From the NCBI RefSeq assembly GCF_026241135.1, contig NZ_JAPFGA010000002.1, positions 186,001 through 250,000 of the forward strand: DNA of 64,000 nt, in the 5' to 3' direction. The DNA comes from Galbibacter kalidii. GTDB taxonomy: Bacteria > Bacteroidota > Bacteroidia > Flavobacteriales > Flavobacteriaceae. This document shows, piece by piece, positions 1-64,000 of the stretch. Position 1 is the first letter of the stretch; each line of letters starts with the position of its first letter. The notes beneath the pieces were generated by a model, which saw only the letters and a program-made list of their open reading frames with translations, searched no databases and had not been told where the DNA came from. The position numbers and the translations under genes were made by a program.

Positions 1-354
1 AATTACTTTTCCCCCATAACGTTCAAGCTCTCTTACATAGGTATCCATTGCTATGTTATAAATCAACTTTTTTTCCATGCAGGCTTTAAAATAGTTTTGT
101 GTGATCTGCATGGTTTTTGAAATAGCATGGAAGTTTCTTGCTTTTAGCCGGATACGAAGGTGATGTTCAGGGTCATTATACCTGATGAAAAACCATTTTT
201 TAATTAAATTTTCCTTAATTAACTGTTCGGTCATTTGTGAAATATATTCCTCCAAAACAATATCAGCCATTCGGTTTCCTGTATATAACTTGTAGTAAAG
301 CCATTCTTCTCCTGGCAAATAGTAACGCTTATTTATTTTTAAAGAAGAATTCAT
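1..354 (-). CDS. Thiopeptide-type bacteriocin biosynthesis protein (LanB elimination-domain type), partial
   Basis: The frame is open from an ATG at 354 to the window edge, giving the first 118 residues. The segment WFFIRYNDPEHHLRIRLK and the later ELERYGG are characteristic of the SpaB_C / thiopeptide-type bacteriocin biosynthesis domain. In class I lanthipeptide synthesis this domain removes glutamate from glutamylated Ser/Thr to leave dehydroamino acids. The ATG overlaps the stop of the upstream dehydratase gene in an ATGA arrangement, so the two are probably translationally coupled halves of one split LanB enzyme. Split LanB systems are known for Bacteroidota lanthipeptides such as the pinensins. 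The C-terminus lies outside the window. Identification is firm; the substrate is not visible here. Confidence 0.85.
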   Translation of the reverse strand, partial: MNSSLKINKRYYLPGEEWLYYKLYTGNRMADIVLEEYISQMTEQLIKENLIKKWFFIRYNDPEHHLRIRLKARNFHAISKTMQITQNYFKACMEKKLIYNIAMDTYVRELERYGGKVI

Positions 355-2576
355 TTGTAAAAGCTTTTATAAAAACATAAAACCATTTGGTTGGAATAAT
401 ATTCATTATTGTGATTTTTTACCACTCCTTTGTTATGAAAAAGAAACTCTTCCAAGACAAAACTCCGCTTCCTTTTTATAGTTTGTAAGAGCATCTCAAT
501 ACAGTCATTATTATTAAGGTTGAGTGTTAATGTATTATCACCATCTATCAATTGTACCCAATCAGGGATTTGATAATCTTCTCGCCATGTTTTGAGTTTA
601 TCTTTCAAGCTCATGTGACCTTTATCATCATCAATAATTTTTTTAAAGTCCGAAACATCGATTTTCCATATAGCTTTTGCTAGGATAAAGTCTCTATAGA
701 CAACTCTGGGAAGGAAATAGTATATTTCAGAGAGTGCCCCCCAATCAAAGCCTATACTTTGTCGTTTACTTTGTAAACCAACCTCACATAAAAATTGATA
801 TATTGGAAGAGAGCTATTTTTATAATTATGTGCATTGGTTAAATAAGGCAACACTTCCTTGTTTAGTTTTTTGGAACGAAGTATAATTCTATTGTCTTTT
901 ACAGAGATCAATAAATCTGTGACTGGTATTTGCTGCTCTAGATTTAAATTGGAATTGGCTAAATATGGAATCTCATATTTTCTTAATTTAGGGCGTAGTA
1001 TTACATTTCCAGTGCGTTCCTCGGGAAGATGTATAATTTCAGCTACAATTTTATCGGTATTAAGGGATTCTTCCTTCTTAGATATTTCATTAATTAGGCT
1101 ATGAACCTCAGAATTACCGTGATAAAATCTACTCATTAATTTGGCTGCGCTACTCCCAAAAATAGAGTTAACATACATCATTTCCTTGTTGTCAATTAAC
1201 AATAATTCTGCTAAACAGCTCATGGTGTCAGGAAGATTATTCCAGTTTGGATTTAAATCCGGGAAGTCATTATCTTCCAGTTCCACAATAAATGGAGTTT
1301 TCTTATGGTGCTGTATTTTTTTATTTAAAACCTGTGTTATGGTATCCCAATGTAATTTTTTATTGGAAAGTTTTTTATTTGGGATGATGACTTGATCAAT
1401 TAAATATGTTTGATTTGAATTCAAATTGACATGTTGGTATCCAATACCCATCTCAGTGTCTAACGCTTCTGTTAACGGAACTTCTTCCCCTTCATATCTA
1501 TTCAGAAACCTGGTTTTAAACTTGCTCAAGTCGGTAGACGATGTATGCAGAGTGATTTTATTCAAGAAGCACAGCACATCTCTTAATTTCCTTTTCCAAT
1601 TATGATTTAGGTGAGTTGTGGTCATTTTAGGAAACATATCCGTTTGAAGAAGGTGCTTTTTTGTATAGGGGATACCTATACCATCTGCAAGACTGATTAT
1701 TTTGTCATATTTTTCAATGGAATTCCCAAGAGATTTATCTAACAAACCGATCTGCTTTTGAAGCTTTCCTAAGTTTTTGTCTAATTTTTTTCCGGCTTTT
1801 CCTGTGTTTATTAATTTAAATAACTTTAAATGATATGGAATTCCAGAAAGTGTTGGCTCATATTCGGAGGTGATAATTTGGTTATCAATTAGCTCATCTA
1901 TAAAATTGCAGGATTCTAAATTATTAAACCCTTGTCTTGTCAAGATTTCTACAAACTCTGATATCCGCACCCCTTTTTCAGCTTCTTGAAGCAATAGATC
2001 TAAACATTTAAATGCTTTAACTCCTTCAAGACTATATTTCCTTCCATTATCATTGCTTATATACTGAATATACCGATAGTGATCTCCAACTTTATACAAA
2101 GTATTATTGGGATACCATCGGATATTATTTTTAATATTGGGTAGTTTCAACACATATCTATAGATGTTTGTTACATAGTCCATATCCAATCGTGTTTTCC
2201 TGTTGAAACTTTCATATTTGTCGATGTTCAAACACGTTTCATGGGAGTACCCGCCAACCGTACAACCTGCAAATAACCCAAAAGGGGTGCATCTGGAAGA
2301 CATGCGAGATAAGTATTTCAAAAAGGAAATTTTAATTCTTTTTTGCTTTTTGGAATCTGTAATTTTTCCTTCTTTCCAAAAAATTATTTGTTGATATAAA
2401 TCAGGAGATGCAAGATAAATGGATTCATTTATGATCTTATCATTAAAAAGGCTGATTAATTTCTTTTTATGAATACTTTCTATTGATGTTAAATCACGAA
2501 AAAAGACTATCGGTAATAAGGGGATTCTTAGTAAAAAAGAATTATAACATTGGTATTTAGTTGTAGATGGGGGCAA
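351..2576 (-). CDS. Lantibiotic dehydratase, N-terminal (glutamylation) protein
   Basis: A 741-residue protein resembling the N-terminal LanB dehydratase domain: an early LLRIPLLPI strand, SSRCTPFGLFAG near residue 95, RLDMDYV near 130, and further conserved stretches to about residue 680. LanB N-terminal domains use glutamyl-tRNA to glutamylate Ser/Thr in a precursor peptide. Full LanB proteins are about 1000 residues; here the elimination domain is a separate gene downstream that overlaps by 4 bp (ATGA). The gene is divergent from the HlyD gene across a 239-bp AT-rich gap. No Cys-containing precursor is visible on this side, so the true substrate may lie left of the window. A LanC cyclase is also not in view. 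Confidence 0.85.
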   Translation of the reverse strand: MPPSTTKYQCYNSFLLRIPLLPIVFFRDLTSIESIHKKKLISLFNDKIINESIYLASPDLYQQIIFWKEGKITDSKKQKRIKISFLKYLSRMSSRCTPFGLFAGCTVGGYSHETCLNIDKYESFNRKTRLDMDYVTNIYRYVLKLPNIKNNIRWYPNNTLYKVGDHYRYIQYISNDNGRKYSLEGVKAFKCLDLLLQEAEKGVRISEFVEILTRQGFNNLESCNFIDELIDNQIITSEYEPTLSGIPYHLKLFKLINTGKAGKKLDKNLGKLQKQIGLLDKSLGNSIEKYDKIISLADGIGIPYTKKHLLQTDMFPKMTTTHLNHNWKRKLRDVLCFLNKITLHTSSTDLSKFKTRFLNRYEGEEVPLTEALDTEMGIGYQHVNLNSNQTYLIDQVIIPNKKLSNKKLHWDTITQVLNKKIQHHKKTPFIVELEDNDFPDLNPNWNNLPDTMSCLAELLLIDNKEMMYVNSIFGSSAAKLMSRFYHGNSEVHSLINEISKKEESLNTDKIVAEIIHLPEERTGNVILRPKLRKYEIPYLANSNLNLEQQIPVTDLLISVKDNRIILRSKKLNKEVLPYLTNAHNYKNSSLPIYQFLCEVGLQSKRQSIGFDWGALSEIYYFLPRVVYRDFILAKAIWKIDVSDFKKIIDDDKGHMSLKDKLKTWREDYQIPDWVQLIDGDNTLTLNLNNNDCIEMLLQTIKRKRSFVLEEFLFHNKGVVKNHNNEYYSNQMVLCFYKSFYK

Positions 2577-2815
2577 AAGGAATAGGTTTAAGTATAAATG
2601 AAAAAGTTAAATATTATATAGAATATAATGCTAAAATAAACATTATAATTGGAATTAAAAAACTGTTAATTTATAAAACAAGACTCTTCTTTTATAAATC
2701 CCGACTACAAACATTTGGATAACACCTATAATCTGAGGAAATTCACGTTGTCATAAAATATGTATGCTGAAAAGCGGTAAAACTATTTTATCCTCCACAT
2801 AGCAATGATTGAATT

Positions 2816-3982
2816 ATGAAACAACTATTCCCCAAAGAAGTTATTGAAAGTACATCAATAGCACATGCATTTAAACATAGAACAAGAAGTAAAATAGTAT
2901 ATGGAATAATATTGATAAGTATACTGACTGCTTTGATTTTACTCCCATTTATACATGTCACAGTCTATACTTCAGCAAGAGGAATCATAAAACCTGATAA
3001 GGAAAGGGTAGCTGTAAATACCATCAATTCAGGAAAAGTAGTATATGCCAATATACAGCCCAACAAACAGGTGGTTAAAGGCGATACACTTTTAGTCATA
3101 GATAATGCCGTTATAGACGAGAAGATCGATCTTGCAACATATCAGATTGAAACCTTAAAAGAACAACAATCCGATTTAAATTATCTGATCAGATCTAATA
3201 ATATCAGACTAAATGAGATAACCTCACCTAAATACCAAAGAGAAGTCATTCAATATAGAGAAAAGAGAAATGAGCTACAGACCCGGTTGAAAAAAACAAA
3301 AATAGACTATCAGCGTAATAAAACATTGTATGACAAAGGAGTAATAGCTCAAGCTGAATTTGAAGAGGTTCAACTTCAATATGATTTATCGGTAAATAGC
3401 CTATATCAACATAAGAAACAGCAACTGAATACTTGGCAGGCCAACTTGACCGAGATTGAAAATCGGCTTGAAGAAATTGAAAATAGTAAAAAGCAACTCT
3501 CAGAAAACAAGAAATTGTATGTAATCACGGCCCCAATAAATGGGGTGTTAATGAATACACAGGGCATTGAACCGGGAAGTTATCTGCAAGCCGGCATGGG
3601 AATAGCCGAAATTTCACCAATGTCTGATTTGCTGGCAGAATGTTATGTGTCCCCGGTAGATATAGGGATGATAAAACCCGAAAACGAAATAAACTTTCAG
3701 ATAGATGCCTTCAACTATAACCAATGGGGATTGGCTACCGGTAAAATAATCGAAATGGGTAAAGATATTGAGGTTATAGACAATCAAGCTGTTTTTAAGA
3801 TACGGTGTAAATTGGCTGAACCCTATTTGGAATTAAAGAACGGGGTCAAAGGGACATTGAGTAAAGGGATGACCTTTAACGCCCGTTTCCAACTGACCGA
3901 ACGAACTTTATATCAATTGTTATACGACAAATTGGACGATTGGCTGAACCCTTCCTTAAAAGAAAATAAAGAGAACATATAA
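2816..3982 (+). CDS. HlyD-family membrane fusion protein of a peptide exporter
   Basis: 388 residues. One membrane segment at about residues 28-50 is followed by a periplasmic biotinyl-lipoyl-like half motif (about 58-90), a long charged coiled coil (about 105-235), the second lipoyl half (API-NGVL, about 240-270) and a beta-barrel domain. This is the layout of HlyD/EmrA adaptors that link an inner-membrane ABC transporter to an outer-membrane channel. The C39 peptidase ABC transporter at 5866 is the obvious partner. No TolC-like gene is nearby, so a channel encoded elsewhere is presumably used. The ATG at 2816 suits the start of a short cytoplasmic N-terminus. Confidence 0.9.
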   Translation: MKQLFPKEVIESTSIAHAFKHRTRSKIVYGIILISILTALILLPFIHVTVYTSARGIIKPDKERVAVNTINSGKVVYANIQPNKQVVKGDTLLVIDNAVIDEKIDLATYQIETLKEQQSDLNYLIRSNNIRLNEITSPKYQREVIQYREKRNELQTRLKKTKIDYQRNKTLYDKGVIAQAEFEEVQLQYDLSVNSLYQHKKQQLNTWQANLTEIENRLEEIENSKKQLSENKKLYVITAPINGVLMNTQGIEPGSYLQAGMGIAEISPMSDLLAECYVSPVDIGMIKPENEINFQIDAFNYNQWGLATGKIIEMGKDIEVIDNQAVFKIRCKLAEPYLELKNGVKGTLSKGMTFNARFQLTERTLYQLLYDKLDDWLNPSLKENKENI

Positions 3983-4035
3983 TGATATTGACCAACCAAA
4001 ACTAAATTAAGATTAATACCAAACTATATTATGTT

Positions 4036-4395
4036 ATGAAAAATGTGAAAAATTTGGAACGTCTACAACAACTCCACATGCTTATTGAAAACGAAAATAC
4101 CGGAACGCCAAAAGAGCTTGCTGAACACATGAATATCAGTGAACGTAAGATACACCAACTTATAGGGGAGTTAAAAGACCTAGATGCAGAGATTTGCTAC
4201 AGCCGAAGCAGGAAAACATATTATTATTGTGATGATTTTAAGCTGATGATAAACATTTCTGTTACGGTGTTAAGCAACAATGAAATAACAGAACTATACG
4301 GTGGAAGTTATTTTTTAAAGAAAAAACCTTCCCTGCAAGGTTTGTGCAGTGAACGCGATTATATTAGCCACAACAAAACAAAGATATGCGCATAA
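4036..4395 (+). CDS. Small HTH-domain protein of a bacteriocin-type cluster
   Basis: 119 residues. Residues 5-60 form a winged-helix/HTH_11-like domain (TPKELAEHMNISERKIHQLI) with a following YYYCDD wing. The part after residue 90 (GGSYFLKKKP onward) is unlike the folded part and is encoded by the first copy of the hairpin repeat found again at 5810-5834, so the 3' end of the gene doubles as a DNA or RNA element. It sits between the HlyD gene and the double-glycine peptide genes and may regulate the cassette, which is inference. A terminator-like hairpin follows the stop codon directly. Confidence 0.75.
   Translation: MKNVKNLERLQQLHMLIENENTGTPKELAEHMNISERKIHQLIGELKDLDAEICYSRSRKTYYYCDDFKLMINISVTVLSNNEITELYGGSYFLKKKPSLQGLCSERDYISHNKTKICA
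4329..4353 (+). repeat. Hairpin repeat, copy 1 (within 3' end of HTH gene)
   Basis: TTCCCTGCA, seven loop bases, then TGCAGTGAA: a 9-bp stem with a single C-T mismatch. The same arms and loop length recur at 5810-5834, and similarity continues downstream to about 4378 (CGC, then ATT, GCCA, AACAAAA). Here the repeat is read as the C-terminal codons of the HTH gene. Confidence 0.75.
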
Positions 4396-4396
4396 C

Positions 4397-4417
4397 ATAC
4401 TGAACTTGTTTCAGTAT
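4397..4417 (+). terminator. Terminator-like hairpin after HTH gene
   Basis: ATACTGAA, a 5-base loop, TTCAGTAT: a perfect 8-bp stem starting just after the TAA of the HTH gene and followed by CTTTT. It would separate the HlyD-HTH transcript from the peptide genes or act as a processing site. Confidence 0.5.
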
Positions 4418-4461
4418 CTTTTAAAAGGCGGTGCACAGCCTGATAAAAGTTGTTTTGTTGA

Positions 4462-4492
4462 ATGCTGCCCCGAAACATAGGGGATGCAGCAT
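4462..4492 (+). promoter_or_regulatory. Leader hairpin upstream of first peptide gene
   Basis: ATGCTGCCCC pairs with GGGGATGCAGCAT (7 bp, a 2-base bulge, then 3 bp of C/G) around a short loop, ending 37 bases before the ATG at 4529. It lies in the expected untranslated leader of the peptide genes. It could be an attenuator, a stability element or a terminator without a long T-run. Function is inferred only from structure and position. Confidence 0.4.
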
Positions 4493-4528
4493 CTTATAAA
4501 TAATTGTTTAACTTTAAATTTTAATAAA

Positions 4529-4690
4529 ATGAAAAATTTAGAAAATTATGGTGTTCTGGAATTGGATGCTATTGAGGCCTCTCAAGTTGATGGGGGAGGT
4601 AAACTTGCAGAATGGCTAGGATATGTAATTGGAGCCATGGTCGGAAATGGTCCTACATATGCGGAACAAACAAATAGAGCATTTACTTAA
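4529..4690 (+). CDS. Double-glycine leader peptide 1 (candidate bacteriocin precursor)
   Basis: 53 residues from the ATG at 4529. The leader MKNLENYGVLELDAIEASQ ends in VDGG, a double-glycine site for a C39 peptidase. The predicted core of about 30 residues (GKLAEWLGYVIGAMVGNGP, then TYAEQTNRAFT) has no cysteine and contains overlapping GxxxG motifs (GYVIG, GAMVG), a feature of two-peptide class IIb bacteriocins. I prefer 4529 over an in-frame upstream ATG at 4484 because that one lies inside the leader hairpin and would add residues unlike a double-glycine leader. The absence of cysteine argues against it being the substrate of the divergent dehydratase as a ring-forming lanthipeptide. Confidence 0.8.
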   Translation: MKNLENYGVLELDAIEASQVDGGGKLAEWLGYVIGAMVGNGPTYAEQTNRAFT

Positions 4691-4701
4691 ATCAAGAGAC
4701 T

Positions 4702-4866
4702 ATGGATATTTTAAATTATAATGTAAAGGAATTAAAATCTTCTGAAATCGAAGAATTACAGGGAGGTTTTTGGAAAGAAGCCATTGGAGCGGTCATATGG
4801 ATTGTTGATAATTGGGATGATATTGAGGCTGGATATCATCAGGGTTTTAATGATTATGCTAATTAA
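4702..4866 (+). CDS. Double-glycine leader peptide 2 (candidate bacteriocin partner)
   Basis: 54 residues, starting 11 bases after the stop of peptide 1. The leader MDILNYNVKELKSSEIEELQ ends in GG at residues 21-22; cleavage would release a 32-residue core beginning FWKEAIGAVIWIVDNW, acidic in its second half and without cysteine. Both peptides share the leader pattern (NLEN/ILNY, G or N-V, EL, E-I-E) and the core order of hydrophobic helix followed by polar tail. The pair is arranged like class IIb two-peptide bacteriocins. Activity is not demonstrated by sequence. Confidence 0.78.
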   Translation: MDILNYNVKELKSSEIEELQGGFWKEAIGAVIWIVDNWDDIEAGYHQGFNDYAN

Positions 4867-4884
4867 CATAGGCTAATTTTACAA

Positions 4885-4914
4885 GAAACTACCTTAATAA
4901 ATTAGGGTAGTTTC
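4885..4914 (+). terminator. Hairpin between peptide genes and CPBP gene
   Basis: GAAACTACC and GGTAGTTTC form a perfect 9-bp stem 18 bases after the stop of peptide 2 and 13 bases before the CPBP start. There is no T-run, so it is more likely a partial terminator or a processing/stability element that keeps downstream expression below that of the peptides. Confidence 0.45.
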
Positions 4915-4927
4915 GCTATGCGTAGAG

Positions 4928-5410
4928 ATGAGATTTCTTTTAAGGATAAGCAAATTCAAATTTATTTTATATTCTATAACCTTATGTTTATTAGCGAATG
5001 TGCTATTATCAAAGGTTATTTTATTATATAACGAAAATTCATTTGATGTACAACAATCTGAAGAAGGAAGTATAATTTTTAGATTTATTGTAATTATAAT
5101 ATTAGCACCTCTTTTAGAAACGTTATTATATCAATTTATAATCATCGAGGCAGGGATTTTTCTTTTTAATAAAAAAAAGAAAACTTTAATGATAATTATT
5201 TTGATTTCATCAATTATGTTTGGACTATCACATTGCTATAATCTTAGTTATATAATTCTAGGTGTATCAGCAGGGATTATATTGTCTTTATTATATGTTC
5301 TTTGTAAGCTTAGAAAAGATATTTCCCCATTCTTTTTTGTTTTTATTGTTCACTCTTTTGTGAATTTTACTGTATATTTAGTGAATAATATTTTCAGTAT
5401 AGATATTTAA
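4928..5410 (+). CDS. CPBP-family intramembrane protease-like protein, possible immunity protein
   Basis: 160 residues with about four hydrophobic segments. The CPBP (Abi/CAAX-type) motif region is recognisable: PLLETLLYQF near residue 59 stands for motif 1 and FGLSHC near residue 98 for the F-x-x-x-H motif. Motif 1 is normally E-E-x-x-x-R; here the second Glu is Thr and the Arg position is Gln, so protease activity is uncertain. CPBP proteins are common immunity partners of peptide bacteriocins, and the position right after two precursor genes supports that role. The gene is noticeably more AT-rich than its surroundings, consistent with horizontal transfer. Confidence 0.75.
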   Translation: MRFLLRISKFKFILYSITLCLLANVLLSKVILLYNENSFDVQQSEEGSIIFRFIVIIILAPLLETLLYQFIIIEAGIFLFNKKKKTLMIIILISSIMFGLSHCYNLSYIILGVSAGIILSLLYVLCKLRKDISPFFFVFIVHSFVNFTVYLVNNIFSIDI

Positions 5411-5425
5411 AATATATATAAAATA

Positions 5426-5635
5426 ATGATAAAATCATACTACATAAGTATTTTAATTGGTTTTTTATTTTTGTTAGATTTTGTTGATGGATTGTTTCTT
5501 CAACAAGAATCTTATAAAATTTTAGGGTTCATAGTTGTAAATTCTAAGATTATTTATCTATTATATAAATTTGCAATAGCTTCAAGTTTGATTTTCTTAG
5601 GTTTTAGGGAGCGTAGGCAAAATAAATATGATTGA
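5426..5635 (+). CDS. Small two-helix membrane protein, possible immunity factor
   Basis: 69 residues with two hydrophobic helices (about 7-25 and 35-57) and a basic, charged C-terminus (FRERRQNKYD). No recognised family. It starts 15 bases after the CPBP gene and is similarly AT-rich, so the two are probably co-transcribed. Small hydrophobic proteins in this position in bacteriocin loci are often immunity proteins, but that is inference from context. Confidence 0.55.
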   Translation: MIKSYYISILIGFLFLLDFVDGLFLQQESYKILGFIVVNSKIIYLLYKFAIASSLIFLGFRERRQNKYD

Positions 5636-5809
5636 AATTTATAATTTGCAACCATTCTATATTTTTTATCCTCTTAACTAATCCTTGCTCTTCCAAGTCT
5701 CCTAACTTTGGAGAATTTAACCAAAGAATAACAATGGTTATCAACCTCCGTTTTTTTATCCTCTCTACTTTGGAGAAATCAACAATAATAAAGTTAGGAT
5801 TAAAATTAC

Positions 5810-5834
5810 TTCCCTGCACTTTTTTTGCAGTGAA
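5810..5834 (+). repeat. Hairpin repeat, copy 2 (upstream of C39 transporter)
   Basis: Same arms as copy 1 (TTCCCTGCA, 7-base loop, TGCAGTGAA) with a T-rich loop, ending 31 bases before the ATG at 5866. Downstream similarity to copy 1 (CGC, TA-ATT, GCCA, AACAAAA) runs to about 5856. No open frame of the HTH type precedes this copy; the 230 bases upstream contain no convincing gene. Confidence 0.75.
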
Positions 5835-5865
5835 CGCTACTACATTGCCAAACAAAAAGTAATCA

Positions 5866-8022
5866 ATGGCAAAAATCACCATAAAACAACATGATATTAC
5901 CGATTGTGGTGCAGCTTGTTTGGCTTCTATTGCTGCTCACCATCAATTACAACTTCCTATTGCACGTATAAGGCAATATGCAGGCACCGATAAAAAAGGC
6001 ACCAATGTTTTGGGGTTGTTGGAAGCTGCCCAAAAATTGGGTTTTGAAGCCAAAGGGGTTCGTGGCGATTTTGAGAGCCTCTTTAAAATCCCAAAACCTG
6101 CGATTGCCCATGTGGTTGTTAAAGAAGTGCTTCAGCATTATGTAGTTATCTACGAAGTCACCAAAACCCATGTTAAAATCATGGATCCTGGAGATGGGAA
6201 AATGCACAAGAAAACCCATGATGAGTTTAAAAAAATGTGGACTGGGGTTTTGGTGCTGTTATTGCCTCAAGAGAATTTTACCACCGGGAATGAAAAAGTT
6301 TCTGTTTTAAAGCGTTTTTGGTTCTTGCTCAAGCCACATAAATTTGTATTGCTTCAGGCATTGATAGGGGCTGTTGTATATACCCTTTTAGGTTTTTCCA
6401 CTTCGATCTATATCCAAAAAATAACAGATTATGTGTTAGTAGACGGCAACAGGAACTTACTCAACTTGTTAAGTGTTGCTATGATTGTTCTGTTGGTGCT
6501 CCAAATTATAATTGGGGTGTACAAAGATGTGTTTTTGATCAAATCAGGGCAGCAAATAGACGCCCGGCTTATCCTTGGATATTATAAACACCTTTTAAAA
6601 CTGCCTCAACAATTTTTTGACACCATGCGGGTAGGGGAAATCATTTCCCGGATAAACGATGCGGTTAAAATCAGGACCTTTATCAACGGGGTCTCCTTAA
6701 ATTTAACAGTAAACATTCTTATTCTGGTATTTTCCTTCGGAATTATGTTTACCTATTATTGGAAATTGGCATTGATCATGTTGGCCATCATTCCTCTTTA
6801 TGCACTGGTCTATTTCGTTATTAACAAACTCAATAAAAAAACGGAGCGTAAAATCATGGAACGTTCTGCCGACTTGGAAAGCCAGTTGGTTGAATCTTTA
6901 AATGCTGTGGGTACTATAAAACGTTTTGGACTCGAAGATTTTGCTAACATAAAAACAGAAATCCGTTTTATCAACCTTTTAAAAACCGGGTATAAATCAG
7001 CTTTAAACAGTGTTTTTTCCGGTGGTAGCACCAATTTTATCGCACAATTGTTTACGGTTATTTTGTTGTGGACGGGTTCGGGTTATGTAATCGACAGGCA
7101 GATTACTCCCGGGGAATTATTGTCTTTTTATGCTATCATTGGTTATTTCACCGGACCGGTAGCAAGCCTTATCAATGCGAATAAGCAAATACAGAATGCA
7201 TTGATTGCAGCCGATAGGCTGTTTGAAATTATGGATCTGGAACGTGAAGAAACAGAAAACAAAATTCAATTAAGGAAAGAACATATTGGCGATATCACTT
7301 TTAAAAATGTGGCTTTTAGATATGGAACCCGTGTTGAGGTATTTAAAGATTTCAATTTGGTAATCCCAAAAAGTAAGATTACAGCCATAGTGGGGGAGAG
7401 TGGTTCGGGCAAATCGACACTTATTTCATTATTGCAAAATATTTATCCGCTACATGGAGGGAATATTTTTATGAACGACGTGGACTTAAAACACATTGAT
7501 AATGATAGCCTCCGGAATTTTGTTGCTGTAGTGCCTCAAAAAATAGACCTCTTTGCGGGTAATGTAATAGAAAATATAGCTATTGGTGTTTTCAACCCGG
7601 ATATGGAACGGATCATGAATATCTGTAAGGACATAGGGATATTGGAATTTATCGAATCATTACCTAACGGATTCAATACATATTTGGGTGAAAACGGGGC
7701 CACATTATCAGGAGGACAGAAACAGCGTATTGCCATTGCCCGAGCTTTATACAAACAACCAGAAGTATTGGTTTTAGACGAAGCCACTTCGTCATTAGAT
7801 ACACGCTCTGAAAGTTATACCCAAAAAACAATCAATACACTAAGGGATCAAGAGAAGACAATTGTCATAATAGCCCACCGACTCAGTACAGTCATAAATG
7901 CGGATAAAATTGTAGTGCTCGATAAAGGGGAAGTGATTGAAGAGGGAACTCATCAAGAATTATACGAATCTAAAAACAGCTATTACCAGTTATGGCAACA
8001 ACAAATGCCTATTTTAAATTAA
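5866..8022 (+). CDS. Peptidase (C39)-containing ABC transporter, bacteriocin exporter
   Basis: 718 residues. The N-terminal C39 protease has catalytic Cys14 (DCGAACL), His91 (QHYVVIYE) and Asp107 (IMDPGDG). A six-helix transmembrane domain spans about residues 160-440. The ATPase follows with Walker A GESGSGKST near 508, signature LSGGQ near 614, Walker B VLVLDEAT near 637 and the H-loop His near 672. Such transporters cleave double-glycine leaders in the cytosol while exporting the core peptide, which matches the two precursors at 4529 and 4702. The length is normal for the family. It works with the HlyD adaptor at 2816, and could also export the product of the divergent LanB locus. Confidence 0.95.
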   Translation: MAKITIKQHDITDCGAACLASIAAHHQLQLPIARIRQYAGTDKKGTNVLGLLEAAQKLGFEAKGVRGDFESLFKIPKPAIAHVVVKEVLQHYVVIYEVTKTHVKIMDPGDGKMHKKTHDEFKKMWTGVLVLLLPQENFTTGNEKVSVLKRFWFLLKPHKFVLLQALIGAVVYTLLGFSTSIYIQKITDYVLVDGNRNLLNLLSVAMIVLLVLQIIIGVYKDVFLIKSGQQIDARLILGYYKHLLKLPQQFFDTMRVGEIISRINDAVKIRTFINGVSLNLTVNILILVFSFGIMFTYYWKLALIMLAIIPLYALVYFVINKLNKKTERKIMERSADLESQLVESLNAVGTIKRFGLEDFANIKTEIRFINLLKTGYKSALNSVFSGGSTNFIAQLFTVILLWTGSGYVIDRQITPGELLSFYAIIGYFTGPVASLINANKQIQNALIAADRLFEIMDLEREETENKIQLRKEHIGDITFKNVAFRYGTRVEVFKDFNLVIPKSKITAIVGESGSGKSTLISLLQNIYPLHGGNIFMNDVDLKHIDNDSLRNFVAVVPQKIDLFAGNVIENIAIGVFNPDMERIMNICKDIGILEFIESLPNGFNTYLGENGATLSGGQKQRIAIARALYKQPEVLVLDEATSSLDTRSESYTQKTINTLRDQEKTIVIIAHRLSTVINADKIVVLDKGEVIEEGTHQELYESKNSYYQLWQQQMPILN

Positions 8023-8369
8023 CCACACCTTCACAAAATTCAAGGAAAATAAAACTAGGTCAAAAAGTTAATGTTAACGTGAATAATGTTTAGGCAACCC
8101 ATGATGGCAACAGACTGGGCTAAAATTCTAGATGATGAAGAACTGGCAAGGGTATTTTATGAAATTTTGTCACCAAAATAGGTGCCAAAAAATCGAAAAC
8201 CCCTGCAAAATCAACGTTTTACAGGAGTTTTGTGCACTCGAGGCGGGAAATATCAAGATTAACACCTCATGCTTACATGGTATTTAGGCAAAATACCCGT
8301 CTTAAACTAATCTTGATAGAAAAAGGAACAATTGAACTATAAATATTTTTAAAATGAGATTGCCATTTT
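8023..8369. other. Intergenic region: minor ORF and tRNA-end-like remnant
   Basis: A 26-codon frame at 8101-8181 (begins MMATDWAKILDDEE) has no support beyond being open; it may be a relic. The strong inverted repeat at 8196-8231 is listed separately. Next to it, 8232-8248 read on the minus strand is TCCCGCCTCGAGTGCAC, which looks like the end of a tRNA T-stem and acceptor stem. No complete gene is seen. Confidence 0.4.
8196..8231 (-). terminator. Inverted repeat / intrinsic terminator
   Basis: AAAACCCCTGCAAAA and TTTTACAGGAGTTTT form a 15-bp stem with two wobble pairs and a 6-base loop. The T-rich flank suits the minus strand, where it would follow the tRNA-end-like remnant at 8232-8248; it may also stop transcription from the transporter gene. 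Confidence 0.5.
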
Positions 8370-9575
8370 TCAAAGCAGTAACTCACAGGCTTCATCCAAA
8401 ACAGAGCTATCAAGCTCTTTTAAATATACCTGTGTAATAGATACATTTTGATGTCCCATGGATTCGCTGATCACATCTGTTGCTACACCCTTTTGCTTTA
8501 AACAATTGGCAAAGGTATGACGAGCAACATAACTAGTAATAGGTTTTTCAATTTTACATATTTTAGCAATTTCTTTTAGGTCTTTATTGTATTTTTTTAG
8601 GGTCTTGGATTTTCGGTTTTCTATTTGGCTAGGCGTCATATTGTCCTTTAATAAAATAGGGAACACATATTGAGTCTTGTTTACTTGACAATAATAATCC
8701 AATATTTCACGGACAGGTGGTAAAATCTTAATAGTGAATTTACCTTTTGTCTTTGAACGTATATAGAAGATCTTATCACCTGAAATATTAGACCATCTAA
8801 GTTTCATCATATCTGCAAAATTCATCCCCCGGGTATAGAAACTAAACAGAAAATAATTCCGAGTATCGATTAAATCAGGGTGTTTTGAAATATCCATATT
8901 GATGATACGTTGAATTTCATCAATGTTAAGAGCCTTCTTGATTCCTTTTCCCTTTAATTTGGAAATCTTATAGCTATTGAACGGATAATAACTTCGCTTT
9001 ACAACCTTTCTTTCAATAGCCATATTATACAAGGCCCTAATTGCCCGCATACGCACGCCTATACCCCCGTCAGTACCGCCCCTTGATCTTAAGAATACTT
9101 CGTATTTGTTTAGAAAGGTCGGAGTAATTTCTTGAAAAAAAAGTGAAGTAGAATTGAGGAATAATTTTACTGAATTATAAGTGTCCCTATTAGCTCTTGC
9201 ATTACCTGTTCTTCCGGCTGTAATCATTTCATTAATAATCTCATTCCAAAAGCTAAAAACACTCAGCTTAACAGGATTTGATTCTACCCTGAACTGCCTT
9301 TCAAAGTCTTCTAAGGTGAAATGGTCTTTTTCAATTTCAAGGTCGGAATATGTTTTTAATGCCCTTGCTTTTATTTTTAATAACAGCCTATTACTCTGGA
9401 TGTAATTATTATAACCCTTATTGAATGTCCCAGTAGCATTATCCCAATGTTTAGGCAACGCATTATAAATAGTTTTGAAGTATTTTGTTTTTCTATCTTT
9501 GGTAACCCTTAGGCAAACAGGATATGTGCCATCAGTGAGTTTCTTTTTGCGTAAAACAGTTTTAATACTTGCCAT
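8370..9575 (-). CDS. Tyrosine recombinase (integrase) of an integrative element
   Basis: 401 residues from the ATG at 9575 (MASIKTVLRKKK), the usual start of this Bacteroidota family; an upstream in-frame ATG at 9614 would add 13 atypical residues. An arm-DNA-binding N-terminus (RVTKDRKTKYF) and a SAM-like core-binding domain precede the catalytic domain with Arg in TRGMNFADM, HTF in ARHTFANC, and MGHQNVSITQVYL supplying the final His and Tyr. The gene lies about 145 bp from the tRNA-Asn fragment at 9721, as expected for an element integrated at a tRNA. A short direct repeat GTACAACA-TAG-GTACAACA (9590-9608) just upstream could be a binding site. Confidence 0.92.
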   Translation of the reverse strand: MASIKTVLRKKKLTDGTYPVCLRVTKDRKTKYFKTIYNALPKHWDNATGTFNKGYNNYIQSNRLLLKIKARALKTYSDLEIEKDHFTLEDFERQFRVESNPVKLSVFSFWNEIINEMITAGRTGNARANRDTYNSVKLFLNSTSLFFQEITPTFLNKYEVFLRSRGGTDGGIGVRMRAIRALYNMAIERKVVKRSYYPFNSYKISKLKGKGIKKALNIDEIQRIINMDISKHPDLIDTRNYFLFSFYTRGMNFADMMKLRWSNISGDKIFYIRSKTKGKFTIKILPPVREILDYYCQVNKTQYVFPILLKDNMTPSQIENRKSKTLKKYNKDLKEIAKICKIEKPITSYVARHTFANCLKQKGVATDVISESMGHQNVSITQVYLKELDSSVLDEACELLL

Positions 9576-9720
9576 AATCTTAGGTTTGGGTACAACATAG
9601 GTACAACAAATCATCGATTAAAGGTAGTCTTTTTGCAAATTGAAGCAAAATATTTTCATGTAATATATTGATAATCAATACAAAAGAAAATAAATACCTT
9701 TAAATGAAAACTGTAATTTG

Positions 9721-9766
9721 CTGACTGTTAATCAGAGGGTCCTTGGTTCGAGCCCAAGAGGGGGAG
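9721..9766 (+). other. tRNA-Asn(GTT) 3' fragment, probable attachment site
   Basis: The sequence from the anticodon stem to the discriminator base is present: stem CTGA, loop CTGTTAA with anticodon GTT at 9727-9729, T-arm CTTGG-TTCGAGC-CCAAG (9742-9758) and acceptor strand AGGGGGA (9759-9765) plus G. There is no D-arm or 5' acceptor strand; upstream sequence becomes unrelated exactly at the anticodon stem. This is the footprint left when a tyrosine recombinase crosses over inside a tRNA gene. The orientation implies the element lies to the left and original flank to the right, with the intact tRNA-Asn beyond the left window edge. Confidence 0.8.
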
Positions 9767-9772
9767 CATAAC

Positions 9773-9810
9773 AACAGAAAGCCATTCAAGAAATTGAGTG
9801 GCTTTCTGTT
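9773..9810. terminator. Strong bidirectional terminator after tRNA-Asn fragment
   Basis: AACAGAAAGCCA pairs with TGGCTTTCTGTT (12 bp), continuing through TTCAA / TTGAG over a GAAA loop for 17 pairs in all. A T-rich stretch follows on the plus strand. It lies 188 bp downstream of the minus-strand operon ending at 9998 and could end it too. The same hairpin core recurs at 19237-19262 and, inverted, at 24994-25019. Confidence 0.8.
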
Positions 9811-9997
9811 TTCTTCAGGTTAAACAATCCATGTTTTATTTTTACTATCTGCGGCAGTTGTCAAAATTTCTTTGACAACTGAATTCTATAAGATTGCCAA
9901 ATTGTTGAAAGTTTTGTATCCCAATACGCGAGTAAGTCATGATAAGCTTGGGGATGTTACCGCTAATTAATAAAATTTTCGCTTTTCAATTAGTTCA

Positions 9998-10681
9998 CTA
10001 ACCCACCGCAGGTATTGGTCCATAAATAGCATATTCCTTTTCTTTTTCAATTGCCCAAATAGCATTTCCATAATCAAAATGCCAATATTCTTTCAAATCA
10101 CATACAAAATCTTCACCCTCAAATAAACCGATAAGTAATGCCCGGTTCTTCTTTGCTTCAGCACTAATTTCTGGATAGTAGGGATAACACTTTTTTGAAA
10201 GATCTATCTCCAGCCCATCGTTTGTTCCAAAATCCATCACACAATTTCCTTTAATGTCATAGATCAAGGCATCTATTGCACCCCCCGTAGCGTGCATGGA
10301 TTTTGTCGGGGGAGCAATGAAGTAACTTATTCTCTCTTTGATTTCAACGTCTGACTTTTCAGGATGTTTTTTCAGATAGTATGCAAATTTAGAGTCCCAT
10401 AAAAGTTTTTGATGTTCAAAAGATCTCCAAGCGGAACGAATGATCAAAATTTTATTTTGATTGTACAACTCCTTACTGATTCGGCCTATTTTTGCCAAGA
10501 TATCCTCCCTAATAAGGTAATTATAGTCTTTCGAAATCGAAGGTTCAAAAATCAAATTAAAATTTGAATCCATCAAACTCACTAAAGGTTCATGGTTTTC
10601 CCGAATCCAAATGGAGGGCACTAAAAGTTTATTCCTACTATCTTTTGTCTCAACTGCTTCACAGTATACTTGTACATTCAT
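9998..10681 (-). CDS. D-alanyl-D-alanine dipeptidase (VanX-type, peptidase M15D)
   Basis: 227 residues. The zinc motif SMHATGGAIDAL matches S-x-H-x-x-G-x-A-x-D, and EYWHFDYGN gives the catalytic Glu and third zinc ligand. SAWRSFEHQKLLW holds the Arg that stabilises the transition state in VanX. The family hydrolyses D-Ala-D-Ala and related dipeptides; no signal peptide is visible, so it acts in the cytoplasm. It overlaps the racemase gene by 23 bp and is the last gene of the operon. In this setting, with no VanH or VanA ligase, a role in using or recycling D-amino-acid dipeptides is more likely than glycopeptide resistance. Confidence 0.88.
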   Translation of the reverse strand: MNVQVYCEAVETKDSRNKLLVPSIWIRENHEPLVSLMDSNFNLIFEPSISKDYNYLIREDILAKIGRISKELYNQNKILIIRSAWRSFEHQKLLWDSKFAYYLKKHPEKSDVEIKERISYFIAPPTKSMHATGGAIDALIYDIKGNCVMDFGTNDGLEIDLSKKCYPYYPEISAEAKKNRALLIGLFEGEDFVCDLKEYWHFDYGNAIWAIEKEKEYAIYGPIPAVG

Positions 10682-11744
10682 GAAAATTGATTGTGTTTTT
10701 TGAGATATACGGGGAGTGTAACGCTCTTAATAAAGCTCCATAATTCAGGTCGAATTCTACGGTATCTCCCACATTTAAATTTGCTTTGGTGTTATCCACT
10801 ACCACGTGGTCACTACTTGCACCCAATACTCTTATATTCTGTTTTGGAGTAATTCCTGAAACAATAATGTCTTGCATTCCAATGGCTAAAACGGCTCTAT
10901 CCATCAAACCATTATCTGCAAACTCCGGGATTTGACCATTGGCATTTTGAGATACTTCACCATAGGGTTTAGAAGGTTTTCGTTTTGATTCAATAACTTC
11001 GGCCACCAAGGTAAAAATATCAGTAAAGAGTCCCGGTATAGGTATTCTGCAAAGTGCTTCCCTGCCCAAAAAAATAGATTCGCCTAATCGTAGGTTATTT
11101 ATTCTTCCCACATCTTTTGAAGCCTGGAACCAATTGTAATTTGCGGAATTTCCGCCAGAGACCATAATCAAGGTAATTTTAAATTTTTCTTCTAAACGGG
11201 TAGTCATTGAAGATAATTTATTCATTTTGTCTGCATCAGGATTTATTCCTCCGAAGCATGCGAGATTTGTTCCTATACCTATCAAGGATATGCCTTTTAA
11301 ATTGAGTACTTCTTTTACGATGGTATTCATTTCTGAGGGCATGATGCCTTCCCGCAAGTCTCCTAGTTCTACCATAAGTATGACTTTATGCACGACATGG
11401 TTATTCAAAGCGCATTTTGATAATTCTTGAAGAACTATCAGTTCTGAATTTAGGCTAATGTGTGTATGATTGACAACATCTTCTACCTGACTCAGCGCAG
11501 GTGTTCTAAGCAACATAAATTGTGCCCGTATACCCGCTTTACGCATTTTAAGAATATTTTTTATTCTAGAGTCCGCAAGAATTTCGATACCGTTTTGCAC
11601 TAAGATGTTAGCAATAATTGGATCTCCTCCGATTACCTTGGTAACCCCAATGATTTTAATTCCTTTGGAGCCATATAGCACTTTCAGTTGTCGGACATTA
11701 TGGGCTATCTTGTTAAAATCTATATCTACCCTGGGAAGAATCAA
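10659..11744 (-). CDS. Alanine/ornithine racemase-like PLP enzyme
   Basis: 361 residues. It begins PRVDIDFNKIAHNVRQL and has GVTKVIGGD near residue 34, the PLP lysine segment of the fold-III alanine racemase family (YhfX/ornithine racemase branch). MVELGDLREG and MVSGGNSAN fit the barrel, and a C-terminal beta domain (VGDTVEFDLNYGALLRA) closes the protein. It probably interconverts L and D forms of an amino acid. The ATG overlaps the DUF1611 stop by 4 bp, so expression is coupled. Substrate is uncertain: the canonical alanine racemases look different, and ornithine racemases belong to this branch. Confidence 0.82.
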   Translation of the reverse strand: MILPRVDIDFNKIAHNVRQLKVLYGSKGIKIIGVTKVIGGDPIIANILVQNGIEILADSRIKNILKMRKAGIRAQFMLLRTPALSQVEDVVNHTHISLNSELIVLQELSKCALNNHVVHKVILMVELGDLREGIMPSEMNTIVKEVLNLKGISLIGIGTNLACFGGINPDADKMNKLSSMTTRLEEKFKITLIMVSGGNSANYNWFQASKDVGRINNLRLGESIFLGREALCRIPIPGLFTDIFTLVAEVIESKRKPSKPYGEVSQNANGQIPEFADNGLMDRAVLAIGMQDIIVSGITPKQNIRVLGASSDHVVVDNTKANLNVGDTVEFDLNYGALLRALHSPYISKNTINFHECTSIL

Positions 11745-12820
11745 ACCAGCACCGACCTTCTCATTAACTCGGGAAATGCTTTGAATAATGCCTTTACCAG
11801 TTTATCGCATCCATGTTTTAAGACATCAGTAACGGGTAGATCATATTCTGTTTCATACTGCTCAATAGTATGATTCACTTCAACATCCGTCATATTCTCA
11901 TGATTGATGGTAATGGCAATTACCTTTGACTTGGAAAATACTTCAAGCATTTGGATTTCATCTTCTAACGGCAACATTGAAATTTTGGGATAATCACAAT
12001 AACTTTTTCGTTTTGGAGGATGCTGTATAATAATTGCATCAGGCATCGCCCCTCGGATAATAGCACTTGAAGAAGTAAATGCAGGATGGCTAAGAGCTCC
12101 TTGGCCTTCTACTACAATGATATCCGGTTCCTCCTTCTCACAAGCATTTAGAATGGCGTTTTCAACTTCCCCAGTGGCGAAACCTGATGTTAAAACATCA
12201 ATTGCTGCTCCGTATTTAGAGCCCTGGAGTATACCGGTCTGACCAGTCGTTACGAAGACGGCGTTCAAGCCTTCATTTCGTAAAGCTTCCACCAAAAGTA
12301 GTGCAGAAGTTCGTTTGCCAACCGCGCAATCGGTTCCCATTACGGTAATTATCGGAATTTTTACATCCTGTATACGTCCCGTAAAGTTGTGGAGATTTTC
12401 GCGTGCCGGTGGCTTCCTTATATCGTTAATAGTTACCCCGTATTTGAGGGCTATACTGGTGTACTGCGGGTTATCGTTGAAAAATTCAGGAAGACCGTTA
12501 ACGATGTTCATCCCGCTTTTCATAGCGGTAAAAATAATTTCTTTTTGTTCATCGTTTAAAAATGAAGCAAGCGGGGCAATACCATAAATAAAATATTTCG
12601 GAATACTGCTTAATTCCTTTATAGCATGCTTTATACTTTCGAAAATGGGGATTGTGTTTTTGACACCATCAAGATACTCGCCTGCATCTTTCCCTGCTTT
12701 GGAACTATCTATGATTCCAACAATAGTATAAGTTTCCGATTGGCGAATAAGTCCGTTAGCTACTTTACCGTCTATATTCCCAAATTCATTTTCGCAATAA
12801 ACCAATGCATTAGTTTTCAT
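11741..12820 (-). CDS. DUF1611 P-loop protein (DgcN-like)
   Basis: 359 residues. The N-terminal Rossmann-like half (to about 140) precedes a P-loop domain with GTDCAVGKRT near residue 165; VVEGQGALSHP near 240 is also characteristic of DUF1611. One studied family member, DgcN, is described as a D-glutamate N-acetyltransferase acting with DgcA in D-Glu catabolism; other members are uncharacterised. Co-location with a racemase and a D,D-dipeptidase supports D-amino-acid metabolism. There is no DgcA-like enolase-superfamily epimerase beside it; a PLP racemase takes that place. Start at 12820 lies 6 bases after the YodC-like gene. Confidence 0.82.
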   Translation of the reverse strand: MKTNALVYCENEFGNIDGKVANGLIRQSETYTIVGIIDSSKAGKDAGEYLDGVKNTIPIFESIKHAIKELSSIPKYFIYGIAPLASFLNDEQKEIIFTAMKSGMNIVNGLPEFFNDNPQYTSIALKYGVTINDIRKPPARENLHNFTGRIQDVKIPIITVMGTDCAVGKRTSALLLVEALRNEGLNAVFVTTGQTGILQGSKYGAAIDVLTSGFATGEVENAILNACEKEEPDIIVVEGQGALSHPAFTSSSAIIRGAMPDAIIIQHPPKRKSYCDYPKISMLPLEDEIQMLEVFSKSKVIAITINHENMTDVEVNHTIEQYETEYDLPVTDVLKHGCDKLVKALFKAFPELMRRSVLV

Positions 12821-12825
12821 AAATT

Positions 12826-13044
12826 TTATTTTTTTAAGTTTTCTGAATCAGTTAAATTACCTTCGTAAGGCTTCAGTTCCCTGTCAAAATAAGCTAGTTC
12901 TTTTGCGGTAGGGTCGTCATTTTCAATGGTGCAGTAATAAATTCTTCGGGCATATAATCTTACAACAAGCATTACCGAAGGCCTTACTTTGGCGCAGACA
13001 GTATCTCCTATTTTAAACCTATTTTCCATTGTATTTTTTTCCAT
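12826..13044 (-). CDS. YodC/DUF2158-like small protein
   Basis: About 72 residues from the ATG at 13044 (MEKNTMENRFKIGDTV); a start at 13029 is also possible. RFKIGDTVCAKVRPSVMLVV near the N-terminus, then YYCTIE and a final ELKPYE, resemble the small SH3-like DUF2158/YodC proteins. Function is unknown. It sits tightly between the cupin and DUF1611 genes (31 and 5 bases), so it belongs to the operon. Confidence 0.65.
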   Translation of the reverse strand: MEKNTMENRFKIGDTVCAKVRPSVMLVVRLYARRIYYCTIENDDPTAKELAYFDRELKPYEGNLTDSENLKK

Positions 13045-13075
13045 AGAATGTTTTTTTATCGTTAAAGCAAACAAA

Positions 13076-13408
13076 CTATTTGCTTTTTATGGTTGTGCAA
13101 ATCATCTTGAACTTATGATTCGCCTCAATTGAACTGGTAGTATAAGCTGGAATAAGAATGAAATCTCCACTGTGCATAAATGTGGAATTATTATTTATCA
13201 CAACTTCTGCTCTTCCTTCGATAATATGGATAAACTGTGTAAAAGGGGATTTTTTCTGTGGCAATACCTTACCGAAATCAAATGCAAATACCTGTATGAC
13301 ACAGGCTTTTTCAACTTTTATGTTTTTTACCACTATGGCATTAGAGCTAAACTCTATTACATCCGCCAAGTTGAATGTGATGGACTCCTCAAATTCAGCA
13401 TTCTTCAA
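13076..13408 (-). CDS. Small cupin-domain protein
   Basis: 110 residues using a TTG at 13408, since no in-frame ATG exists before an upstream stop. The single cupin barrel shows FTQFIHIIEGRAEVVINN and HSGDFILIPAYTTSSIEA, the spacing of the two cupin motifs, but the usual metal-binding His cluster is reduced to one clear His in motif 1. It may bind a small ligand rather than catalyse. It lies 14 bases after the small basic protein gene. The unusual start could mean low translation, or coupling to the upstream small frame. Confidence 0.65.
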   Translation of the reverse strand: MKNAEFEESITFNLADVIEFSSNAIVVKNIKVEKACVIQVFAFDFGKVLPQKKSPFTQFIHIIEGRAEVVINNNSTFMHSGDFILIPAYTTSSIEANHKFKMICTTIKSK

Positions 13409-13422
13409 GGTTTTTTTAACTT

Positions 13423-13539
13423 CTATTCCGCTCTGTTTTTTGCATCCCGCTTTGCCCTTTTAGCTGCTTTCTTTTCTTTAGGAGTTGCTGAGGGTGCTGT
13501 TTTTCCTGATTTCTGTTTTCCTTCTTTTTCTTTGGACAT
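13423..13539 (-). CDS. Small lysine-rich protein at head of operon
   Basis: 38 residues starting ATG at 13539 and ending TAG. Composition is extreme: mostly Lys, Ala, Arg, Glu, with KEKKAAKRAKRDAKNRAE at the C-terminus. It lies 14 bases upstream of the cupin gene in the same direction. No family is recognised. It could be a leader frame, a nucleic-acid-binding peptide, or a coupled frame that helps the TTG-started cupin gene. Confidence 0.5.
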   Translation of the reverse strand: MSKEKEGKQKSGKTAPSATPKEKKAAKRAKRDAKNRAE

Positions 13540-14044
13540 CGTGTTTATTTTTTTGGTTAAATTTCTCCTACTTTCTTATATTAATACCGTCAGAATTCCA
13601 GTGGTCATTAGAACGTGTTATTAAAAAGATTTTACATTGCATAAAAAAAAGAGCAGTCTTTTTTAGTTCCTGCTCTTTTTTGGCTTTCGAAAAAGTTTGA
13701 AAGCATTTATCAATTAATGAACTAAATTAAATTTTCTTTTTATAGTATGTATTGGGTTGTGTTTTATAACCTTGTTCTTTACTATTTTTTGATTTTGAGG
13801 AAATTGGGTTTTAAGTTTTTCTCAAATCCCATCTCCTTAGAGCTTTGTGAGTTTCCATTATCAAATATTGATCTAAGGAAATCGCTCAATTTTTTACTTA
13901 TTCTATAACCCAAATTATTCTTTTCAAATATGTCCATATGTATTCTGTTGTTTATGACGATCTTACTTAAAATTAAGTAGCATGCAAAGGTGAGGCAGAA
14001 TTACGGTAAATTTGATACATAAGTATTCATAAACATTACATATA
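13540..14044. other. Intergenic region with bidirectional terminator
   Basis: No gene is seen. It should contain the promoter of the minus-strand operon starting at 13539, but no clear TTTG / TAnnTTTG pair was found. The hairpin at 13646-13680 is listed separately. The rest is AT-rich without recognisable structure. Confidence 0.5.
13646..13680. terminator. Bidirectional intrinsic terminator
   Basis: AAAAAGAGCAG pairs with CTGCTCTTTTT over a 13-base T-rich loop, with A- and T-runs on both sides. Read on the minus strand it ends transcription from the AraC gene at 14045 before the operon at 13539. Confidence 0.7.
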
Positions 14045-14605
14045 TCACAGATTTTCTAGATTTCGCTTTCTTTTTACCTGTAGTTTTTTATAAAAAGAAG
14101 GGGTGAGACCTGTTATTTTTTTAAATTGATTAGACAGGTGTGCCGAACTACTATAATGCAATTTATAGGCAATCTCACTTATATTAAGTTCGTCATATAA
14201 TAGCAATTCTTTTACCTTCTCAATTTTATGTTCAATAATATAATGCTGTATAGTGATTCCTTTCACTTCAGAAAAAGTATTGGCCAGATAGGTATAGTCA
14301 TAACCTAATTTTTCGCTTATATATCCAGAATAATTAACTTTTGGAATTTCATCGGTGTAATGAATCATTTCTATAATTACATTCTTTATCCTTTCAATCA
14401 GAATGCTTCTTTTGTCATCCAATAATTCGAGTCCGGACTTAAGTAGGTTATTTCTAAGTTGAATTCGTTTTTCCTCGGTAATGTCTTCCCAGATTTCCAC
14501 CATACCAAGGTCTAATAGAACATAGTTCAATCCTAACTTTTTTAGTTCTTCCTTTACCAGCATTTTACAACGCAGACTAACCATATATTTGATATATAAT
14601 TTCAT
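14045..14605 (-). CDS. AraC-family transcriptional regulator
   Basis: 186 residues, a common Bacteroidota layout: a short N-terminal region (residues 1-75, MVSLRCKMLVKEELKKLGL) and a C-terminal double HTH (about 85-180). YLANTFSEVKGITIQ and LNISEIAYKLHYSSSAHLS are the first and second HTH units, and GLTPSFYKKL is the usual end. No large ligand domain is present. It is transcribed toward the DUF1611/racemase operon but separated from it by a terminator, so it may act elsewhere, including on the NRPS-like gene to its right. Confidence 0.85.
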   Translation of the reverse strand: MKLYIKYMVSLRCKMLVKEELKKLGLNYVLLDLGMVEIWEDITEEKRIQLRNNLLKSGLELLDDKRSILIERIKNVIIEMIHYTDEIPKVNYSGYISEKLGYDYTYLANTFSEVKGITIQHYIIEHKIEKVKELLLYDELNISEIAYKLHYSSSAHLSNQFKKITGLTPSFYKKLQVKRKRNLENL

Positions 14606-15025
14606 TCGTTTGTTTTCTTGGTCATATTTGAATTGTGATTTTTCTGGTTCACGAATAGTAATGGGGTACTTTAATCGAAAACTTTAAAGTGTTTGTAACT
14701 GAACGCCCCACACCTAAGCGATGAATTATTGTGTAAGTTTCCCCTAGTTAGAACTGTGTGATTGGATAAAAATATCATTTTTATTAATATCATGACCGCT
14801 AGCGGTCATGATATTTTCTTTTGCACAAGCTACGCATAAAGCTTTATGAGGACGGCATGATTGTAATCGTACATCCAAATTTGTGTTTGCTCCCTTGCTT
14901 GGTCCAGGTCATCAAATATATCTGTTACATATTATTCCTTTTAAAGGGTTTCATACGAGGTTGCAACCAATTCTTCTTTGGGTTGCATATTATTTCACTG
15001 GAAATCAATTTAATAAATCTTTTAA
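14606..15025. other. Intergenic region around a perfect palindrome
   Basis: No supported gene. It holds the palindrome at 14786-14815 and scattered AT-rich sequence; a 93-codon frame at 14821-15102 has no protein-like features and overlaps the integrase relic. Confidence 0.5.
14786..14815. repeat. Perfect 30-bp palindrome without spacer
   Basis: AATATCATGACCGCT is followed directly by its exact reverse complement AGCGGTCATGATATT, centred between 14800 and 14801. The lack of a loop suggests a double-stranded recognition site (operator or recombination/resolution site) rather than a terminator. It lies 181 bp upstream of the AraC gene start and 211 bp left of the integrase relic. Confidence 0.85.
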
Positions 15026-15218
15026 ATGAAAACTTACACATTAAAAAATACTATTCCTTATTTCTGCAACCCGTAAAAATAAAAAAGGGGAAACTCCTTT
15101 AATATACAGAATAACTTACGAAGGGAAAAGAAAACAATTTGCTACAGGATTATTTATTAATCCAGACCATTGGCATAGTAAATAGCAGAAAGTCAAACCC
15201 CCCAATGAGAAAATAACA
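15026..15218 (+). pseudogene. Tyrosine recombinase N-terminal remnant
   Basis: After a start at 15026 (MKTYTLK) and a frame change near 15046, the reading SATRKNKKGETPLIYRITYE, then GKRKQFATGLFINPDHWHSK, is the arm-DNA-binding domain of Bacteroidota integrases. An in-frame TAG at 15183 interrupts it; similarity continues a few residues (QKVKPPNEK) and then ends. The core and catalytic domains are missing. This is the relic of an earlier integrase, supporting multiple insertions at this locus. Confidence 0.8.
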
Positions 15219-16022
15219 ATACCCCCCTTTTTTGCAAGTCCAGTCAAAAATGGAATATGACTTTAAGCATAGTCAATATGGTTAGTTTCCTTTATAGCTC
15301 ACATACTCCTTGGTCTCAATTATAATCCTTAATATTTTGGAAATAGATTGATCTTCAACCAAATAAGATTATTAAAATGATGCCTTTACATTGATATTTA
15401 ATAATAAATTAAGATATATCTGTGTTTATAAATAAGAAATTTCTTATATTTAACATAATTCCCCCCTTGTATTTCATCCTATTATTGGCGCTCCTTTACT
15501 GCTCACCTTATGGGCTGTTGTTTTTTCATTCTATCAGTTTTAACCCCATTGTAGCAAGTAAAATGTATCTCAAGGATTACCTAAGGAAAGTATTTCGCTT
15601 TCCTCTCACAAGTACCCGACAAAAGAGAATGAACAATGCTTGGAAAGGCTTTCATCTGTGTCCTTACAAAGAGAATGGCGTTATCCGTGATAATTACAGG
15701 AAGATTCTTAAAGTACGTATCATTGCTATGCAGGCTCCCTATAAAAGCTATAGCTCCATTATTGTTCACTCTTCGACACTGCTCACAACGATAACATGTA
15801 CATATATCCGAAGAAGTTATCCAGAAAAGTTTGGAGAGGCACAAGACCGTTCCCTTGCTATCCCAAATGAAGGGATAGATATGAATCGGAAATACTCAAC
15901 ATTGCTCCAATCCTCCAAAAAATTTGCAAGTCAACATCGCAGAGTATCTCTGTAATGCCCAACAAATATCAGTATTGTATGATAATTCAAATCCATATAT
16001 AAACTCTAAAAACCATATTCAT
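15219..16022. other. Unassigned region upstream of the NRPS-like gene
   Basis: A 177-codon plus-strand frame (15422-15955) and an 87-codon minus-strand frame (15581-15844, with CYRCEQC) overlap, and neither resembles a family I know. The segment may be decayed mobile DNA. The promoter of the NRPS-like gene should be here; none is obvious. Confidence 0.4.
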
Positions 16023-19000
16023 ATGTCAACAAATTATCCACATGAAACACCTGGGAACATATCCTCAGGGAACGGATTGTCCTCAGACGGCGAAAACAAG
16101 ATCACGCACCTGTTCAATGACACCTCATGGAACGGTTTCAATCCACGGGAGACCCTTGTGTCCCTTTTCAAAAAACAGGTAAGTCTGACTCCAAACAATA
16201 TCGGGGTGGTCTTCAAGGAAGAAAAACTAACCTATAAAGATCTGGACATGAAAAGTGATCGACTTGCCAGTCACTTGACCATTAAAGGAGTGGGCAACGG
16301 TGATCTGGTGCCGGTTTGGATGGAACGGTCCTTGGACTGGTTCATTGCCATTCTGGGAATCTTAAAAACTGGTGCTGCCTATGTGCCCATCGACCCACAT
16401 AATCCCTTGAAACGGGCATCACATATAATTAGGGATATTAATGCAGACATTGTCCTTACAAGCAAGGCATTGGGCGATCAACTATCCGGTGAAAAATACA
16501 AGATCCTACTCTTAGACGATATAGGGGATGCTACACACCATATACCATATTCCCCTCAAACCTTGATAAACCCTGATACCTTAGCCTATGTTATATACAC
16601 ATCTGGATCTACCGGAAAGCCCAAAGGAGTCATGGTGACCCATTCGGCCATACAGCACCTCATAGCATGGCACAACGATCGCTTTAGGGTGAATGGACAA
16701 TCCAAGCTGACACAAATAGCCGGACAGGCCTTTGATATCTCGGTTTGGGAAATGTGGTCAGCCTTGTTGTCCGGAGCCTCATTATACGTAGCCGAGGATT
16801 GGGAAAGGATCGATGTAAAGGCACTGTGGGAGTTTTTTCTTAAGGACCAGATCACCCACGGATTTGTCCCTACTGTACTGGCACCTACCTTCGTTGAGCA
16901 CAGTAAGCGGGAAAAGAGCTCTTTTCTCAAATATTTGTTTACTGCCGGGGAACAGTTAAAACCTGTCCACACATTGGATCTCACCTATGAACTTGTAGAT
17001 TATTACGGACCTACAGAATGTACGATTTTCGCTACATACAATATGGTAAAAGAAGAAAATGGAAAGTTCGTCCCTTCCATCGGGAGGCCTATTGCCAATA
17101 CTCAGGCCTATATTCTGGATGACCAACAGAAGGTCTTGCCCCTAGGCTCAGTTGGGGAGCTCTGTATCAGCGGTGTTGGTCTGGCATCAGGGTACTTGAA
17201 CGACAAAGCACTGACCAAGGAAAAATTTACCGACCACCCCTTTTTACCCGGTAAAAATCTCTATCGGACAGGGGATCTGGCCTACTGGATGCCGGATGGT
17301 CGCATACGGTTCATGGGAAGGCAAGATCGCCAGGTCAAGATTAGGGGATTCAGGATAGAACTTGGAGAAATAGAACGGTGCCTACTCGATATTTCCGGCA
17401 TAGCAAATGCCGTGGTCATCACCAAAAGAAATAAAAGTGGGAACCAGTATCTGATTGCTTTTATAGTCGCCAGTACTACAGGTTCTTTACTTGGCAGGGA
17501 TCGGATTCGGAACCTGCTCAGGGAGGAATTGCCAGAATATATGGTTCCGGCCCATTTTGTGGAGCTACAAGAAATACCTCTTACCGAGAACGGAAAGACG
17601 GATAGGGAATTGTTGACCAAGCTAATTACCGAGCATCCACAGGATATCCAATTGAACGTCCCGCCCTCCAATGATATGGAACGGTCCATAGTAAAGATAT
17701 GGTGTGAGGCTCTTGAGCTTTCAGCTGTGAACGTTTCCGATGATTTTTTTGATATCGGGGGAGATTCCATCCTCGTGGCTTTTGTGATTACGGCCATTGA
17801 GGAGAGGCTTGGGGTGAAGGCATATGTAAGGGATATCTACCAGCATAAGACCATACAACAGTTGGCGAAGGTGTTCACTGACAGAAAGAAGGGGGGAGAG
17901 ACCTTACTTCTGGAAGAAGATATGGAGCCTTACATTGAACTACAGAACGATGTTGGCCTAGGCACGGACATAGCCATTTCCAATGACTTTGACGAAAGGA
18001 AACTTGCCAATCCCACATCCATTCTGCTTACCGGAGCCACCGGTTTTGTGGGCATCCACCTATTGCTCGACCTGTTGAGGAATCATCCCGATACAATCAT
18101 CTATTGTCTGACCCGAGCCCACGATGAAGTACATGCCATGGAAAAGATCGCATATGCCTTTTCTCGTTACAACCTGAAACCACTGAACAAAGAAAAGACC
18201 CGTATCATTGCCGTGCCCGGTGATTTTTCCAAAAAGAACCTTGGACTTGATGGGAAAACATTCGATACCCTTGCTAGGATCATTGATGTTATTTACCATT
18301 CAGGGAGTTCCGTCAACTTCATTGAACCATACTCTCATATGAAATCGCCTAATGTGGACGGTCTGAAAAACATTATTCGGTTGGCAACAGCAAACAGGAC
18401 CAAGTGCCTCGTGCTATTGTCCACTATTTCCGTATACAGTTGGGGACATGTCTTTACCCGCAAAAAGGTGATGAGGGAGAACGATGACATTGCTCAGAAC
18501 TTGGAGGCTGTGAGCAGGGATATTGGCTATGTAAGGAGCAAATGGGTTATGGAAGCTATTGCAGATCTGGCAGCAAGCCAAGGCTTGCCCGTTATCACTT
18601 ACCGTTTGGGATATGCCATGTGCCATAGTGCAACGGGTGCCTGTGCTCCTTACCAATGGTGGGCCGGATTGGTCAAGACCTGCATCGAGAATGGACACTA
18701 CCCAAAGCTCGAAGAGCTCAGGGAGGGGCTCATTACTGTGGATTATATGACCCAGACCATTGTTCATATTTCCAAGAATCCAAAAGCATTGGGGGAAAAA
18801 TTCAACTTGATCGCCACACCTGAAAAGAACCTTACTCTGGTGGACTTTTTCCAATTATTGAACCAGTATTATGGTTTTGGCCTAAAACCTTTACCTTATC
18901 AGGAGTGGAGAAAATTATGGGAGGACGACAGTGGTAACCATCTGTACCCACTGACCAGCCTATTCAAGGACAATATGTACAAGGGACTTTCCACAGTGGA

Positions 19001-19145
19001 ACTATACCAACATACGTATGTCTGGGATTGTCAGAATGTAACCGATTTCCTAAAAGGCTCAGGAATCCAGGAACCTGTGTTCAACAGCTCCCTTCTGGAT
19101 AAATATTTACAATATCTCAATCTCGTTTCCGCAACCTCACCATGA
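16023..19145 (+). CDS. Free-standing NRPS-like reductase (A-T-R)
   Basis: 1040 residues from the ATG at 16023 (MSTNYPHETP); an in-frame ATG at 15924 would add 33 unlikely residues. The adenylation domain (about 25-520) has YTSGSTGKPKGV, FDISVWEMW, YYGPTECTIFA and RTGDLAYWMPDGRIRF. By alignment to GrsA the pocket reads D-I-W-F-F-A-Y-I-F-K, a hydrophobic, aromatic-rich pocket with Asp235, suggesting an amino acid. The carrier domain (about 555-630) has FFDIGGDSILVA with the phosphopantetheine Ser. The reductase (about 665-1030) has LLTGATGFVGIHL and Tyr/Lys in GYVRSKW. Family knowledge: such enzymes activate an acid and release it as aldehyde or alcohol. There is no condensation domain or phosphopantetheinyl transferase nearby. 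Sampled lines are about 42-53% GC, above the neighbours, suggesting transfer. Confidence 0.9.
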   Translation: MSTNYPHETPGNISSGNGLSSDGENKITHLFNDTSWNGFNPRETLVSLFKKQVSLTPNNIGVVFKEEKLTYKDLDMKSDRLASHLTIKGVGNGDLVPVWMERSLDWFIAILGILKTGAAYVPIDPHNPLKRASHIIRDINADIVLTSKALGDQLSGEKYKILLLDDIGDATHHIPYSPQTLINPDTLAYVIYTSGSTGKPKGVMVTHSAIQHLIAWHNDRFRVNGQSKLTQIAGQAFDISVWEMWSALLSGASLYVAEDWERIDVKALWEFFLKDQITHGFVPTVLAPTFVEHSKREKSSFLKYLFTAGEQLKPVHTLDLTYELVDYYGPTECTIFATYNMVKEENGKFVPSIGRPIANTQAYILDDQQKVLPLGSVGELCISGVGLASGYLNDKALTKEKFTDHPFLPGKNLYRTGDLAYWMPDGRIRFMGRQDRQVKIRGFRIELGEIERCLLDISGIANAVVITKRNKSGNQYLIAFIVASTTGSLLGRDRIRNLLREELPEYMVPAHFVELQEIPLTENGKTDRELLTKLITEHPQDIQLNVPPSNDMERSIVKIWCEALELSAVNVSDDFFDIGGDSILVAFVITAIEERLGVKAYVRDIYQHKTIQQLAKVFTDRKKGGETLLLEEDMEPYIELQNDVGLGTDIAISNDFDERKLANPTSILLTGATGFVGIHLLLDLLRNHPDTIIYCLTRAHDEVHAMEKIAYAFSRYNLKPLNKEKTRIIAVPGDFSKKNLGLDGKTFDTLARIIDVIYHSGSSVNFIEPYSHMKSPNVDGLKNIIRLATANRTKCLVLLSTISVYSWGHVFTRKKVMRENDDIAQNLEAVSRDIGYVRSKWVMEAIADLAASQGLPVITYRLGYAMCHSATGACAPYQWWAGLVKTCIENGHYPKLEELREGLITVDYMTQTIVHISKNPKALGEKFNLIATPEKNLTLVDFFQLLNQYYGFGLKPLPYQEWRKLWEDDSGNHLYPLTSLFKDNMYKGLSTVELYQHTYVWDCQNVTDFLKGSGIQEPVFNSSLLDKYLQYLNLVSATSP

Positions 19146-19227
19146 TAAGTATAAACAACGCTATCAATGAGTGAAAAGAGAAGATCAAAAAATTCAAATT
19201 GGGACTCTCTTAGGTTTTCAGGAGCTT

Positions 19228-19275
19228 AATAACAACAAGCCATTCAAGAAATTGAGTGGCTTTTTTGTTTTCTAC
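19228..19275 (+). repeat. Second copy of tRNA-Asn downstream flank, possible fossil att site
   Basis: GAGC-TTAAT-AACAACA followed by AAGCCATTCAAGAAATTGAG and TGGCTTTTTTGTTTTCTACAG parallels the DNA just after the tRNA-Asn fragment (GAGC-AT-AACAACAGA, the same hairpin, then TGTTTTCTTCAG at 9764-9818). The upstream tRNA part is degraded or absent. The hairpin (stem 19237-19242 with 19257-19262, extended by TTCAA/TTGAG) would also terminate the NRPS-like gene. Confidence 0.6.
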
Positions 19276-19316
19276 AGATTACAACCCTGTCCAGTTTTAA
19301 AAAAACCTGAAAAAGA

Positions 19317-19350
19317 TTTGCATACCCCTCCCCCCTCAGTCATAGCTTTG
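19317..19350 (+). promoter_or_regulatory. Candidate Bacteroidota promoter for metal/redox gene group
   Basis: TTTG at 19317-19320 and TAGCTTTG at 19343-19350 match the -33 and -7 elements, with a spacer of 22 rather than the usual 19-20. It lies 27 bp before the ATG at 19378. Confidence 0.4.
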
Positions 19351-19377
19351 TTTCAGGTTTAATTGATATATGAAGTT

Positions 19378-19647
19378 ATGAAACGCCAGATAGAAATTTT
19401 TACGGCAGGTTGTCCAGTATGTGAACCCGTGGTTCAACAAATAAAAAATCTTATTTGTGAAAATTGTAAATTAACTATCTATAACCTGACAGAACAGCAT
19501 GAAGACAAGGCTTGCATGGATAAGATAAAGCAATACAACATCCATCGTTTGCCTTCTGTGGTGGTTAATGGTGAACTGTTGGCCTGTTGTAAAAACAACC
19601 GGATATCAAAAGATGATTTAATAGCAGCCGGTATTGGGCAAGGCTAA
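19378..19647 (+). CDS. Small thioredoxin-like protein
   Basis: 89 residues from the ATG at 19378 (MKRQIEIFTAGCPVCEP), chosen over 19363 because the beta strand begins at once. CPVC at residues 11-14 is the thioredoxin-fold redox motif, and RLPSVVVNGE gives the cis-Pro loop. Extra cysteines (ICENC, ACC) could bind metal. Similar small proteins occur in heavy-metal resistance groups of Bacteroidota. It is first of a plus-strand group with an outer-membrane protein and an HMA-domain protein, 28 bases before the next gene. A glutaredoxin-like role is possible. Confidence 0.75.
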   Translation: MKRQIEIFTAGCPVCEPVVQQIKNLICENCKLTIYNLTEQHEDKACMDKIKQYNIHRLPSVVVNGELLACCKNNRISKDDLIAAGIGQG

Positions 19648-19675
19648 ACCCTCCTGAAAAAGAAAAGGTTAAATT

Positions 19676-20467
19676 ATGGAACTCATAAAACATATAAAGC
19701 TCTTTGTCATTGGTGCAGTTAGTTTGCTGTCCATTCACAGTACATGGGCACAGGGACCTCCTGTTTTTACCGACACCCCCATTATGCTCGGATTGGAAGG
19801 GGGAGGTATCCGTACCTTTGGCAATATCATCTCTAAAGAAAATGCCAATGCATACATGCAGGTGTTGGCCGTGCCTTATAATATCAACCAGAAGTGGCAG
19901 ATTGGAGCCATTGCTCCTTATGTATCCATTTCACCCAATGGAATGGAAAACCGTTCGGGCATTGGCGATGTAAAGGTTTTTACCAAATATCAGCTGTTTC
20001 AAAAAGACGGGAAAGGAAAAACATGGCGGGGTTTGATAAAACTTACCGAAACATTTCCCACAGGAAATTCATCTGAAGTTCCAGCCCTAGGGACAGGAGC
20101 TTATCAGACTACGGTAAGCCTTGTTCATGGTTACATCACTACAGCTTATGGAATTTATGGAGAGCTGGGTTATAATTTCACCGGTGAAGGATTACCGGAC
20201 AATTTAATATACAATCTGGCATTAGGTGTTCCGTTGTTACCACAACAATATCCGCCTAAACAACTCAATTTATACCTGGAATTTAATGGGAACCTCGTGT
20301 TTGACGACGTAGGGAATAATTTATTTCTCTCTCCTGGTATTCAATATATAGCCGGAAGAAGACTACTGTTTGAATCCGGGATACAATTCCCCTTGGACGA
20401 TTCCGCCCCAAGCGGACAAAAAAATAATCATATCTTAAGGATAGGTGCCCGGTTATTAATCTTTTAG
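19676..20467 (+). CDS. Outer-membrane beta-barrel, transporter-like
   Basis: 263 residues. A signal peptide (to about 25, ending STWAQG) is followed by alternating strands with aromatic ends such as YMQVLAVPYNINQKWQIG, SGIGDVKVFTKYQLF and ITTAYGIYGELGYNFTGEG, ending in a Phe (GARLLIF), typical of outer-membrane barrels. It resembles the transporter / phenol MetA-like superfamily. Substrate unknown; its place between thioredoxin-like and HMA proteins suggests metal-related transport, which is inference. Confidence 0.7.
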   Translation: MELIKHIKLFVIGAVSLLSIHSTWAQGPPVFTDTPIMLGLEGGGIRTFGNIISKENANAYMQVLAVPYNINQKWQIGAIAPYVSISPNGMENRSGIGDVKVFTKYQLFQKDGKGKTWRGLIKLTETFPTGNSSEVPALGTGAYQTTVSLVHGYITTAYGIYGELGYNFTGEGLPDNLIYNLALGVPLLPQQYPPKQLNLYLEFNGNLVFDDVGNNLFLSPGIQYIAGRRLLFESGIQFPLDDSAPSGQKNNHILRIGARLLIF

Positions 20468-20504
20468 CCCACTAAGTGTGGTTTAATCTAAAAAAATTAA
20501 AACA

Positions 20505-20846
20505 ATGAAAAAGTTAGCTATTATTTTCTTATTGCTATCCTTTATCAGCATGTCAAAAACAAATGCTCAAACACCGGAAGTTGATAAATCCGAAGGGCTG
20601 ACCGATAAAATAGAAGTAAGGGTAGACGGACTTTCCTGCCCCTTTTGTGCTTACGGTCTTGAAAAGAAACTCAAGGATATAGATAATGTAAAGGAAGTAG
20701 AGATTGATGTGAAAGGAGCTTTCGCCATTTTGACGATTCAAAAAGGGAATGTTGTTTTCGAAAAGGAAATCCGTCAAAAAGTAAAAGAAGCGGGGTTTAC
20801 ATCAAAAGAAATCACCGAACAGAAAGAAGAGCAAGGTGATGATTAG
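20505..20846 (+). CDS. Secreted heavy-metal-associated (HMA) domain protein
   Basis: 113 residues with a signal peptide (KLAIIFLLLSFISMSKTNAQ). The HMA domain at about 38-100 has the metal-binding motif GLSCPFCAYGLEKKL (C-x-x-C) and a ferredoxin-like pattern of strands. It likely binds copper, mercury or similar ions in the periplasm. The gene overlaps the next by 8 bp. Confidence 0.85.
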   Translation: MKKLAIIFLLLSFISMSKTNAQTPEVDKSEGLTDKIEVRVDGLSCPFCAYGLEKKLKDIDNVKEVEIDVKGAFAILTIQKGNVVFEKEIRQKVKEAGFTSKEITEQKEEQGDD

Positions 20847-21648
20847 AAAGTTAGCACTTCTTTTGTTTATAACGGTTGTGATGGCTTCATGCCTTCACAA
20901 GGAAAAGTCTTGGGAGTTTGAGCGGCAAATTGAACTACAAGACAACATCCAAGCAATAGGTATTGCTGAAGAATCTGATGAACTCTGGCTTTCTGATCCC
21001 GACAATAACCGTTTGGTGAAAATCACCAAAGAAGGGGAAGTCATAGATTCCATTACGGGATTGCAACGGCCTATGCATATCACATTTTCAGATCAAGAGC
21101 TTTTTATTCCGGAATATGTGTCTGATACCATCCGAAGTATAAAAAACGGTCAAACAGGATATGTTCAATTTAGAAGCAGGCTTGATGCTCCTTCAGCAGT
21201 TGCCGTACAAGGCGACACCATAGCTGTAGCTGATTTTTATAACCATCGGGTTATTTTAAAGATCGGAAATAAGGAGGTTACTTTCAGCAAGGAAGGCCAT
21301 AACAAAGGAGAATTGTATTACCCCACAGATATAGCGATTTATGGAGAAGAAATTTATGTAGCCGATGCATACAATCATAGGGTACAGGTATTTGATAGTA
21401 ACGGTAATGTACTTCGGATTATAGGAGCCGAGGACGGTATAAATGTAGCCACCGGAATAACAGTTTATAAAGAAAAAGTCTTTGTCACCGATTTTTATAA
21501 CAACAGGGTATTGATATATAATACAAAGGGAATAAGAATACAAATTGTTGAGGGGAATCTATCCAAACCGGCAGACGTATTAGTAAGCAACAAAAGAATC
21601 TACATCGCCAATTACGGAAGTAATATGCTTACAGTACTAAAAAAGTAA
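20839..21648 (+). CDS. NHL-repeat beta-propeller lipoprotein
   Basis: 269 residues from the ATG at 20839; a GTG one codon earlier is less likely. The lipobox VVMASC puts Cys near residue 18. Repeats with DPDNNRLVKI, DFYNHRVILKI, DAYNHRVQVF and DFYNNRVLIYN are typical NHL units, probably six blades. It should be a lipid-anchored propeller of unknown ligand. It overlaps the HMA gene, so the two are co-translated. Confidence 0.8.
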   Translation: MIRKLALLLFITVVMASCLHKEKSWEFERQIELQDNIQAIGIAEESDELWLSDPDNNRLVKITKEGEVIDSITGLQRPMHITFSDQELFIPEYVSDTIRSIKNGQTGYVQFRSRLDAPSAVAVQGDTIAVADFYNHRVILKIGNKEVTFSKEGHNKGELYYPTDIAIYGEEIYVADAYNHRVQVFDSNGNVLRIIGAEDGINVATGITVYKEKVFVTDFYNNRVLIYNTKGIRIQIVEGNLSKPADVLVSNKRIYIANYGSNMLTVLKK

Positions 21649-21651
21649 AGC

Positions 21652-21671
21652 CCCACGGGTTGTCCTGTGGG
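21652..21671 (+). terminator. Hairpin after NHL gene
   Basis: CCCACGG and CCTGTGGG pair around GTTGT just after the stop codon at 21648. There is no T-run, so termination is uncertain, but it marks the end of the plus-strand group. Confidence 0.45.
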
Positions 21672-21707
21672 ACTTCACTCCTCTCATTTAACTAATTAAT
21701 AAAAAAC

Positions 21708-22160
21708 CTAAGAGTTCGAAAGCTTCTGCTTTACCGAATACTCTTTGAGAAACAGAGTTACTGTTATTCCAAACACTATATGCCCAACAATACTACCCAC
21801 CATAATTAGTGCCGGACTCCCATCAGGAGAGGGTATGCCGCCCATTACAGCCCCCATAATCCCCATCATAACCTGGGCAAATACAAAAGCTGCCAGCCCA
21901 AACAAAATACCTTTCATCCAATTACTGCTGATTTTCCTTACCCAACCTTCAAAAAAGAGCACATAGGACAGCGCAAAAATCACCCCGATCATAAAATGCA
22001 TCATCCAACCGATGGCAAGGGGTACGCCCATCATTCCGGAAAGCATGGCAGGAGGATTCATTTTAGGCATGCCCATCATCGCTCCGATCACCATGATCAA
22101 AGTCATTACTACAGTGGCTACAATACCGCCTACTATGGCGCGTTTTATTTTTGGTTCCAT
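21708..22160 (-). CDS. Four-helix membrane protein, DUF6789-like
   Basis: 150 residues, rich in Met and Gly, with four hydrophobic helices (about 10-30, 45-70, 85-110, 118-140). The first helix AIVGGIVATVVMTLIMVIGA and PLAIGWMMHFMIGVIFALSY resemble DUF6789 proteins. Function unknown. It converges on the NHL gene and may belong to the same metal-related region. Confidence 0.65.
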   Translation of the reverse strand: MEPKIKRAIVGGIVATVVMTLIMVIGAMMGMPKMNPPAMLSGMMGVPLAIGWMMHFMIGVIFALSYVLFFEGWVRKISSNWMKGILFGLAAFVFAQVMMGIMGAVMGGIPSPDGSPALIMVGSIVGHIVFGITVTLFLKEYSVKQKLSNS

Positions 22161-22249
22161 AATTTTTTGTTCTTTTGGGTCGATAATGGTTAATTCGACC
22201 CCTTATTTATTAAAATAGACGCAGAACGCAGGCAACCTGACAAAAGAAG

Positions 22250-22615
22250 TTATTGTTTTATTTCAAGTCTGTCAGAAAGTTTTGTAATCAGCTCCTGCAG
22301 ATTATTAATTTCGTTAAGTTCTTCCGCAGAAATCAGTATTTCAAGGTCTTTTCGTTCCTTTTTAAGGATAACCGGAAACGATAGGTCTTTTAAATCTAGG
22401 GGCAAGGCTTCCAATTGATCTTTGTAAAGGAATTCTTTTTCCATAGGAAGGCTTTCCAAAAACGATTTCCATTCCGATTTTACCGTAAAATCCCCGTAGG
22501 TCATCATACAGAGGGAGCAAGCATAGGTAGAGGGTGATAAAGCCTTGTGAGCAAAATCGTTCAGTTTGTTGAAAAAAGCTGACTTGGAGTTATAAATGAA
22601 AATCAATCCTCCCAT
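22250..22615 (-). CDS. Conserved hypothetical protein with CxxC
   Basis: 121 residues, no signal peptide. The N-terminal part has YNSKSAFFNKLNDFAHKAL and CSLCMMTYGDF (a C-x-x-C), the remainder is charged and helical. I recognise the type from metal-resistance neighbourhoods of Bacteroidota but cannot assign a function. It lies 89 bp upstream of the DUF6789-like gene in the same direction. Confidence 0.6.
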   Translation of the reverse strand: MGGLIFIYNSKSAFFNKLNDFAHKALSPSTYACSLCMMTYGDFTVKSEWKSFLESLPMEKEFLYKDQLEALPLDLKDLSFPVILKKERKDLEILISAEELNEINNLQELITKLSDRLEIKQ

Positions 22616-22697
22616 ACGGCAAATTTACCATTCCTTTTCTTCTTTGAGATATTATTTAGTAGATCATGGATTTAATTATATGAACTGAGCAAAAATT

Positions 22698-22730
22698 AAA
22701 AACCCGGCCTAATTTTTAGACCGGGTTTTT
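22698..22730 (-). terminator. Terminator of the GH97 gene
   Basis: AAAAACCCGG pairs with CCGGGTTTTT across a 13-base loop that itself pairs partly; on the minus strand it follows the GH97 stop codon by 30 bp and ends in a T-run. Confidence 0.75.
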
Positions 22731-22759
22731 AACTTATAAAGTGTTTTTCAGCTTCTAAA

Positions 22760-24763
22760 TCATAATTTTTTAAACCGAACAGCTACTCCACCACCAGCAC
22801 CCAAATGTAGTTTTAGCTCATCTTCTGCGGTTACTTCTTTTTTGGAGATCGCTATCGCAGTAGGATTATGGGTTAGATCGGTGCCTTCGGCATCGGCATA
22901 GATCTGGGCTTCATAAGTAGCGTTTTCATCTAAAAAGGATAGCGAAATTGTAAAATCACGAGCCTCTTCGTTGGTTATGCTCCCCAAATACCAATCGTCG
23001 CTGTCTATATCCTTACGTATTGTTGTAATGTATTCTCCTATTTCTCCATTGAGTACTTTTGTGTCTTCCCAATTGGTAGGTACGTCTTTTAAAAATTGAA
23101 GAGCCGGTTGTCCTTCATAATTTTCAGGAAGGTCTGCTAACATCTGTATCGGAGAAAATACGGTCACCAAAAGTGCCAGTTGTTTTGCAGCAGTACTGTG
23201 TACCCTTCTTCCCGGATGTCCTTGTTTTATTTCTACATCCAAAATACCTGCGGTAAAATCCATAGGACCGGAAAGCAGTCTGGTAAAAGGCAAAATAGTG
23301 GTATAATTCGGCGGATTCCCCTCACTCCAAGCGTTGTATTCTTGTCCGCGGGCTCCTTCCCGAGCCATCATATTCGGATAGGTTCTTCGCTCACCGGTAT
23401 CTTTTATGGGTTCGTGATACAGTACTGTTAACTTATGCTCGGCTGCTTTTTTAAGTACATATCTGAAATAATTCACCCCAAACTGTCCGTAATGCCATTC
23501 TTTCATCTTTAACAAAGAGCCTACGTGACCAATTTTCACATCGTGAATCCCAACACGGTTATAAAGCGCAAAAGCACTATCAATCTGTTTTAAATAATTG
23601 TCGATGTTAGCCCCGGTTTCGTGATAACCGATGATACGGACATTGTTTTCAGCAGCATAATCAGTTACTTCTTCCAGATCAAAATCATCTGCTTCATCAG
23701 TAAAATTGAACATATGCATAGCATTTTCATACCATTGTGGTGTCCAGCCTTTATTCCATCCTTCAATCAGCAGGTGGTCTATGCCTTCCTTTGCTGCAAA
23801 ATCGATGTGCTCTTTTGCGTTTTTGGTGGTTGCTCCTTGATTTTCACTTTCCCAAAAAGTATATTTCCCGATATGCATTCCCCACCATATTCCCATGTAT
23901 GTAAATGGTTGGATCCAGCTTGTGTCTTCTATCTCGTTAGGCGGATTCAAATTAAGGATCAGGTAAGAGGTGATCAAATCGGTAGGTTTTTCCCCTATCT
24001 GTATTGTTCTCCACGGCGTAGTAAACGACTTTGTAGTTCGCACTTTTACCCCATCTGACCAAGGGGCAAGATCCGTCTTAAGGCTTGTTCCTTCTGTATG
24101 GACCAATGTCGTACTGGCAAAATCGATCAAATTGGCCTCGTGGATGCTGAGGTTTAATCCGTTCTCACTTTCAATGGTCAAAGGCGTGTGTACAGTATCC
24201 AATTCGCTTACAGCTGAATTTTCAAAAAGATATTCATAACGTTGCTCTCCATAAGCAGGGATCCACCATGCTTTTCCCTCGTCTTTCAGTTCAAATTCGG
24301 TCAATTCATCCATGATGAAAATACTGTCTTTTATGCCTTGCTCCGGAAAAACATAGCGGAAAGCCACCCCATCATCAAAACTTCTGAATTCAATATTCAA
24401 CTTGCGTTTACTTTCACTTTTCTCCTGAAGTTTTACAATCAGTTCGTTGTAGTGGTTTCTGATTTCCTTTTTTTCTCCCCATACTTGCTCCCAAGTTTCG
24501 TCAAAGCTCTTTTGCACGGTGTCAACCACTTCAAGGTTTCGGTACAACGAATCGTTATCTCGAAAGACAAACCCCATTTCTGAAGGGTTCAAGACCACTG
24601 TTTCCCCATGGGATACGCTGTATTGTGGTGTTCCGTTTTTAAGGGAAAAAGAAACGGTGTTTATTCCCCCGGGGGAAGATATCTCGTAAGTTGATGCTGA
24701 TTCTTGTTGGCATGCTACCGTTGTTATGGCAACCATAGCCAGTAAAAAGTATTTTGCTCTCAT
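22760..24763 (-). CDS. Glycoside hydrolase family 97 lipoprotein (alpha-glucosidase-like)
   Basis: 667 residues. A lipoprotein signal (VAITTVACQQ) is followed by the GH97 N-terminal beta-sandwich (ISSPGGINTVSFSLKNG), the catalytic barrel from about 270 (WWGMHIGKYTFW, LLIEGWNKGW) and a C-terminal domain ending GAGGGVAVRFKK. HEPIKDTGERRTYPN and REGARGQEYNAW carry candidate catalytic Glu residues, matching the inverting SusB-type branch. The family includes alpha-glucosidases and alpha-galactosidases. It is slightly shorter than SusB. It stands alone, with no SusC/SusD pair, so it probably serves general oligosaccharide trimming at the cell surface or in the periplasm. Confidence 0.93.
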   Translation of the reverse strand: MRAKYFLLAMVAITTVACQQESASTYEISSPGGINTVSFSLKNGTPQYSVSHGETVVLNPSEMGFVFRDNDSLYRNLEVVDTVQKSFDETWEQVWGEKKEIRNHYNELIVKLQEKSESKRKLNIEFRSFDDGVAFRYVFPEQGIKDSIFIMDELTEFELKDEGKAWWIPAYGEQRYEYLFENSAVSELDTVHTPLTIESENGLNLSIHEANLIDFASTTLVHTEGTSLKTDLAPWSDGVKVRTTKSFTTPWRTIQIGEKPTDLITSYLILNLNPPNEIEDTSWIQPFTYMGIWWGMHIGKYTFWESENQGATTKNAKEHIDFAAKEGIDHLLIEGWNKGWTPQWYENAMHMFNFTDEADDFDLEEVTDYAAENNVRIIGYHETGANIDNYLKQIDSAFALYNRVGIHDVKIGHVGSLLKMKEWHYGQFGVNYFRYVLKKAAEHKLTVLYHEPIKDTGERRTYPNMMAREGARGQEYNAWSEGNPPNYTTILPFTRLLSGPMDFTAGILDVEIKQGHPGRRVHSTAAKQLALLVTVFSPIQMLADLPENYEGQPALQFLKDVPTNWEDTKVLNGEIGEYITTIRKDIDSDDWYLGSITNEEARDFTISLSFLDENATYEAQIYADAEGTDLTHNPTAIAISKKEVTAEDELKLHLGAGGGVAVRFKKL

Positions 24764-25161
24764 TTTGTTGTTATGTTAGTTATAAGGTTAAAAACCCTGA
24801 TAATAATCTGAAGAATCTTTTCACCTTGAATAAAAGTAGAATTTACTACAATGTTAAATATTAATTTTAGAATTATCAAAGTAATGCGCTATAAAACAAA
24901 CAATTGTTAATGATGTAACGATATTATATCACAGATATGTTATGTAAATCTCATTACTCCAAAAAATGATAAATTCGTGAAAAACATTAAAAAAAGCCAT
25001 CCAATTTCTTGAATGGCTTATTTAGCTTACGCCTCTCATTGTCAATTATCCTATTCCTCAGGTTAGTCTAGGTTGAGGAAATAAAAGTAAGCAAAATAGT
25101 GATTGTATATTTGGTTTTGGCATTATACTTAGCTTCACTAGCCGGTCAAACCAACGCTTGT
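24764..25161. other. Intergenic region
   Basis: AT-rich, no gene seen. It must hold the GH97 promoter (minus strand), which I could not place, and it contains the operon terminator at 24994-25019. Confidence 0.5.
24994..25019 (-). terminator. Terminator, third copy of shared hairpin core
   Basis: On the minus strand it reads AAGCCAT-TCAAGAAATTGG-ATGGCTT followed by T-run, 143 bp after the stop of the exported-protein operon. The core closely matches the hairpins at 9773 and 19237, showing that the hairpin is a reused module. Confidence 0.65.
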
Positions 25162-25926
25162 TTATTCCGAAAATGATATGAGCAACGTAGAGCTTTGCAA
25201 TTTTCCTCTTGCATTATAGTCTTCACTTTTCACCATACCTACCCCTTTGGCCAGCCATGTTTTTTGGATGTTGTCAAATTTGACCATCATCATTTTTCCA
25301 CTACTCGATTGAGTGATCACCATACAATCAAAAGTACCGGCAGAGGTGGTTATGGTTTCTGTGCCCACTACTTTTCGGTTGGAAATTTCTGTTGTCATGT
25401 TCATGTTTAATCCAGCCATATTCATTTTAATGTCAATGTTGGCATCGGGCAATATTTGTCCCTCTGAAAGGCTATTGGGAAGCTCTATATTGGTACCGGT
25501 AATTTCTGCTTCCCCATTTTGGAATTGTTGCATCATATTAGCATTCATCAGTGACTTAAAGTTCATACTCACCATACTACCATTACAGTTCATATCGAAC
25601 TCGCTTGATAAAACAGATTCTCCGTTTTTATCAAAAATTTCTGAAACAATAGTAGCTGTTGAATTTCTGTCTGAATTACTCACATTGCTCACGGTATATC
25701 TCATTGTACCATCCGTTTTTCCTTTTTTATTGAACATTTCATATTCTGAAACGTGACCCTCGTTAAAGGGGTAGTATTTGCTGCAGTTATTTTGTGAATT
25801 TTTGGCGATGGAAAGACGTTTATTGACCAGGTCTGCCGTACCACAAAAACTGTTACTTAGTGTGTTGCTTTGTGCCATAACGGTTAGGGAAAGCAACAGG
25901 GTGAATGTTGTGATTAGTGTTTTCAT
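25162..25926 (-). CDS. Secreted TapB/DUF3108-like protein
   Basis: 254 residues with a signal peptide (MKTLITTFTLLLSLTVMAQ). The pattern YYPFNEGHVSEYEMFNKKGK, then ETITTSAGTFDCMVITQSS and WLAKGVGMVKSEDYNARGK resembles the beta-rich DUF3108/TapB type secreted proteins. Function unknown. It is the last gene of the exported-protein run; its signal sequence is almost the same as that of the gene before it (MKTLIT). Confidence 0.7.
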   Translation of the reverse strand: MKTLITTFTLLLSLTVMAQSNTLSNSFCGTADLVNKRLSIAKNSQNNCSKYYPFNEGHVSEYEMFNKKGKTDGTMRYTVSNVSNSDRNSTATIVSEIFDKNGESVLSSEFDMNCNGSMVSMNFKSLMNANMMQQFQNGEAEITGTNIELPNSLSEGQILPDANIDIKMNMAGLNMNMTTEISNRKVVGTETITTSAGTFDCMVITQSSSGKMMMVKFDNIQKTWLAKGVGMVKSEDYNARGKLQSSTLLISFSE

Positions 25927-25945
25927 AATGTTTGGCTTTTAATAA

Positions 25946-26647
25946 TTATTCTTCCACCTTATCTATGTTGATTTTTTCTATCTCCAGCGGCTCATATTTC
26001 GTATAATAACTCTCAGATCCGGCGATTACAGGACTTATCTTAATTTCTTTGCTAGATGCCTCAAAATCGAACATCACTTCATTATATTGGTAATTTATGT
26101 ACCATATATCGTTTCTACTGCCCGTTACATTTGTCATTACTTTTTTACCTCTGTACACTCCGGGTTTTAATTTGATGATTATCCGGTATCTTTTCCCCAT
26201 TTCCGGATTAAACTTTAAAACCAAATACCGCATTTCGGGTAAAAATCCCGGGGCATTATTATTTAAACGCGAGTAATATTTATTTTCAGGGTATATACTG
26301 ATGTAGCGTTGGTTTTTTTGATGTTTTCCAAAATATTCAACAACGTGCATGTCTTTATCTGAAAATCTGGATGGTGTAATTTCCCAAGATTTATTGATCC
26401 TGAGATTCAATACTGACTGGCGGTTTACCCTGGCGGCAGGAAGCTTTGCTATTTGCTCGGGTTTTAAATTTTTAAACTTCCTAATGTTAATGCTTTTAGG
26501 AACTGCAATGGTTTTAACATTTAAATCGGTCTTTGTTTCAATCTTTTTGTTTACTTCTATTTTTTTGTTTGCGTTAGGTATTTTTATCTGCGCCATACTT
26601 GTATGGCTCAATACCAATAGAGAAGCTATTGTGATAAGTGTTTTCAT
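25946..26647 (-). CDS. Secreted protein of unknown function
   Basis: 233 residues with a signal peptide (SLLVLSHTSMAQ). A Lys-rich, low-complexity stretch (about 25-60, NKKIEVNKKIETKTDLN) precedes a beta-rich domain with YRIIIKLKPGVYRGKKV. No family recognised. It lies 19 bp upstream of the TapB-like gene, in one operon with it. Confidence 0.65.
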   Translation of the reverse strand: MKTLITIASLLVLSHTSMAQIKIPNANKKIEVNKKIETKTDLNVKTIAVPKSINIRKFKNLKPEQIAKLPAARVNRQSVLNLRINKSWEITPSRFSDKDMHVVEYFGKHQKNQRYISIYPENKYYSRLNNNAPGFLPEMRYLVLKFNPEMGKRYRIIIKLKPGVYRGKKVMTNVTGSRNDIWYINYQYNEVMFDFEASSKEIKISPVIAGSESYYTKYEPLEIEKINIDKVEE

Positions 26648-26711
26648 TGTTTTTCTGTTTTATTTTAGTGTTCAACTTTTTTGCATCTGTCAACTGCGGC
26701 TGTCAACATGT

Positions 26712-28463
26712 TTATTGGGGTAACACAAGCAGTTCTACCCTGCGGTTTTTTTGCCGGTTTTCATCGCTGTCGTTAGGGGCTACGGGTTGGCTGTCGCCAT
26801 ACCCTTTTAATTTCCATTTAAAATTGTTGGCCTTGTCTTTCATTAAGGTTTTTAAAAGCGTGGTTACGCTTTGTGCACGTTTTTCTGAAAGCGTTTTGTT
26901 GGCTTGTGAGCTGCCCACATTGTCGGTATGGCCTTCGACCATGATAGTGCCTTTGCCCATTTCTTCTATCTGCGGAATCAGTTCGGTTAGCAAGGCTTCG
27001 GCTTCGGGTTTGAGTTTGTGCTTACCAAATTCAAACAGCACCGAACTGTCCAGGTTGAGCCGTAAAGCACCGCCAATGGCCGCCACGGCATCTACATCGG
27101 CACCTGGAACATCACTTCTTGTATTTAAATCAGTCAATCGGATATACGTAAAAGTTTCTCCTTCATCCACATGCTCAGCAATATCAACCATGGCCGTGCC
27201 ACCATCAATTTTCCCGACTTCCAGCCATTCGCTACCATCTTTAGACAATTCAAGAATGGTGGGTTCAATGGCGCCCATTTCAAATACGTATAAATCGGGG
27301 CCGATTATATTGGTTATGGCGTTATTTGTAAATTGTAGTGTTAATTCACCTTCCAAACCGATGTTACAAATTCTTGGATCTCCTCCTGTAAAGTCGATAT
27401 TGGGCATATTGGGTTCGCCCAGAGATCCTTTTGGATACATCCCGCCATCACCGGGATTGTGGTCGATAACTTCATCGGCAAAGGAAAGTTTGCCCAATGG
27501 CAGATAGATTTGTTTGTTGCGAGAATCGATATAGGTGTTGCCAATTTCTTTATCGCCCTCACCGTGCCAGCCGGGATTGAGTTTGTAAAATGCCTCTCTA
27601 GCCCGAGATGAATACTTTATAAAGCTTTCCGCTTTTCGTTTTTGCTTTGCTTTTTGTTTCTTGATCAAGTTTTTGAAATTATCGGAAACATTGGGGTTGT
27701 TTAAAGCGGTTTCAACGGCTTCGTTGTATTTTGCTTTTGAAAGTTTCCGTGCCTGCTTTTCGTTTCTAATTTCGGGTTGTTTTTCAATGCTTTTCAGTAG
27801 TTCAACTTCTTCGGGGCTAATGCCGTAGTGTTCGGCCAAAACTTCTTGGGCTTCTTCGGGCGTGGCGTGTGCCAGTTGTTTGTAGAGCTGGCTGTTTTTT
27901 GCTGTGCTGTAAAAGGAATATCCATTGAGGCTTTCGTCAATAAAAGTGCCTTCAAATGGATTTTTTGATTGTTTGGAAGCAGCGGAACGGATTTTTTTAG
28001 GCATAACAGCATTGATGGCTTGTAAGTCTTCTTTATCCATTTTTGACAGCGTTTCGGCCAGTTTTGCAAAGTGTAGATCAATGGTGTTTTCATTGATTGC
28101 AAGACCACCGCTTTCCTCAATCTCAGGATATTTCTTCATTATTTTTTTCAGTGCATCGAGGTCTTGCTCGTCCACCGTGCTTTTGTCTATGGTATGTGAC
28201 CCCATCATTTGGTAAACCATGGTGTTTAGGTCGCTACCATTGGTCAATGCTTCTAAGGCTTCATTTACTTCGGTATTGTCTTTATCTGTATCAAACAAGT
28301 CCATAAGAACCGATGCCGGTTCTTCATCTTTTGTAGTGTTTTTGTCATTTTTGACAGGTTCTTCCGTTTCTTCATCCTTTACCTCTGTTGTCCCTTTATC
28401 CTGATTACAGGCAAAAACGCTAATTAAAATAAACAGTATCGCTATGTGTGTTGTTGTTTTCAT
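26712..28463 (-). CDS. OmpA-domain lipoprotein
   Basis: 583 residues. Lipobox SVFAC near residue 19, an acidic linker, a mostly helical Lys-rich region (about 70-310), a beta domain (about 310-470, with IGPDLYVFEMGAIEPTILEL) and a C-terminal OmpA peptidoglycan-binding domain (about 475-583) with VLFEFGKHKLKPEA, VEGHTDNVGSSQANKTLSEK and the terminal NRRVELLV. It should tether the outer membrane to peptidoglycan while displaying the middle domain. The first 60 residues are nearly the same as in the next gene upstream (28465-29004), a sign of recent duplication. One base separates the two genes. Confidence 0.85.
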   Translation of the reverse strand: MKTTTHIAILFILISVFACNQDKGTTEVKDEETEEPVKNDKNTTKDEEPASVLMDLFDTDKDNTEVNEALEALTNGSDLNTMVYQMMGSHTIDKSTVDEQDLDALKKIMKKYPEIEESGGLAINENTIDLHFAKLAETLSKMDKEDLQAINAVMPKKIRSAASKQSKNPFEGTFIDESLNGYSFYSTAKNSQLYKQLAHATPEEAQEVLAEHYGISPEEVELLKSIEKQPEIRNEKQARKLSKAKYNEAVETALNNPNVSDNFKNLIKKQKAKQKRKAESFIKYSSRAREAFYKLNPGWHGEGDKEIGNTYIDSRNKQIYLPLGKLSFADEVIDHNPGDGGMYPKGSLGEPNMPNIDFTGGDPRICNIGLEGELTLQFTNNAITNIIGPDLYVFEMGAIEPTILELSKDGSEWLEVGKIDGGTAMVDIAEHVDEGETFTYIRLTDLNTRSDVPGADVDAVAAIGGALRLNLDSSVLFEFGKHKLKPEAEALLTELIPQIEEMGKGTIMVEGHTDNVGSSQANKTLSEKRAQSVTTLLKTLMKDKANNFKWKLKGYGDSQPVAPNDSDENRQKNRRVELLVLPQ

Positions 28464-28464
28464 T

Positions 28465-29004
28465 TTAGTCTTGTTTCCCCAAATCCTCGGTTACCTCTAG
28501 TACCCAAGGGGTTGTGTTGTTTACCGATTCCAGTTTTTTGCAGTAAGTGGCCAGTACACAGCCTTGATGCAACATTATGCGACTGTCTTCCAGCCAGCCC
28601 ATTTCGCCCAGGCCAAAACCACCTTCTATTTTATGCAACTTTCCATCTTTTACGTTGTAAACCCACGCCTCGCCAAAATCGCCAAGTGGAGCAGTAAGCA
28701 GCACGAATTTTTTGTTGGGCGAGAGGTCGGCCGTCTCAAAAATGCCTTCGGCGGTGTCGGGCGTGACAATGGTATGAAGCGTGCTGTCCTGCCTTTTTAT
28801 CCAAACTTCGCCTTGTGGCGAGCCTACCAGCCCAACGGCTATTGCATGGGCTGATGCTGATTCATCATCTCTTGTAGTGTTTTTGTCTTTTTTGACAGGT
28901 TCTTCTGCTCTAACGGCACTATTATCTGCATCTTTTTTATCCTGCTTACAGGCAAAAACGCTAATTAAAATAAACAGTATCGCTATGTATGTTGTTGTTT
29001 TCAT
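28465..29004 (-). CDS. Lipoprotein of unknown function sharing duplicated leader
   Basis: 179 residues from the ATG at 29004. The lipoprotein signal (MKTTTYIAILFILISVFAC) and the following acidic linker (EEPVKKDKNTTRDDESAS) match those of the OmpA-domain lipoprotein downstream; the remainder is a small beta-rich domain (GEVWIKRQDSTLHTIVTP, FGEAWVYNVKDGKLHKIEGG) like two propeller blades. The ATG overlaps the stop of the preceding gene (ATGA). Confidence 0.7.
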   Translation of the reverse strand: MKTTTYIAILFILISVFACKQDKKDADNSAVRAEEPVKKDKNTTRDDESASAHAIAVGLVGSPQGEVWIKRQDSTLHTIVTPDTAEGIFETADLSPNKKFVLLTAPLGDFGEAWVYNVKDGKLHKIEGGFGLGEMGWLEDSRIMLHQGCVLATYCKKLESVNNTTPWVLEVTEDLGKQD

Positions 29005-29417
29005 AATTCTACACGTTTCATTTCTTTGCTGCAAGGGTCTGAACTACTGTCTTTATAGGCGTTGTTATTAATGGTAATGCTTACTTTTTTCCAAGTTTCG
29101 TTACCGGAAAGGTTTTGCCATTTTACCGTTCCGGTGTAATTACCGGCACTTTGCTCTGTAAGCCGATATCCTTCTTCGTTTAAGGTGAACTTGTATCTTT
29201 CAAGCCCGCCCAATTTGGTGTAGCGTCCTATTATTTCATTGCCTTCTTTGGCGAAGGTTATTACGCGTCCGTCGCAGCCTTCCCAAGAACCAATAATGTC
29301 CTTATCAATAGACGGTGAAGGTGTAGAAATTACCGGTACGGTTGAAGTGGCTTTACAACCCGCAAAAAGGGTTGCGAAAAGTGCAAGCAGTATCGCTATA
29401 TGTGTTGTTGTTTTCAT
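29001..29417 (-). CDS. Small lipocalin-like lipoprotein
   Basis: 138 residues. The signal MKTTTHIAILLALFATLFAGC starts like its two downstream neighbours. The mature part (IIGSWEGCDGRVITFAKEG, YRLTEQSAGNYTGTVKW) has the G-x-W start and strand pattern of lipocalin-like domains. Overlaps the next gene by 4 bp. Confidence 0.7.
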   Translation of the reverse strand: MKTTTHIAILLALFATLFAGCKATSTVPVISTPSPSIDKDIIGSWEGCDGRVITFAKEGNEIIGRYTKLGGLERYKFTLNEEGYRLTEQSAGNYTGTVKWQNLSGNETWKKVSITINNNAYKDSSSDPCSKEMKRVEL

Positions 29418-29421
29418 TGTG

Positions 29422-30795
29422 TTAATCTTTTCTTACATACGTAGTCTTCATAAATTCAAAATACATATAGCCAAAGCGGTCAAACCAGTCTTCTACGCCG
29501 TATTTGGCTTCGCATTCGCTAAGCTTGTACATGGCATTTGAAAGACTTTGTAACAGTTCTGCGTATTTATTGTCGTAAGCTTTTTCTAAATCAAGTACAG
29601 ATTTTTCGATGTTGAACTTTTGCGTTTGCCAGGCCATGCCGGATACGCCGTGATAGCCGGATACATTATCACCAAAAGCAATGGCTGCGTTGCTAAAGTT
29701 TTTTGTGCATTTGTAAATTGTAGCTAATTGCTCAAACAGATAGCGTACATTGTTAAATTCTTTACGGGCATCTAAAAAACAATCTGCACACCCTTCAATT
29801 ACGTATTCTTCTTGAAATGTATGCTGACCGATGGTTTCTTCAATATTTATAGTGCAAAACGATGGAATACGAGGTGCTGCCGCTGGCGGTGTAGAGTTTA
29901 TACATTCGGTTAGGCCTTTGTAACTTTTATATAGGTTTACTGCGCTTAGCAGGGTAGCTTTTATGCCTTTCATTTTTTTGGCAATAGCTTGGGTTTTCTT
30001 TCCAAATTCTGTATACTTATCGTCTAAATGCTCGGTAAGTTTACCTTTTTCAAGATCCTCTTGAGTAAAGAATTGATCGTCATACCAAAACCCTTCGCCG
30101 CCTGCTGGCGCATATTGAGCATTAACTGATAGTGAGCAAGTAACGAGTAAGACAATTACAGTAGCCGATTTTTTGCCCAATAGTTTTCCTGCTAAAAGTC
30201 CGATAACCAAAATAGCTACACCTAATAAAATATATAGTATAGTTTTACCGCTACCAGAATCACCGCTTGCATTATTTGAAGTATTGCCATCACTTCCGGC
30301 TTTCATTTCACTTTCTTTGATTTTTGTAAATGGGTTACCCAAATAACTTTTTTGTTGCGGGCTTGCCAGCACTATTATTGAGAAATTGACGGTTTTGTTT
30401 TCAAGCGATTTTACCTTTATACCAAACTTACTCCAGGTTCTTGTTTTAAATGAAATAATACCATCTTCTACATCTCTTGATGTTTTTACCATATTTGGGC
30501 TTTCCCAATTGTCTTGTGCTAAGCTCACTTCTATTGGGGATGCTACATCGTCTAATGGAGTAACCAAAATGTCTAAAAATTGCCACATTTCATGACCACT
30601 TACAAAATAGTAACGTGTAGAATCTACAGTACTTAAAGTAACTATGCTTTTTTCTCCCTCGTGGCCTTTACGGGTGTCTTCTTTTAATGCCAATTCAACA
30701 GGTTTTATCTTGTCATCGAGGGTAAAGGGCTGTGTAAATCCGGTATATGCCAAACCCATAAATAAAATAAGCAGTATGGTTTTTAACGGTTTCAT
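29422..30795 (-). CDS. Exported membrane-anchored protein of unknown function
   Basis: 457 residues. A signal peptide (GLAYTGFTQ), a beta-rich domain (about 25-155, with TRYYFVSGHEMWQFLDILVT), a Gly/Ser/Asn linker, a single membrane helix (about 186-207, TILYILLGVAILVIGLLAG), a second Ala-rich hydrophobic stretch ending SLSVNAQ near 228 that looks like another signal peptide, then a helical C-terminal domain with several cysteines. The internal signal-like segment suggests a fusion of two genes. No family recognised. Confidence 0.65.
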   Translation of the reverse strand: MKPLKTILLILFMGLAYTGFTQPFTLDDKIKPVELALKEDTRKGHEGEKSIVTLSTVDSTRYYFVSGHEMWQFLDILVTPLDDVASPIEVSLAQDNWESPNMVKTSRDVEDGIISFKTRTWSKFGIKVKSLENKTVNFSIIVLASPQQKSYLGNPFTKIKESEMKAGSDGNTSNNASGDSGSGKTILYILLGVAILVIGLLAGKLLGKKSATVIVLLVTCSLSVNAQYAPAGGEGFWYDDQFFTQEDLEKGKLTEHLDDKYTEFGKKTQAIAKKMKGIKATLLSAVNLYKSYKGLTECINSTPPAAAPRIPSFCTINIEETIGQHTFQEEYVIEGCADCFLDARKEFNNVRYLFEQLATIYKCTKNFSNAAIAFGDNVSGYHGVSGMAWQTQKFNIEKSVLDLEKAYDNKYAELLQSLSNAMYKLSECEAKYGVEDWFDRFGYMYFEFMKTTYVRKD

Positions 30796-30800
30796 GGCCT

Positions 30801-31427
30801 CTAATTTTGGTAATGTTGGATTAAATAATTGGCAATTTTATAGGTGTTTTGTTTCCGTCCTTCTTTTTGGGCATCGGTCAGCTTGGGGGTGTTGGGGTTT
30901 AAGTAACTGTAACTTATTTTTATAGGATTTCCATAATTGGGGTTTAACAACAACAGGAAACCTTGTACAGGGTGCCTTTTTAAATAGGTATCCCCCGATT
31001 CACTTACCCGTATATCTATTAAATCATTTTCCTGACCACCTTTTATGGCGTCTTCTACTATGTCTTTATCTCTCCATTTTTCTAGGCTTATGCCATAATT
31101 GACCGTGAAATTGCTGGGGTGGGTTACTTGATACCAACAACTGCCTTGGTAATTGCTTTGTTCTTTTACCTGACTTTCATCATAACCAAGAGCCTCGCCC
31201 AATTGGGTGGGGGTTAGCTTGCACTTTTCGCTTATGGAATACAGTTGTGTGTAATCACCCTTTTGTTTTAGGTCAATATTGTTGCCATCTGGAGCTTCGA
31301 CTTTGGCTTTTACTTCACTTTCAGAAGTGGAATTGGTAGAGTTGCCTTCTTTTTTTTCTGAATTTTTGCAGGCCGTAAATAACAATATTACTAAAGCAAT
31401 GGATGATATGACAAATGTGTTTTTCAT
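30801..31427 (-). CDS. Lipoprotein of unknown function
   Basis: 208 residues with lipobox LLFTAC near residue 20 and a Ser/Asn/Glu-rich linker. The mature domain (CKLTPTQLGEALGYDESQVK, CWYQVTHPSNFTVNYGISL) has two Cys that could form a disulfide. No known family. Five bases separate it from the next gene. Confidence 0.65.
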   Translation of the reverse strand: MKNTFVISSIALVILLFTACKNSEKKEGNSTNSTSESEVKAKVEAPDGNNIDLKQKGDYTQLYSISEKCKLTPTQLGEALGYDESQVKEQSNYQGSCWYQVTHPSNFTVNYGISLEKWRDKDIVEDAIKGGQENDLIDIRVSESGDTYLKRHPVQGFLLLLNPNYGNPIKISYSYLNPNTPKLTDAQKEGRKQNTYKIANYLIQHYQN

Positions 31428-31443
31428 AATATGTTTTTAATGT

Positions 31444-32022
31444 TTATTCGCCCCGACGTACCAAGGTTACCACCGCACCTGTCATAGCGTCTTCGATAAC
31501 GAGCTTGGTCTCGGTATGTTCCAAAATGGTTTGGGTGGTGGTTACTTTGGTAGTACTTACCTCATCCTGCGCCTGCGCCTTTACTGTCATGATGTTGCCT
31601 TCTATTTGGTAGGAGCCGGTATCATCTGTTAACAAATTGCAGTCGTTGTCGTAAAATTGGGTGCGATAAGAGCCACCGGAATAGGTAATATTCGATTTTT
31701 TGCCGCAGTCGTTCAGGTTTTCATAACCCGGAACGCCTTCAAGCGATTCGTAATACCAAGTGCCTTCAAAATTGTTGACTTCCGTTGTGGTTTCGTCTTT
31801 ATCTATTACTTTTTTAGGAACGCCAAACACAGTTTCGATGGCTTGGTCTGTTTTTTCTTCAGCCTTTTGCTCGGCCTTGCGCTCTACGGTGTTTTCCACA
31901 CCTCGCTCAGCAGCCTTTCTTGCTTTTTTACCCAGTTTCTTCAGGAATTGGGCTTCGGTTTGTTGTACGGGCATTAAAAAGGCTAGGCCCAGTAGTACAA
32001 AAAATAATGTTTTTGGTTTCAT
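31444..32022 (-). CDS. Secreted lipocalin-like protein with charged helix
   Basis: 192 residues from the ATG at 32022 (MKPKTLFFVLLGLAFLMPVQ), the position that gives a signal peptide; longer frames add 26 atypical residues. A long charged helix (ARKAAERGVENTVERKAEQK) precedes a lipocalin-like domain with FEGTWYYESLEG and ITYSGGSYRTQFYDNDC. Function unknown. Confidence 0.68.
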   Translation of the reverse strand: MKPKTLFFVLLGLAFLMPVQQTEAQFLKKLGKKARKAAERGVENTVERKAEQKAEEKTDQAIETVFGVPKKVIDKDETTTEVNNFEGTWYYESLEGVPGYENLNDCGKKSNITYSGGSYRTQFYDNDCNLLTDDTGSYQIEGNIMTVKAQAQDEVSTTKVTTTQTILEHTETKLVIEDAMTGAVVTLVRRGE

Positions 32023-32050
32023 GTTGTTACATTTTATTGTTGAAACAGGT

Positions 32051-32494
32051 TTATTCTTCACCGGGGTTTTTGTCCAAAACCATCTCTTTTGTTTCGTCAT
32101 TAATTATAGAATAGTAATCTGCCGTCATTTCAGTTTCGTTTATCGATTTGATAGTGATTTCGTAGGGATAGTCGTCGTCGAGCACTCTAAATTTTGTGTC
32201 GCTTAACCATTCGATGTTGTTGGTCTCAGAAAATCCGGCCAAGCAATCTCCACTGGCGTCATCGGTATAAAACCACTGTTCTGTGACCATATCTCCGTCG
32301 AATTCATAGTAGGTTGTTTTATAACAATCATCCATGATTTCGTTTTCAAGATAATCCAGATACCACTTTCCGGTTTCCGCAACCAGTTCTTGTACCGTGG
32401 GTTCGGGCCCAGGTGTTGGGCCGTCGTCGTCGCTGCTGCATGCCAAAAAAAGACACATTACTGTAATTGTTAATATCGTTTTTATAGTTTTCAT
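32051..32494 (-). CDS. Lipocalin-like lipoprotein
   Basis: 147 residues from the ATG at 32494 (MKTIKTILTITVMCLFLACS), with lipobox LFLAC. The mature part has ETGKWYLDYLENEIMDDC, YYEFDGDMVTEQWFY and repeated beta strands, typical of lipocalin_4-like domains. Upstream in-frame codons to 32572 lack signal character. It is one of three lipocalin-like proteins in this operon. Confidence 0.72.
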   Translation of the reverse strand: MKTIKTILTITVMCLFLACSSDDDGPTPGPEPTVQELVAETGKWYLDYLENEIMDDCYKTTYYEFDGDMVTEQWFYTDDASGDCLAGFSETNNIEWLSDTKFRVLDDDYPYEITIKSINETEMTADYYSIINDETKEMVLDKNPGEE

Positions 32495-32605
32495 TGCTTT
32501 AGTATTTAATAATTTTATAACCGGTTTATAATATCTTTTGTTAGTAGTTTCTGTTCCGTTTCCGAATGACAAATCTGATTGCCAATAGCTTTAAAGACTT
32601 TAACG

Positions 32606-33344
32606 CTATGAGATAATTTTTATAGCCATACTTAAATAAGGATCTTTGCTTATGGTCGTATATGCATCATCGTCACCGGGGTTTTCAATGTCCCCTTCAC
32701 CCTGCGTGACGGGTAGTTTGAACAATCTTGGCAACTGACTTTTATCAATAAGGGTAATGAGACTAGAAGCGCCAGGTGCTGATTCACCCATCTTCGGAAA
32801 TGCTTGTAAAGCAACATAAAACCTGGGAGTGGTTATAGAAATATCGCTCTCGATGATTGTTTTTTCGTTCCCGACACCACGATATTTTTCCATTTCATCA
32901 ATGTACCATCCCTTCTCATTTTTGTAAGTTCTTTGACTGAAACCTGTTTCTTCAGAAGCTCCTTCTTTTATTCGCCCTTCTTTTATCTTGTTGATACGAT
33001 TTGGATCATCGGCATAGTCCCTATACTTGAATAGACAAACTCTCATTGCCATTGCTGTAGTCTTGTGAGACACTGTGGTATATTCCTTCGGTATGTTTGT
33101 CTGCTGAGCGATCAAATTGGATCTCACCGCTTTTTTTCATATCTCCGATAGAAATCGGCAAATAAGACATCAGTGCTTCTTTGGTGAGTCGTTGTCCGTC
33201 TGCTACTGTATGGGTCAGCAGCTTACTTTGTGTGACTACCGCACTGTTCATAATCATTTCCTCACTGCTTTTTGCTGTGTAGTCCTTACAGCTGAACAGC
33301 AGGAAAACAATGGCAAGTAGCAGTAAACATTGAATTGGTTTCAT
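32606..33344 (-). pseudogene. Lipoprotein gene with a frameshift
   Basis: The N-terminal part (start 33344; MKPIQCLLLLAIVFLLFSCK, lipobox FLLFSC) runs to a TAG at 33021-33023. The adjacent frame then continues with KYRDYADDPNRINKIKEGR to a stop at 32606. A one-base change near 33021-33030 would join them into one protein of about 245 residues (SIQ then YRDYADDP). I read this as a single lipoprotein gene broken by a recent frameshift or by a sequence error. It is first in the exported-protein run. Confidence 0.6.
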
Positions 33345-33778
33345 TACATTAGTTTTGGTTTTTACATATTAGTTTTATCTATAAAGAGTGCGTTCCTTCT
33401 ATTCAAGGGGTTTCTTTAATTGATCAAATTTTCAGCTAGAGGGGTAGTCTTTGTTTTGGATGAGGTTTCCTGAATGTCATATTCACAAACAAGAGCACTT
33501 CTTACTATCAGGTCTCGTTGTTTGAACGAAGTAGGGTTATGAGGTCGGTTCATTGTTATCACTATTAGGTTTGACCTACAATTTTTATTTGAAGTCTCTT
33601 CCCTGTATAGAATTCAAGGCAAAGAATAACAGCAAATAACAAACTAATAGGCACTGGCTTGGTTTAATATTGATGTCTAAAAGTAGTATGTTATAGAAAT
33701 GAAACCTGTAAGTATTGTAACAAAGCCTATGATATATGTAACACGCCTGTAAACCCAGTGTTTATCGAATGTAGAAGA
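33345..33778. other. Intergenic region upstream of exported-protein operon
   Basis: No gene seen. It separates the two-component regulator's 3' end from the first lipoprotein gene and presumably holds the operon promoter and operator; no clear consensus promoter or repeat was found. Confidence 0.5.
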
Positions 33779-36658
33779 CTAATTATTATTCTTTGCGAAT
33801 TCTGTTGGAGTGCAATTGTACAGTTCTTTGAAACATTTTGTAAAATAGGAAGGGTCATTAAATCCAACTGTGTACCCAATTTGAGAAATATTACAGTCAG
33901 ATTCTGATTTCTTTAATATCCCTGCTGCCAATTTTAACCGTTGGGAACGAATAAGCTCCGATGCCGATAAGCCTGTTAATGCCTTAAGTTTACGGTGAAG
34001 CTGCATACGACTCATACCAAGAGTTTTTCCAAACTCTTCTACGGTAAACGAAGGCTCAGTTAATTTCTCATCCAGTATTTTTTGCATTTTTCCTATAAAC
34101 TTCTGGTCCAAAGTGGTCACGGTAATGTTCTTGGGTTTCAAGACCACCTCATCGCTATAGTGCTCCCTTAGTTTGTTTCTCAACTCCATGAGCTTGTTCA
34201 CTTTCGAAACCAGTATTTTATTATTGAAAGGTTTTGTTATATATGCATCAGCTCCGGTTTCTATCCCTGTGAGCTCGTTTTCGTCTCCGGTTTTTGCAGT
34301 AAGAAGTATAATAGGGATATGACTCGTCCTTTCATCGTTTTTTAAAATTTGGGCAAGTTCAATACCGTTTTTTTTCGGCATCACTACATCAGAAATTATT
34401 ATATCCGGTATCTGTTTTAAGGCAAGTGCAATACCTTCTTCCCCATTTTTGGCTAATAATATATGATATGTCCTTTCAAAAATATTATAAAGCAGCGATT
34501 GTATATCAAGATTGTCTTCTACAATAAGCAAAATAGGCAAGTCGTTTACATTGTTTTCCAGTGTTACAGGAGAGGTTTTTTCTTTTTTTATCTCTTCTTT
34601 ATTATTGTATATTTTTAAATAAACAGGAATAGTCACCGAAAAAGTCGTCCATTTATTAGGAATGCTTTCAACATTGATATGCCCTTTGTGAAGCTGAACG
34701 AGTTCTTTTACCAAAGATAATCCGATTCCGGCTCCGTGCTGACTTTCATCTTCCTGATAAAAACGGGTAAATATTTTCTTTAGGCTTTTATCAGACAACC
34801 CCTTACCTGTATTCTTTATCTTCATAAATAAGTTTTGCTGTTCAACATAAGCATTGAAGATCACCGTTCCTTGTTCCGGAGTATATTTTATGGCATTAGA
34901 CAGCAAATTCACTACAATTTTTTCAATAGCATCTTCGTCAAACCAAACATCATCCAGTAAATTGTTGATGTTTCTATGATAGTTAATGCTTTTCTTCTCG
35001 GTTTCATACGTAAAAGAATCTGCCAATATGCCAATAAATGTCAAAATATTTCCTTTTTCAGCCTTTAGCTTTAGGTTCCCCGCTTCAATTTTAGACAAAT
35101 CCAACAGTTGATCAACCAGTTGTAAAAGCCTTTTGTTGTTCCTTAAGACCATTTTTAGATCGGTTCGTTCTTTTTCATCAAGGTCTTCTCGTTCCAAACG
35201 TTTTTGAATTGGACTGGAAATCAAAGTCAAGGGCGTGCGAAACTCATGTGAAATATTAGCAAAAAAGTTGGCTTTTAAAACATTTAATTCTTTTAACTTC
35301 TGATGTGTTTTTCTTTTATTCTGATAAAGAAAATAGAGCCCTAGCGAAATAAAGCCCAAAATGGTAAAACCTGCTATAAAAAGGTTTCTTTCGTTGGCCT
35401 TTTGATGATCTATCAGCTCATTTTCTGCCTTTAATAAATTAATCTGCTGCACTTTTTGCTGTGTCCTGTATTTCTGTTCGAGTTCTAAGAAATTTTCCCC
35501 ATTTCTCTTTTCCAGTTGAATGGTTTCAAGGCTGTCCAACTCTTGTTGTTTATTTAAAGCTAGTTTATAATCATTGATCAGTTCCAGATAGCTTACCGTT
35601 GTTTTAAGGAGTTTGGCTTTAAAATTCAAGGTGTCAAGGCTATTGGGGGAAACGGTAGCATAATTCAAATACTGCTCGGCCTCTGCCGGTTTTTTTTCTT
35701 TGATATATAATCTGGCCAAAGCGAGGTTAGCATTAGCCAGCGAAATGCTATCCTTGGTTTTGTGGTGAAAATCGATTGCTGTTTTCAACTTTTCTTCGGC
35801 TGCTCTCCATTCTCCAACTTCAATATCCACCCCAGCCAACTTTGATAAAGCATGCATTTGATTCAAAGTATCTTTTCTCCTTACACTTTCATTATAAAGG
35901 GATTCAAAATAACGGAATGCCTCCTCATATGATTTTTCTTCTAAAGCAATTTCACCCAAAAGTTGGTTAAATTGAGTCACTCCGGGAGCATAATGGGTTT
36001 TTTCGGATACTTCGAGTGCTCTTTTAAAATATTCAATAGCTATTTCCGTATTCTTATAGGAATTGAGATAAATGTTTCCTATTTTTTCATAGGAATTGGC
36101 AAGAACGGGACTTAAAATTTTTTCTGCATTATACAGTGAATCAACCTTAATGAGCAATTCCAGTATTTTTCTTTGATCGGTTTCTATGGTTGAAAGGCCA
36201 AAATAAGCGTTCCCTATACCTTCAGAATAGTAAATTTCTTTCGACTCTGAAAGCACTTCTTCATATAAGGATTTCGCCTTGCTGAAATTCCTCTGGAAAT
36301 ACTGATGGTTGGCAAGCCATAGTTTACTATCAACCATTTCATAGGGTAAATTCAGCTCAACTGCAGCATTGTGGGCTATTTCATAATGTGACTCCGATAA
36401 ACCCATTTCATGGGCAGTAAAGAAATAATACCCGGCATCCTGATGATAAAAATAGGTTGACTTTGGGAAAGTATTTCTTTTGGTAATGGTGTACAGGCTA
36501 TCTAAATGTTTTTTAGCCGAATCCCTGTTGTTGTGTACAGAATCTTTAAATGCGATATGATTTCTATAGGTAGCAAGCGAATCATCTAAGGCTGGGTTTT
36601 GAGTAAAGCCATACATCGGAATAAGTATGATCAAAATAAGCTTTATAGATTTAAGCAT
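33779..36658 (-). CDS. Hybrid two-component regulator (TPR sensor kinase, REC, AraC)
   Basis: 959 residues. A signal peptide is followed by a TPR-rich periplasmic sensor (about 100-400), one membrane helix (about 430-447), HisKA with FFANISHEFRTPLTL, the HATPase with NLLSNAIKYTPEQG and GAGIGLSLVKELV, a receiver domain with IIISDVVMPKKNG and KPF, and a C-terminal AraC HTH (MSRMQLHRKLKALTGLSASE, IGYTVGFNDPSYFTKCF). Such one-protein systems are typical of Bacteroidota and sense a periplasmic signal to control neighbouring genes. Its sensor is TPR-type rather than the sugar-binding propeller of polysaccharide regulators. The exported-protein operon just downstream on the same strand is the likely target. 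Confidence 0.93.
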   Translation of the reverse strand: MLKSIKLILIILIPMYGFTQNPALDDSLATYRNHIAFKDSVHNNRDSAKKHLDSLYTITKRNTFPKSTYFYHQDAGYYFFTAHEMGLSESHYEIAHNAAVELNLPYEMVDSKLWLANHQYFQRNFSKAKSLYEEVLSESKEIYYSEGIGNAYFGLSTIETDQRKILELLIKVDSLYNAEKILSPVLANSYEKIGNIYLNSYKNTEIAIEYFKRALEVSEKTHYAPGVTQFNQLLGEIALEEKSYEEAFRYFESLYNESVRRKDTLNQMHALSKLAGVDIEVGEWRAAEEKLKTAIDFHHKTKDSISLANANLALARLYIKEKKPAEAEQYLNYATVSPNSLDTLNFKAKLLKTTVSYLELINDYKLALNKQQELDSLETIQLEKRNGENFLELEQKYRTQQKVQQINLLKAENELIDHQKANERNLFIAGFTILGFISLGLYFLYQNKRKTHQKLKELNVLKANFFANISHEFRTPLTLISSPIQKRLEREDLDEKERTDLKMVLRNNKRLLQLVDQLLDLSKIEAGNLKLKAEKGNILTFIGILADSFTYETEKKSINYHRNINNLLDDVWFDEDAIEKIVVNLLSNAIKYTPEQGTVIFNAYVEQQNLFMKIKNTGKGLSDKSLKKIFTRFYQEDESQHGAGIGLSLVKELVQLHKGHINVESIPNKWTTFSVTIPVYLKIYNNKEEIKKEKTSPVTLENNVNDLPILLIVEDNLDIQSLLYNIFERTYHILLAKNGEEGIALALKQIPDIIISDVVMPKKNGIELAQILKNDERTSHIPIILLTAKTGDENELTGIETGADAYITKPFNNKILVSKVNKLMELRNKLREHYSDEVVLKPKNITVTTLDQKFIGKMQKILDEKLTEPSFTVEEFGKTLGMSRMQLHRKLKALTGLSASELIRSQRLKLAAGILKKSESDCNISQIGYTVGFNDPSYFTKCFKELYNCTPTEFAKNNN

Positions 36659-36850
36659 GGTTTCACAATTAAATAATCAATTCCCTTAGCTCATTTCGAC
36701 GTAGAGCCCACCTGAACAAAACAGACAGATATCAGAAAATATGCCAAACGGCAGTCAGGTTAAACCCATTCTATGAGATTTAAATTTAATAAATTAATAT
36801 GATATCATGATTACTGTGAGATTTATACCATAAGAGCTTAACCCCGATTT

Positions 36851-37867
36851 TTATTCTGAAAAAGCTTCGCTTAATATTTTATAGGAACGCTTCCGCGCTT
36901 CATGGTCGTAGATATGGGAAACCACTATGATTTCCTGAACGTCGGTCCTGTTGGCAAACGCGCTAAGTTCCCGTTTGATGGTTTCTTTGGAACCGACAAA
37001 GGTAAAGTACATCATGTTTTTGATCATAGCTTCCTGTTCTTGGTTCCACACCCCTTCCATCGAGTCGACAGGTGGTGGTAACGGACGCCTCACATTGGTG
37101 ATGATTCCCATGGCGAATTGATACAAGCTTGTCGCCAAACGTTTTGCTTCTTCATCAGTTTCTGCAGCAATCACATTAACACAAGCCATGGCATAGGGTT
37201 TTTCCAATTGTGCCGATGGCTGAAAACCTTCTTTGTACAATTCCAACGCCCTGAACAAATGTGCCGGTGCAAAATGACTCGCAAAAGCATAGGGAAGTCC
37301 TTTTTTGGCCGCCAACTGTGCACTAAACGTACTCGAACCCAACAAATAAAGCGGAATATCCAATCCTTCCCCGGGAATGGCACGAACACGGCTATCGATA
37401 TTTTCTGCGGATAAATACTGTTGCAATTCGTCAATATCGTTTGGAAAATCCTGAACACTTTCCTGTTTGCCGCGACGAAGTGCTTGTGCAGTCAATTGGT
37501 CAGTTCCCGGGGCTCTTCCCAAACCCAAATCTATCCTGTTGGGATATAAAGTGGCTAAGGTACCAAACTGTTCGGCTACAATCAGCGGGGCATGATTGGG
37601 CAACATAATTCCTCCCGAACCCACACGTATTCTTGAAGTCCCTTGAGCCACATGACTCAGCAAAACCACCGTAGCCGAACTCACAATACTCTCCATATTA
37701 TGATGTTCTGATATCCAAAAACGCTCATACCCAAATTTTTCTGTGTGTTGAGCAAGATCCAAACTATTTTGCATGGATTGTAGATGGGAATTTCCTTGAG
37801 TAACCGGCACGAGGTCTAAGACCGAAAATTTAATGTCTTGAAGTATTTTTTTATTTGAAACTGCCAT
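36851..37867 (-). CDS. LLM-class flavin-dependent oxidoreductase
   Basis: 338 residues of the bacterial luciferase-like fold: [40 protein letters not shown] and [13 protein letters not shown] are hallmark segments of the YhbW-type subgroup, and [14 protein letters not shown] and [12 protein letters not shown] follow. It should use FMN or F420-like flavin to oxidise a small substrate; the substrate cannot be told from sequence. Single gene between the regulator and superoxide dismutase. Confidence 0.9.
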
Positions 37868-37982
37868 TCTTTTTCTTTTCTACTGAATTGATAGTCTGCT
37901 AAAAATATGCCTTTAGTGAGTCATCATCACAATTACTTCCTTACACTGCATCTAATTTTGATTTCTCAAACAAACCCATAAA

Positions 37983-38010
37983 AAAACAGCCGCCCAAGGC
38001 GACTGTCTTT
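37983..38010 (-). terminator. Terminator of superoxide dismutase gene
   Basis: CAGCCGCC and GGCGACTG pair around a CAA loop; on the minus strand the hairpin ends in a T-run about 53 bp after the sod stop codon. Confidence 0.7.
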
Positions 38011-38063
38011 CAATAACGTTATAACCTATAAAATAATAACCGTTATTTATTTTAATGAATTTT

Positions 38064-38672
38064 TTATTTATTCGCTGCATAAAGTTCAGCAACCTTATCC
38101 CAATTGATCACATTGAAAAATGCTGAAATATAATCAGGACGTCTGTTTTGATAGTTGAGATAGTATGCGTGCTCCCATACGTCCAATCCTAAAATCGGTG
38201 TTCCTTCACAACCGGTCCCCGGCATAACAGGATTGTCCTGATTTGGTGTAGAGCAAATTTCTACTTTTCCTCCTTTGTGAACACACAACCATCCCCATCC
38301 GGAACCGAAGCGTGTTGCTGCTGCTGCAGAAAAAGCCTCCTTGAACTTCTCAAAAGAACCAAAAGCTGCATCGATAGCCGCTGCCAATTCCCCTGAAGGT
38401 TGTCCTCCTCCGTCGGGAGACATTACTTCCCAAAAAAGTCTGTGGTTGTAAAAACCTCCACCGTTGTTTCTCACAGCACCATTACTCATATCCAAGTTTG
38501 AAAGGATATCCTCAATAGATTTTCCTTCAAGTGCTGTACCTTCAATGGCAGCATTCAATTTTGTTGTATATCCTTGATGGTGTTTTGTATGATGTATTTC
38601 CATGGTACGCGCATCAATATGAGGTTCTAATGCATCATATGCGTACGGTAATTTTGGTAAATCAAAAGCCAT
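38064..38672 (-). CDS. sod: Superoxide dismutase (Fe/Mn family)
   Basis: 202 residues with metal ligands in the classical places: His in [12 protein letters not shown] near residue 27, His in YNHRLFWE near 76, and Asp and His in [16 protein letters not shown] near 164-168. [11 protein letters not shown] is also typical. It converts superoxide to peroxide and oxygen in the cytoplasm. Whether Fe or Mn is used cannot be decided here. A minus-strand TAAATTTG at 38709-38716 resembles a -7 element. Confidence 0.97.
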
Positions 38673-38782
38673 TTTTTAATTATTTTTTTGGTTATTAATT
38701 TCAGTTTCCCAAATTTAAGGAAAACGCAGTAATTATTTGCTAATTATTTAATAGAGTTTGCCTATTTTGCAATAAAGTTTCT

Positions 38783-41700
38783 ATGTTGAACCCTGCACCT
38801 TTTCAAATATTCAATGCTTCTGCCGGATCGGGAAAGACCTATACCTTGGTCAAAAGATATTTGAGCATCTTGCTAGCGTCTAGCCATCCGGATACTTTTA
38901 AGCAGGTGCTCGCCATTACTTTTACCAACAAGGCCGTTAACGAAATGAAAGAACGGGTAATCGGGAGGCTGAACGATTTTTCTCAAAGCCAAATCCTCGA
39001 TCAACCCACACAACTTTTTTCTGATATTGCTAAGCAGCTCAACATCCCGCATACCGAATTGCACCACAGAGCCAAGAAAGTACTTGCTAGAATCCTGCAC
39101 AACTATGCTTTTTTTGATATTGTTACCATAGACAAATTCAATCATCGGTTGTTGCGCACTTTTGCATTTGATCTAAAACTCCCAACCAATTTTGAAGTGT
39201 CTCTTGACGAAGAAATCCTGATCGATGAGGCGGTGGATAATCTTATCTACCAAGCAGGCGACAACAAACTGCTCACAGAAACCCTGATCAACTTTGCCCT
39301 TGAAAAAACAGACGACGACAAAAGTTGGGACATCGCCCGTGACCTCAAGGAAATTGCCAAACTGCTGTCTAAGGAAGATTATATCGAGCATATAAAATCC
39401 CTATCGGATAAAAAACCGGAAGATTTTAAGGCTTTGGGGAAATCACTGAAAAAACTCACCTCAGCACAAGAAAAAGAACTGGTGGGCATCGCAACACATT
39501 CCCTCGAATTGATCACCGAAAACGGGTTGGATTATAGTGATTTCAGTAGAAAATCATTGCCTAACTTCCTACAAAAGATCGTTTCCAAAGATTTTGATGT
39601 CAAATTCACCTACAGTTGGCAACAAAAGATAGAAACAGATCCACTTTACAACAAAAGTACACCTGAAAATGTGACTTCGGTTATTGATAAGCTTCAACCA
39701 CAACTGGCAAGTGATTTCCTTCAGATCAAAAAAGGGGTGGGGCGACGGGATTTCCTTCAGGATTTTTATAAAAATTTAGTACCGCTTTCATTGTTGAATT
39801 CCATCAACAGCGAACTTCAAAAAATAAAAAAAGAACGCAATCTTTTACTTATTTCTGAATTTAACCGGCATATTTCATCAGCTATAGCCAATCAGCCGGC
39901 TCCTTTTATTTATGAAAGGATAGGTGAAAAATACAGACATTATTTTATCGATGAGTTTCAAGACACATCGACCATGCAATGGGAAAATATACAACCTTTG
40001 GTTTCCAATGCACTTGAAACACAAAATCAAGCCGGAAAAACAGGGAGCCTTTTGATTGTAGGTGATGCCAAACAGGCTATCTACCGCTGGCGAGGCGGAA
40101 AAGTGGAGCAGTTCATCGGTTTGTATAACGAGGGTAATCCGTTTCAAGTCGAAAAAAAGGTGACTTCGCTTCCCAAAAACTTCCGAAGTTTTGATGAAAT
40201 CGTCAATTTTAACAACCGGTTTTTTAATTATACTTCAACCTATCTGAACAATACCACATACCGCGATCTCTTTGAAAAAAATAGCCATCAGGAAACCAAC
40301 GACAAACCCGGCGGATATATCGATTTCACTTTTGTGGATGAAAATTCAAAAGAAGAGGCTGATCTTGCTTATTGCGAACGCACTTTTTCGATTGTCGAAG
40401 AAGTGATTCAAAACGGATTTGAATATCAGGATATTTGTGTGCTCACTAGAACAAAAAATCAAGGTTCAACCATAGCCGATTATCTATCGGAACAGGGCAT
40501 TCCCATTATTTCTTCGGAATCCTTATTACTGAAAAACGATAAGAAAGTAGATTTCATTATCCAATTAATTTCCTATTTCAATCAACCCGATGACCTCAAT
40601 TGTCAATTCAATATGCTGCGTTTTCTGTCGGAGCGGAAACAAATAGAAGATCAACATCACTATTTCCAAACTCATCTTCAGCAATTCTCAAAGGTTTTTG
40701 ATGAAGAAGGCTTCGATATCAATACCTTTTTGCAACTTCCATTTTACAATGCTGTAGAATATGCCATCAACGCTTTCGGCTTGGCTGAAGGTCCAGAAGC
40801 CTATTTGCAGTTCTTTTTAGACGAAATCTTAAATTTCACTCAAAACCACGACGGGAGTTTAAACAGTTTTTTGGGGTATTGGGAACAGAAAAAAGAAAAA
40901 TTAAGTATTGTCGCTCCTGCCATGTCGGATGCAGTCAAGATCATGACCATCCACAAATCCAAAGGTTTGGAGTTTCCCGTGCTTATTTACCCATATGCAA
41001 ACACTGATATCTACAGGGAAAAGAATTTCAACCTCTGGTTTCCGGTCAACAAAGAAGATTTTGGGCTGGAATATGCCCTTTTGAGTAAAAAAAGTGTTGT
41101 TGAGAACTTTAATGAAACAGGAAAAGCACTGATTGAAGAATACGACCAAAAAATGGAGTTGGATCAATTCAATCTTTTGTATGTGGCTTTGACCAGAGCT
41201 GTAGAACAACTTTATCTGGTTTGCAAAAAAGATATCAATGCCAAAGGAGTGGAAAACACCAAAACCTTTGCCGGGTTTTTTATCAATTATTTAAAAGCAC
41301 AAAATTTGTGGCAGGATGGGGAACTCCACTACAAAATAGGAAACCCGAAACGACAATCGATTCAGGAAAAAGAAAACACCTATACGTCAGAGGATATCCC
41401 GTTTATCACCAATACTTCCTTCGGAAATTCGTTTACACTCATCACAAAAGCCGGGTCACTTTGGGACACCAAACAACAAAAAGCGATAGAAAAAGGAAAT
41501 ATTTACCACCATTTGTTGTCCAAAATATACCATAAACGCGATTTGGAGCCTACAGTTACGGAGGCGGTCGAGAACGGACTTATTTCAGAAGAAGAAAAAC
41601 CGGAAATAGCCGAATTTTTGTTGAAACTCATCAATCACCCCGATCTTTCCGATTATTTTACGGAAAGCCACACAATATACAATGAACGGGAGATTATTAC

Positions 41701-41905
41701 CAAAGAAGGTATTTCCCTAAGACCGGACAGGTTCATGGTGAAAAATGGATCCGCCGCCCTTATCGATTATAAAACAGGGGCATTTATTGAAAAATATCGG
41801 ATGCAGCTCGATCAATATGCGGGGGCACTTCATCAAATAGGATATCAGGTTACTGAAAAGCTCTTGGTTTTTATAAATGATGATATTGAAGTGAAAAAGA
41901 TATAG
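38783..41905 (+). CDS. UvrD-type helicase/exonuclease (AddA-like)
   Basis: 1040 residues. Walker A NASAGSGKTYTL at residue 10, Walker B FIDEFQDTSTMQW, motif III GDAKQAIYRWRGG, and motifs V-VI with MTIHKSKGLEFPVLIYP and LLYVALTRA place it in superfamily 1A. The C-terminal RecB-like nuclease has LRPDRFMVKNGSAALIDYKTG. With the AddB-like protein at 44859 it should form an AddAB/RexAB-like complex that resects double-strand breaks for recombination. The start codon at 38783 directly precedes the P-loop. Confidence 0.92.
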   Translation: MLNPAPFQIFNASAGSGKTYTLVKRYLSILLASSHPDTFKQVLAITFTNKAVNEMKERVIGRLNDFSQSQILDQPTQLFSDIAKQLNIPHTELHHRAKKVLARILHNYAFFDIVTIDKFNHRLLRTFAFDLKLPTNFEVSLDEEILIDEAVDNLIYQAGDNKLLTETLINFALEKTDDDKSWDIARDLKEIAKLLSKEDYIEHIKSLSDKKPEDFKALGKSLKKLTSAQEKELVGIATHSLELITENGLDYSDFSRKSLPNFLQKIVSKDFDVKFTYSWQQKIETDPLYNKSTPENVTSVIDKLQPQLASDFLQIKKGVGRRDFLQDFYKNLVPLSLLNSINSELQKIKKERNLLLISEFNRHISSAIANQPAPFIYERIGEKYRHYFIDEFQDTSTMQWENIQPLVSNALETQNQAGKTGSLLIVGDAKQAIYRWRGGKVEQFIGLYNEGNPFQVEKKVTSLPKNFRSFDEIVNFNNRFFNYTSTYLNNTTYRDLFEKNSHQETNDKPGGYIDFTFVDENSKEEADLAYCERTFSIVEEVIQNGFEYQDICVLTRTKNQGSTIADYLSEQGIPIISSESLLLKNDKKVDFIIQLISYFNQPDDLNCQFNMLRFLSERKQIEDQHHYFQTHLQQFSKVFDEEGFDINTFLQLPFYNAVEYAINAFGLAEGPEAYLQFFLDEILNFTQNHDGSLNSFLGYWEQKKEKLSIVAPAMSDAVKIMTIHKSKGLEFPVLIYPYANTDIYREKNFNLWFPVNKEDFGLEYALLSKKSVVENFNETGKALIEEYDQKMELDQFNLLYVALTRAVEQLYLVCKKDINAKGVENTKTFAGFFINYLKAQNLWQDGELHYKIGNPKRQSIQEKENTYTSEDIPFITNTSFGNSFTLITKAGSLWDTKQQKAIEKGNIYHHLLSKIYHKRDLEPTVTEAVENGLISEEEKPEIAEFLLKLINHPDLSDYFTESHTIYNEREIITKEGISLRPDRFMVKNGSAALIDYKTGAFIEKYRMQLDQYAGALHQIGYQVTEKLLVFINDDIEVKKI

Positions 41906-41944
41906 TTCGGAAATTCGTTTATAACTTTGCAAAAAACAAAACAG

Positions 41945-43138
41945 ATGTACGGAAAAATAAAAGATCATTTACAACAGGAACTGCAAGACATCAAAGATGC
42001 CGGGCTCTACAAAAAAGAACGTATCATCACTTCGCAACAGGGAGCTGAGATCAAGATAAGTACAGGAGAAACTGTCATTAATTTTTGCGCAAACAATTAT
42101 TTGGGGCTGTCGTCACATCCTGAAGTGATTCAAGCCGCAAAAGATACCATGGACTCTCATGGCTTCGGAATGTCTTCTGTACGCTTTATTTGCGGAACGC
42201 AAGACATCCACAAAGAATTGGAAGAAAAGATCGCTGATTTCTACGAAACTGAAGACACTATCTTATATGCCGCTGCTTTTGACGCCAACGGAGGTGTTTT
42301 TGAACCTTTATTGACCAAGGAAGACGCTATTATATCCGATTCGCTTAACCACGCTTCTATTATAGATGGTGTTCGTTTGTGTAAAGCCAAACGCTACCGC
42401 TATCAGAATAATGACATGGCAGATCTTGAAAAACAATTGCAACAAGCCAATGAAGACGGCGCCCGATTTAAGATTATCGTAACAGACGGTGTGTTCTCTA
42501 TGGACGGTTTGGTAGCCCCACTTGACAAAATTTGTGATTTGGCCGACAAGTACGACGCTTTGGTCATGATAGACGAATGTCACGCTGCCGGGTTTATCGG
42601 AGCCTCCGGTAGAGGAACCCTAGAAGAGAAAAACGTGATGGGACGCATAGATATCATCACAGGAACCCTTGGTAAAGCCCTAGGAGGTGCCATGGGAGGT
42701 TATACTACCGGAAAAAAGGAAATTATCGAAATTTTACGACAGCGCTCTCGTCCATATTTGTTCTCCAATTCGCTGGCTCCTAATATTGTTGGAGCTTCTA
42801 TTAAGGTTTTCGATATGCTTTCAAACAGTACAGCCTTACGGGATAAACTGGAAGAAAACACCAATTATTTCAAAGAAGGAATGAAAAAAGCCGGTTTTGA
42901 TATTGTAGATGGCGACTCTGCTATAGTGCCTGTAATGCTCTATGATGCTAAGCTTTCACAGACTATGGCCGACGAATTACTGGAAAAAGGCATCTATGTT
43001 ATAGGATTTTTCTATCCGGTAGTTCCTAAAGAAAAAGCAAGGATCAGAGTGCAATTATCGGCTGCACACACTAAGGAACATCTTGACAAAGCCATTGAAG
43101 CCTTTACTGAAGTAGGGAAGAAATTAGGCGTAGTTTAG
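41945..43138 (+). CDS. kbl: Glycine C-acetyltransferase (2-amino-3-ketobutyrate CoA ligase)
   Basis: 397 residues from the ATG at 41945 ([11 protein letters not shown]); an upstream in-frame TTG is less likely. Fold-type I PLP enzyme with [38 protein letters not shown] and the PLP lysine in [14 protein letters not shown]. It works in threonine degradation, cleaving 2-amino-3-ketobutyrate with CoA to glycine and acetyl-CoA. Threonine dehydrogenase is not adjacent. TAACTTTG at 41922-41929 resembles a -7 box 16 bp upstream. Confidence 0.95.
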
Positions 43139-43181
43139 ATGACATATATTTTCATTTTAACTAAAAAATTATATATTTGTT

Positions 43182-43212
43182 TTTGTTAATAAGTTGTAAC
43201 AACTTACATTTG
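43182..43212 (+). promoter_or_regulatory. Consensus Bacteroidota promoter of ompA-like porin gene
   Basis: TTTG at 43182-43185, a 19-base spacer and TACATTTG at 43205-43212 match the -33/-7 consensus exactly. The start ATG is 36 bp further on, giving a short AT-rich leader. A second -7-like TATATTTG lies at 43172-43179. Confidence 0.75.
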
Positions 43213-43248
43213 TCTTTAAATTAACACTTAAAATTAAATAAATTGAAC

Positions 43249-44601
43249 ATGAAACATCTTAGCAAATTACTAGTTGCTTCTCTCCTATTCGTAGGAATTG
43301 GCAGCATGAATGCTCAAGACCAAAACAATCCTTGGCAAATAAGTTTTGGTGTAAATGCGGTTGACGCATATCCTACCAGCGCTGATAGACCTTTTGCCTC
43401 GGAGACTTTGTTTGACGAGTATTTCAACGCAAGTGATCACTGGAACATCCTTCCATCTATTTCTTATGTATCAGTATCTAAATACGTAGGTAGTGGATTC
43501 TCTGTTGGTGCTCGTGGTACACTTAACAAAATTGAAAGTCTTGGTGATATGGACGTAGACGACCTATCATACTACGGATTGGACGGTACTATTAAATACA
43601 ACTTCCTTCAAGGAACTGTAATCGATCCTTTCGTAGAAATAGGTGGTGGTTATACTTGGTTGGACGAAATTGGTGCTGGTACTGCTAACGGAGCAATCGG
43701 TGCTAACGTTTGGTTCACTGATAACCTTGGTCTAACACTACAAACCGGATACAAGCACGTATTTGAGGACTATAACACTCCTCACTTCCAGCACTTAATG
43801 GGTCTTTCTATCAGATTTGGTGGAACTGACACTGATGGTGACGGAATTTATGACAAAGACGATGCTTGTCCAGAAGTACCTGGTCTTGCAGAATTCAACG
43901 GTTGTCCTGATTCTGACGGTGACGGTATCGCTGATAAAGATGATGCTTGTCCTAACGAAGCTGGTCCTGCTGAATTCAACGGATGTCCAGACTCTGACGG
44001 TGACGGTGTAGCTGATCCTGACGATGCTTGTCCTGAAACTGCAGGTCTTAAAGAATTGAACGGATGTCCTGATGCTGACGGTGACGGTATCGCTGACGGA
44101 GATGATGCTTGTCCTAACGAAGCTGGTCCTGCTGCAACTAACGGTTGTCCTGACAAAGACGGTGACGGTGTAATCGACTCTGAAGATGAGTGTCCAGATA
44201 CTCCTGGTACTGTAGCTAACAATGGTTGTCCTGAAGTAACTGAGCAAGCACAAGCTGAATTGAATGAGTACGCTAAAACTATCTTGTTCGACACAGGAAA
44301 AACAACTATCAAGTCTGATTCTCAAGCTGTATTGACTGACATCATCGGAATCCTTAACAAGTATCCTAACGCTAAATTTACAGTTGAAGGGCACACAGAT
44401 AGCACTGGTAGTGAATCACTAAACCAAAGATTATCTGAAGGTAGAGCCGCTGCTGTAAAAGACTACTTGATTGATCACGGTGTTGATCAGTTCAGATTGT
44501 CTTCTGCCGGATACGGTGAAAGCAGACCTATCGCTTCTAACTCAACTAGAGACGGTAGAGCTCAAAACAGAAGAGTTGAAATTAACTTAGCTAAAGACTA
44601 A
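43249..44601 (+). CDS. OmpA-family porin with TSP3 calcium-binding repeats
   Basis: 450 residues from the ATG at 43249. A signal peptide ([12 protein letters not shown]) is followed by an eight-strand barrel (to about 185), five Asp-rich TSP3-type repeats (about 188-330, each with D-x-DGDG and a D-ACP segment) and an OmpA domain (about 340-450) with [34 protein letters not shown] and QNRRVEINL. It anchors the outer membrane to peptidoglycan; the Asp-rich repeats should bind calcium. Codon use looks strongly biased, and a consensus promoter and strong terminator flank it, as expected for an abundant protein. Confidence 0.95.
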
Positions 44602-44631
44602 TTAGCCTTAGTTGATTCAAATTATATAAAG

Positions 44632-44659
44632 AAAACGCTCCGAAAATTCGGAGCGTTTT
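44632..44659 (+). terminator. Terminator of porin gene
   Basis: AAAACGCTCCGAA and TTCGGAGCGTTTT are perfect complements two bases apart and end in a T-run, 30 bp after the stop codon. Confidence 0.9.
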
Positions 44660-44858
44660 TTATTTCCCAACACTTTAGTATTTTGGTACATTAGTAGCAA
44701 ACTTCTTTAGATGAAACGAACATTAATAAATTTTAAAAATATATTCACAAAAATGAATTTTTAAAATTTTTAATGCGAGAGCGAGAGTAATGAGCGCTTG
44801 CATACGTTCTCAAATTTTTAATTAATTTATTTTCGGGTAATTATAAAATTTTAAACGT

Positions 44859-47627
44859 ATGAAATCTTTTTTGGCCCAAGTAGCGGAACAAATCCACAAA
44901 CATCATGAAAACGAACTTTCTTCATTAGTTTTCATACTCCCCAGTAAACGGGCCGGTACTTTTCTTAAAAATGCCCTTAAAAAGATCGTAACAAAAACCA
45001 TAATCGCTCCGAAGATTATCAGTATAGAAGAGTTTGTTCAAGAGTTGGCCAACCTTAAACCGGCTTCAAACATCCAACTCTCCTTTGAATTTTATGAAGT
45101 ATACAAAAAACTCACTCCCGAAAATGAAATAGAAGACTTTTATTCTTTTACCTCATGGTCACAGATCATATTACAGGATTTTAATGAAATTGACCGCTAT
45201 TTGATTGATCCGGATAAAATCTTCACCCATCTTTTTCATATAAAAGAATTGGATCAATTCCACTGGACCAACGATGATCATAAAACCGAAATTCAGTTAA
45301 ACTATCTGAAATTCTGGAAAAAAATACATCTATACTACACAGCTTTTTATGAGCACCTCATGAAAAAAGGAATGGGTTATCAAGGAATGATCTATCGGGA
45401 AGCCAATGAAAATGTAGAACATTACATTCAAAACCATATCAACGAAAAGCATTTTTTTATCGGGTTTAATGCCTTAAACAATTCTGAAAAAAACATCGTT
45501 CAGGAGTTTTTGGCAAATACTCCTTCTGAAATTTTTTGGGATATCGATACTGAATTTTTAGATGACATCGATCATGATGCAGGGCTTTTTATGAGAAATT
45601 ATAAAAATCAATGGCCCTATTTCAAAAAACATCCGTTCGATATTGTCTGTAATCATTTCAGTAAAGAGAAAAGTATAGAAATTGCCGGAATACCGAAAAA
45701 TGTAAGTCAGGCAAAATATGTAGGTAGTCTTTTGAAATCCCTTGGCAACAACATACAAAGCACGGCAGTGGTATTAGGCAATGAAAACTTATTAGCCCCG
45801 GTTTTAAATGCTGTTCCGCCTGAAATCAATAAAGTGAATGTCACCAGTGGTTTTCCCCTTCAACTAACGCCCTTTGCTTCCTTTTATGAGGTTTTATTAG
45901 ATATTTGGGAAAGAAATAAGGGCGAACTCTGGTATTATCAGGATGTTCTTAATATCCTCTCCAATCCGATATGCAAAACATTACTTGCTAATTCATTCAA
46001 CCAAACACAAGTATTATTAGACAGGATCAAAAAGGAAAACCTCATCTATATAAAACAAGAGGAAGTGGGAAGTATTGGAAGCAATGCTACACACTTATTT
46101 CCTGAACCCGATAAACGAACGGTTTCCAATAGTATTCAGCATTGTATTGAGATCACTCTTTTACTCAAAGAAAGCTACAAAACAGAGGAAAATAAGAATC
46201 CGCTCTTTTTAGAATACCTTTTTCGATTTTATGAGGTTTTCAACCAATTGAACACCTACAGCAAACAGTTCAACTCCATCAGCACTTTAGCGACACTAAA
46301 GAAAATCTACAGTGAGTTACTTTCCAAAGAAACGGTAGATTTTAAAGGAGAACCCTTGGAAGGCCTGCAAATCATGGGAATGCTTGAAAGCAGGAATTTA
46401 GATTTTGAAACCGTTATCATCACTTCGGTAAATGAGGGCATCCTCCCCGCAGGGAAAACCAATAGCTCATTCATTCCGTTTAACTTAAAAATAGCATTCG
46501 GACTGCCCACATACAAGGAAAAAGACGCTATTTACACCTATCACTTTTACCGTTTGCTACAACGAGCAAAAAACATTTATCTGCTTTACAACACAGAACC
46601 CGATGTTTTGGAAGGTGGCGAAAAAAGTAGGTTACTTCAACAGTTGACCATGTTGAAGCAGGAAAACCATCGAATAAAAGAAGTTGTTGCGAGTCCGTCT
46701 ATAAAAAATGATAAGCTTAGTTTGGCCACCCTAAACAAAAACAATGATCTTCTAGAAAAATTAAAAGAGGTAGCTACCGGAAAAGGTTTTTCACCCACCT
46801 CCTTGAGCAATTTTATCCGTAATCCATTTGATTTCTACAAACAAACGGTTTTAAAAATCAAAGAAGCCGATGATGTTGAAGAAACCATTGCCGCCAACAC
46901 CCTCGGAACGATCGTTCACGATACTTTAGAGCTGTTTTATAAACCGCTGGAAGGACAATTCCTTACGTTATCACATATAAAAGAGATGCGAACCAAGGTT
47001 GAAAAACAGGTAAGTCAGCATTTTGCAAAATCATATTCAGTCATAGAAAACTTAAAAGGCAAAAACCTCATCTCTTATCATATTGCAAAACGTTATATTG
47101 AAAACTTCCTTGATTTTGAAGAAAGACGCCTGAAAAAGGGAAAACAAATCAAGATCCTGGAGGTCGAAAGCAAGCTAAAGACCAAAATCCATATCGATGG
47201 CTTTGATTTCCCCATCTATCTACAAGGAAAAGTAGATCGTGTGGAGGAAGAAGACGGTGTGATAAACATTATTGATTATAAAACCGGAAAAGTACAACAA
47301 GGCGAGGTAGAGATCGTCGATTGGGAAAACCTCACAGAGGATTACAAGTACAGCAAGGCCTTTCAAGTACTGTGCTATGCGTATATGATGAAAAATGAAT
47401 CCCCTTTTAATCAGTTTCAAGGCGGTATTATTTCATTCAAAAACCTACAAAGTGACATTTTAAAGTTTGCCAAGAAAGACAAGGCGGGAAGAGGCGCCAA
47501 AAAAGATCATACCATAGACGACAATGTTATAGCTAAATTCAATTCACAATTACAAGTATTGATTCAATCCATTTTTGATATACACAGCCCATTTCAGGAA
47601 AAAGAGGTTAAAACGCATACGTATTGA
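44859..47627 (+). CDS. PD-(D/E)XK nuclease family protein (AddB-like)
   Basis: 922 residues. The N-terminal helicase-like half begins FILPSKRAGTFLKNALKK with a degenerate nucleotide site; ITSVNEGILPAGKTNSSFIP is typical of the AddB/RexB group. The C-terminal nuclease has SPTSLSNFIRNPFDFY, LGTIVHDTLELFY and KVDRVEEEDGVINIIDYKTGK with the catalytic D-x-K. Expected partner of the AddA-like protein at 38783. The 257-bp gap upstream holds an AT-rich inverted repeat (44758-44822) around a GC-richer core, of unknown meaning. Confidence 0.88.
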   Translation: MKSFLAQVAEQIHKHHENELSSLVFILPSKRAGTFLKNALKKIVTKTIIAPKIISIEEFVQELANLKPASNIQLSFEFYEVYKKLTPENEIEDFYSFTSWSQIILQDFNEIDRYLIDPDKIFTHLFHIKELDQFHWTNDDHKTEIQLNYLKFWKKIHLYYTAFYEHLMKKGMGYQGMIYREANENVEHYIQNHINEKHFFIGFNALNNSEKNIVQEFLANTPSEIFWDIDTEFLDDIDHDAGLFMRNYKNQWPYFKKHPFDIVCNHFSKEKSIEIAGIPKNVSQAKYVGSLLKSLGNNIQSTAVVLGNENLLAPVLNAVPPEINKVNVTSGFPLQLTPFASFYEVLLDIWERNKGELWYYQDVLNILSNPICKTLLANSFNQTQVLLDRIKKENLIYIKQEEVGSIGSNATHLFPEPDKRTVSNSIQHCIEITLLLKESYKTEENKNPLFLEYLFRFYEVFNQLNTYSKQFNSISTLATLKKIYSELLSKETVDFKGEPLEGLQIMGMLESRNLDFETVIITSVNEGILPAGKTNSSFIPFNLKIAFGLPTYKEKDAIYTYHFYRLLQRAKNIYLLYNTEPDVLEGGEKSRLLQQLTMLKQENHRIKEVVASPSIKNDKLSLATLNKNNDLLEKLKEVATGKGFSPTSLSNFIRNPFDFYKQTVLKIKEADDVEETIAANTLGTIVHDTLELFYKPLEGQFLTLSHIKEMRTKVEKQVSQHFAKSYSVIENLKGKNLISYHIAKRYIENFLDFEERRLKKGKQIKILEVESKLKTKIHIDGFDFPIYLQGKVDRVEEEDGVINIIDYKTGKVQQGEVEIVDWENLTEDYKYSKAFQVLCYAYMMKNESPFNQFQGGIISFKNLQSDILKFAKKDKAGRGAKKDHTIDDNVIAKFNSQLQVLIQSIFDIHSPFQEKEVKTHTY

Positions 47628-47655
47628 TTGTCGTCAGGTTTTAATCCCCTCCTAA

Positions 47656-47698
47656 CCTCCCCCTCCCTCCCTTGGAGGGGTGGAGGGACTGGGGGAGG
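47656..47698. repeat. Intergenic palindromic repeat (G/C-rich hairpin)
   Basis: CCTCCCCC-TCCCTCC pairs with GGAGGGA-CT-GGGGGAGG: 15 pairs with a 2-base bulge. It lies between convergent genes. Such G/C-block elements are dispersed repeats in many flavobacteria; here it may terminate transcription from both sides. Confidence 0.65.
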
Positions 47699-47733
47699 AC
47701 TCTTTAATGATAAACTGACATGATTTAAAAACT

Positions 47734-48447
47734 TTATTTCTTATCCGGACGCGATGGCCGCACTTCTATTTTACTCGGTAAGGTCCTTGGGTGCATTTCA
47801 AGTAAATCCAGTACAATTTGTCCAATATCTTCCGGTTGAATTTTCCACGCATCCTTTTCTGAAGGCGTATTGTTGTTGAAGTATGAAGCAACAGATCCCG
47901 GCATAATGGTAGACACTTTAATATCATATTTTCTAAGGTCCAACATTGCAGCCTGCGTAAAGCCAACCACACCAAATTTGGTAGCATTATATCCGGCAGC
48001 AGTGGCAAAGAAGTTAGTTCCCGCCAAACTCGCCAAGGTCATATAATATCCTTTTGATTGTTTTAGCGCTTCCACTGAGGCTTTCAAGGTATGGTAAACT
48101 CCATTCAGGTTGGTGTTTATCATTTGATGCCATTTTTCAGCTTCCAATTCGTCGACCGGTTTATAATGTCCGACCCCTGCATTGGCCAAAACAACATCGA
48201 GTTGCCCCCATTTGTCCAATATCTTGGTGACGGCCGCTTCTTCATCGTTCAAAACCGTTACATCTGAAGCCAATCCCAAGACTTCGTCAGCATTATCGCT
48301 TAATTGTTTTGCTGCTTCTTCAGCGTCAGCCAACTTACGGCCGCTAATAGCGACTTTCATCCCAGCTTTCAACAATATTTCCGCCACTCCATATCCAATT
48401 CCTTTGGTACCACCTGTTATATAGGCTACTTTTCCTTTTAAATTCAT
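47734..48447 (-). CDS. Short-chain dehydrogenase/reductase
   Basis: 237 residues, classical SDR: cofactor motif TGGTKGIGYGVAE near residue 11, NAGVGHY near 89, catalytic Ser and Tyr-x-x-x-Lys in TLASLAG and YNATKFG, and PGSVAS. The basic residues after the glycine motif (SGRKLADAEE) suggest NADPH. Close to 3-oxoacyl-ACP reductase-like enzymes but the substrate is unknown. Confidence 0.93.
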   Translation of the reverse strand: MNLKGKVAYITGGTKGIGYGVAEILLKAGMKVAISGRKLADAEEAAKQLSDNADEVLGLASDVTVLNDEEAAVTKILDKWGQLDVVLANAGVGHYKPVDELEAEKWHQMINTNLNGVYHTLKASVEALKQSKGYYMTLASLAGTNFFATAAGYNATKFGVVGFTQAAMLDLRKYDIKVSTIMPGSVASYFNNNTPSEKDAWKIQPEDIGQIVLDLLEMHPRTLPSKIEVRPSRPDKK

Positions 48448-48526
48448 AGTGTTCTAATTTTTTATAAAGATACAACGCACATAAAGATGATAAAAACCCT
48501 GCTGTTATACTTTTCTTAAAATAGAA

Positions 48527-48560
48527 AAACCGCCTAAAAGTTTTATCTCTTAGACGGCCT
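48527..48560 (-). terminator. Terminator of tRNA-Ala gene
   Basis: On the minus strand CCGTCTAAGAG pairs with CTTTTAGGCGG, with wobbles, and is followed by TTTTTC, directly after the tRNA. Confidence 0.7.
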
Positions 48561-48563
48561 TCG

Positions 48564-48637
48564 TGGAGCATATCGGAGTCGAACCGATGACCTTTTGGCT
48601 GCCAGCCAAACGCTCTAGCCAGCTGAGCTAATGCCCC
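48564..48637 (-). tRNA. tRNA-Ala (GGC)
   Basis: A 74-nt cloverleaf on the minus strand: acceptor GGGGCAT / ATGCTCC (one wobble), D-arm TAGCTCAGCTGGCTAGAGC, anticodon stem TTTGG / CCAAA with loop CTGGCAG (anticodon GGC), T-arm ATCGG-TTCGACT-CCGAT and discriminator A. CCA is not encoded. Confidence 0.95.
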
Positions 48638-48806
48638 ATACTGAAAAAATCCTTTTTCTTTTCAGACCTCAAAAATATATCTTTTTCTCGAAGTTTCACA
48701 CAAAAACATGTTTTCTTACCAAAAATTATCTGGTTTTTCAGCAAACAAGGGGCATAGCTTTCCTATTTTTGCAATTTCATAGCATTCCAGAACCGGCATA
48801 TCTTTA

Positions 48807-50138
48807 ATGAGTGATAAGAACAAAATAAGTTTTAAAGAAATCAATCAACTGGCTATTCCGGCGATCATAGCCGGGATTGCTGAACCACTGATCTCGCTTA
48901 CCGATATCGCCATTATCGGAAATGTTGACAAAAACCCGGTAGAAGCACTTGCCGCCGCGGGAATTGTAGGTTCTTTTCTGTCTGCAATCATTTGGATCGT
49001 GGCTCAAACCAAAACGGCTATTTCTGCTATCGTTTCCCAACATCTCGGGGCTAACAGGATACATGCTGTAAAAACACTGGTGCCACAAGCCATTGCTTTT
49101 AATTTCCTTTTTAGCCTTTTTATTTATTTTATCACGGCATGGCTCGCCAAGGAAATCTTTAGCCTGTACAACGCTCAAGGGCTTATTTTGGAATACACTC
49201 AGGAATATTACAAGATTCGCGCCATCGGTTATCCGCTAACGCTGGTTACTTTTGCTATTTTTGGGGTGTTCAGAGGCTTGCAAAACACCTTATGGGCCAT
49301 GAAATGCAGTTTAGTTGGCGCCGGGGTGAACATCGTTTTGGACTATGCACTGGTTTACGGCATCGACGGACTTATCCCTGCCATGCATTTAAAGGGGGCA
49401 GGAATTGCCAGTGTGATAGCACAATTGGTTATGCTTATCATGGCTTTGTATTTCTTTTTTGTAAAAACGCCATTTCACCTTAAACTGAGTTTTAAGATCA
49501 ACCCCCAAATGAAAAAGTTGTTGCTTTTGAGCGTCAATCTGTTTATTCGTACAGCAGCCCTCAACTTTGCCATCTATCTCGCCAATGCTTATGCGACAGA
49601 TTATGGCAAGAATTATATCGCCGCACAAAGTATTCTGATGAACATCTGGCTATTCTTTTCCTTTTTTATCGATGGTTATGCCAATGCCGGGAATGCTATT
49701 TCAGGTAGACTTCTGGGTGCAAAAGATTACAAGCGCCTTTGGTTGTTAAGTGTCGATATCTGCAAATATGCCATTATCATTTCGCTGATCCTGATTGTAG
49801 CTTGCGGCATTTTTTATACGCAAATTGGAGTGTTATTCAACAAAGAAACCGCTGTATTAGCATTGTTTTCCTCTGTTTTTTGGATCGTTTTGATTATGCA
49901 ACCCGTGAACGCGATCGCTTTTATGTTCGATGGCATCTTTAAAGGCTTGGGTGAAGCTAAATATCTACGGAATGTCCTATTGGCTGCCACTTTTGTAGGT
50001 TTTACCCCTACTTTGTTTGTCTTTGATTATTTCGGATTAAAACTTTACGCCATTTGGATTGCCTTTTTTGTGTGGATGCTTGTCCGTTCTTCAGCTTTGG
50101 TTATTAAGTTTAGAAGAAAGTATGTCAATACAGATTAG
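48807..50138 (+). CDS. MATE-family efflux transporter
   Basis: 443 residues with twelve hydrophobic helices. Early FKEINQLAIPAIIAGIAEPL and the conserved GLQNTLWAMKCSLVGAGVNIVLDY and NAGNAISGRLLGAKD fit the DinF-like MATE branch. It exchanges sodium or protons for small drugs or metabolites. TATTTTTG at 48764-48771 could be its -7 element. Confidence 0.93.
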   Translation: MSDKNKISFKEINQLAIPAIIAGIAEPLISLTDIAIIGNVDKNPVEALAAAGIVGSFLSAIIWIVAQTKTAISAIVSQHLGANRIHAVKTLVPQAIAFNFLFSLFIYFITAWLAKEIFSLYNAQGLILEYTQEYYKIRAIGYPLTLVTFAIFGVFRGLQNTLWAMKCSLVGAGVNIVLDYALVYGIDGLIPAMHLKGAGIASVIAQLVMLIMALYFFFVKTPFHLKLSFKINPQMKKLLLLSVNLFIRTAALNFAIYLANAYATDYGKNYIAAQSILMNIWLFFSFFIDGYANAGNAISGRLLGAKDYKRLWLLSVDICKYAIIISLILIVACGIFYTQIGVLFNKETAVLALFSSVFWIVLIMQPVNAIAFMFDGIFKGLGEAKYLRNVLLAATFVGFTPTLFVFDYFGLKLYAIWIAFFVWMLVRSSALVIKFRRKYVNTD

Positions 50139-50200
50139 TTTGCTTAATTTTGAAGAAAGCATTATCATGCCGATCTTGTCAAAGCATTGTTCACATATAC

Positions 50201-50224
50201 ACTTCGACAAGCTCAGTGTGACAA
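50201..50224 (+). repeat. REP-like intergenic sequence
   Basis: ACTTCGACAAGCTCAGTGTG plus ACAA is the pattern of a short palindromic repeat common in flavobacterial intergenic DNA. A related REP with different core is at 60088-60156. Only one arm is present here. Confidence 0.5.
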
Positions 50225-50275
50225 CAAAACATTTATTTTTTGTACGACCTTAAAAGAGGAATAAATTCAAACGTC

Positions 50276-51043
50276 ATGGGCACAACACGAGAAAACGGAA
50301 GTTTATACACTGTTATTCAAAACAACATTGCTACTGTGGAATTTGGGCATCCTGCCAGTAATTCTTTTCCGATAGAATTGTTGGATAGGCTTTCGAATGA
50401 ATTCAATAAACTTTCTAAAAACGATGATGTTCATGTCATCCTCCTTAAAAGTGAAGGCGAAAAAGCCTTTTGTGCCGGGGCTTCTTTTGATGAATTGATG
50501 CAGATTTCAAACAAGGAAGAGGGCAAGGTTTTTTTTAACGGATTTGCCCGGGTAATCAATGCCATGCGGACATGTGGAAAAATTATTGTAGGGCGTGTTC
50601 AAGGTAAAACCGTTGGAGGAGGAGTCGGACTCATTGCCACTTGCGATTATGCCATGGCAATCGAATCAGCTTCCATAAAACTCTCTGAACTGACCATCGG
50701 TATCGGACCTTTTGTCATTGCTCCTGCCCTAAAACGCAAAATGGGGATTGTAGCCCTGTCCGAGCTTACGCTGGCTGCTACCGAATGGAAGAATGCTTAT
50801 TGGGCAAAAGAAAAAGGATTGTACGCCAAAGTGTTTGAGACCATTTCAGAAATGGATAAAGAAATAGATACTCTAACAACAAATCTTTCCCGTTACAACC
50901 CACAAGCCCTCACAAACATGAAGAAGGTTTTATGGGAAGGCACCGAAAACTGGGATCAACTTCTAACCGAAAAAGCCGAGATATCCGGAAAACTTGTCCT
51001 GTCTGATTTTACCAAAGAAGCCTTGGAAAAATTTAAAAAATAG
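50276..51043 (+). CDS. Enoyl-CoA hydratase/isomerase-family protein
   Basis: 255 residues from the ATG at 50276 (MGTTRENGSLYT). Crotonase fold: KAFCAGASFDELMQ forms the first oxyanion segment and GKTVGGGVGLIATCDYAMA the second; ELTIGIGPFVIAPALKRKMG carries the region of the second catalytic Glu. Likely acts on a CoA thioester in fatty acid or aromatic degradation; the exact reaction is not decidable. Slightly divergent: the usual PE motif in the last segment is replaced. Confidence 0.88.
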   Translation: MGTTRENGSLYTVIQNNIATVEFGHPASNSFPIELLDRLSNEFNKLSKNDDVHVILLKSEGEKAFCAGASFDELMQISNKEEGKVFFNGFARVINAMRTCGKIIVGRVQGKTVGGGVGLIATCDYAMAIESASIKLSELTIGIGPFVIAPALKRKMGIVALSELTLAATEWKNAYWAKEKGLYAKVFETISEMDKEIDTLTTNLSRYNPQALTNMKKVLWEGTENWDQLLTEKAEISGKLVLSDFTKEALEKFKK

Positions 51044-51050
51044 TTCGAAA

Positions 51051-51695
51051 TCACCTTGTTTTCAACCAGCCTGTAATACTGTAGCGTTCTGAAACCAATA
51101 CTGGTTTCACCTCGTGTTCGAGCAACTGACTTTCAAAAATCACCACACGCCCGGGCAAGGGATATAAACTTTCGGCTATTTCTTTACCACTTTCCTCTTT
51201 ATAAATAACCAGCTCCCCACCGTTTTCATTTTTCCAATGTTCATCATTCAGGTAACAAACAAAAGACAACTTCCGTCGGCTATCGCTTTGAAAAGTATCT
51301 AAGTGGCGTTTGTAGAATGTTCCTTCAGGATATATTGCATAGTGAAATTCTTTGGTCAATATCCCCATAAAACAGGTTTTGTTAAGGTATTGTACCAAGC
51401 TGTTGATTTTAGAGAAAAAAACAACTTCAGCCTCATTCGCCTTTTGCTCATCAATCCACAAAATAAAGTCCCCTCGGATGGATTTTACGACCTGTTCGTC
51501 AAATTTGCTTCCTATCGCTGCTTTTTTGAAGTTGTCCTCTTCATACTTCTCCAAAAGCGAATTCCGTAGCAATTCTACCTCTTCCTCAGAAAAGAAATTG
51601 TCGGTCACACTATATTGGCGGTCTAAAAGATCGTTTATAATAGACTCATACAAAGGATTTTCGGTAAAATCCAATTGATCAAACAACTCACTCAT
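51051..51695 (-). CDS. 2OG-Fe(II) oxygenase (prolyl-4-hydroxylase-like)
   Basis: 214 residues from the ATG at 51695 (MSELFDQLDF); the longer frame begins with TTG. FYKRHLDTF gives the His-x-Asp iron ligands, FESQLLEHEVKPV the distal His, and ERYSITGWLKTR the 2-oxoglutarate-binding Arg. It should hydroxylate a protein residue or small molecule, as in the PKHD/prolyl hydroxylase family. Converges on the enoyl-CoA hydratase gene. Confidence 0.88.
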   Translation of the reverse strand: MSELFDQLDFTENPLYESIINDLLDRQYSVTDNFFSEEEVELLRNSLLEKYEEDNFKKAAIGSKFDEQVVKSIRGDFILWIDEQKANEAEVVFFSKINSLVQYLNKTCFMGILTKEFHYAIYPEGTFYKRHLDTFQSDSRRKLSFVCYLNDEHWKNENGGELVIYKEESGKEIAESLYPLPGRVVIFESQLLEHEVKPVLVSERYSITGWLKTR

Positions 51696-51856
51696 CCCAA
51701 GCTGTATTAAAAAAGTGTTCAAGGATCTGTTAACAGACCCAAATTTAATTCTTAATTCGATTGGTTTTACATTCTGATATAAATTTAAACACTATTCAGA
51801 TTTCCACTTCTCTAATCTAAACTCCTTATCTTTGCAGAAAATCATATTTGCGAAAA

Positions 51857-52309
51857 ATGAGCAGAATACGTATCACCAAACAGTTCAGTTTTGAAACCGG
51901 TCATGCTTTATACGGTTATGACGGGAAGTGCAGGAATGTGCACGGACACAGCTATAAGCTTTCGGTAACCGTTATTGGTGAGCCCATAACGGACACTTCC
52001 CATGTAAAACTGGGAATGGTGATTGATTTTGGTGACCTGAAAAAGATTGTAAAAGAAGATATTGTTGATGTTTTTGATCATGCTACGGTATTCAATAAAA
52101 ACACCCCTCATGTCGAACTCGCCAACGAACTTTCCTCGCGCGGACATAATATTATTTTGGTCAACTATCAACCTACCAGTGAAAATATGGTCATCGATTT
52201 TGCTGAAAAAATCAAAAAACGCCTTCCTGAGTATATCCGTTTACATTCATTAAAACTTCAGGAAACGGAAACTTCTTATGCGGAATGGCACGCTGCCGAC
52301 AATGAATAA
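51857..52309 (+). CDS. queD: 6-pyruvoyl-tetrahydropterin synthase-family protein (QueD-type)
   Basis: 150 residues from the ATG at 51857 (MSRIRITKQFSFE). HGHSYKLSVTV supplies two zinc His, HAL the other, and the Cys in GKCRNVHGH and the ENMVIDFAEKIKKRL segment are characteristic. It makes 6-carboxy-tetrahydropterin for queuosine synthesis. TATCTTTG at 51828-51835 is a probable -7 element. Confidence 0.9.
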   Translation: MSRIRITKQFSFETGHALYGYDGKCRNVHGHSYKLSVTVIGEPITDTSHVKLGMVIDFGDLKKIVKEDIVDVFDHATVFNKNTPHVELANELSSRGHNIILVNYQPTSENMVIDFAEKIKKRLPEYIRLHSLKLQETETSYAEWHAADNE

Positions 52310-52361
52310 TTTTAAGTTTTATCTATCTTTACACAAAACCACAACCGTTTTATATTCGTAA

Positions 52362-53117
52362 ATGGAAATTCCGAAGGGTAAAAATATATATTTCGCATCA
52401 GACAATCATCTCGGGGCTCCCACAAGAAAGGACAGTTTGGTGCGGGAAAAAAAGTTTGTAGCATGGCTGGATGAAGTAAAGCAAGATGCTGCCGCTATTT
52501 TTCTTTTGGGTGATCTTTTTGATTTTTGGTTTGAATATAAAACCGTTATCCCTAAAGGCTTTTCCAGAACTTTTGGAAAACTCGCCGAGATTACCGATTC
52601 AGGAATTCCGGTTTACTATTTTGTGGGGAACCACGACTTGTGGATGAACGGTTATTTTGAAGAGGAATTGAACATTCCCGTATATCACCAACCCCAGGAA
52701 TACACCTTCAACGACAAAACCTTTTTTATTGGCCATGGCGATGGCCTAGGTCCCGGAGACAAAGGTTATAAGCGAATGAAAAAAGTATTTACCAACCCCG
52801 TGGCAAAGTGGTTTTTTAGGTGGTTACATCCGGATTGGGGTGTGAAATTGGCGCAATACCTATCTGTAAAAAACAAATTGATCTCCGGGGATGAGGATAT
52901 TAAATTTCTGGGGGAAGAAAACGAATGGCTTGTTCAATATTCCAAAAAGAAGCTCAAAGAGAAACACCGGGATTATTTTGTCTTTGGACACCGACACCTC
53001 CCTATGGAAATAAAACTCGGACAAAACAGCAAATACCTCAATCTAGGGGATTGGATTTCCCATTATACCTATGCCGTTTTCGATGGGGAGCAGATGCATC
53101 TGAAAACTTATGAATAG
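52362..53117 (+). CDS. lpxH: UDP-2,3-diacylglucosamine diphosphatase
   Basis: 251 residues of the calcineurin-like phosphoesterase fold: FASDNHLGAP, LLGDLFDFWFEY, GNHDLWM, FIGHGDGLG and FGHRHLP give the full set of metal ligands. It releases UMP to form lipid X in lipid A synthesis on the cytoplasmic membrane face. It overlaps the alpha/beta hydrolase gene by 8 bp. Confidence 0.92.
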   Translation: MEIPKGKNIYFASDNHLGAPTRKDSLVREKKFVAWLDEVKQDAAAIFLLGDLFDFWFEYKTVIPKGFSRTFGKLAEITDSGIPVYYFVGNHDLWMNGYFEEELNIPVYHQPQEYTFNDKTFFIGHGDGLGPGDKGYKRMKKVFTNPVAKWFFRWLHPDWGVKLAQYLSVKNKLISGDEDIKFLGEENEWLVQYSKKKLKEKHRDYFVFGHRHLPMEIKLGQNSKYLNLGDWISHYTYAVFDGEQMHLKTYE

Positions 53118-54006
53118 TAACCTCATCATAAAAAGGTTTCTCCCTAAAAGAAAAAAGATTGTTTTCTTTTTACTACTGGTTACTTTTTTTGTTTTTCTTC
53201 ATTTTTTCCTGCAATTCAGAACTTCCGATTGGAAAACAGAAAAAATATTTAAAAGAGCAGACGTACTTGTTTCCATTAACTATATGCTTTCTGAAACAGC
53301 CAATGCCAAAGTCAGAATCATCAGTACCGACAACAAAAAAGATCTTTCTATTTTGTTTATTCACGGTGCTCCCGGTTCTGCTGATACTTTTTATGAATTT
53401 TTAAAAGACACTACACTCCTTCAAAAAGCTACCTTGATTACCTACGACAGACCGGGTTATGGGTATTCCAACTTCGGAAATGCCATGCCTTCCCTTGAAA
53501 AACAAGCCATGGTAGTCAATGAGATTTCTGCTTTTATGGGTTTAAAGAATGTGATTTTAGTCGGACATTCATACGGAGGTCCTATCGCTGCTCATGCTGC
53601 TTTGTTAACCGACGAACTACACGGTCTTGTCCTACTCTCGCCGGCCATAGACCCTGATTCTGAAAAATATTCCTGGACAGGGAAATTGTCTGAATGGAAA
53701 ATAACCCGATGGATCATTCCTCCCGCCTTTGTGGTTGGTGCCGATGAAAAACGCACTTATGGAGAACAATTAATCGCTTTGAAAGATAAATGGAAAGCGA
53801 TAAAAACCCCAACCCTGATAATCCACGGGAAAAAAGATATTCTCGCTCCCTTTGAAAATATGCAATTTGTAAAAACACATTTTCCCGATTCAATCTTAAA
53901 AACCATTGCCCTTCCCGACGAGAATCATTTTATTCCATGGACAAAAAAGCAATTAATTGTAAATGAGATTATTGAATTGGTGGAAACTGCTCAATTCCAA
54001 TATTAG
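53110..54006 (+). CDS. Membrane-anchored alpha/beta hydrolase
   Basis: 298 residues. An N-terminal membrane helix (about 15-36, IVFFLLLVTFFVFLHFFLQF) anchors the domain. FIHGAPGSAD forms the oxyanion region, the nucleophile is Ser in VGHSYGGP near residue 158, and the acid Asp and His lie in GKKDILAP and DENHFIPW. Substrate unknown. Overlaps lpxH by 8 bp and the convergent selO gene by 4 bp. Confidence 0.9.
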   Translation: MNSNLIIKRFLPKRKKIVFFLLLVTFFVFLHFFLQFRTSDWKTEKIFKRADVLVSINYMLSETANAKVRIISTDNKKDLSILFIHGAPGSADTFYEFLKDTTLLQKATLITYDRPGYGYSNFGNAMPSLEKQAMVVNEISAFMGLKNVILVGHSYGGPIAAHAALLTDELHGLVLLSPAIDPDSEKYSWTGKLSEWKITRWIIPPAFVVGADEKRTYGEQLIALKDKWKAIKTPTLIIHGKKDILAPFENMQFVKTHFPDSILKTIALPDENHFIPWTKKQLIVNEIIELVETAQFQY

Positions 54007-55574
54007 GAACTACACGACAACATAGAGCACCCAACTTTATGGCGTGCCCATTCCGGACGTTTGGCAAACCATTTTTCGCTTTCGGGTTGTTCGTCGTATG
54101 GTCTTTTTAATAATTGATAGAGTTCATCGATCAAGGTATAATCCCCTTCATCGGCAGCATCGATAGCGAGCTGTGCCATATAATTCCGCAGTACATATTT
54201 AGGGTTGACCGCATTCATTTTTGTCTTCCTTTCTGCATCGGAGATCGGTTCCTTTTGCAGCCTTTCAGCGTAGGTGGTAAACCAAGTGTTCCATTTCTCC
54301 GCTACGGTTCCCGTTACCTCTTCCGGTTGATAAAATGCATCAGATATAACCGCAAGTCCCTCTTCAGGTACCTCTTTTATGAAATTTCCAAGGTCTCTAA
54401 AGAACAAGGTCATATCGGTTTCTGTTTGCTGAAGTACATCCTGCAAATCATCCATCAATGCCATATCCTTCGAATTTTTCATGGTCAATCCCAATTTAGA
54501 ACGCATCATTTGAAGGGATTTCTGCTCGAAATCCGTTTTATAAGCATTCAAAATATCTTCATAAGGCGTTGTTTTTTCCACCAGTGGATAAAGCGCATTC
54601 GCCAACTGCAACAAGTTCCAAAGTCCGATGTTAGGCTGATTCCCAAAGCGGTATCTGCGCTGTCCGGCGTCTGTGGTATTGGGTGTCCATCCAAAATCAA
54701 AGCCCTCCAACCAGCCATAAGGTCCATAATCGATGGTAAGTCCCAAAACAGACATATTATCGGTATTCATCACCCCATGAACAAAGCCTACCCGTTGCCA
54801 ATGAACGATCATGTCCACCGTGCGCTTCGCCACTTCCTTAAAAAAGCCGATATAAGCTTCTTTGGAAGGTGCTCCAAGCTCCGGAAAGAAATGTTTTATA
54901 GTATAATCCACAAGGGTTTGAAGTGTTTTTTTGTCATTTCGCGCTGCCAGGATCTCATAATTTCCAAATCGCAGAAATGAAGGGGCAACACGACATACCA
55001 CAGCCCCTTTTTCATATTCCGGGTGACCATCATACAACATATCCCGCAGCACTTGGTCTCCGGTCAGGGCCAATGAAAGTGCCCTTGTGGTCGGCACTCC
55101 CAAATGAAACATCGCCTCGCTGCACAGATATTCCCTGATAGACGATCGCAAGACCGCCAAACCATCGGCACCTCTGGAATACGGCGTTTCTCCTGCTCCT
55201 TTAAGCTGTAATACCCATCGTTTTTCGTTATGCACCACCTCAGTCAGATTGATTGCCCTGCCATCACCCAATTGTCCGGCCCAATTCCCAAATTGATGTC
55301 CGCCATAACACATGGCATAGGGTTTTGTATCGGACAAAACACCGTTTCCGGAAAAGACTTTTAAGAATGAATCAGAAGTTTTATCATCAGCATGCAAACC
55401 TATTGCCGTGAGCATTTCGTCTGAAACGTGAATCATTTTCGGGTCGGATGTTTTCTTCGGATTTACATAGGAAAAACAGGCTCCGGAAACCTGCCTTCTC
55501 GAATTTTCCAATACCGAATCAGCCGGAAGCTCTTTACTAAACGTATCTTGTATGTTAAGTTTCAAATCCTTCAT
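54003..55574 (-). CDS. selO: Protein adenylyltransferase SelO (YdiU family)
   Basis: 523 residues. GGHQFGNWAGQLGDGRAINL, QLKGAGETPYSRGADG and the NTDNMSVLGLTIDYGPYGW block are diagnostic. SelO is a pseudokinase-fold enzyme that transfers AMP to proteins involved in redox control. Two Cys in the last nine residues (CSMLSCSS) match the redox-active tail seen in the family. Its ATG touches the msrA stop by one base, so msrB-msrA-selO form an operon. Confidence 0.95.
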   Translation of the reverse strand: MKDLKLNIQDTFSKELPADSVLENSRRQVSGACFSYVNPKKTSDPKMIHVSDEMLTAIGLHADDKTSDSFLKVFSGNGVLSDTKPYAMCYGGHQFGNWAGQLGDGRAINLTEVVHNEKRWVLQLKGAGETPYSRGADGLAVLRSSIREYLCSEAMFHLGVPTTRALSLALTGDQVLRDMLYDGHPEYEKGAVVCRVAPSFLRFGNYEILAARNDKKTLQTLVDYTIKHFFPELGAPSKEAYIGFFKEVAKRTVDMIVHWQRVGFVHGVMNTDNMSVLGLTIDYGPYGWLEGFDFGWTPNTTDAGQRRYRFGNQPNIGLWNLLQLANALYPLVEKTTPYEDILNAYKTDFEQKSLQMMRSKLGLTMKNSKDMALMDDLQDVLQQTETDMTLFFRDLGNFIKEVPEEGLAVISDAFYQPEEVTGTVAEKWNTWFTTYAERLQKEPISDAERKTKMNAVNPKYVLRNYMAQLAIDAADEGDYTLIDELYQLLKRPYDEQPESEKWFAKRPEWARHKVGCSMLSCSS

Positions 55575-56119
55575 TACATTTCTTTCAATTTCTCAGCATG
55601 CATTTTCCGAAGTTTCATCAGTTTGGGGGTAATCACCATCGAGCAGTATCCTTGTGTTTTATTGTTTTTATAATAATCCTGATGATAGTCTTCCGCCTCG
55701 TAAAATGTTCCCAGTGGACTCACCTCAGTAACGATGGGATCATCGTAAAAAGTTCCCATCTGTTGTACTACAGATTCCGCGGTTTTTTTCTGATCTTCAT
55801 CGTGGTAATAAATCACCGAACGGTATTGTGTTCCTACATCGGCTCCCTGGCGATTCAAGGTTGTAGGGTTGTGGGTGGTCATAAAAATGATGAGCAAATC
55901 CTGATACGAGATCAGCTGAGGGTCAAAAGTAATTTGCACCACCTCAGCATGACCGGTAAGTCCTGAACATATCTCCCTGTAGGTTGGTTTTCCCGGAGCT
56001 GTTCCGCCGGTATATCCTGAAACCACACGTTCTACACCTTTAACCTCTTGAAAAACGGCTTCGACACACCAAAAACACCCTCCGCCTACAGTTGCTGTTT
56101 CCATTTTCTTATTGTTCAT
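55574..56119 (-). CDS. msrA: Peptide-methionine (S)-S-oxide reductase
   Basis: 181 residues with the catalytic Cys in [13 protein letters not shown], plus [17 protein letters not shown] and [11 protein letters not shown]. It reduces the S-epimer of methionine sulfoxide. A start at 56104 (METATVGGG) is equally plausible. Overlaps msrB by 11 bp. Confidence 0.95.
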
Positions 56120-56567
56120 CTTCTACTTTTTCCAATGTTATCGATTCTGAGTTGGTACAATAACGCAATCCGCTTGGTTCCGGACCGTCGGGAAAAACAT
56201 GTCCCAGATGTGCGTCGCAGGTATTGCACATAATTTCCACTCGGACCATTCCAAAGGAACTATCTTTTTTATATTTAATGGCGTTTTCTTTTATGGGTTG
56301 TGTAAAGCTGGGCCAACCGGAACCTGACTCGTATTTTATCGTAGAATCAAACAAAGGCGCACCACAACAAACACAATTGTATTTTCCCGCATCGTAGGTC
56401 GTACACAAGGCTCCTGAATGAGCCATTTCTGTACCCTTAAGCCGTGTGATCTTAAACTGTTCCGGGCTCAATAAGGCTTCCCATTCCGCTTCGGTTTTCT
56501 CCACACGCTTATCGGGAGTGGGATTCCCGTTTACTGAAAAATTGATGACGTCTTTCCAAGTCAGCAT
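56109..56567 (-). CDS. msrB: Peptide-methionine (R)-S-oxide reductase
   Basis: 152 residues. Zinc motifs CVCCGAPLF and [20 protein letters not shown], and the catalytic Cys in RYCTNSESI. It reduces the R-epimer of methionine sulfoxide. First gene of the msrB-msrA-selO operon; no signal peptide, so cytoplasmic. Confidence 0.95.
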
Positions 56568-56843
56568 AACTGTGTCCTTTCGTTAATGATACAAAATTTA
56601 TTTCGGAACTATCCATACTTATAGCCGTTTACCGTTCAATTTCCTTACAAAACCGTACGAGCGCTAAATATTACAAATTCCAAGCACCAAATTCTAAATC
56701 CCAATTTGATATCCTGATTTTTACTTTTTGGTTAAAAGCTTCTTGAACATGCCTAAAGAAAAAAGGTTATATTTGATTGGAGGGATATATAAGTTATGAG
56801 TAATTTATCAAAATCAATTTTCCTAAAACAGGTTGACTAAAAA

Positions 56844-57878
56844 ATGAAATCCCCTAAACAACTGCTAAAAATAATTATACTAACCGTGGTATTAATCTGT
56901 GCCGTGGTATTCATTCCTTGGGATATGGCAAGAGCGTGGTTAGCGCCATTACCAGATACAATACAGGAACAGCTAGACAATGCTATAGATTATAATTTAG
57001 ATGGTATTATAGTGTATGTTGATCAATCAGGTAAGCCACCTGAATTATATACAGCCGGCTGGAAAGATAAAGAAAACAAAGTGCCGGCCGATCCACAAGC
57101 ATTATTCAAGATTGGTAGTATCAGCAAGTTGTATATCGCTGCCGCTGCCGCCAAATTAATCACTAGTAAAAACTTATCTTTGGATAGGAATCTCGCCGAT
57201 TACCTGCCAGAACTTGCCGGAAGAGTCGAAAATGCAGATCAGATTTCCTTGAGAATGTTGCTACAACACCGAAGCGGCATTCCTGATTGGATTGAAGACC
57301 CTGAGTTCCCCTGGGATAAATCCCTAACGGATGTAAACAAGGTTCTGGAACTGGTGTTGGATGACCCCTCAGAATTTGAACCTGACAGTCGTTATGACTA
57401 TTCCAATACGAATTATCTATTGATTGGTAAAATTCTAGATAAAACATTGGGTTATAACCATCAGCAATATATCAGAAGTGAAATTTTGACTCCCCTTGGG
57501 TTAACTCATACTTTTGGGTTGCTGAGTGAGGTAGACTCCAGCAAAGTTGTTAGTGGATACGATTCCCATTATGACAAGGATGTAAAAATGCTTGATTTTG
57601 TATCTCCCGGTGGATCCATGGTTGCTACGGTACAAGATGTGGGTATATTCCTGAGGGCATTGAATGATGGCTCCCTCTTAAATAAAGAAGAACAGACAAT
57701 ATATTCCTCTATTTATAAGTATGGGCATACTGGTTTATTACCAGGATACCAGAGCATCGCTCGATATCACAAGAATACTGATACCGTGGTGATTCAATTT
57801 GTGAACACTAGTGGCGGTAATGCCTGGACGATATCTGAAATTGTATATAATCGAATTATCAAGATTCTGAGCAGGTGA
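56844..57878 (+). CDS. Serine hydrolase (class C beta-lactamase/penicillin-binding fold)
   Basis: 344 residues. A membrane or signal segment (about 8-25) precedes the domain; S-x-x-K is SISK in FKIGSISKLYIAAA, Tyr-x-Asn is YSNTNYLLIGK, and HTGLLPGY supplies the third motif. Family members include DD-peptidases, esterases and amidases acting outside the cytoplasm. The AT-rich region before it (56660-56705) includes the simple repeats AATTCCAAGC and AAATTCTAAAT common in this family of genomes. Confidence 0.9.
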   Translation: MKSPKQLLKIIILTVVLICAVVFIPWDMARAWLAPLPDTIQEQLDNAIDYNLDGIIVYVDQSGKPPELYTAGWKDKENKVPADPQALFKIGSISKLYIAAAAAKLITSKNLSLDRNLADYLPELAGRVENADQISLRMLLQHRSGIPDWIEDPEFPWDKSLTDVNKVLELVLDDPSEFEPDSRYDYSNTNYLLIGKILDKTLGYNHQQYIRSEILTPLGLTHTFGLLSEVDSSKVVSGYDSHYDKDVKMLDFVSPGGSMVATVQDVGIFLRALNDGSLLNKEEQTIYSSIYKYGHTGLLPGYQSIARYHKNTDTVVIQFVNTSGGNAWTISEIVYNRIIKILSR

Positions 57879-58042
57879 AAAAAGTCTCCTAGTGTGAACG
57901 TCACGTACATGCTATAAACCATAAAAGGTGCAAGCATTAATGTCTAATAAGTTATTGGAAAACCGATAAGAAAATCATTATTGATGACGATTGTGATTAT
58001 GCTAAAAAGGAGTAATCAAACTTCGGACTCCCGGTTTAGAAA

Positions 58043-59728
58043 CTATTTTATATCCCTTAACTTTAATTGAAGATTGGTTTTCCCATTCCATTCGTTTTCG
58101 TCGATGGAATAGACCGCGGAAAAGGGTTTTCTATTGGCTGCTTTTTCAATTTTATTGCCCAGATTAAAACCTATTGCTCCAATTTTCGGACTGTTGTTTT
58201 GTGTGACCGTTAGTTTTAAATGGTCGTTTTCTTTTCCCACCGTTTTACCATAACCGGTATCCTGGAGGTTTTGGGTCATAAACACAGGAGTCATATTTCC
58301 CGGGCCAAAAGGAGCGAATTGTTTTAGGATACGATAGAACTTCGGACTGATTTCATTCAGATCTATTTCGGCATCGATGGTTATTTCCGGGGTGAGCAGT
58401 CTTTTATCGATGGTTTCAGCTACCGTTTTTTCAAATTTCTCCTTAAATTTCTCATACTGATCGATCAATAAGGTTAATCCGGCAGCATATTTATGTCCGC
58501 CAAACTGCTCCAAACAATCTTCACAGGCCTCAATAGCGTTGTAAACATCAAAACCCTTTACCGATCTGGCCGAAGCTGCCAGTTTTTCGCCACTTTTGGT
58601 AAACACCAATGTCGGACGGTAATAGGTTTCCGTAAGCCGGGAAGCCACAATACCGATAACGCCCTTATGCCAGTTTTCGTTATAGACCACCGTGGTCATG
58701 TGTTCTTCTTCATTGTTTTCCTTGATCTGAAGGATGGCCTCTTCCGTGATTTGTTTATCCAAGCTTTTCCGCTCCGTATTGAAGTTCTCTATCTCTTCAG
58801 CATACTTTATGGCTATGTTGATATCCTTCTCCGTTAAAAGCTGAACCGCGTGCTGTCCGTGTTTCATCCGTCCCGCAGCATTGATCCTGGGGGCGATCAC
58901 AAAAACAACATCATATATCGCCAATCGCTTTTTCAGTTGTTTGCTTAGTGCTTTAATCCCCGCCCTCGGACTTTCATTAATCACCTTCAAACCGTAATAG
59001 GCCAAAACCCTGTTTTCCCCGGTCATGGGAACAATATCGGCTCCAATGGCCGTTGCCACAAGATCGAGATAGGGTACAAGATCGTTTATGGTAGCACCCG
59101 ACCGGGAGCCCAAGGCTTGTATCAATTTAAAGCCAACACCACAACCGCAAAGTTCGTCATAAGGATACTGACAATCTTCCTGTTTTGGATCCAAAACCGC
59201 CACGGCTTCGGGAACCGCTTCTCCGGGCCTGTGATGGTCACAAATAATAAAGTCGATCCCTTTTTCCTTGGCATAAGCCACCTTATCGACTGCTTTTATC
59301 CCACAGTCTAAAGCAATGATCAATGAAAAACCGTTGTCGTCTGCAAAATCAATCCCTTGATATGAAACCCCATAGCCTTCACCATATCTGTCCGGGATAT
59401 AGGTGGCAATATTTTTATATTGCTCCTGAAGGTATGAATAGACCAGCGAGACTGCTGTAGTACCATCGACATCATAATCGCCATAGATCAAAATATTTTC
59501 ACCCTCAGCCACAGCTTTTTCAATACGAAGCACCGCTTTTTCCATGTCTTTCATCAAAAACGGATCGTGGAGATCGTCTAAGGAAGGACGAAAGAACTTT
59601 TTGGCTTTTTCAAAGGTTTTTATGCCGCGTTGTATGAGTAATGTAGCAATGGTTTCATCAACTTTCAACTGTTGAGCCAAATGTTTTATTTCAGATGCTT
59701 CAGGTTTAGGTTTAAGCGTCCAACGCAT
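58043..59728 (-). CDS. recJ: Single-stranded-DNA exonuclease RecJ
   Basis: 561 residues. The DHH domain has IYGDYDVDGTTAVSL, ALDCGIKA and CDHHRPGE for metal binding; the DHHA1 part has GIVASRLTETYYRPTLVF and FGGHKYAAG. It degrades single-stranded DNA 5' to 3' in recombination and repair. Confidence 0.96.
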   Translation of the reverse strand: MRWTLKPKPEASEIKHLAQQLKVDETIATLLIQRGIKTFEKAKKFFRPSLDDLHDPFLMKDMEKAVLRIEKAVAEGENILIYGDYDVDGTTAVSLVYSYLQEQYKNIATYIPDRYGEGYGVSYQGIDFADDNGFSLIIALDCGIKAVDKVAYAKEKGIDFIICDHHRPGEAVPEAVAVLDPKQEDCQYPYDELCGCGVGFKLIQALGSRSGATINDLVPYLDLVATAIGADIVPMTGENRVLAYYGLKVINESPRAGIKALSKQLKKRLAIYDVVFVIAPRINAAGRMKHGQHAVQLLTEKDINIAIKYAEEIENFNTERKSLDKQITEEAILQIKENNEEEHMTTVVYNENWHKGVIGIVASRLTETYYRPTLVFTKSGEKLAASARSVKGFDVYNAIEACEDCLEQFGGHKYAAGLTLLIDQYEKFKEKFEKTVAETIDKRLLTPEITIDAEIDLNEISPKFYRILKQFAPFGPGNMTPVFMTQNLQDTGYGKTVGKENDHLKLTVTQNNSPKIGAIGFNLGNKIEKAANRKPFSAVYSIDENEWNGKTNLQLKLRDIK

Positions 59729-59754
59729 AAGTCTATTCTTATTGGGTTATTAAT

Positions 59755-60075
59755 CTACTCCGACTTTGGATTATATTTAAAATGAGTTGCATTCCTACAC
59801 TCCGATAAAATTTGAAGCAGATCAAAATCTCCATTTGCCAATGCTAATTTCTTCTTCTGGCTCCATTTTTTAATTTTTTTCTCAAAATATATTGCCTGAT
59901 TAACATCATTAAAAACCTGATGAAAGATAAGCTTAACAGGCCTACGTTTGAATGTATAACATTTTGTGTTTAATCCTCCTTCGTGTTCAGTGAATCTTCG
60001 TTCTAGATTATTTGTGAACCCGGTATACAAGTAACCATCCGAACATTCAAGTATGTAAACAAAATATGTTTTCAT
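59755..60075 (-). CDS. GIY-YIG nuclease-family protein
   Basis: 106 residues from the ATG at 60075 (MKTYFVYILECSDGYLYTG), the standard start of this family. The motif appears as FVYILECSDGYLYTGFT, with Arg and Glu in NLERRFTEHE and YFEKKIKKW. These small proteins are common in Bacteroidota; role in DNA processing is uncertain. Confidence 0.88.
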   Translation of the reverse strand: MKTYFVYILECSDGYLYTGFTNNLERRFTEHEGGLNTKCYTFKRRPVKLIFHQVFNDVNQAIYFEKKIKKWSQKKKLALANGDFDLLQILSECRNATHFKYNPKSE

Positions 60076-60087
60076 TCTATTATTACC

Positions 60088-60156
60088 TCTCGACTGCGCT
60101 CGAGGTGACATTCAGTTTCAATCAAATAAGTCGTGTCAGGTCGAGCGCAGTCGAGA
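60088..60156. repeat. Inverted REP pair
   Basis: TCTCGACTGCGCTCGAGGTG plus ACA (60088-60110) and TGTCAGGTCGAGCGCAGTCG plus AGA (60134-60156) are inverted copies differing at two positions, separated by 23 bp. This is a typical REP/BIME arrangement, possibly mobilised by a RAYT-type enzyme elsewhere. Confidence 0.75.
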
Positions 60157-60161
60157 CCTAC

Positions 60162-60587
60162 TTAAGATGCGTGATATATCGTCTTGATATCCATTTCAGC
60201 AAAACGACGGAACATCTCCATCACTCCGCAATATTTTTCTACGGAAAGGTCTACTGCTTTTTGCAGTTTTTTCTCGTTCAAATTGCTTCCGTAAAAATGA
60301 TATACTACGGTTACTTTGTTATAATATTTCGGATGTTCATCGGTGAGTTCTGCATCGATCTTTATTTCAAAATCATCCACATCCAGCTTCATTTTTTTTA
60401 TCAGGGAGGCCACATCCAGACCTGAACAACCCGCCAATGCAGAGAGCATCAATGCTTTTGGGCGATAGCCATCTCCTCTCCCTCCACTTTCTTCACCGGC
60501 ATCGATAAAGAGGCTGTGTCCGGACGGATTATCGCTTTCAAGTTTCATGTCTCCTTTCCAAGTTGTTGTAATATGATTGCTTGCCAT
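60162..60587 (-). CDS. OsmC-family protein
   Basis: 141 residues with GYRPKALMLSALAGCSGLDV, which carries the conserved reactive Cys, and VYHFYGSNLNEKKLQKAVDL around the second conserved position. The family contains thiol-dependent peroxidases. The second catalytic Cys is expected in KYCGVMEMF, where it is present. Confidence 0.88.
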   Translation of the reverse strand: MASNHITTTWKGDMKLESDNPSGHSLFIDAGEESGGRGDGYRPKALMLSALAGCSGLDVASLIKKMKLDVDDFEIKIDAELTDEHPKYYNKVTVVYHFYGSNLNEKKLQKAVDLSVEKYCGVMEMFRRFAEMDIKTIYHAS

Positions 60588-60669
60588 GATTTTATTTTTT
60601 GTTATTTATAGCTTTGTAATAAATGTAAGTTCAAAAATACAGATTAATTAACGAATAAAGATATCAATC

Positions 60670-61260
60670 ATGCCACTAGTAAATCCATTACCTCCGGAAC
60701 ACGATACTAAAACCAAAGAATTGGCTGAATTTTTTAATGAAACCTTAGGATTTTGTCCCAATTCGGTGCTCACCATGCAGATACGTCCGGAGATCGCTCG
60801 GGCATTTATCAACCTGAATAAAGCTGTGATGAACAACAAAGGTCGGGTAACATCAGCTTTAAAACGTTTGATTGCCTGGGTAAGCAGTAACGCTAGTGGT
60901 TGCAGGTATTGCCAGGCGCACGCCATCAGGGCGGCAGAACGATACGGAGCTGAACAGGAAAAACTGGACAATATCTGGGATTATAAAACGTATCCTGCTT
61001 TTTCAGATGCCGAACGTGCGGCTTTGGATTTCTCGCTGGCTGCTTCGGTAGTTCCCAATGCCGTTGATGAAACCATAAAAAAAGAGTTGTACAAATATTG
61101 GAATGAAGGCGAAATTGTTGAAATGCTCGGTGTGATTTCTTTGTTCGGTTACCTCAACCGTTGGAACGACAGCATGGGTACTTCACTGGAAGATGGTGCC
61201 ATTGAAAGTGGTGAGCAGTATTTAGGGAAACACGGTTGGGAAGTAGGGAAGCATTCCTAA
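60670..61260 (+). CDS. Carboxymuconolactone decarboxylase/AhpD-like protein
   Basis: 196 residues. SGCRYCQAHAIRAAERYG has the Cys-x-x-Cys-x-x-x-His motif of AhpD-type alkylhydroperoxidase proteins, and AERAALDFSLAAS follows as usual. It belongs to the peroxidase-related branch; likely role in peroxide detoxification. Divergent from the OsmC gene, so the two may share control. Confidence 0.85.
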   Translation: MPLVNPLPPEHDTKTKELAEFFNETLGFCPNSVLTMQIRPEIARAFINLNKAVMNNKGRVTSALKRLIAWVSSNASGCRYCQAHAIRAAERYGAEQEKLDNIWDYKTYPAFSDAERAALDFSLAASVVPNAVDETIKKELYKYWNEGEIVEMLGVISLFGYLNRWNDSMGTSLEDGAIESGEQYLGKHGWEVGKHS

Positions 61261-61932
61261 TCATTTCCTCCCACCAACTACCACCACAATCTCTCCCTTG
61301 GGTGGTTTGGCTTCATAATGGGAAAGTACTTCTTTTGCTGTCCCGCGGATGGTTTCTTCGTGCAGCTTTGTTATTTCCCGCGATACCGAAACCGGACGGT
61401 CTTCACCAAAATACTGTATAAAATCTTTTAAGGTTTTTATGAGTTTATATGGTGATACATAAAAAATCATGCTGCGGGTTTCTTCAGCAAGGAACTTGAA
61501 ACGGGTTTGCCTTCCCTTTTTATCCGGAAGAAAACCCTCAAAAACAAATTTATCGTTAGGCAGGCCGCTATTCACCAAAGCCGGTACAAAGGCAGTCGCA
61601 CCCGGCAGGCAATCTACTTCAATTCCCTTTTCAATACAGGCACGTGTGAGTAAAAATCCGGGGTCGGAGATGGCAGGAGTTCCTGCATCGCTTATCAAAG
61701 CAACCGTTATTCCACCCAGGATCTTGTCTGTAATTCCATCAACGGTTTTGTGTTCGTTATGCATATGGTGACTTTGCATGGGCGTATTCACTTCCAAATG
61801 CTTTAAAAGCTTCCCACTGGTGCGTGTGTCTTCAGCAAGGATAAGGTCGGCTTCCTTCAATACTTTTATAGCCCTGAGCGTGATATCTTCTAAATTCCCA
61901 ATAGGAGTTGGGACAATATATAGTTTGGACAT
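61261..61932 (-). CDS. rsmI: 16S rRNA (cytidine(1402)-2'-O)-methyltransferase
   Basis: 223 residues of the tetrapyrrole-methylase fold: PTPIGNLEDITLRAI, AEDTRTSGKLL, SDAGTPAISDPGFLLT and LPGATAFVPAL are diagnostic. It methylates C1402 of 16S rRNA using SAM. Somewhat shorter than the E. coli protein at its C-terminus. Confidence 0.95.
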   Translation of the reverse strand: MSKLYIVPTPIGNLEDITLRAIKVLKEADLILAEDTRTSGKLLKHLEVNTPMQSHHMHNEHKTVDGITDKILGGITVALISDAGTPAISDPGFLLTRACIEKGIEVDCLPGATAFVPALVNSGLPNDKFVFEGFLPDKKGRQTRFKFLAEETRSMIFYVSPYKLIKTLKDFIQYFGEDRPVSVSREITKLHEETIRGTAKEVLSHYEAKPPKGEIVVVVGGRK

Positions 61933-62066
61933 AGCAATGTTTATGACAAAAATATAAAAGGAAATCGAGAACTATGATAATCATCTGCTTCAGGGCAATC
62001 CCATGAGACATTCAAGCGAATAAACCTTAATCCATTTCGATGCTGAACATCGAAAATAAAACCCAC

Positions 62067-62444
62067 TTAGTGGGATTTGAGCCAAGGTCTTGCCTGTCTT
62101 CCCAAAAAGTAAGAAGCTATAAGCAGAACCATAGCTATGATCGCTCCGCCGCCTTTTCCGTCACCATCCGGAGAATAATGCACAAAAAGTGCTAAGAGAA
62201 AATTAAAGAATAATCCCGCATAGGCCCATTCTTTTATAACCCCTTTTATGTTTGACAGCAATGCAATGATCGCCAATGTCTTTCCGGTTATCAATATGTA
62301 AATAAGGTAAGAAGGATATCCGGATGATTCCGCCATCATTTCTTTTATCATACTAAATTGGGAAATGTAGTTGAATAAGGCGTATGCCAAAAACAAACAG
62401 AGTAAGCCCGTAGCTATCCAGTACAAAATCTTTTTGATAGTCAT
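62067..62444 (-). CDS. DoxX-family membrane protein
   Basis: 125 residues with four hydrophobic helices (LLCLFLAYALFNYISQF, YLIYILITGKTLAIIALL, EWAYAGLFFNFLLALFVHY, AIIAMVLLIASYFLG). The arrangement fits DoxX-like proteins. Substrate or partner unknown. Confidence 0.75.
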   Translation of the reverse strand: MTIKKILYWIATGLLCLFLAYALFNYISQFSMIKEMMAESSGYPSYLIYILITGKTLAIIALLSNIKGVIKEWAYAGLFFNFLLALFVHYSPDGDGKGGGAIIAMVLLIASYFLGRQARPWLKSH

Positions 62445-62518
62445 AATAAATGTGGTTTGATTAGTTATTTAGTTATGTGGTATAATATCCTTAGGTATTT
62501 GATTATTTAGTTTTAGCT

Positions 62519-63217
62519 TCAAGAAAATTTCTTCTCTAAAATCTCCATAAACCGATTTTCATAGGCTTCTTTTCCTTCCCAATTGTTATAATCCGGTTTT
62601 ACCATCTGAACGAGAAACTCTTGAGCTTCCTCCGCCGATCCCATTGTGTTTATTTGTGATATCACTCGGATGTAATCTTCATTGCTTCCGTTAAAAAGGT
62701 GTTTCACAAAAGCCAGTTTATCATTCAATCCAATAGAAAATCCGGGATTCAACTTGTCGTTAAGCGATGAAATCCTTTTTTCAGCAACAATTGTGTTTCC
62801 GTTTTGAGATTTAGGGGTTACTGTATCCATATCTCTTTTTACAAAAGTGGGTTCGGGTACAATTCCTGACAAAATATCGTCGAGGGTTTCTTCCTCCGGC
62901 ATTTCCTGAACCATATCTTTAATCGTATCCATAACCGGAGTCATGATTTCATCTTCACCTTCGTTGGGATTGCTTTCCGGTACATTGGAATTCCCTTTCA
63001 GCACAGAGTTTGCCAATTCTTCAAACCTTTCGGCTACCTCATTTTTAATATTAGTCGATTGTAAATCTCCAAAATGCTCCTCTACAAACTTCAATAAAGT
63101 CAGTTTTTCATACAATTTTTGAGCTTGCTCCTGCATAGCTTTCAAATCCTCTTTGCCCTTCAATTTTAAAATATTGTGGGCAATGTTCATCAGTTCTGCT
63201 TCTAATTTCTTTTTCAT
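62519..63217 (-). CDS. Conserved hypothetical protein (Bacteroidota)
   Basis: 232 residues, no signal or membrane segment. The N-terminal half is a helical bundle (ELMNIAHNILKLKGKEDLKA), followed by an acidic linker (ESNPNEGEDEIMTPVMDTIK) and a C-terminal helical domain (SIGLNDKLAFVKHLFNGSNE) typical of a Bacteroidota protein of unknown function. Confidence 0.75.
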   Translation of the reverse strand: MKKKLEAELMNIAHNILKLKGKEDLKAMQEQAQKLYEKLTLLKFVEEHFGDLQSTNIKNEVAERFEELANSVLKGNSNVPESNPNEGEDEIMTPVMDTIKDMVQEMPEEETLDDILSGIVPEPTFVKRDMDTVTPKSQNGNTIVAEKRISSLNDKLNPGFSIGLNDKLAFVKHLFNGSNEDYIRVISQINTMGSAEEAQEFLVQMVKPDYNNWEGKEAYENRFMEILEKKFS

Positions 63218-63509
63218 AATTGCTTTTTAAAAAATTTAACGCCTTTTTTCACAACAAGTGGTACGAATCTTTTTTTCATTCACCCCTAACCGGTGTAAAA
63301 GATAGCCATTTTTTTCTTAATTTTCTGTTTAAGTTCTTTTAAAACCATAACAAAAAGATGTATGACATATAAATCAAATCCTTTTTTCTGTTGATAAACA
63401 AATGAAATTATTTTCCTATTCTTAAATTCAGGATTTATTTTTATCCTTAAGTTTGTCTAGTTTTTCTATTAAAGAATTTCTTTTCTTTTTTCACATAGAA
63501 ATTTACAAC

Positions 63510-64000
63510 ATGTTTCTCGAAAATACAGTAAATCATAAAGAGCAATTTGGCTGGATAGAAGTCATCTGCGGATCCATGTTCTCCGGAAAAACCGAAGAAC
63601 TCATCCGCAGGCTGAAACGTGCCCAGTTTGCAAAGCAAAAGGTAGAGATCTTCAAACCTGCTGTTGATGTTCGATATGACGATGACATGGTTGTTTCCCA
63701 CGATGCTAACGAAATCAGGTCGACACCGGTTCCGGCCGCTGCCAATATCCGATTACTGGCAGACGATTGTGATGTAATAGGTATAGATGAGGCCCAATTC
63801 TTTGATGACGAGATCGTGACCGTTTGCAACGACCTTGCCAACAAAGGCATTCGTGTGGTTGTTGCCGGATTGGATATGGATTTTAAAGGAAATCCGTTTG
63901 GTCCTATGCCGGCACTTATGGCTACGGCAGAATACGTGACCAAAGTGCACGCTATTTGTACCCGAACCGGAAACCTTGCCAACTACAGCTTTAGAAAATC
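63510..64000 (+). CDS. tdk: Thymidine kinase, partial
   Basis: 163 residues to the window edge from the ATG at 63510. P-loop [26 protein letters not shown] and [20 protein letters not shown] are diagnostic for type II thymidine kinase; [19 protein letters not shown] begins the zinc-binding lasso region, with the first Cys. It phosphorylates thymidine in the salvage route. The 292-bp divergent gap before it shows no clear promoter. Confidence 0.95.

What the first reader, a model, noticed from the sequence alone, without database searches (positions are those of the whole stretch)
4329..5834. A hairpin repeat brackets the peptide/immunity cassette
TTCCCTGCA-N7-TGCAGTGAA occurs at 4329-4353 (inside the end of the HTH gene) and at 5810-5834 (before the exporter), in direct orientation with similarity extending about 25 bases downstream of each. 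The loop length and mismatch are conserved although the loops differ. The two copies enclose exactly the precursors and the CPBP and small membrane genes, which are more AT-rich than their neighbours. This looks like a swappable cassette with a structured boundary, or a shared regulatory RNA/DNA element.
Basis: partly seen in the sequence, partly recalled or inferred. Interest (0 to 1): 0.72.

Follow-up and report, generated by a model that had tools for sequence, protein, structure and literature searches.

The report
Shared switch for bacterial peptide weapons
The repeated hairpin-like sequence is most likely a DNA control switch placed in front of both the antimicrobial-peptide genes and their export pump, and related bacteria have swapped whole peptide cassettes that carry such switches with them.

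Summary
The repeat is real: two exact copies in the window (4329-4353, 5810-5834), no third found in the 4.66-Mb genome. It is best read as a DNA operator-promoter, not an RNA hairpin or recombination site. In Flavobacteriaceae the dyad TGCA-N7-TGCAGTG is followed by a sigma-A-type -7 box starting 19 bp from the dyad centre (52 of 67 sites). It stands before double-glycine precursor genes, and before the C39 exporter when that is a separate downstream unit (13 of 17 loci; 0 of 9 otherwise). The stem shows no compensatory change. The likely binder is the adjacent small winged-helix protein: divergent relatives have other dyads (GTCCAA, CTCTAAT, CTCA types) at the same geometry, in step with their recognition helices. 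The cassette idea is also supported: flanks are conserved in a same-genus genome while contents differ, and stacked cassettes carry exporter-start/regulator-end scars, but those joints lie outside the dyads. A bonus lead: the regulator's C-terminus matches a double-glycine export leader (16.3 bits; best of 15,415 other windows 7.3) and keeps it mainly when an exporter or peptide is nearby, suggesting it senses the exporter. I have no expression or binding data; activator versus repressor is open (activator favoured).

The parts
4329..4353 (+). P dyad: operator ahead of the precursor operon, inside the 3' end of the HTH ORF
   Evidence: same element before precursors in relatives
4360..4367 (+). 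-7 box TATATTAG (5 of 6 positions of TAnnTTTG), first base 19 bp after the dyad centre (4341); predicted start of transcription near 4372 (inferred)
   Evidence: box position -12 to -5 taken from PMC9723704
5810..5834 (+). E dyad: operator ahead of the exporter gene
   Evidence: E elements before exporters in relatives
5841..5848 (+). -7 box TACATTGC (4 of 6 positions of TAnnTTTG; fits TAnnTTGY), 19 bp after the dyad centre (5822); predicted start of transcription near 5853 (inferred)
   Evidence: motif SM5 in PMC9723704
4036..4395 (+). small winged-helix (HTH_11) protein, the likely binder of both dyads
   Evidence: PF08279, 5.2e-6, 26.7 bits, cut-off 25; model; operator co-variation
4141..4179 (+). 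predicted recognition helix, residues 36-48 (ERKIHQLIGELKD)
4267..4305 (+). codons 78-90 VLSNNEITELYGG, matching a double-glycine leader (L-12, E-8, I-7, L-4, G-2, G-1)
   Evidence: consensus in PMC6363468
4514..4690 (+). double-glycine precursor 1 (MKNLENYGVLELDAIEASQVDGG...)
4702..4866 (+). double-glycine precursor 2 (...NVKELKSSEIEELQGG...)
   Evidence: weak TIGR03949 hit below cut-off
4928..5410 (+). CPBP-type membrane protein, candidate immunity protein
   Evidence: PF02517, 6.1e-8; immunity role inferred
5426..5635 (+). small, apparently membrane protein; candidate immunity or accessory protein
   Evidence: no family hit; membrane nature judged from the sequence
5866..8022 (+). peptidase-containing (C39) ABC exporter
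   Evidence: TIGR01193 above cut-off
2816..3982 (+). HlyD-type membrane fusion protein, upstream of the HTH gene
351..2576 (-). lantibiotic dehydratase N-terminal-domain protein, divergent neighbour, also seen in L049 and L051

Best explanation
Each copy is a palindromic operator joined at fixed spacing to a sigma-A-type -7 box: a regulated promoter. Copy P drives the precursor/immunity operon and copy E drives the exporter. A dimer of the adjacent winged-helix protein probably binds the dyad, whose centre falls near -31, where a -33 box would lie, and so switches both units together. The dyad is read as double-stranded DNA; it is not a functional RNA hairpin. Shown by computation: recurrence, position, 19-bp geometry, lack of stem covariation, and different dyads beside divergent regulators. 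Inferred: binding by this protein, activation rather than repression (about 2:1 for activation, because the spacing is rigid and no -33 box is visible), and start sites. Secondarily, the block between the two promoters is an exchangeable peptide/immunity cassette that carries its own promoters.
For: (1) Among 67 dyads found (up to 1 mismatch) without any -7 requirement, upstream of a precursor or exporter start in the fetched non-Zeaxanthinibacter loci, TAnnTT begins at offset 19 in 52; the mean at other offsets is 0.43 (its mean leaves out offsets 18-20). (2) Exact TGCA-N7-TGCAGTG-N8-TAnnTT occurs in 19 of 299 family genomes; the control columns (pattern read backwards) show 0 throughout. (3) 21 of 34 stretches from the 84,980-genome scan have a precursor just downstream. 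(4) E lies within 130 bp before the exporter in 13 of 17 loci where the exporter follows the peptides, in 0 of 9 where it sits upstream of the HTH gene, and in 0 of 8 exporter loci without an HTH in the piece held (L186-L191, L193, L195) (up to 3 mismatches, L052 needing all 3; duplicate fetches L102 and L107 left out). (5) Divergent regulators have other dyads with the -7 box again 19 bp from the centre: CTCTAAT (L075, L076), GTCCAA (L077, L216-L220), CTCA-N5-TGAG (L192, L229); recognition helices differ in step (S-x-R; C-E-S; S-R-S; S-x-A). (6) Three exporter loci with an XRE-type regulator (L187, L189, L190) have no dyad before peptides or exporter. (7) Stem pairs show no more covariation than shuffles. 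(8) Cassette.
Against: No binding, expression or start-site data. In the geometry test against shuffles only L053, L075, L076 and L077 beat all 300; the window P dyad is marginal (13 of 300), as are L050 (10), L192 (15), L069 (40); L113 is not significant (249). Four loci with a downstream exporter lack E (L015, L017, L063, L065; exporters of L015 and L065 are distant, 31-36% identity). G270 (L016) has element and precursor, but no regulator was found in its genome. Several E boxes do not carry TAnnTT at offset 19 (listed). L221 has an S-x-R helix but no TGCA dyad; L078 showed no clear dyad; L229 has no precursor seen nearby. Most of 12 orphan regulators, nearly all with S-x-R helices, have no dyad nearby. 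Zeaxanthinibacter carries dozens of such dyads away from peptides. The non-TGCA classes rest on few genomes, GTCCAA mostly on one genus. Related genomes are not independent.
Confidence: 0.82

Rival explanations
1. The dyads are recombination sites that bound a mobile cassette, cut by a recombinase (for example the tyrosine recombinase at 8370-9614) or used as homology.
For: Copies in direct orientation bracket an AT-rich block; contents between the boundaries are replaced in a same-genus genome; stacked cassettes exist; a tyrosine recombinase gene is nearby.
Against: The scar joints read in L091 lie beyond the dyads, at differing points, and three of the four inner P dyads there are preceded by a complete E. 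Dyads also occur several per locus before single precursors (L104, L109). The fixed -7 box has no role in this model.
Confidence: 0.08
2. The repeat is an RNA hairpin in the mRNA (attenuator, processing or regulator site).
For: Imperfect stem (one mismatched pair) with conserved 7-nt loop; the 33-mer of copy 2 folds better than shuffles, z -3.0, though copy 1 does not, z -0.63.
Against: No covariation; the outer left arm is poorly kept while the right arm is kept; the -7 box lies downstream, so the dyad would be upstream of its own transcript; no Rfam match in L019, which holds both window copies.
Confidence: 0.04
3. The dyad is a promoter site for a different or global regulator, and the neighbouring HTH gene is only a passenger.
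For: G270 has element and precursor without a detectable HTH homologue; Zeaxanthinibacter has many dispersed dyads.
Against: Operator class follows the recognition helix of the neighbouring HTH; loci with XRE-type regulators lack the dyad before peptides and exporter.
Confidence: 0.1
4. The HTH protein is a repressor of these promoters rather than an activator.
For: A dyad centred near -31 covers the -33 region, which a repressor would block (geometry).
Against: Spacing is rigid across operator classes and I see no TTTG-like -33 box in A3 (by eye), which suggests contact with RNA polymerase. Not decisive.
Confidence: 0.33

Closest known systems
Pneumococcal blp bacteriocin regulon (BlpR/H, BlpA exporter)
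   Same: One regulator reads a repeated motif next to the -10 element before the bacteriocin/immunity operon, the transport operon and an outlying bacteriocin gene (passages of PMC4739728); double-glycine peptides (recalled).
   Different: Blp uses 9-bp direct repeats, a two-component system and a pheromone; here an inverted repeat, a one-component HTH_11 protein and a Bacteroidota -7 box; I recognised no kinase or pheromone gene among the nearby ORFs, without a dedicated search.
Phage T4 middle promoters (MotA box, sigma appropriation)
   Same: An activator site centred near -30 replaces the -35 element (passages of PMC6755090).
   Different: No AsiA-like partner is known here; the site is a dyad; no homology claimed.
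Flavobacterial sigma-A promoters (TAnnTTTG; SM5 TAnnTTGY)
   Same: P boxes are TAnnTTTG-like and several E boxes fit TAnnTTGY (passages of PMC9723704).
   Different: Here a dyad at fixed spacing stands where the -33 box would be. The paper assigns SM5 to promoters that it lists apart from its sigma-A motifs.
Bacteroidetocin loci (Bacteroidales)
   Same: Double-glycine peptide with a C39 exporter in Bacteroidota (passages of PMC6671954).
   Different: The words 'palindrom' and 'inverted repeat' do not occur in that paper's main text; gene neighbourhood differs (thiol oxidoreductase, five-TM protein).

Membership tests
Bacteroidota sigma-A promoter | TAnnTTTG-type -7 box | tested here: met
   TAnnTT at fixed offset in 52 of 67 dyad sites; window P 5 of 6, window E 4 of 6 but fitting TAnnTTGY
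Bacteroidota sigma-A promoter | -33 TTTG/TTG box at usual spacing | tested here: not met
   Columns where it would lie read CAAG-like in A3; judged by eye; usual spacing recalled
Bacteroidota sigma-A promoter | transcription start just downstream | not testable with these tools
   no transcript data
HTH_11 (PF08279) | score above Pfam gathering cut-off | tested here: met
   26.7 bits against 25; winged-helix model; Foldseek best hits include NiaR and BirA, none at E 0.001 or below
Blp-type bacteriocin regulon | common motif before peptide and transport units | tested here: met
Blp-type bacteriocin regulon | tandem direct repeats and BlpR/BlpH two-component pair | tested here: not met
   inverted repeat; adjacent regulator is one-component HTH_11
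structured RNA element | compensatory base changes in the stem | tested here: not met
   on 41 elements that I picked
structured RNA element | match to a known Rfam family | tested here: not met
   L019 holds both window copies
site-specific recombination site | exchange joints fall within the repeat | tested here: not met
   three L091 joints lie outside
C39 substrate leader (regulator C-terminus) | L-12, E-8, L/I-7, hydrophobic -4, GG | tested here: met
   window VLSNNEITELYGG, 16.3 bits against best null 7.3; consensus from PMC6363468
C39 substrate leader (regulator C-terminus) | leader at the N-terminus of a small precursor, helical when bound | tested here: not met
   lies at residues 78-90 after a winged helix and is modelled as a low-confidence strand in the unbound monomer
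C39 substrate leader (regulator C-terminus) | cleavage or binding by C39 | not testable with these tools
   needs biochemistry

The most novel reading that the evidence does not exclude
The regulator carries its own double-glycine export leader, so the exporter's C39 domain binds or cuts it. Free exporters and precursor load would then set how much regulator is available, tying transcription of weapon peptides to export capacity. That would be a transcription factor wired to an exporter by mimicking its substrate.
Probability: 0.33. Interest if true: 0.87.

Novelty: new variant of a known kind. Interest (0 to 1): 0.66.

Why it matters
It gives a testable control circuit for double-glycine peptide weapons in Flavobacteriaceae; I saw none described in the listings of my searches of the held open-access library, which misses most subscription papers. 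The dyad plus -7 box is a DNA handle for finding small precursor genes, including lone ones. The matched regulator-operator classes form a natural series for studying how a small winged-helix protein changes specificity. If the regulator's leader is real, it is a new way to couple gene expression to secretion.

Tried and rejected
RNA hairpin: rejected on covariation and on the position of the -7 box. Recombination site at the dyad: rejected because the L091 joints lie outside it. Unweighted dyad-plus-box scan over all HTH loci: too noisy in AT-rich DNA; the top hit was often an A/T palindrome (for the window it ties with the P dyad at 12), so I relied. The class regex missed the GTCCAA class through a wrong spacer length, and missed the P dyads of L052, L054, L063 and L112, which other calls show (21, 22, 27); one search corrected the GTCCAA class; the helix that one search printed for L229 and L221 is out of register (one search shows the right one). 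Rfam: nothing relevant. XRE-type regulators in three other exporter loci show no double-glycine tail (by eye), so there is no convergent support for the leader idea. HetC (PMC10986499, passages) was looked at as a possible precedent for exporter-regulator coupling: no leader-bearing regulator is described in the passages seen.

The leader-retention count (30 of 32 regulators in exporter/peptide loci against 3 of 12 orphans; Fisher p 1.5e-5) was scored by eye: [LIM] at -12, [ILV] at -4, [GAS]G at -2/-1. Four proteins (L053, L059, L071, L072) were set aside as ambiguous; all four fail the pattern although their pieces hold peptide or exporter-like genes, so counted with the first group it is 30 of 36 (p 4.2e-4). 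Exceptions inside the 32: L015 and L063. 8 of the 30 have AG or SG rather than GG. Relatedness is not corrected for.

Full report
Observation. The two copies are exact and confined to this locus. TTCCCTGCA-N7-TGCAGTGAA stands at 4329-4353 and 5810-5834, and no third copy within 3 mismatches was found in the 4.66-Mb genome apart from a reverse reading of copy 1. Genes: fusion protein 2816-3982, HTH_11 protein 4036-4395, precursors 4514-4690 and 4702-4866, CPBP protein 4928-5410, small membrane protein 5426-5635, C39 exporter 5866-8022.

What recurs elsewhere. A first search of 299 same-family genomes at up to 2 mismatches found 10 with a match. The HTH protein was found in 39 of 299 and a close exporter (E up to 1e-120) in 23 of 299. 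Reading loci showed the dyad just after the HTH gene and again before the exporter, followed by TATATT-like sequence. The exact pattern TGCA-N7-TGCAGTG-N8-TAnnTT hits 19 of 299 genomes, with 0 in the control columns; 12 of the 19 have a hit in an HTH/precursor locus, 7 have hits elsewhere only (G231, G037, G284, G247, G257, G280, G064), which I did not read further.

Unbiased scan. TGCAAGG-N4-TGCAGTG-N8-TAnnTT in 84,980 genomes gave 34 stretches. By my reading: 21 have a double-glycine precursor downstream (in L102 about 420 nt away), 7 are Zeaxanthinibacter units without one, 4 look unrelated (L089, L093, L099, L110), L105 ends too soon and L114 has only a disrupted candidate. In two Sinomicrobium pieces 4 of 5 (L104) and 5 of 6 (L109) precursors have a dyad of their own; in L107 and L108 several precursors share one.

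Geometry. Taking dyads (up to 1 mismatch) without requiring a box, in the fetched loci other than the Zeaxanthinibacter repeat ones, 67 distinct sites lie upstream of a precursor-like ORF (56) or an exporter start (11, of which one L091 site precedes only an exporter stub). TAnnTT starts at offset 19 from the centre in 52 and at any other offset at most 4 times; the exporter ATG lies 35-39 nt beyond the matched dyad in all 11. A few of the 67 are plainly chance dyads (for example L057, L079). With the box at -12 to -5, as mapped in F. psychrophilum (PMC9723704, passages), the dyad centre lies near -31. The window's exporter box TACATTGC fits that paper's TAnnTTGY motif.

DNA, not RNA. Over 41 elements that I picked the stem pairs are formed in 81.8% of cells, as in shuffles (82.0%), and both-side changes are no more common than in shuffles (9 cells; 250 of 500 reach it). 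In Zeaxanthinibacter units the dyad arms again do not covary (outer arm 0.496 against 0.487 shuffled; inner arm 0.935 against 0.935), whereas a second hairpin just downstream does (0.711 against 0.587, 0 of 2000 shuffles, 67 units): an internal contrast.

Which protein. The dyad goes with the HTH_11 protein in exporter loci. Three exporter loci with an XRE-type regulator have none before peptides or exporter (L190 has a 2-mismatch match about 4 kb away, L187 and L189 3-mismatch matches inside other genes), and HTH orphans without exporter mostly lack it (L066 has a 2-mismatch match about 6.7 kb away). More telling, divergent HTH proteins have different dyads: CTCTAAT-N3-ATTAGAG beside CES-type helices (L075, L076), GTCCAA...TTRGAC beside SRS-type helices in one G016 locus (L077) and in five genomes of another genus (L216-L220; L215 is a weaker case), CTCA-N5-TGAG beside S-x-A-T helices (L192, and L229 from another family, where no precursor was seen). 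These keep the 19-bp geometry; L075, L076, L077 and L053 exceed all 300 shuffles, while L097 (3 of 300 reach it), L096 (5), L050 (10), the window (13), L192 (15), L069 (40) and L113 (249) do less well. L221 (S-x-R helix, no TGCA dyad) and L078 (no clear dyad) do not fit the simple rule.

Natural experiment. Where the exporter lies downstream of the peptides, an E dyad lies within 130 bp before it in 13 of 17 loci (missing in L015, L017, L063, L065); where the exporter lies upstream of the HTH gene, none of 9 has one; of 8 exporter loci without an HTH in the piece held, none. This is what is expected if each separate unit needs its own regulated promoter.

Cassette exchange. Against same-genus L049, DNA similarity covers parts of the fusion protein, the HTH and P up to 4395, the leader-coding stretch 4494-4596, and resumes at 5783 through the exporter; nothing between 4597 and 5782 matches. 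L049 also holds a 42-bp exporter-start stub and a second HTH-end/P copy between two cassettes. In L091 three inner joints fuse the first 9-15 exporter codons to the last HTH codons at different points. So cassettes stack and swap, but by joints in the coding ends, not at the dyads.

Leader in the regulator. A weight matrix from precursor leaders (76 entries) scores the window HTH residues 78-90, VLSNNEITELYGG, at 16.3 bits; the best of 15,415 windows in 39 ORFs of at least 180 residues, six frames, is 7.3, and without the GG columns 4 of 15,415 reach it. In HTH proteins of peptide/exporter loci 30 of 32 keep the pattern, in orphans 3 of 12 (by eye; p 1.5e-5); with four set-aside proteins added to the first group, 30 of 36 (p 4.2e-4). 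Against it: the segment is modelled as a strand at low confidence, 8 of the 30 have AG/SG, which is not among the motifs listed in PMC6363468 (GG, GA, GS; passages), and the proteins are related. I hold the exporter-sensing idea at one in three.

Verdict. A regulated promoter pair with a co-evolving operator, sitting at the ends of an exchangeable peptide cassette. It works like the blp regulon but is not a member of it.

Noticed in passing
L171-L178, L180-L184, L084, L087, L088, L094, L095, L098, L103, L018 (Zeaxanthinibacter): 69 distinct units with a similar dyad and mostly TTAACTT/TTATCTT-like boxes followed by a G-rich hairpin whose stem covaries, dispersed and in arrays spaced about 75-180 bp. 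One genome has 48 pattern hits against 0 for the reversed pattern. No precursor recognised beside those annotated; the L171-L184 pieces were not checked for precursors. Decoys, tiny RNAs or mobile repeats; unexplained.
   Followed up: partly
window 4267-4305: Double-glycine leader-like motif in the regulator's C-terminus.
   Followed up: partly
L091 820-7700; L049 6400-10500 region: Stacked cassettes with exporter-start/regulator-end scars; the L091 joints fall at short stretches shared by both genes, by eye.
   Followed up: partly
L016 (G270) 4363-4669: Lone element plus precursor; no HTH homologue and no close exporter found in that genome: an orphan cassette.
   Followed up: no
L187, L189, L190: Related exporter loci use an XRE-type regulator and lack the dyad before peptides and exporter.
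   Followed up: no
window 351-2576: Lantibiotic dehydratase N-terminal-domain protein diverges from the locus, also in L049 and L051; its link to the peptides is unknown.
   Followed up: no
L093 about 5687, minus strand: A matching element with TATGTTTG box about 60 nt before an ORF that looks secreted, no precursor recognised: chance or a wider regulon.
   Followed up: no
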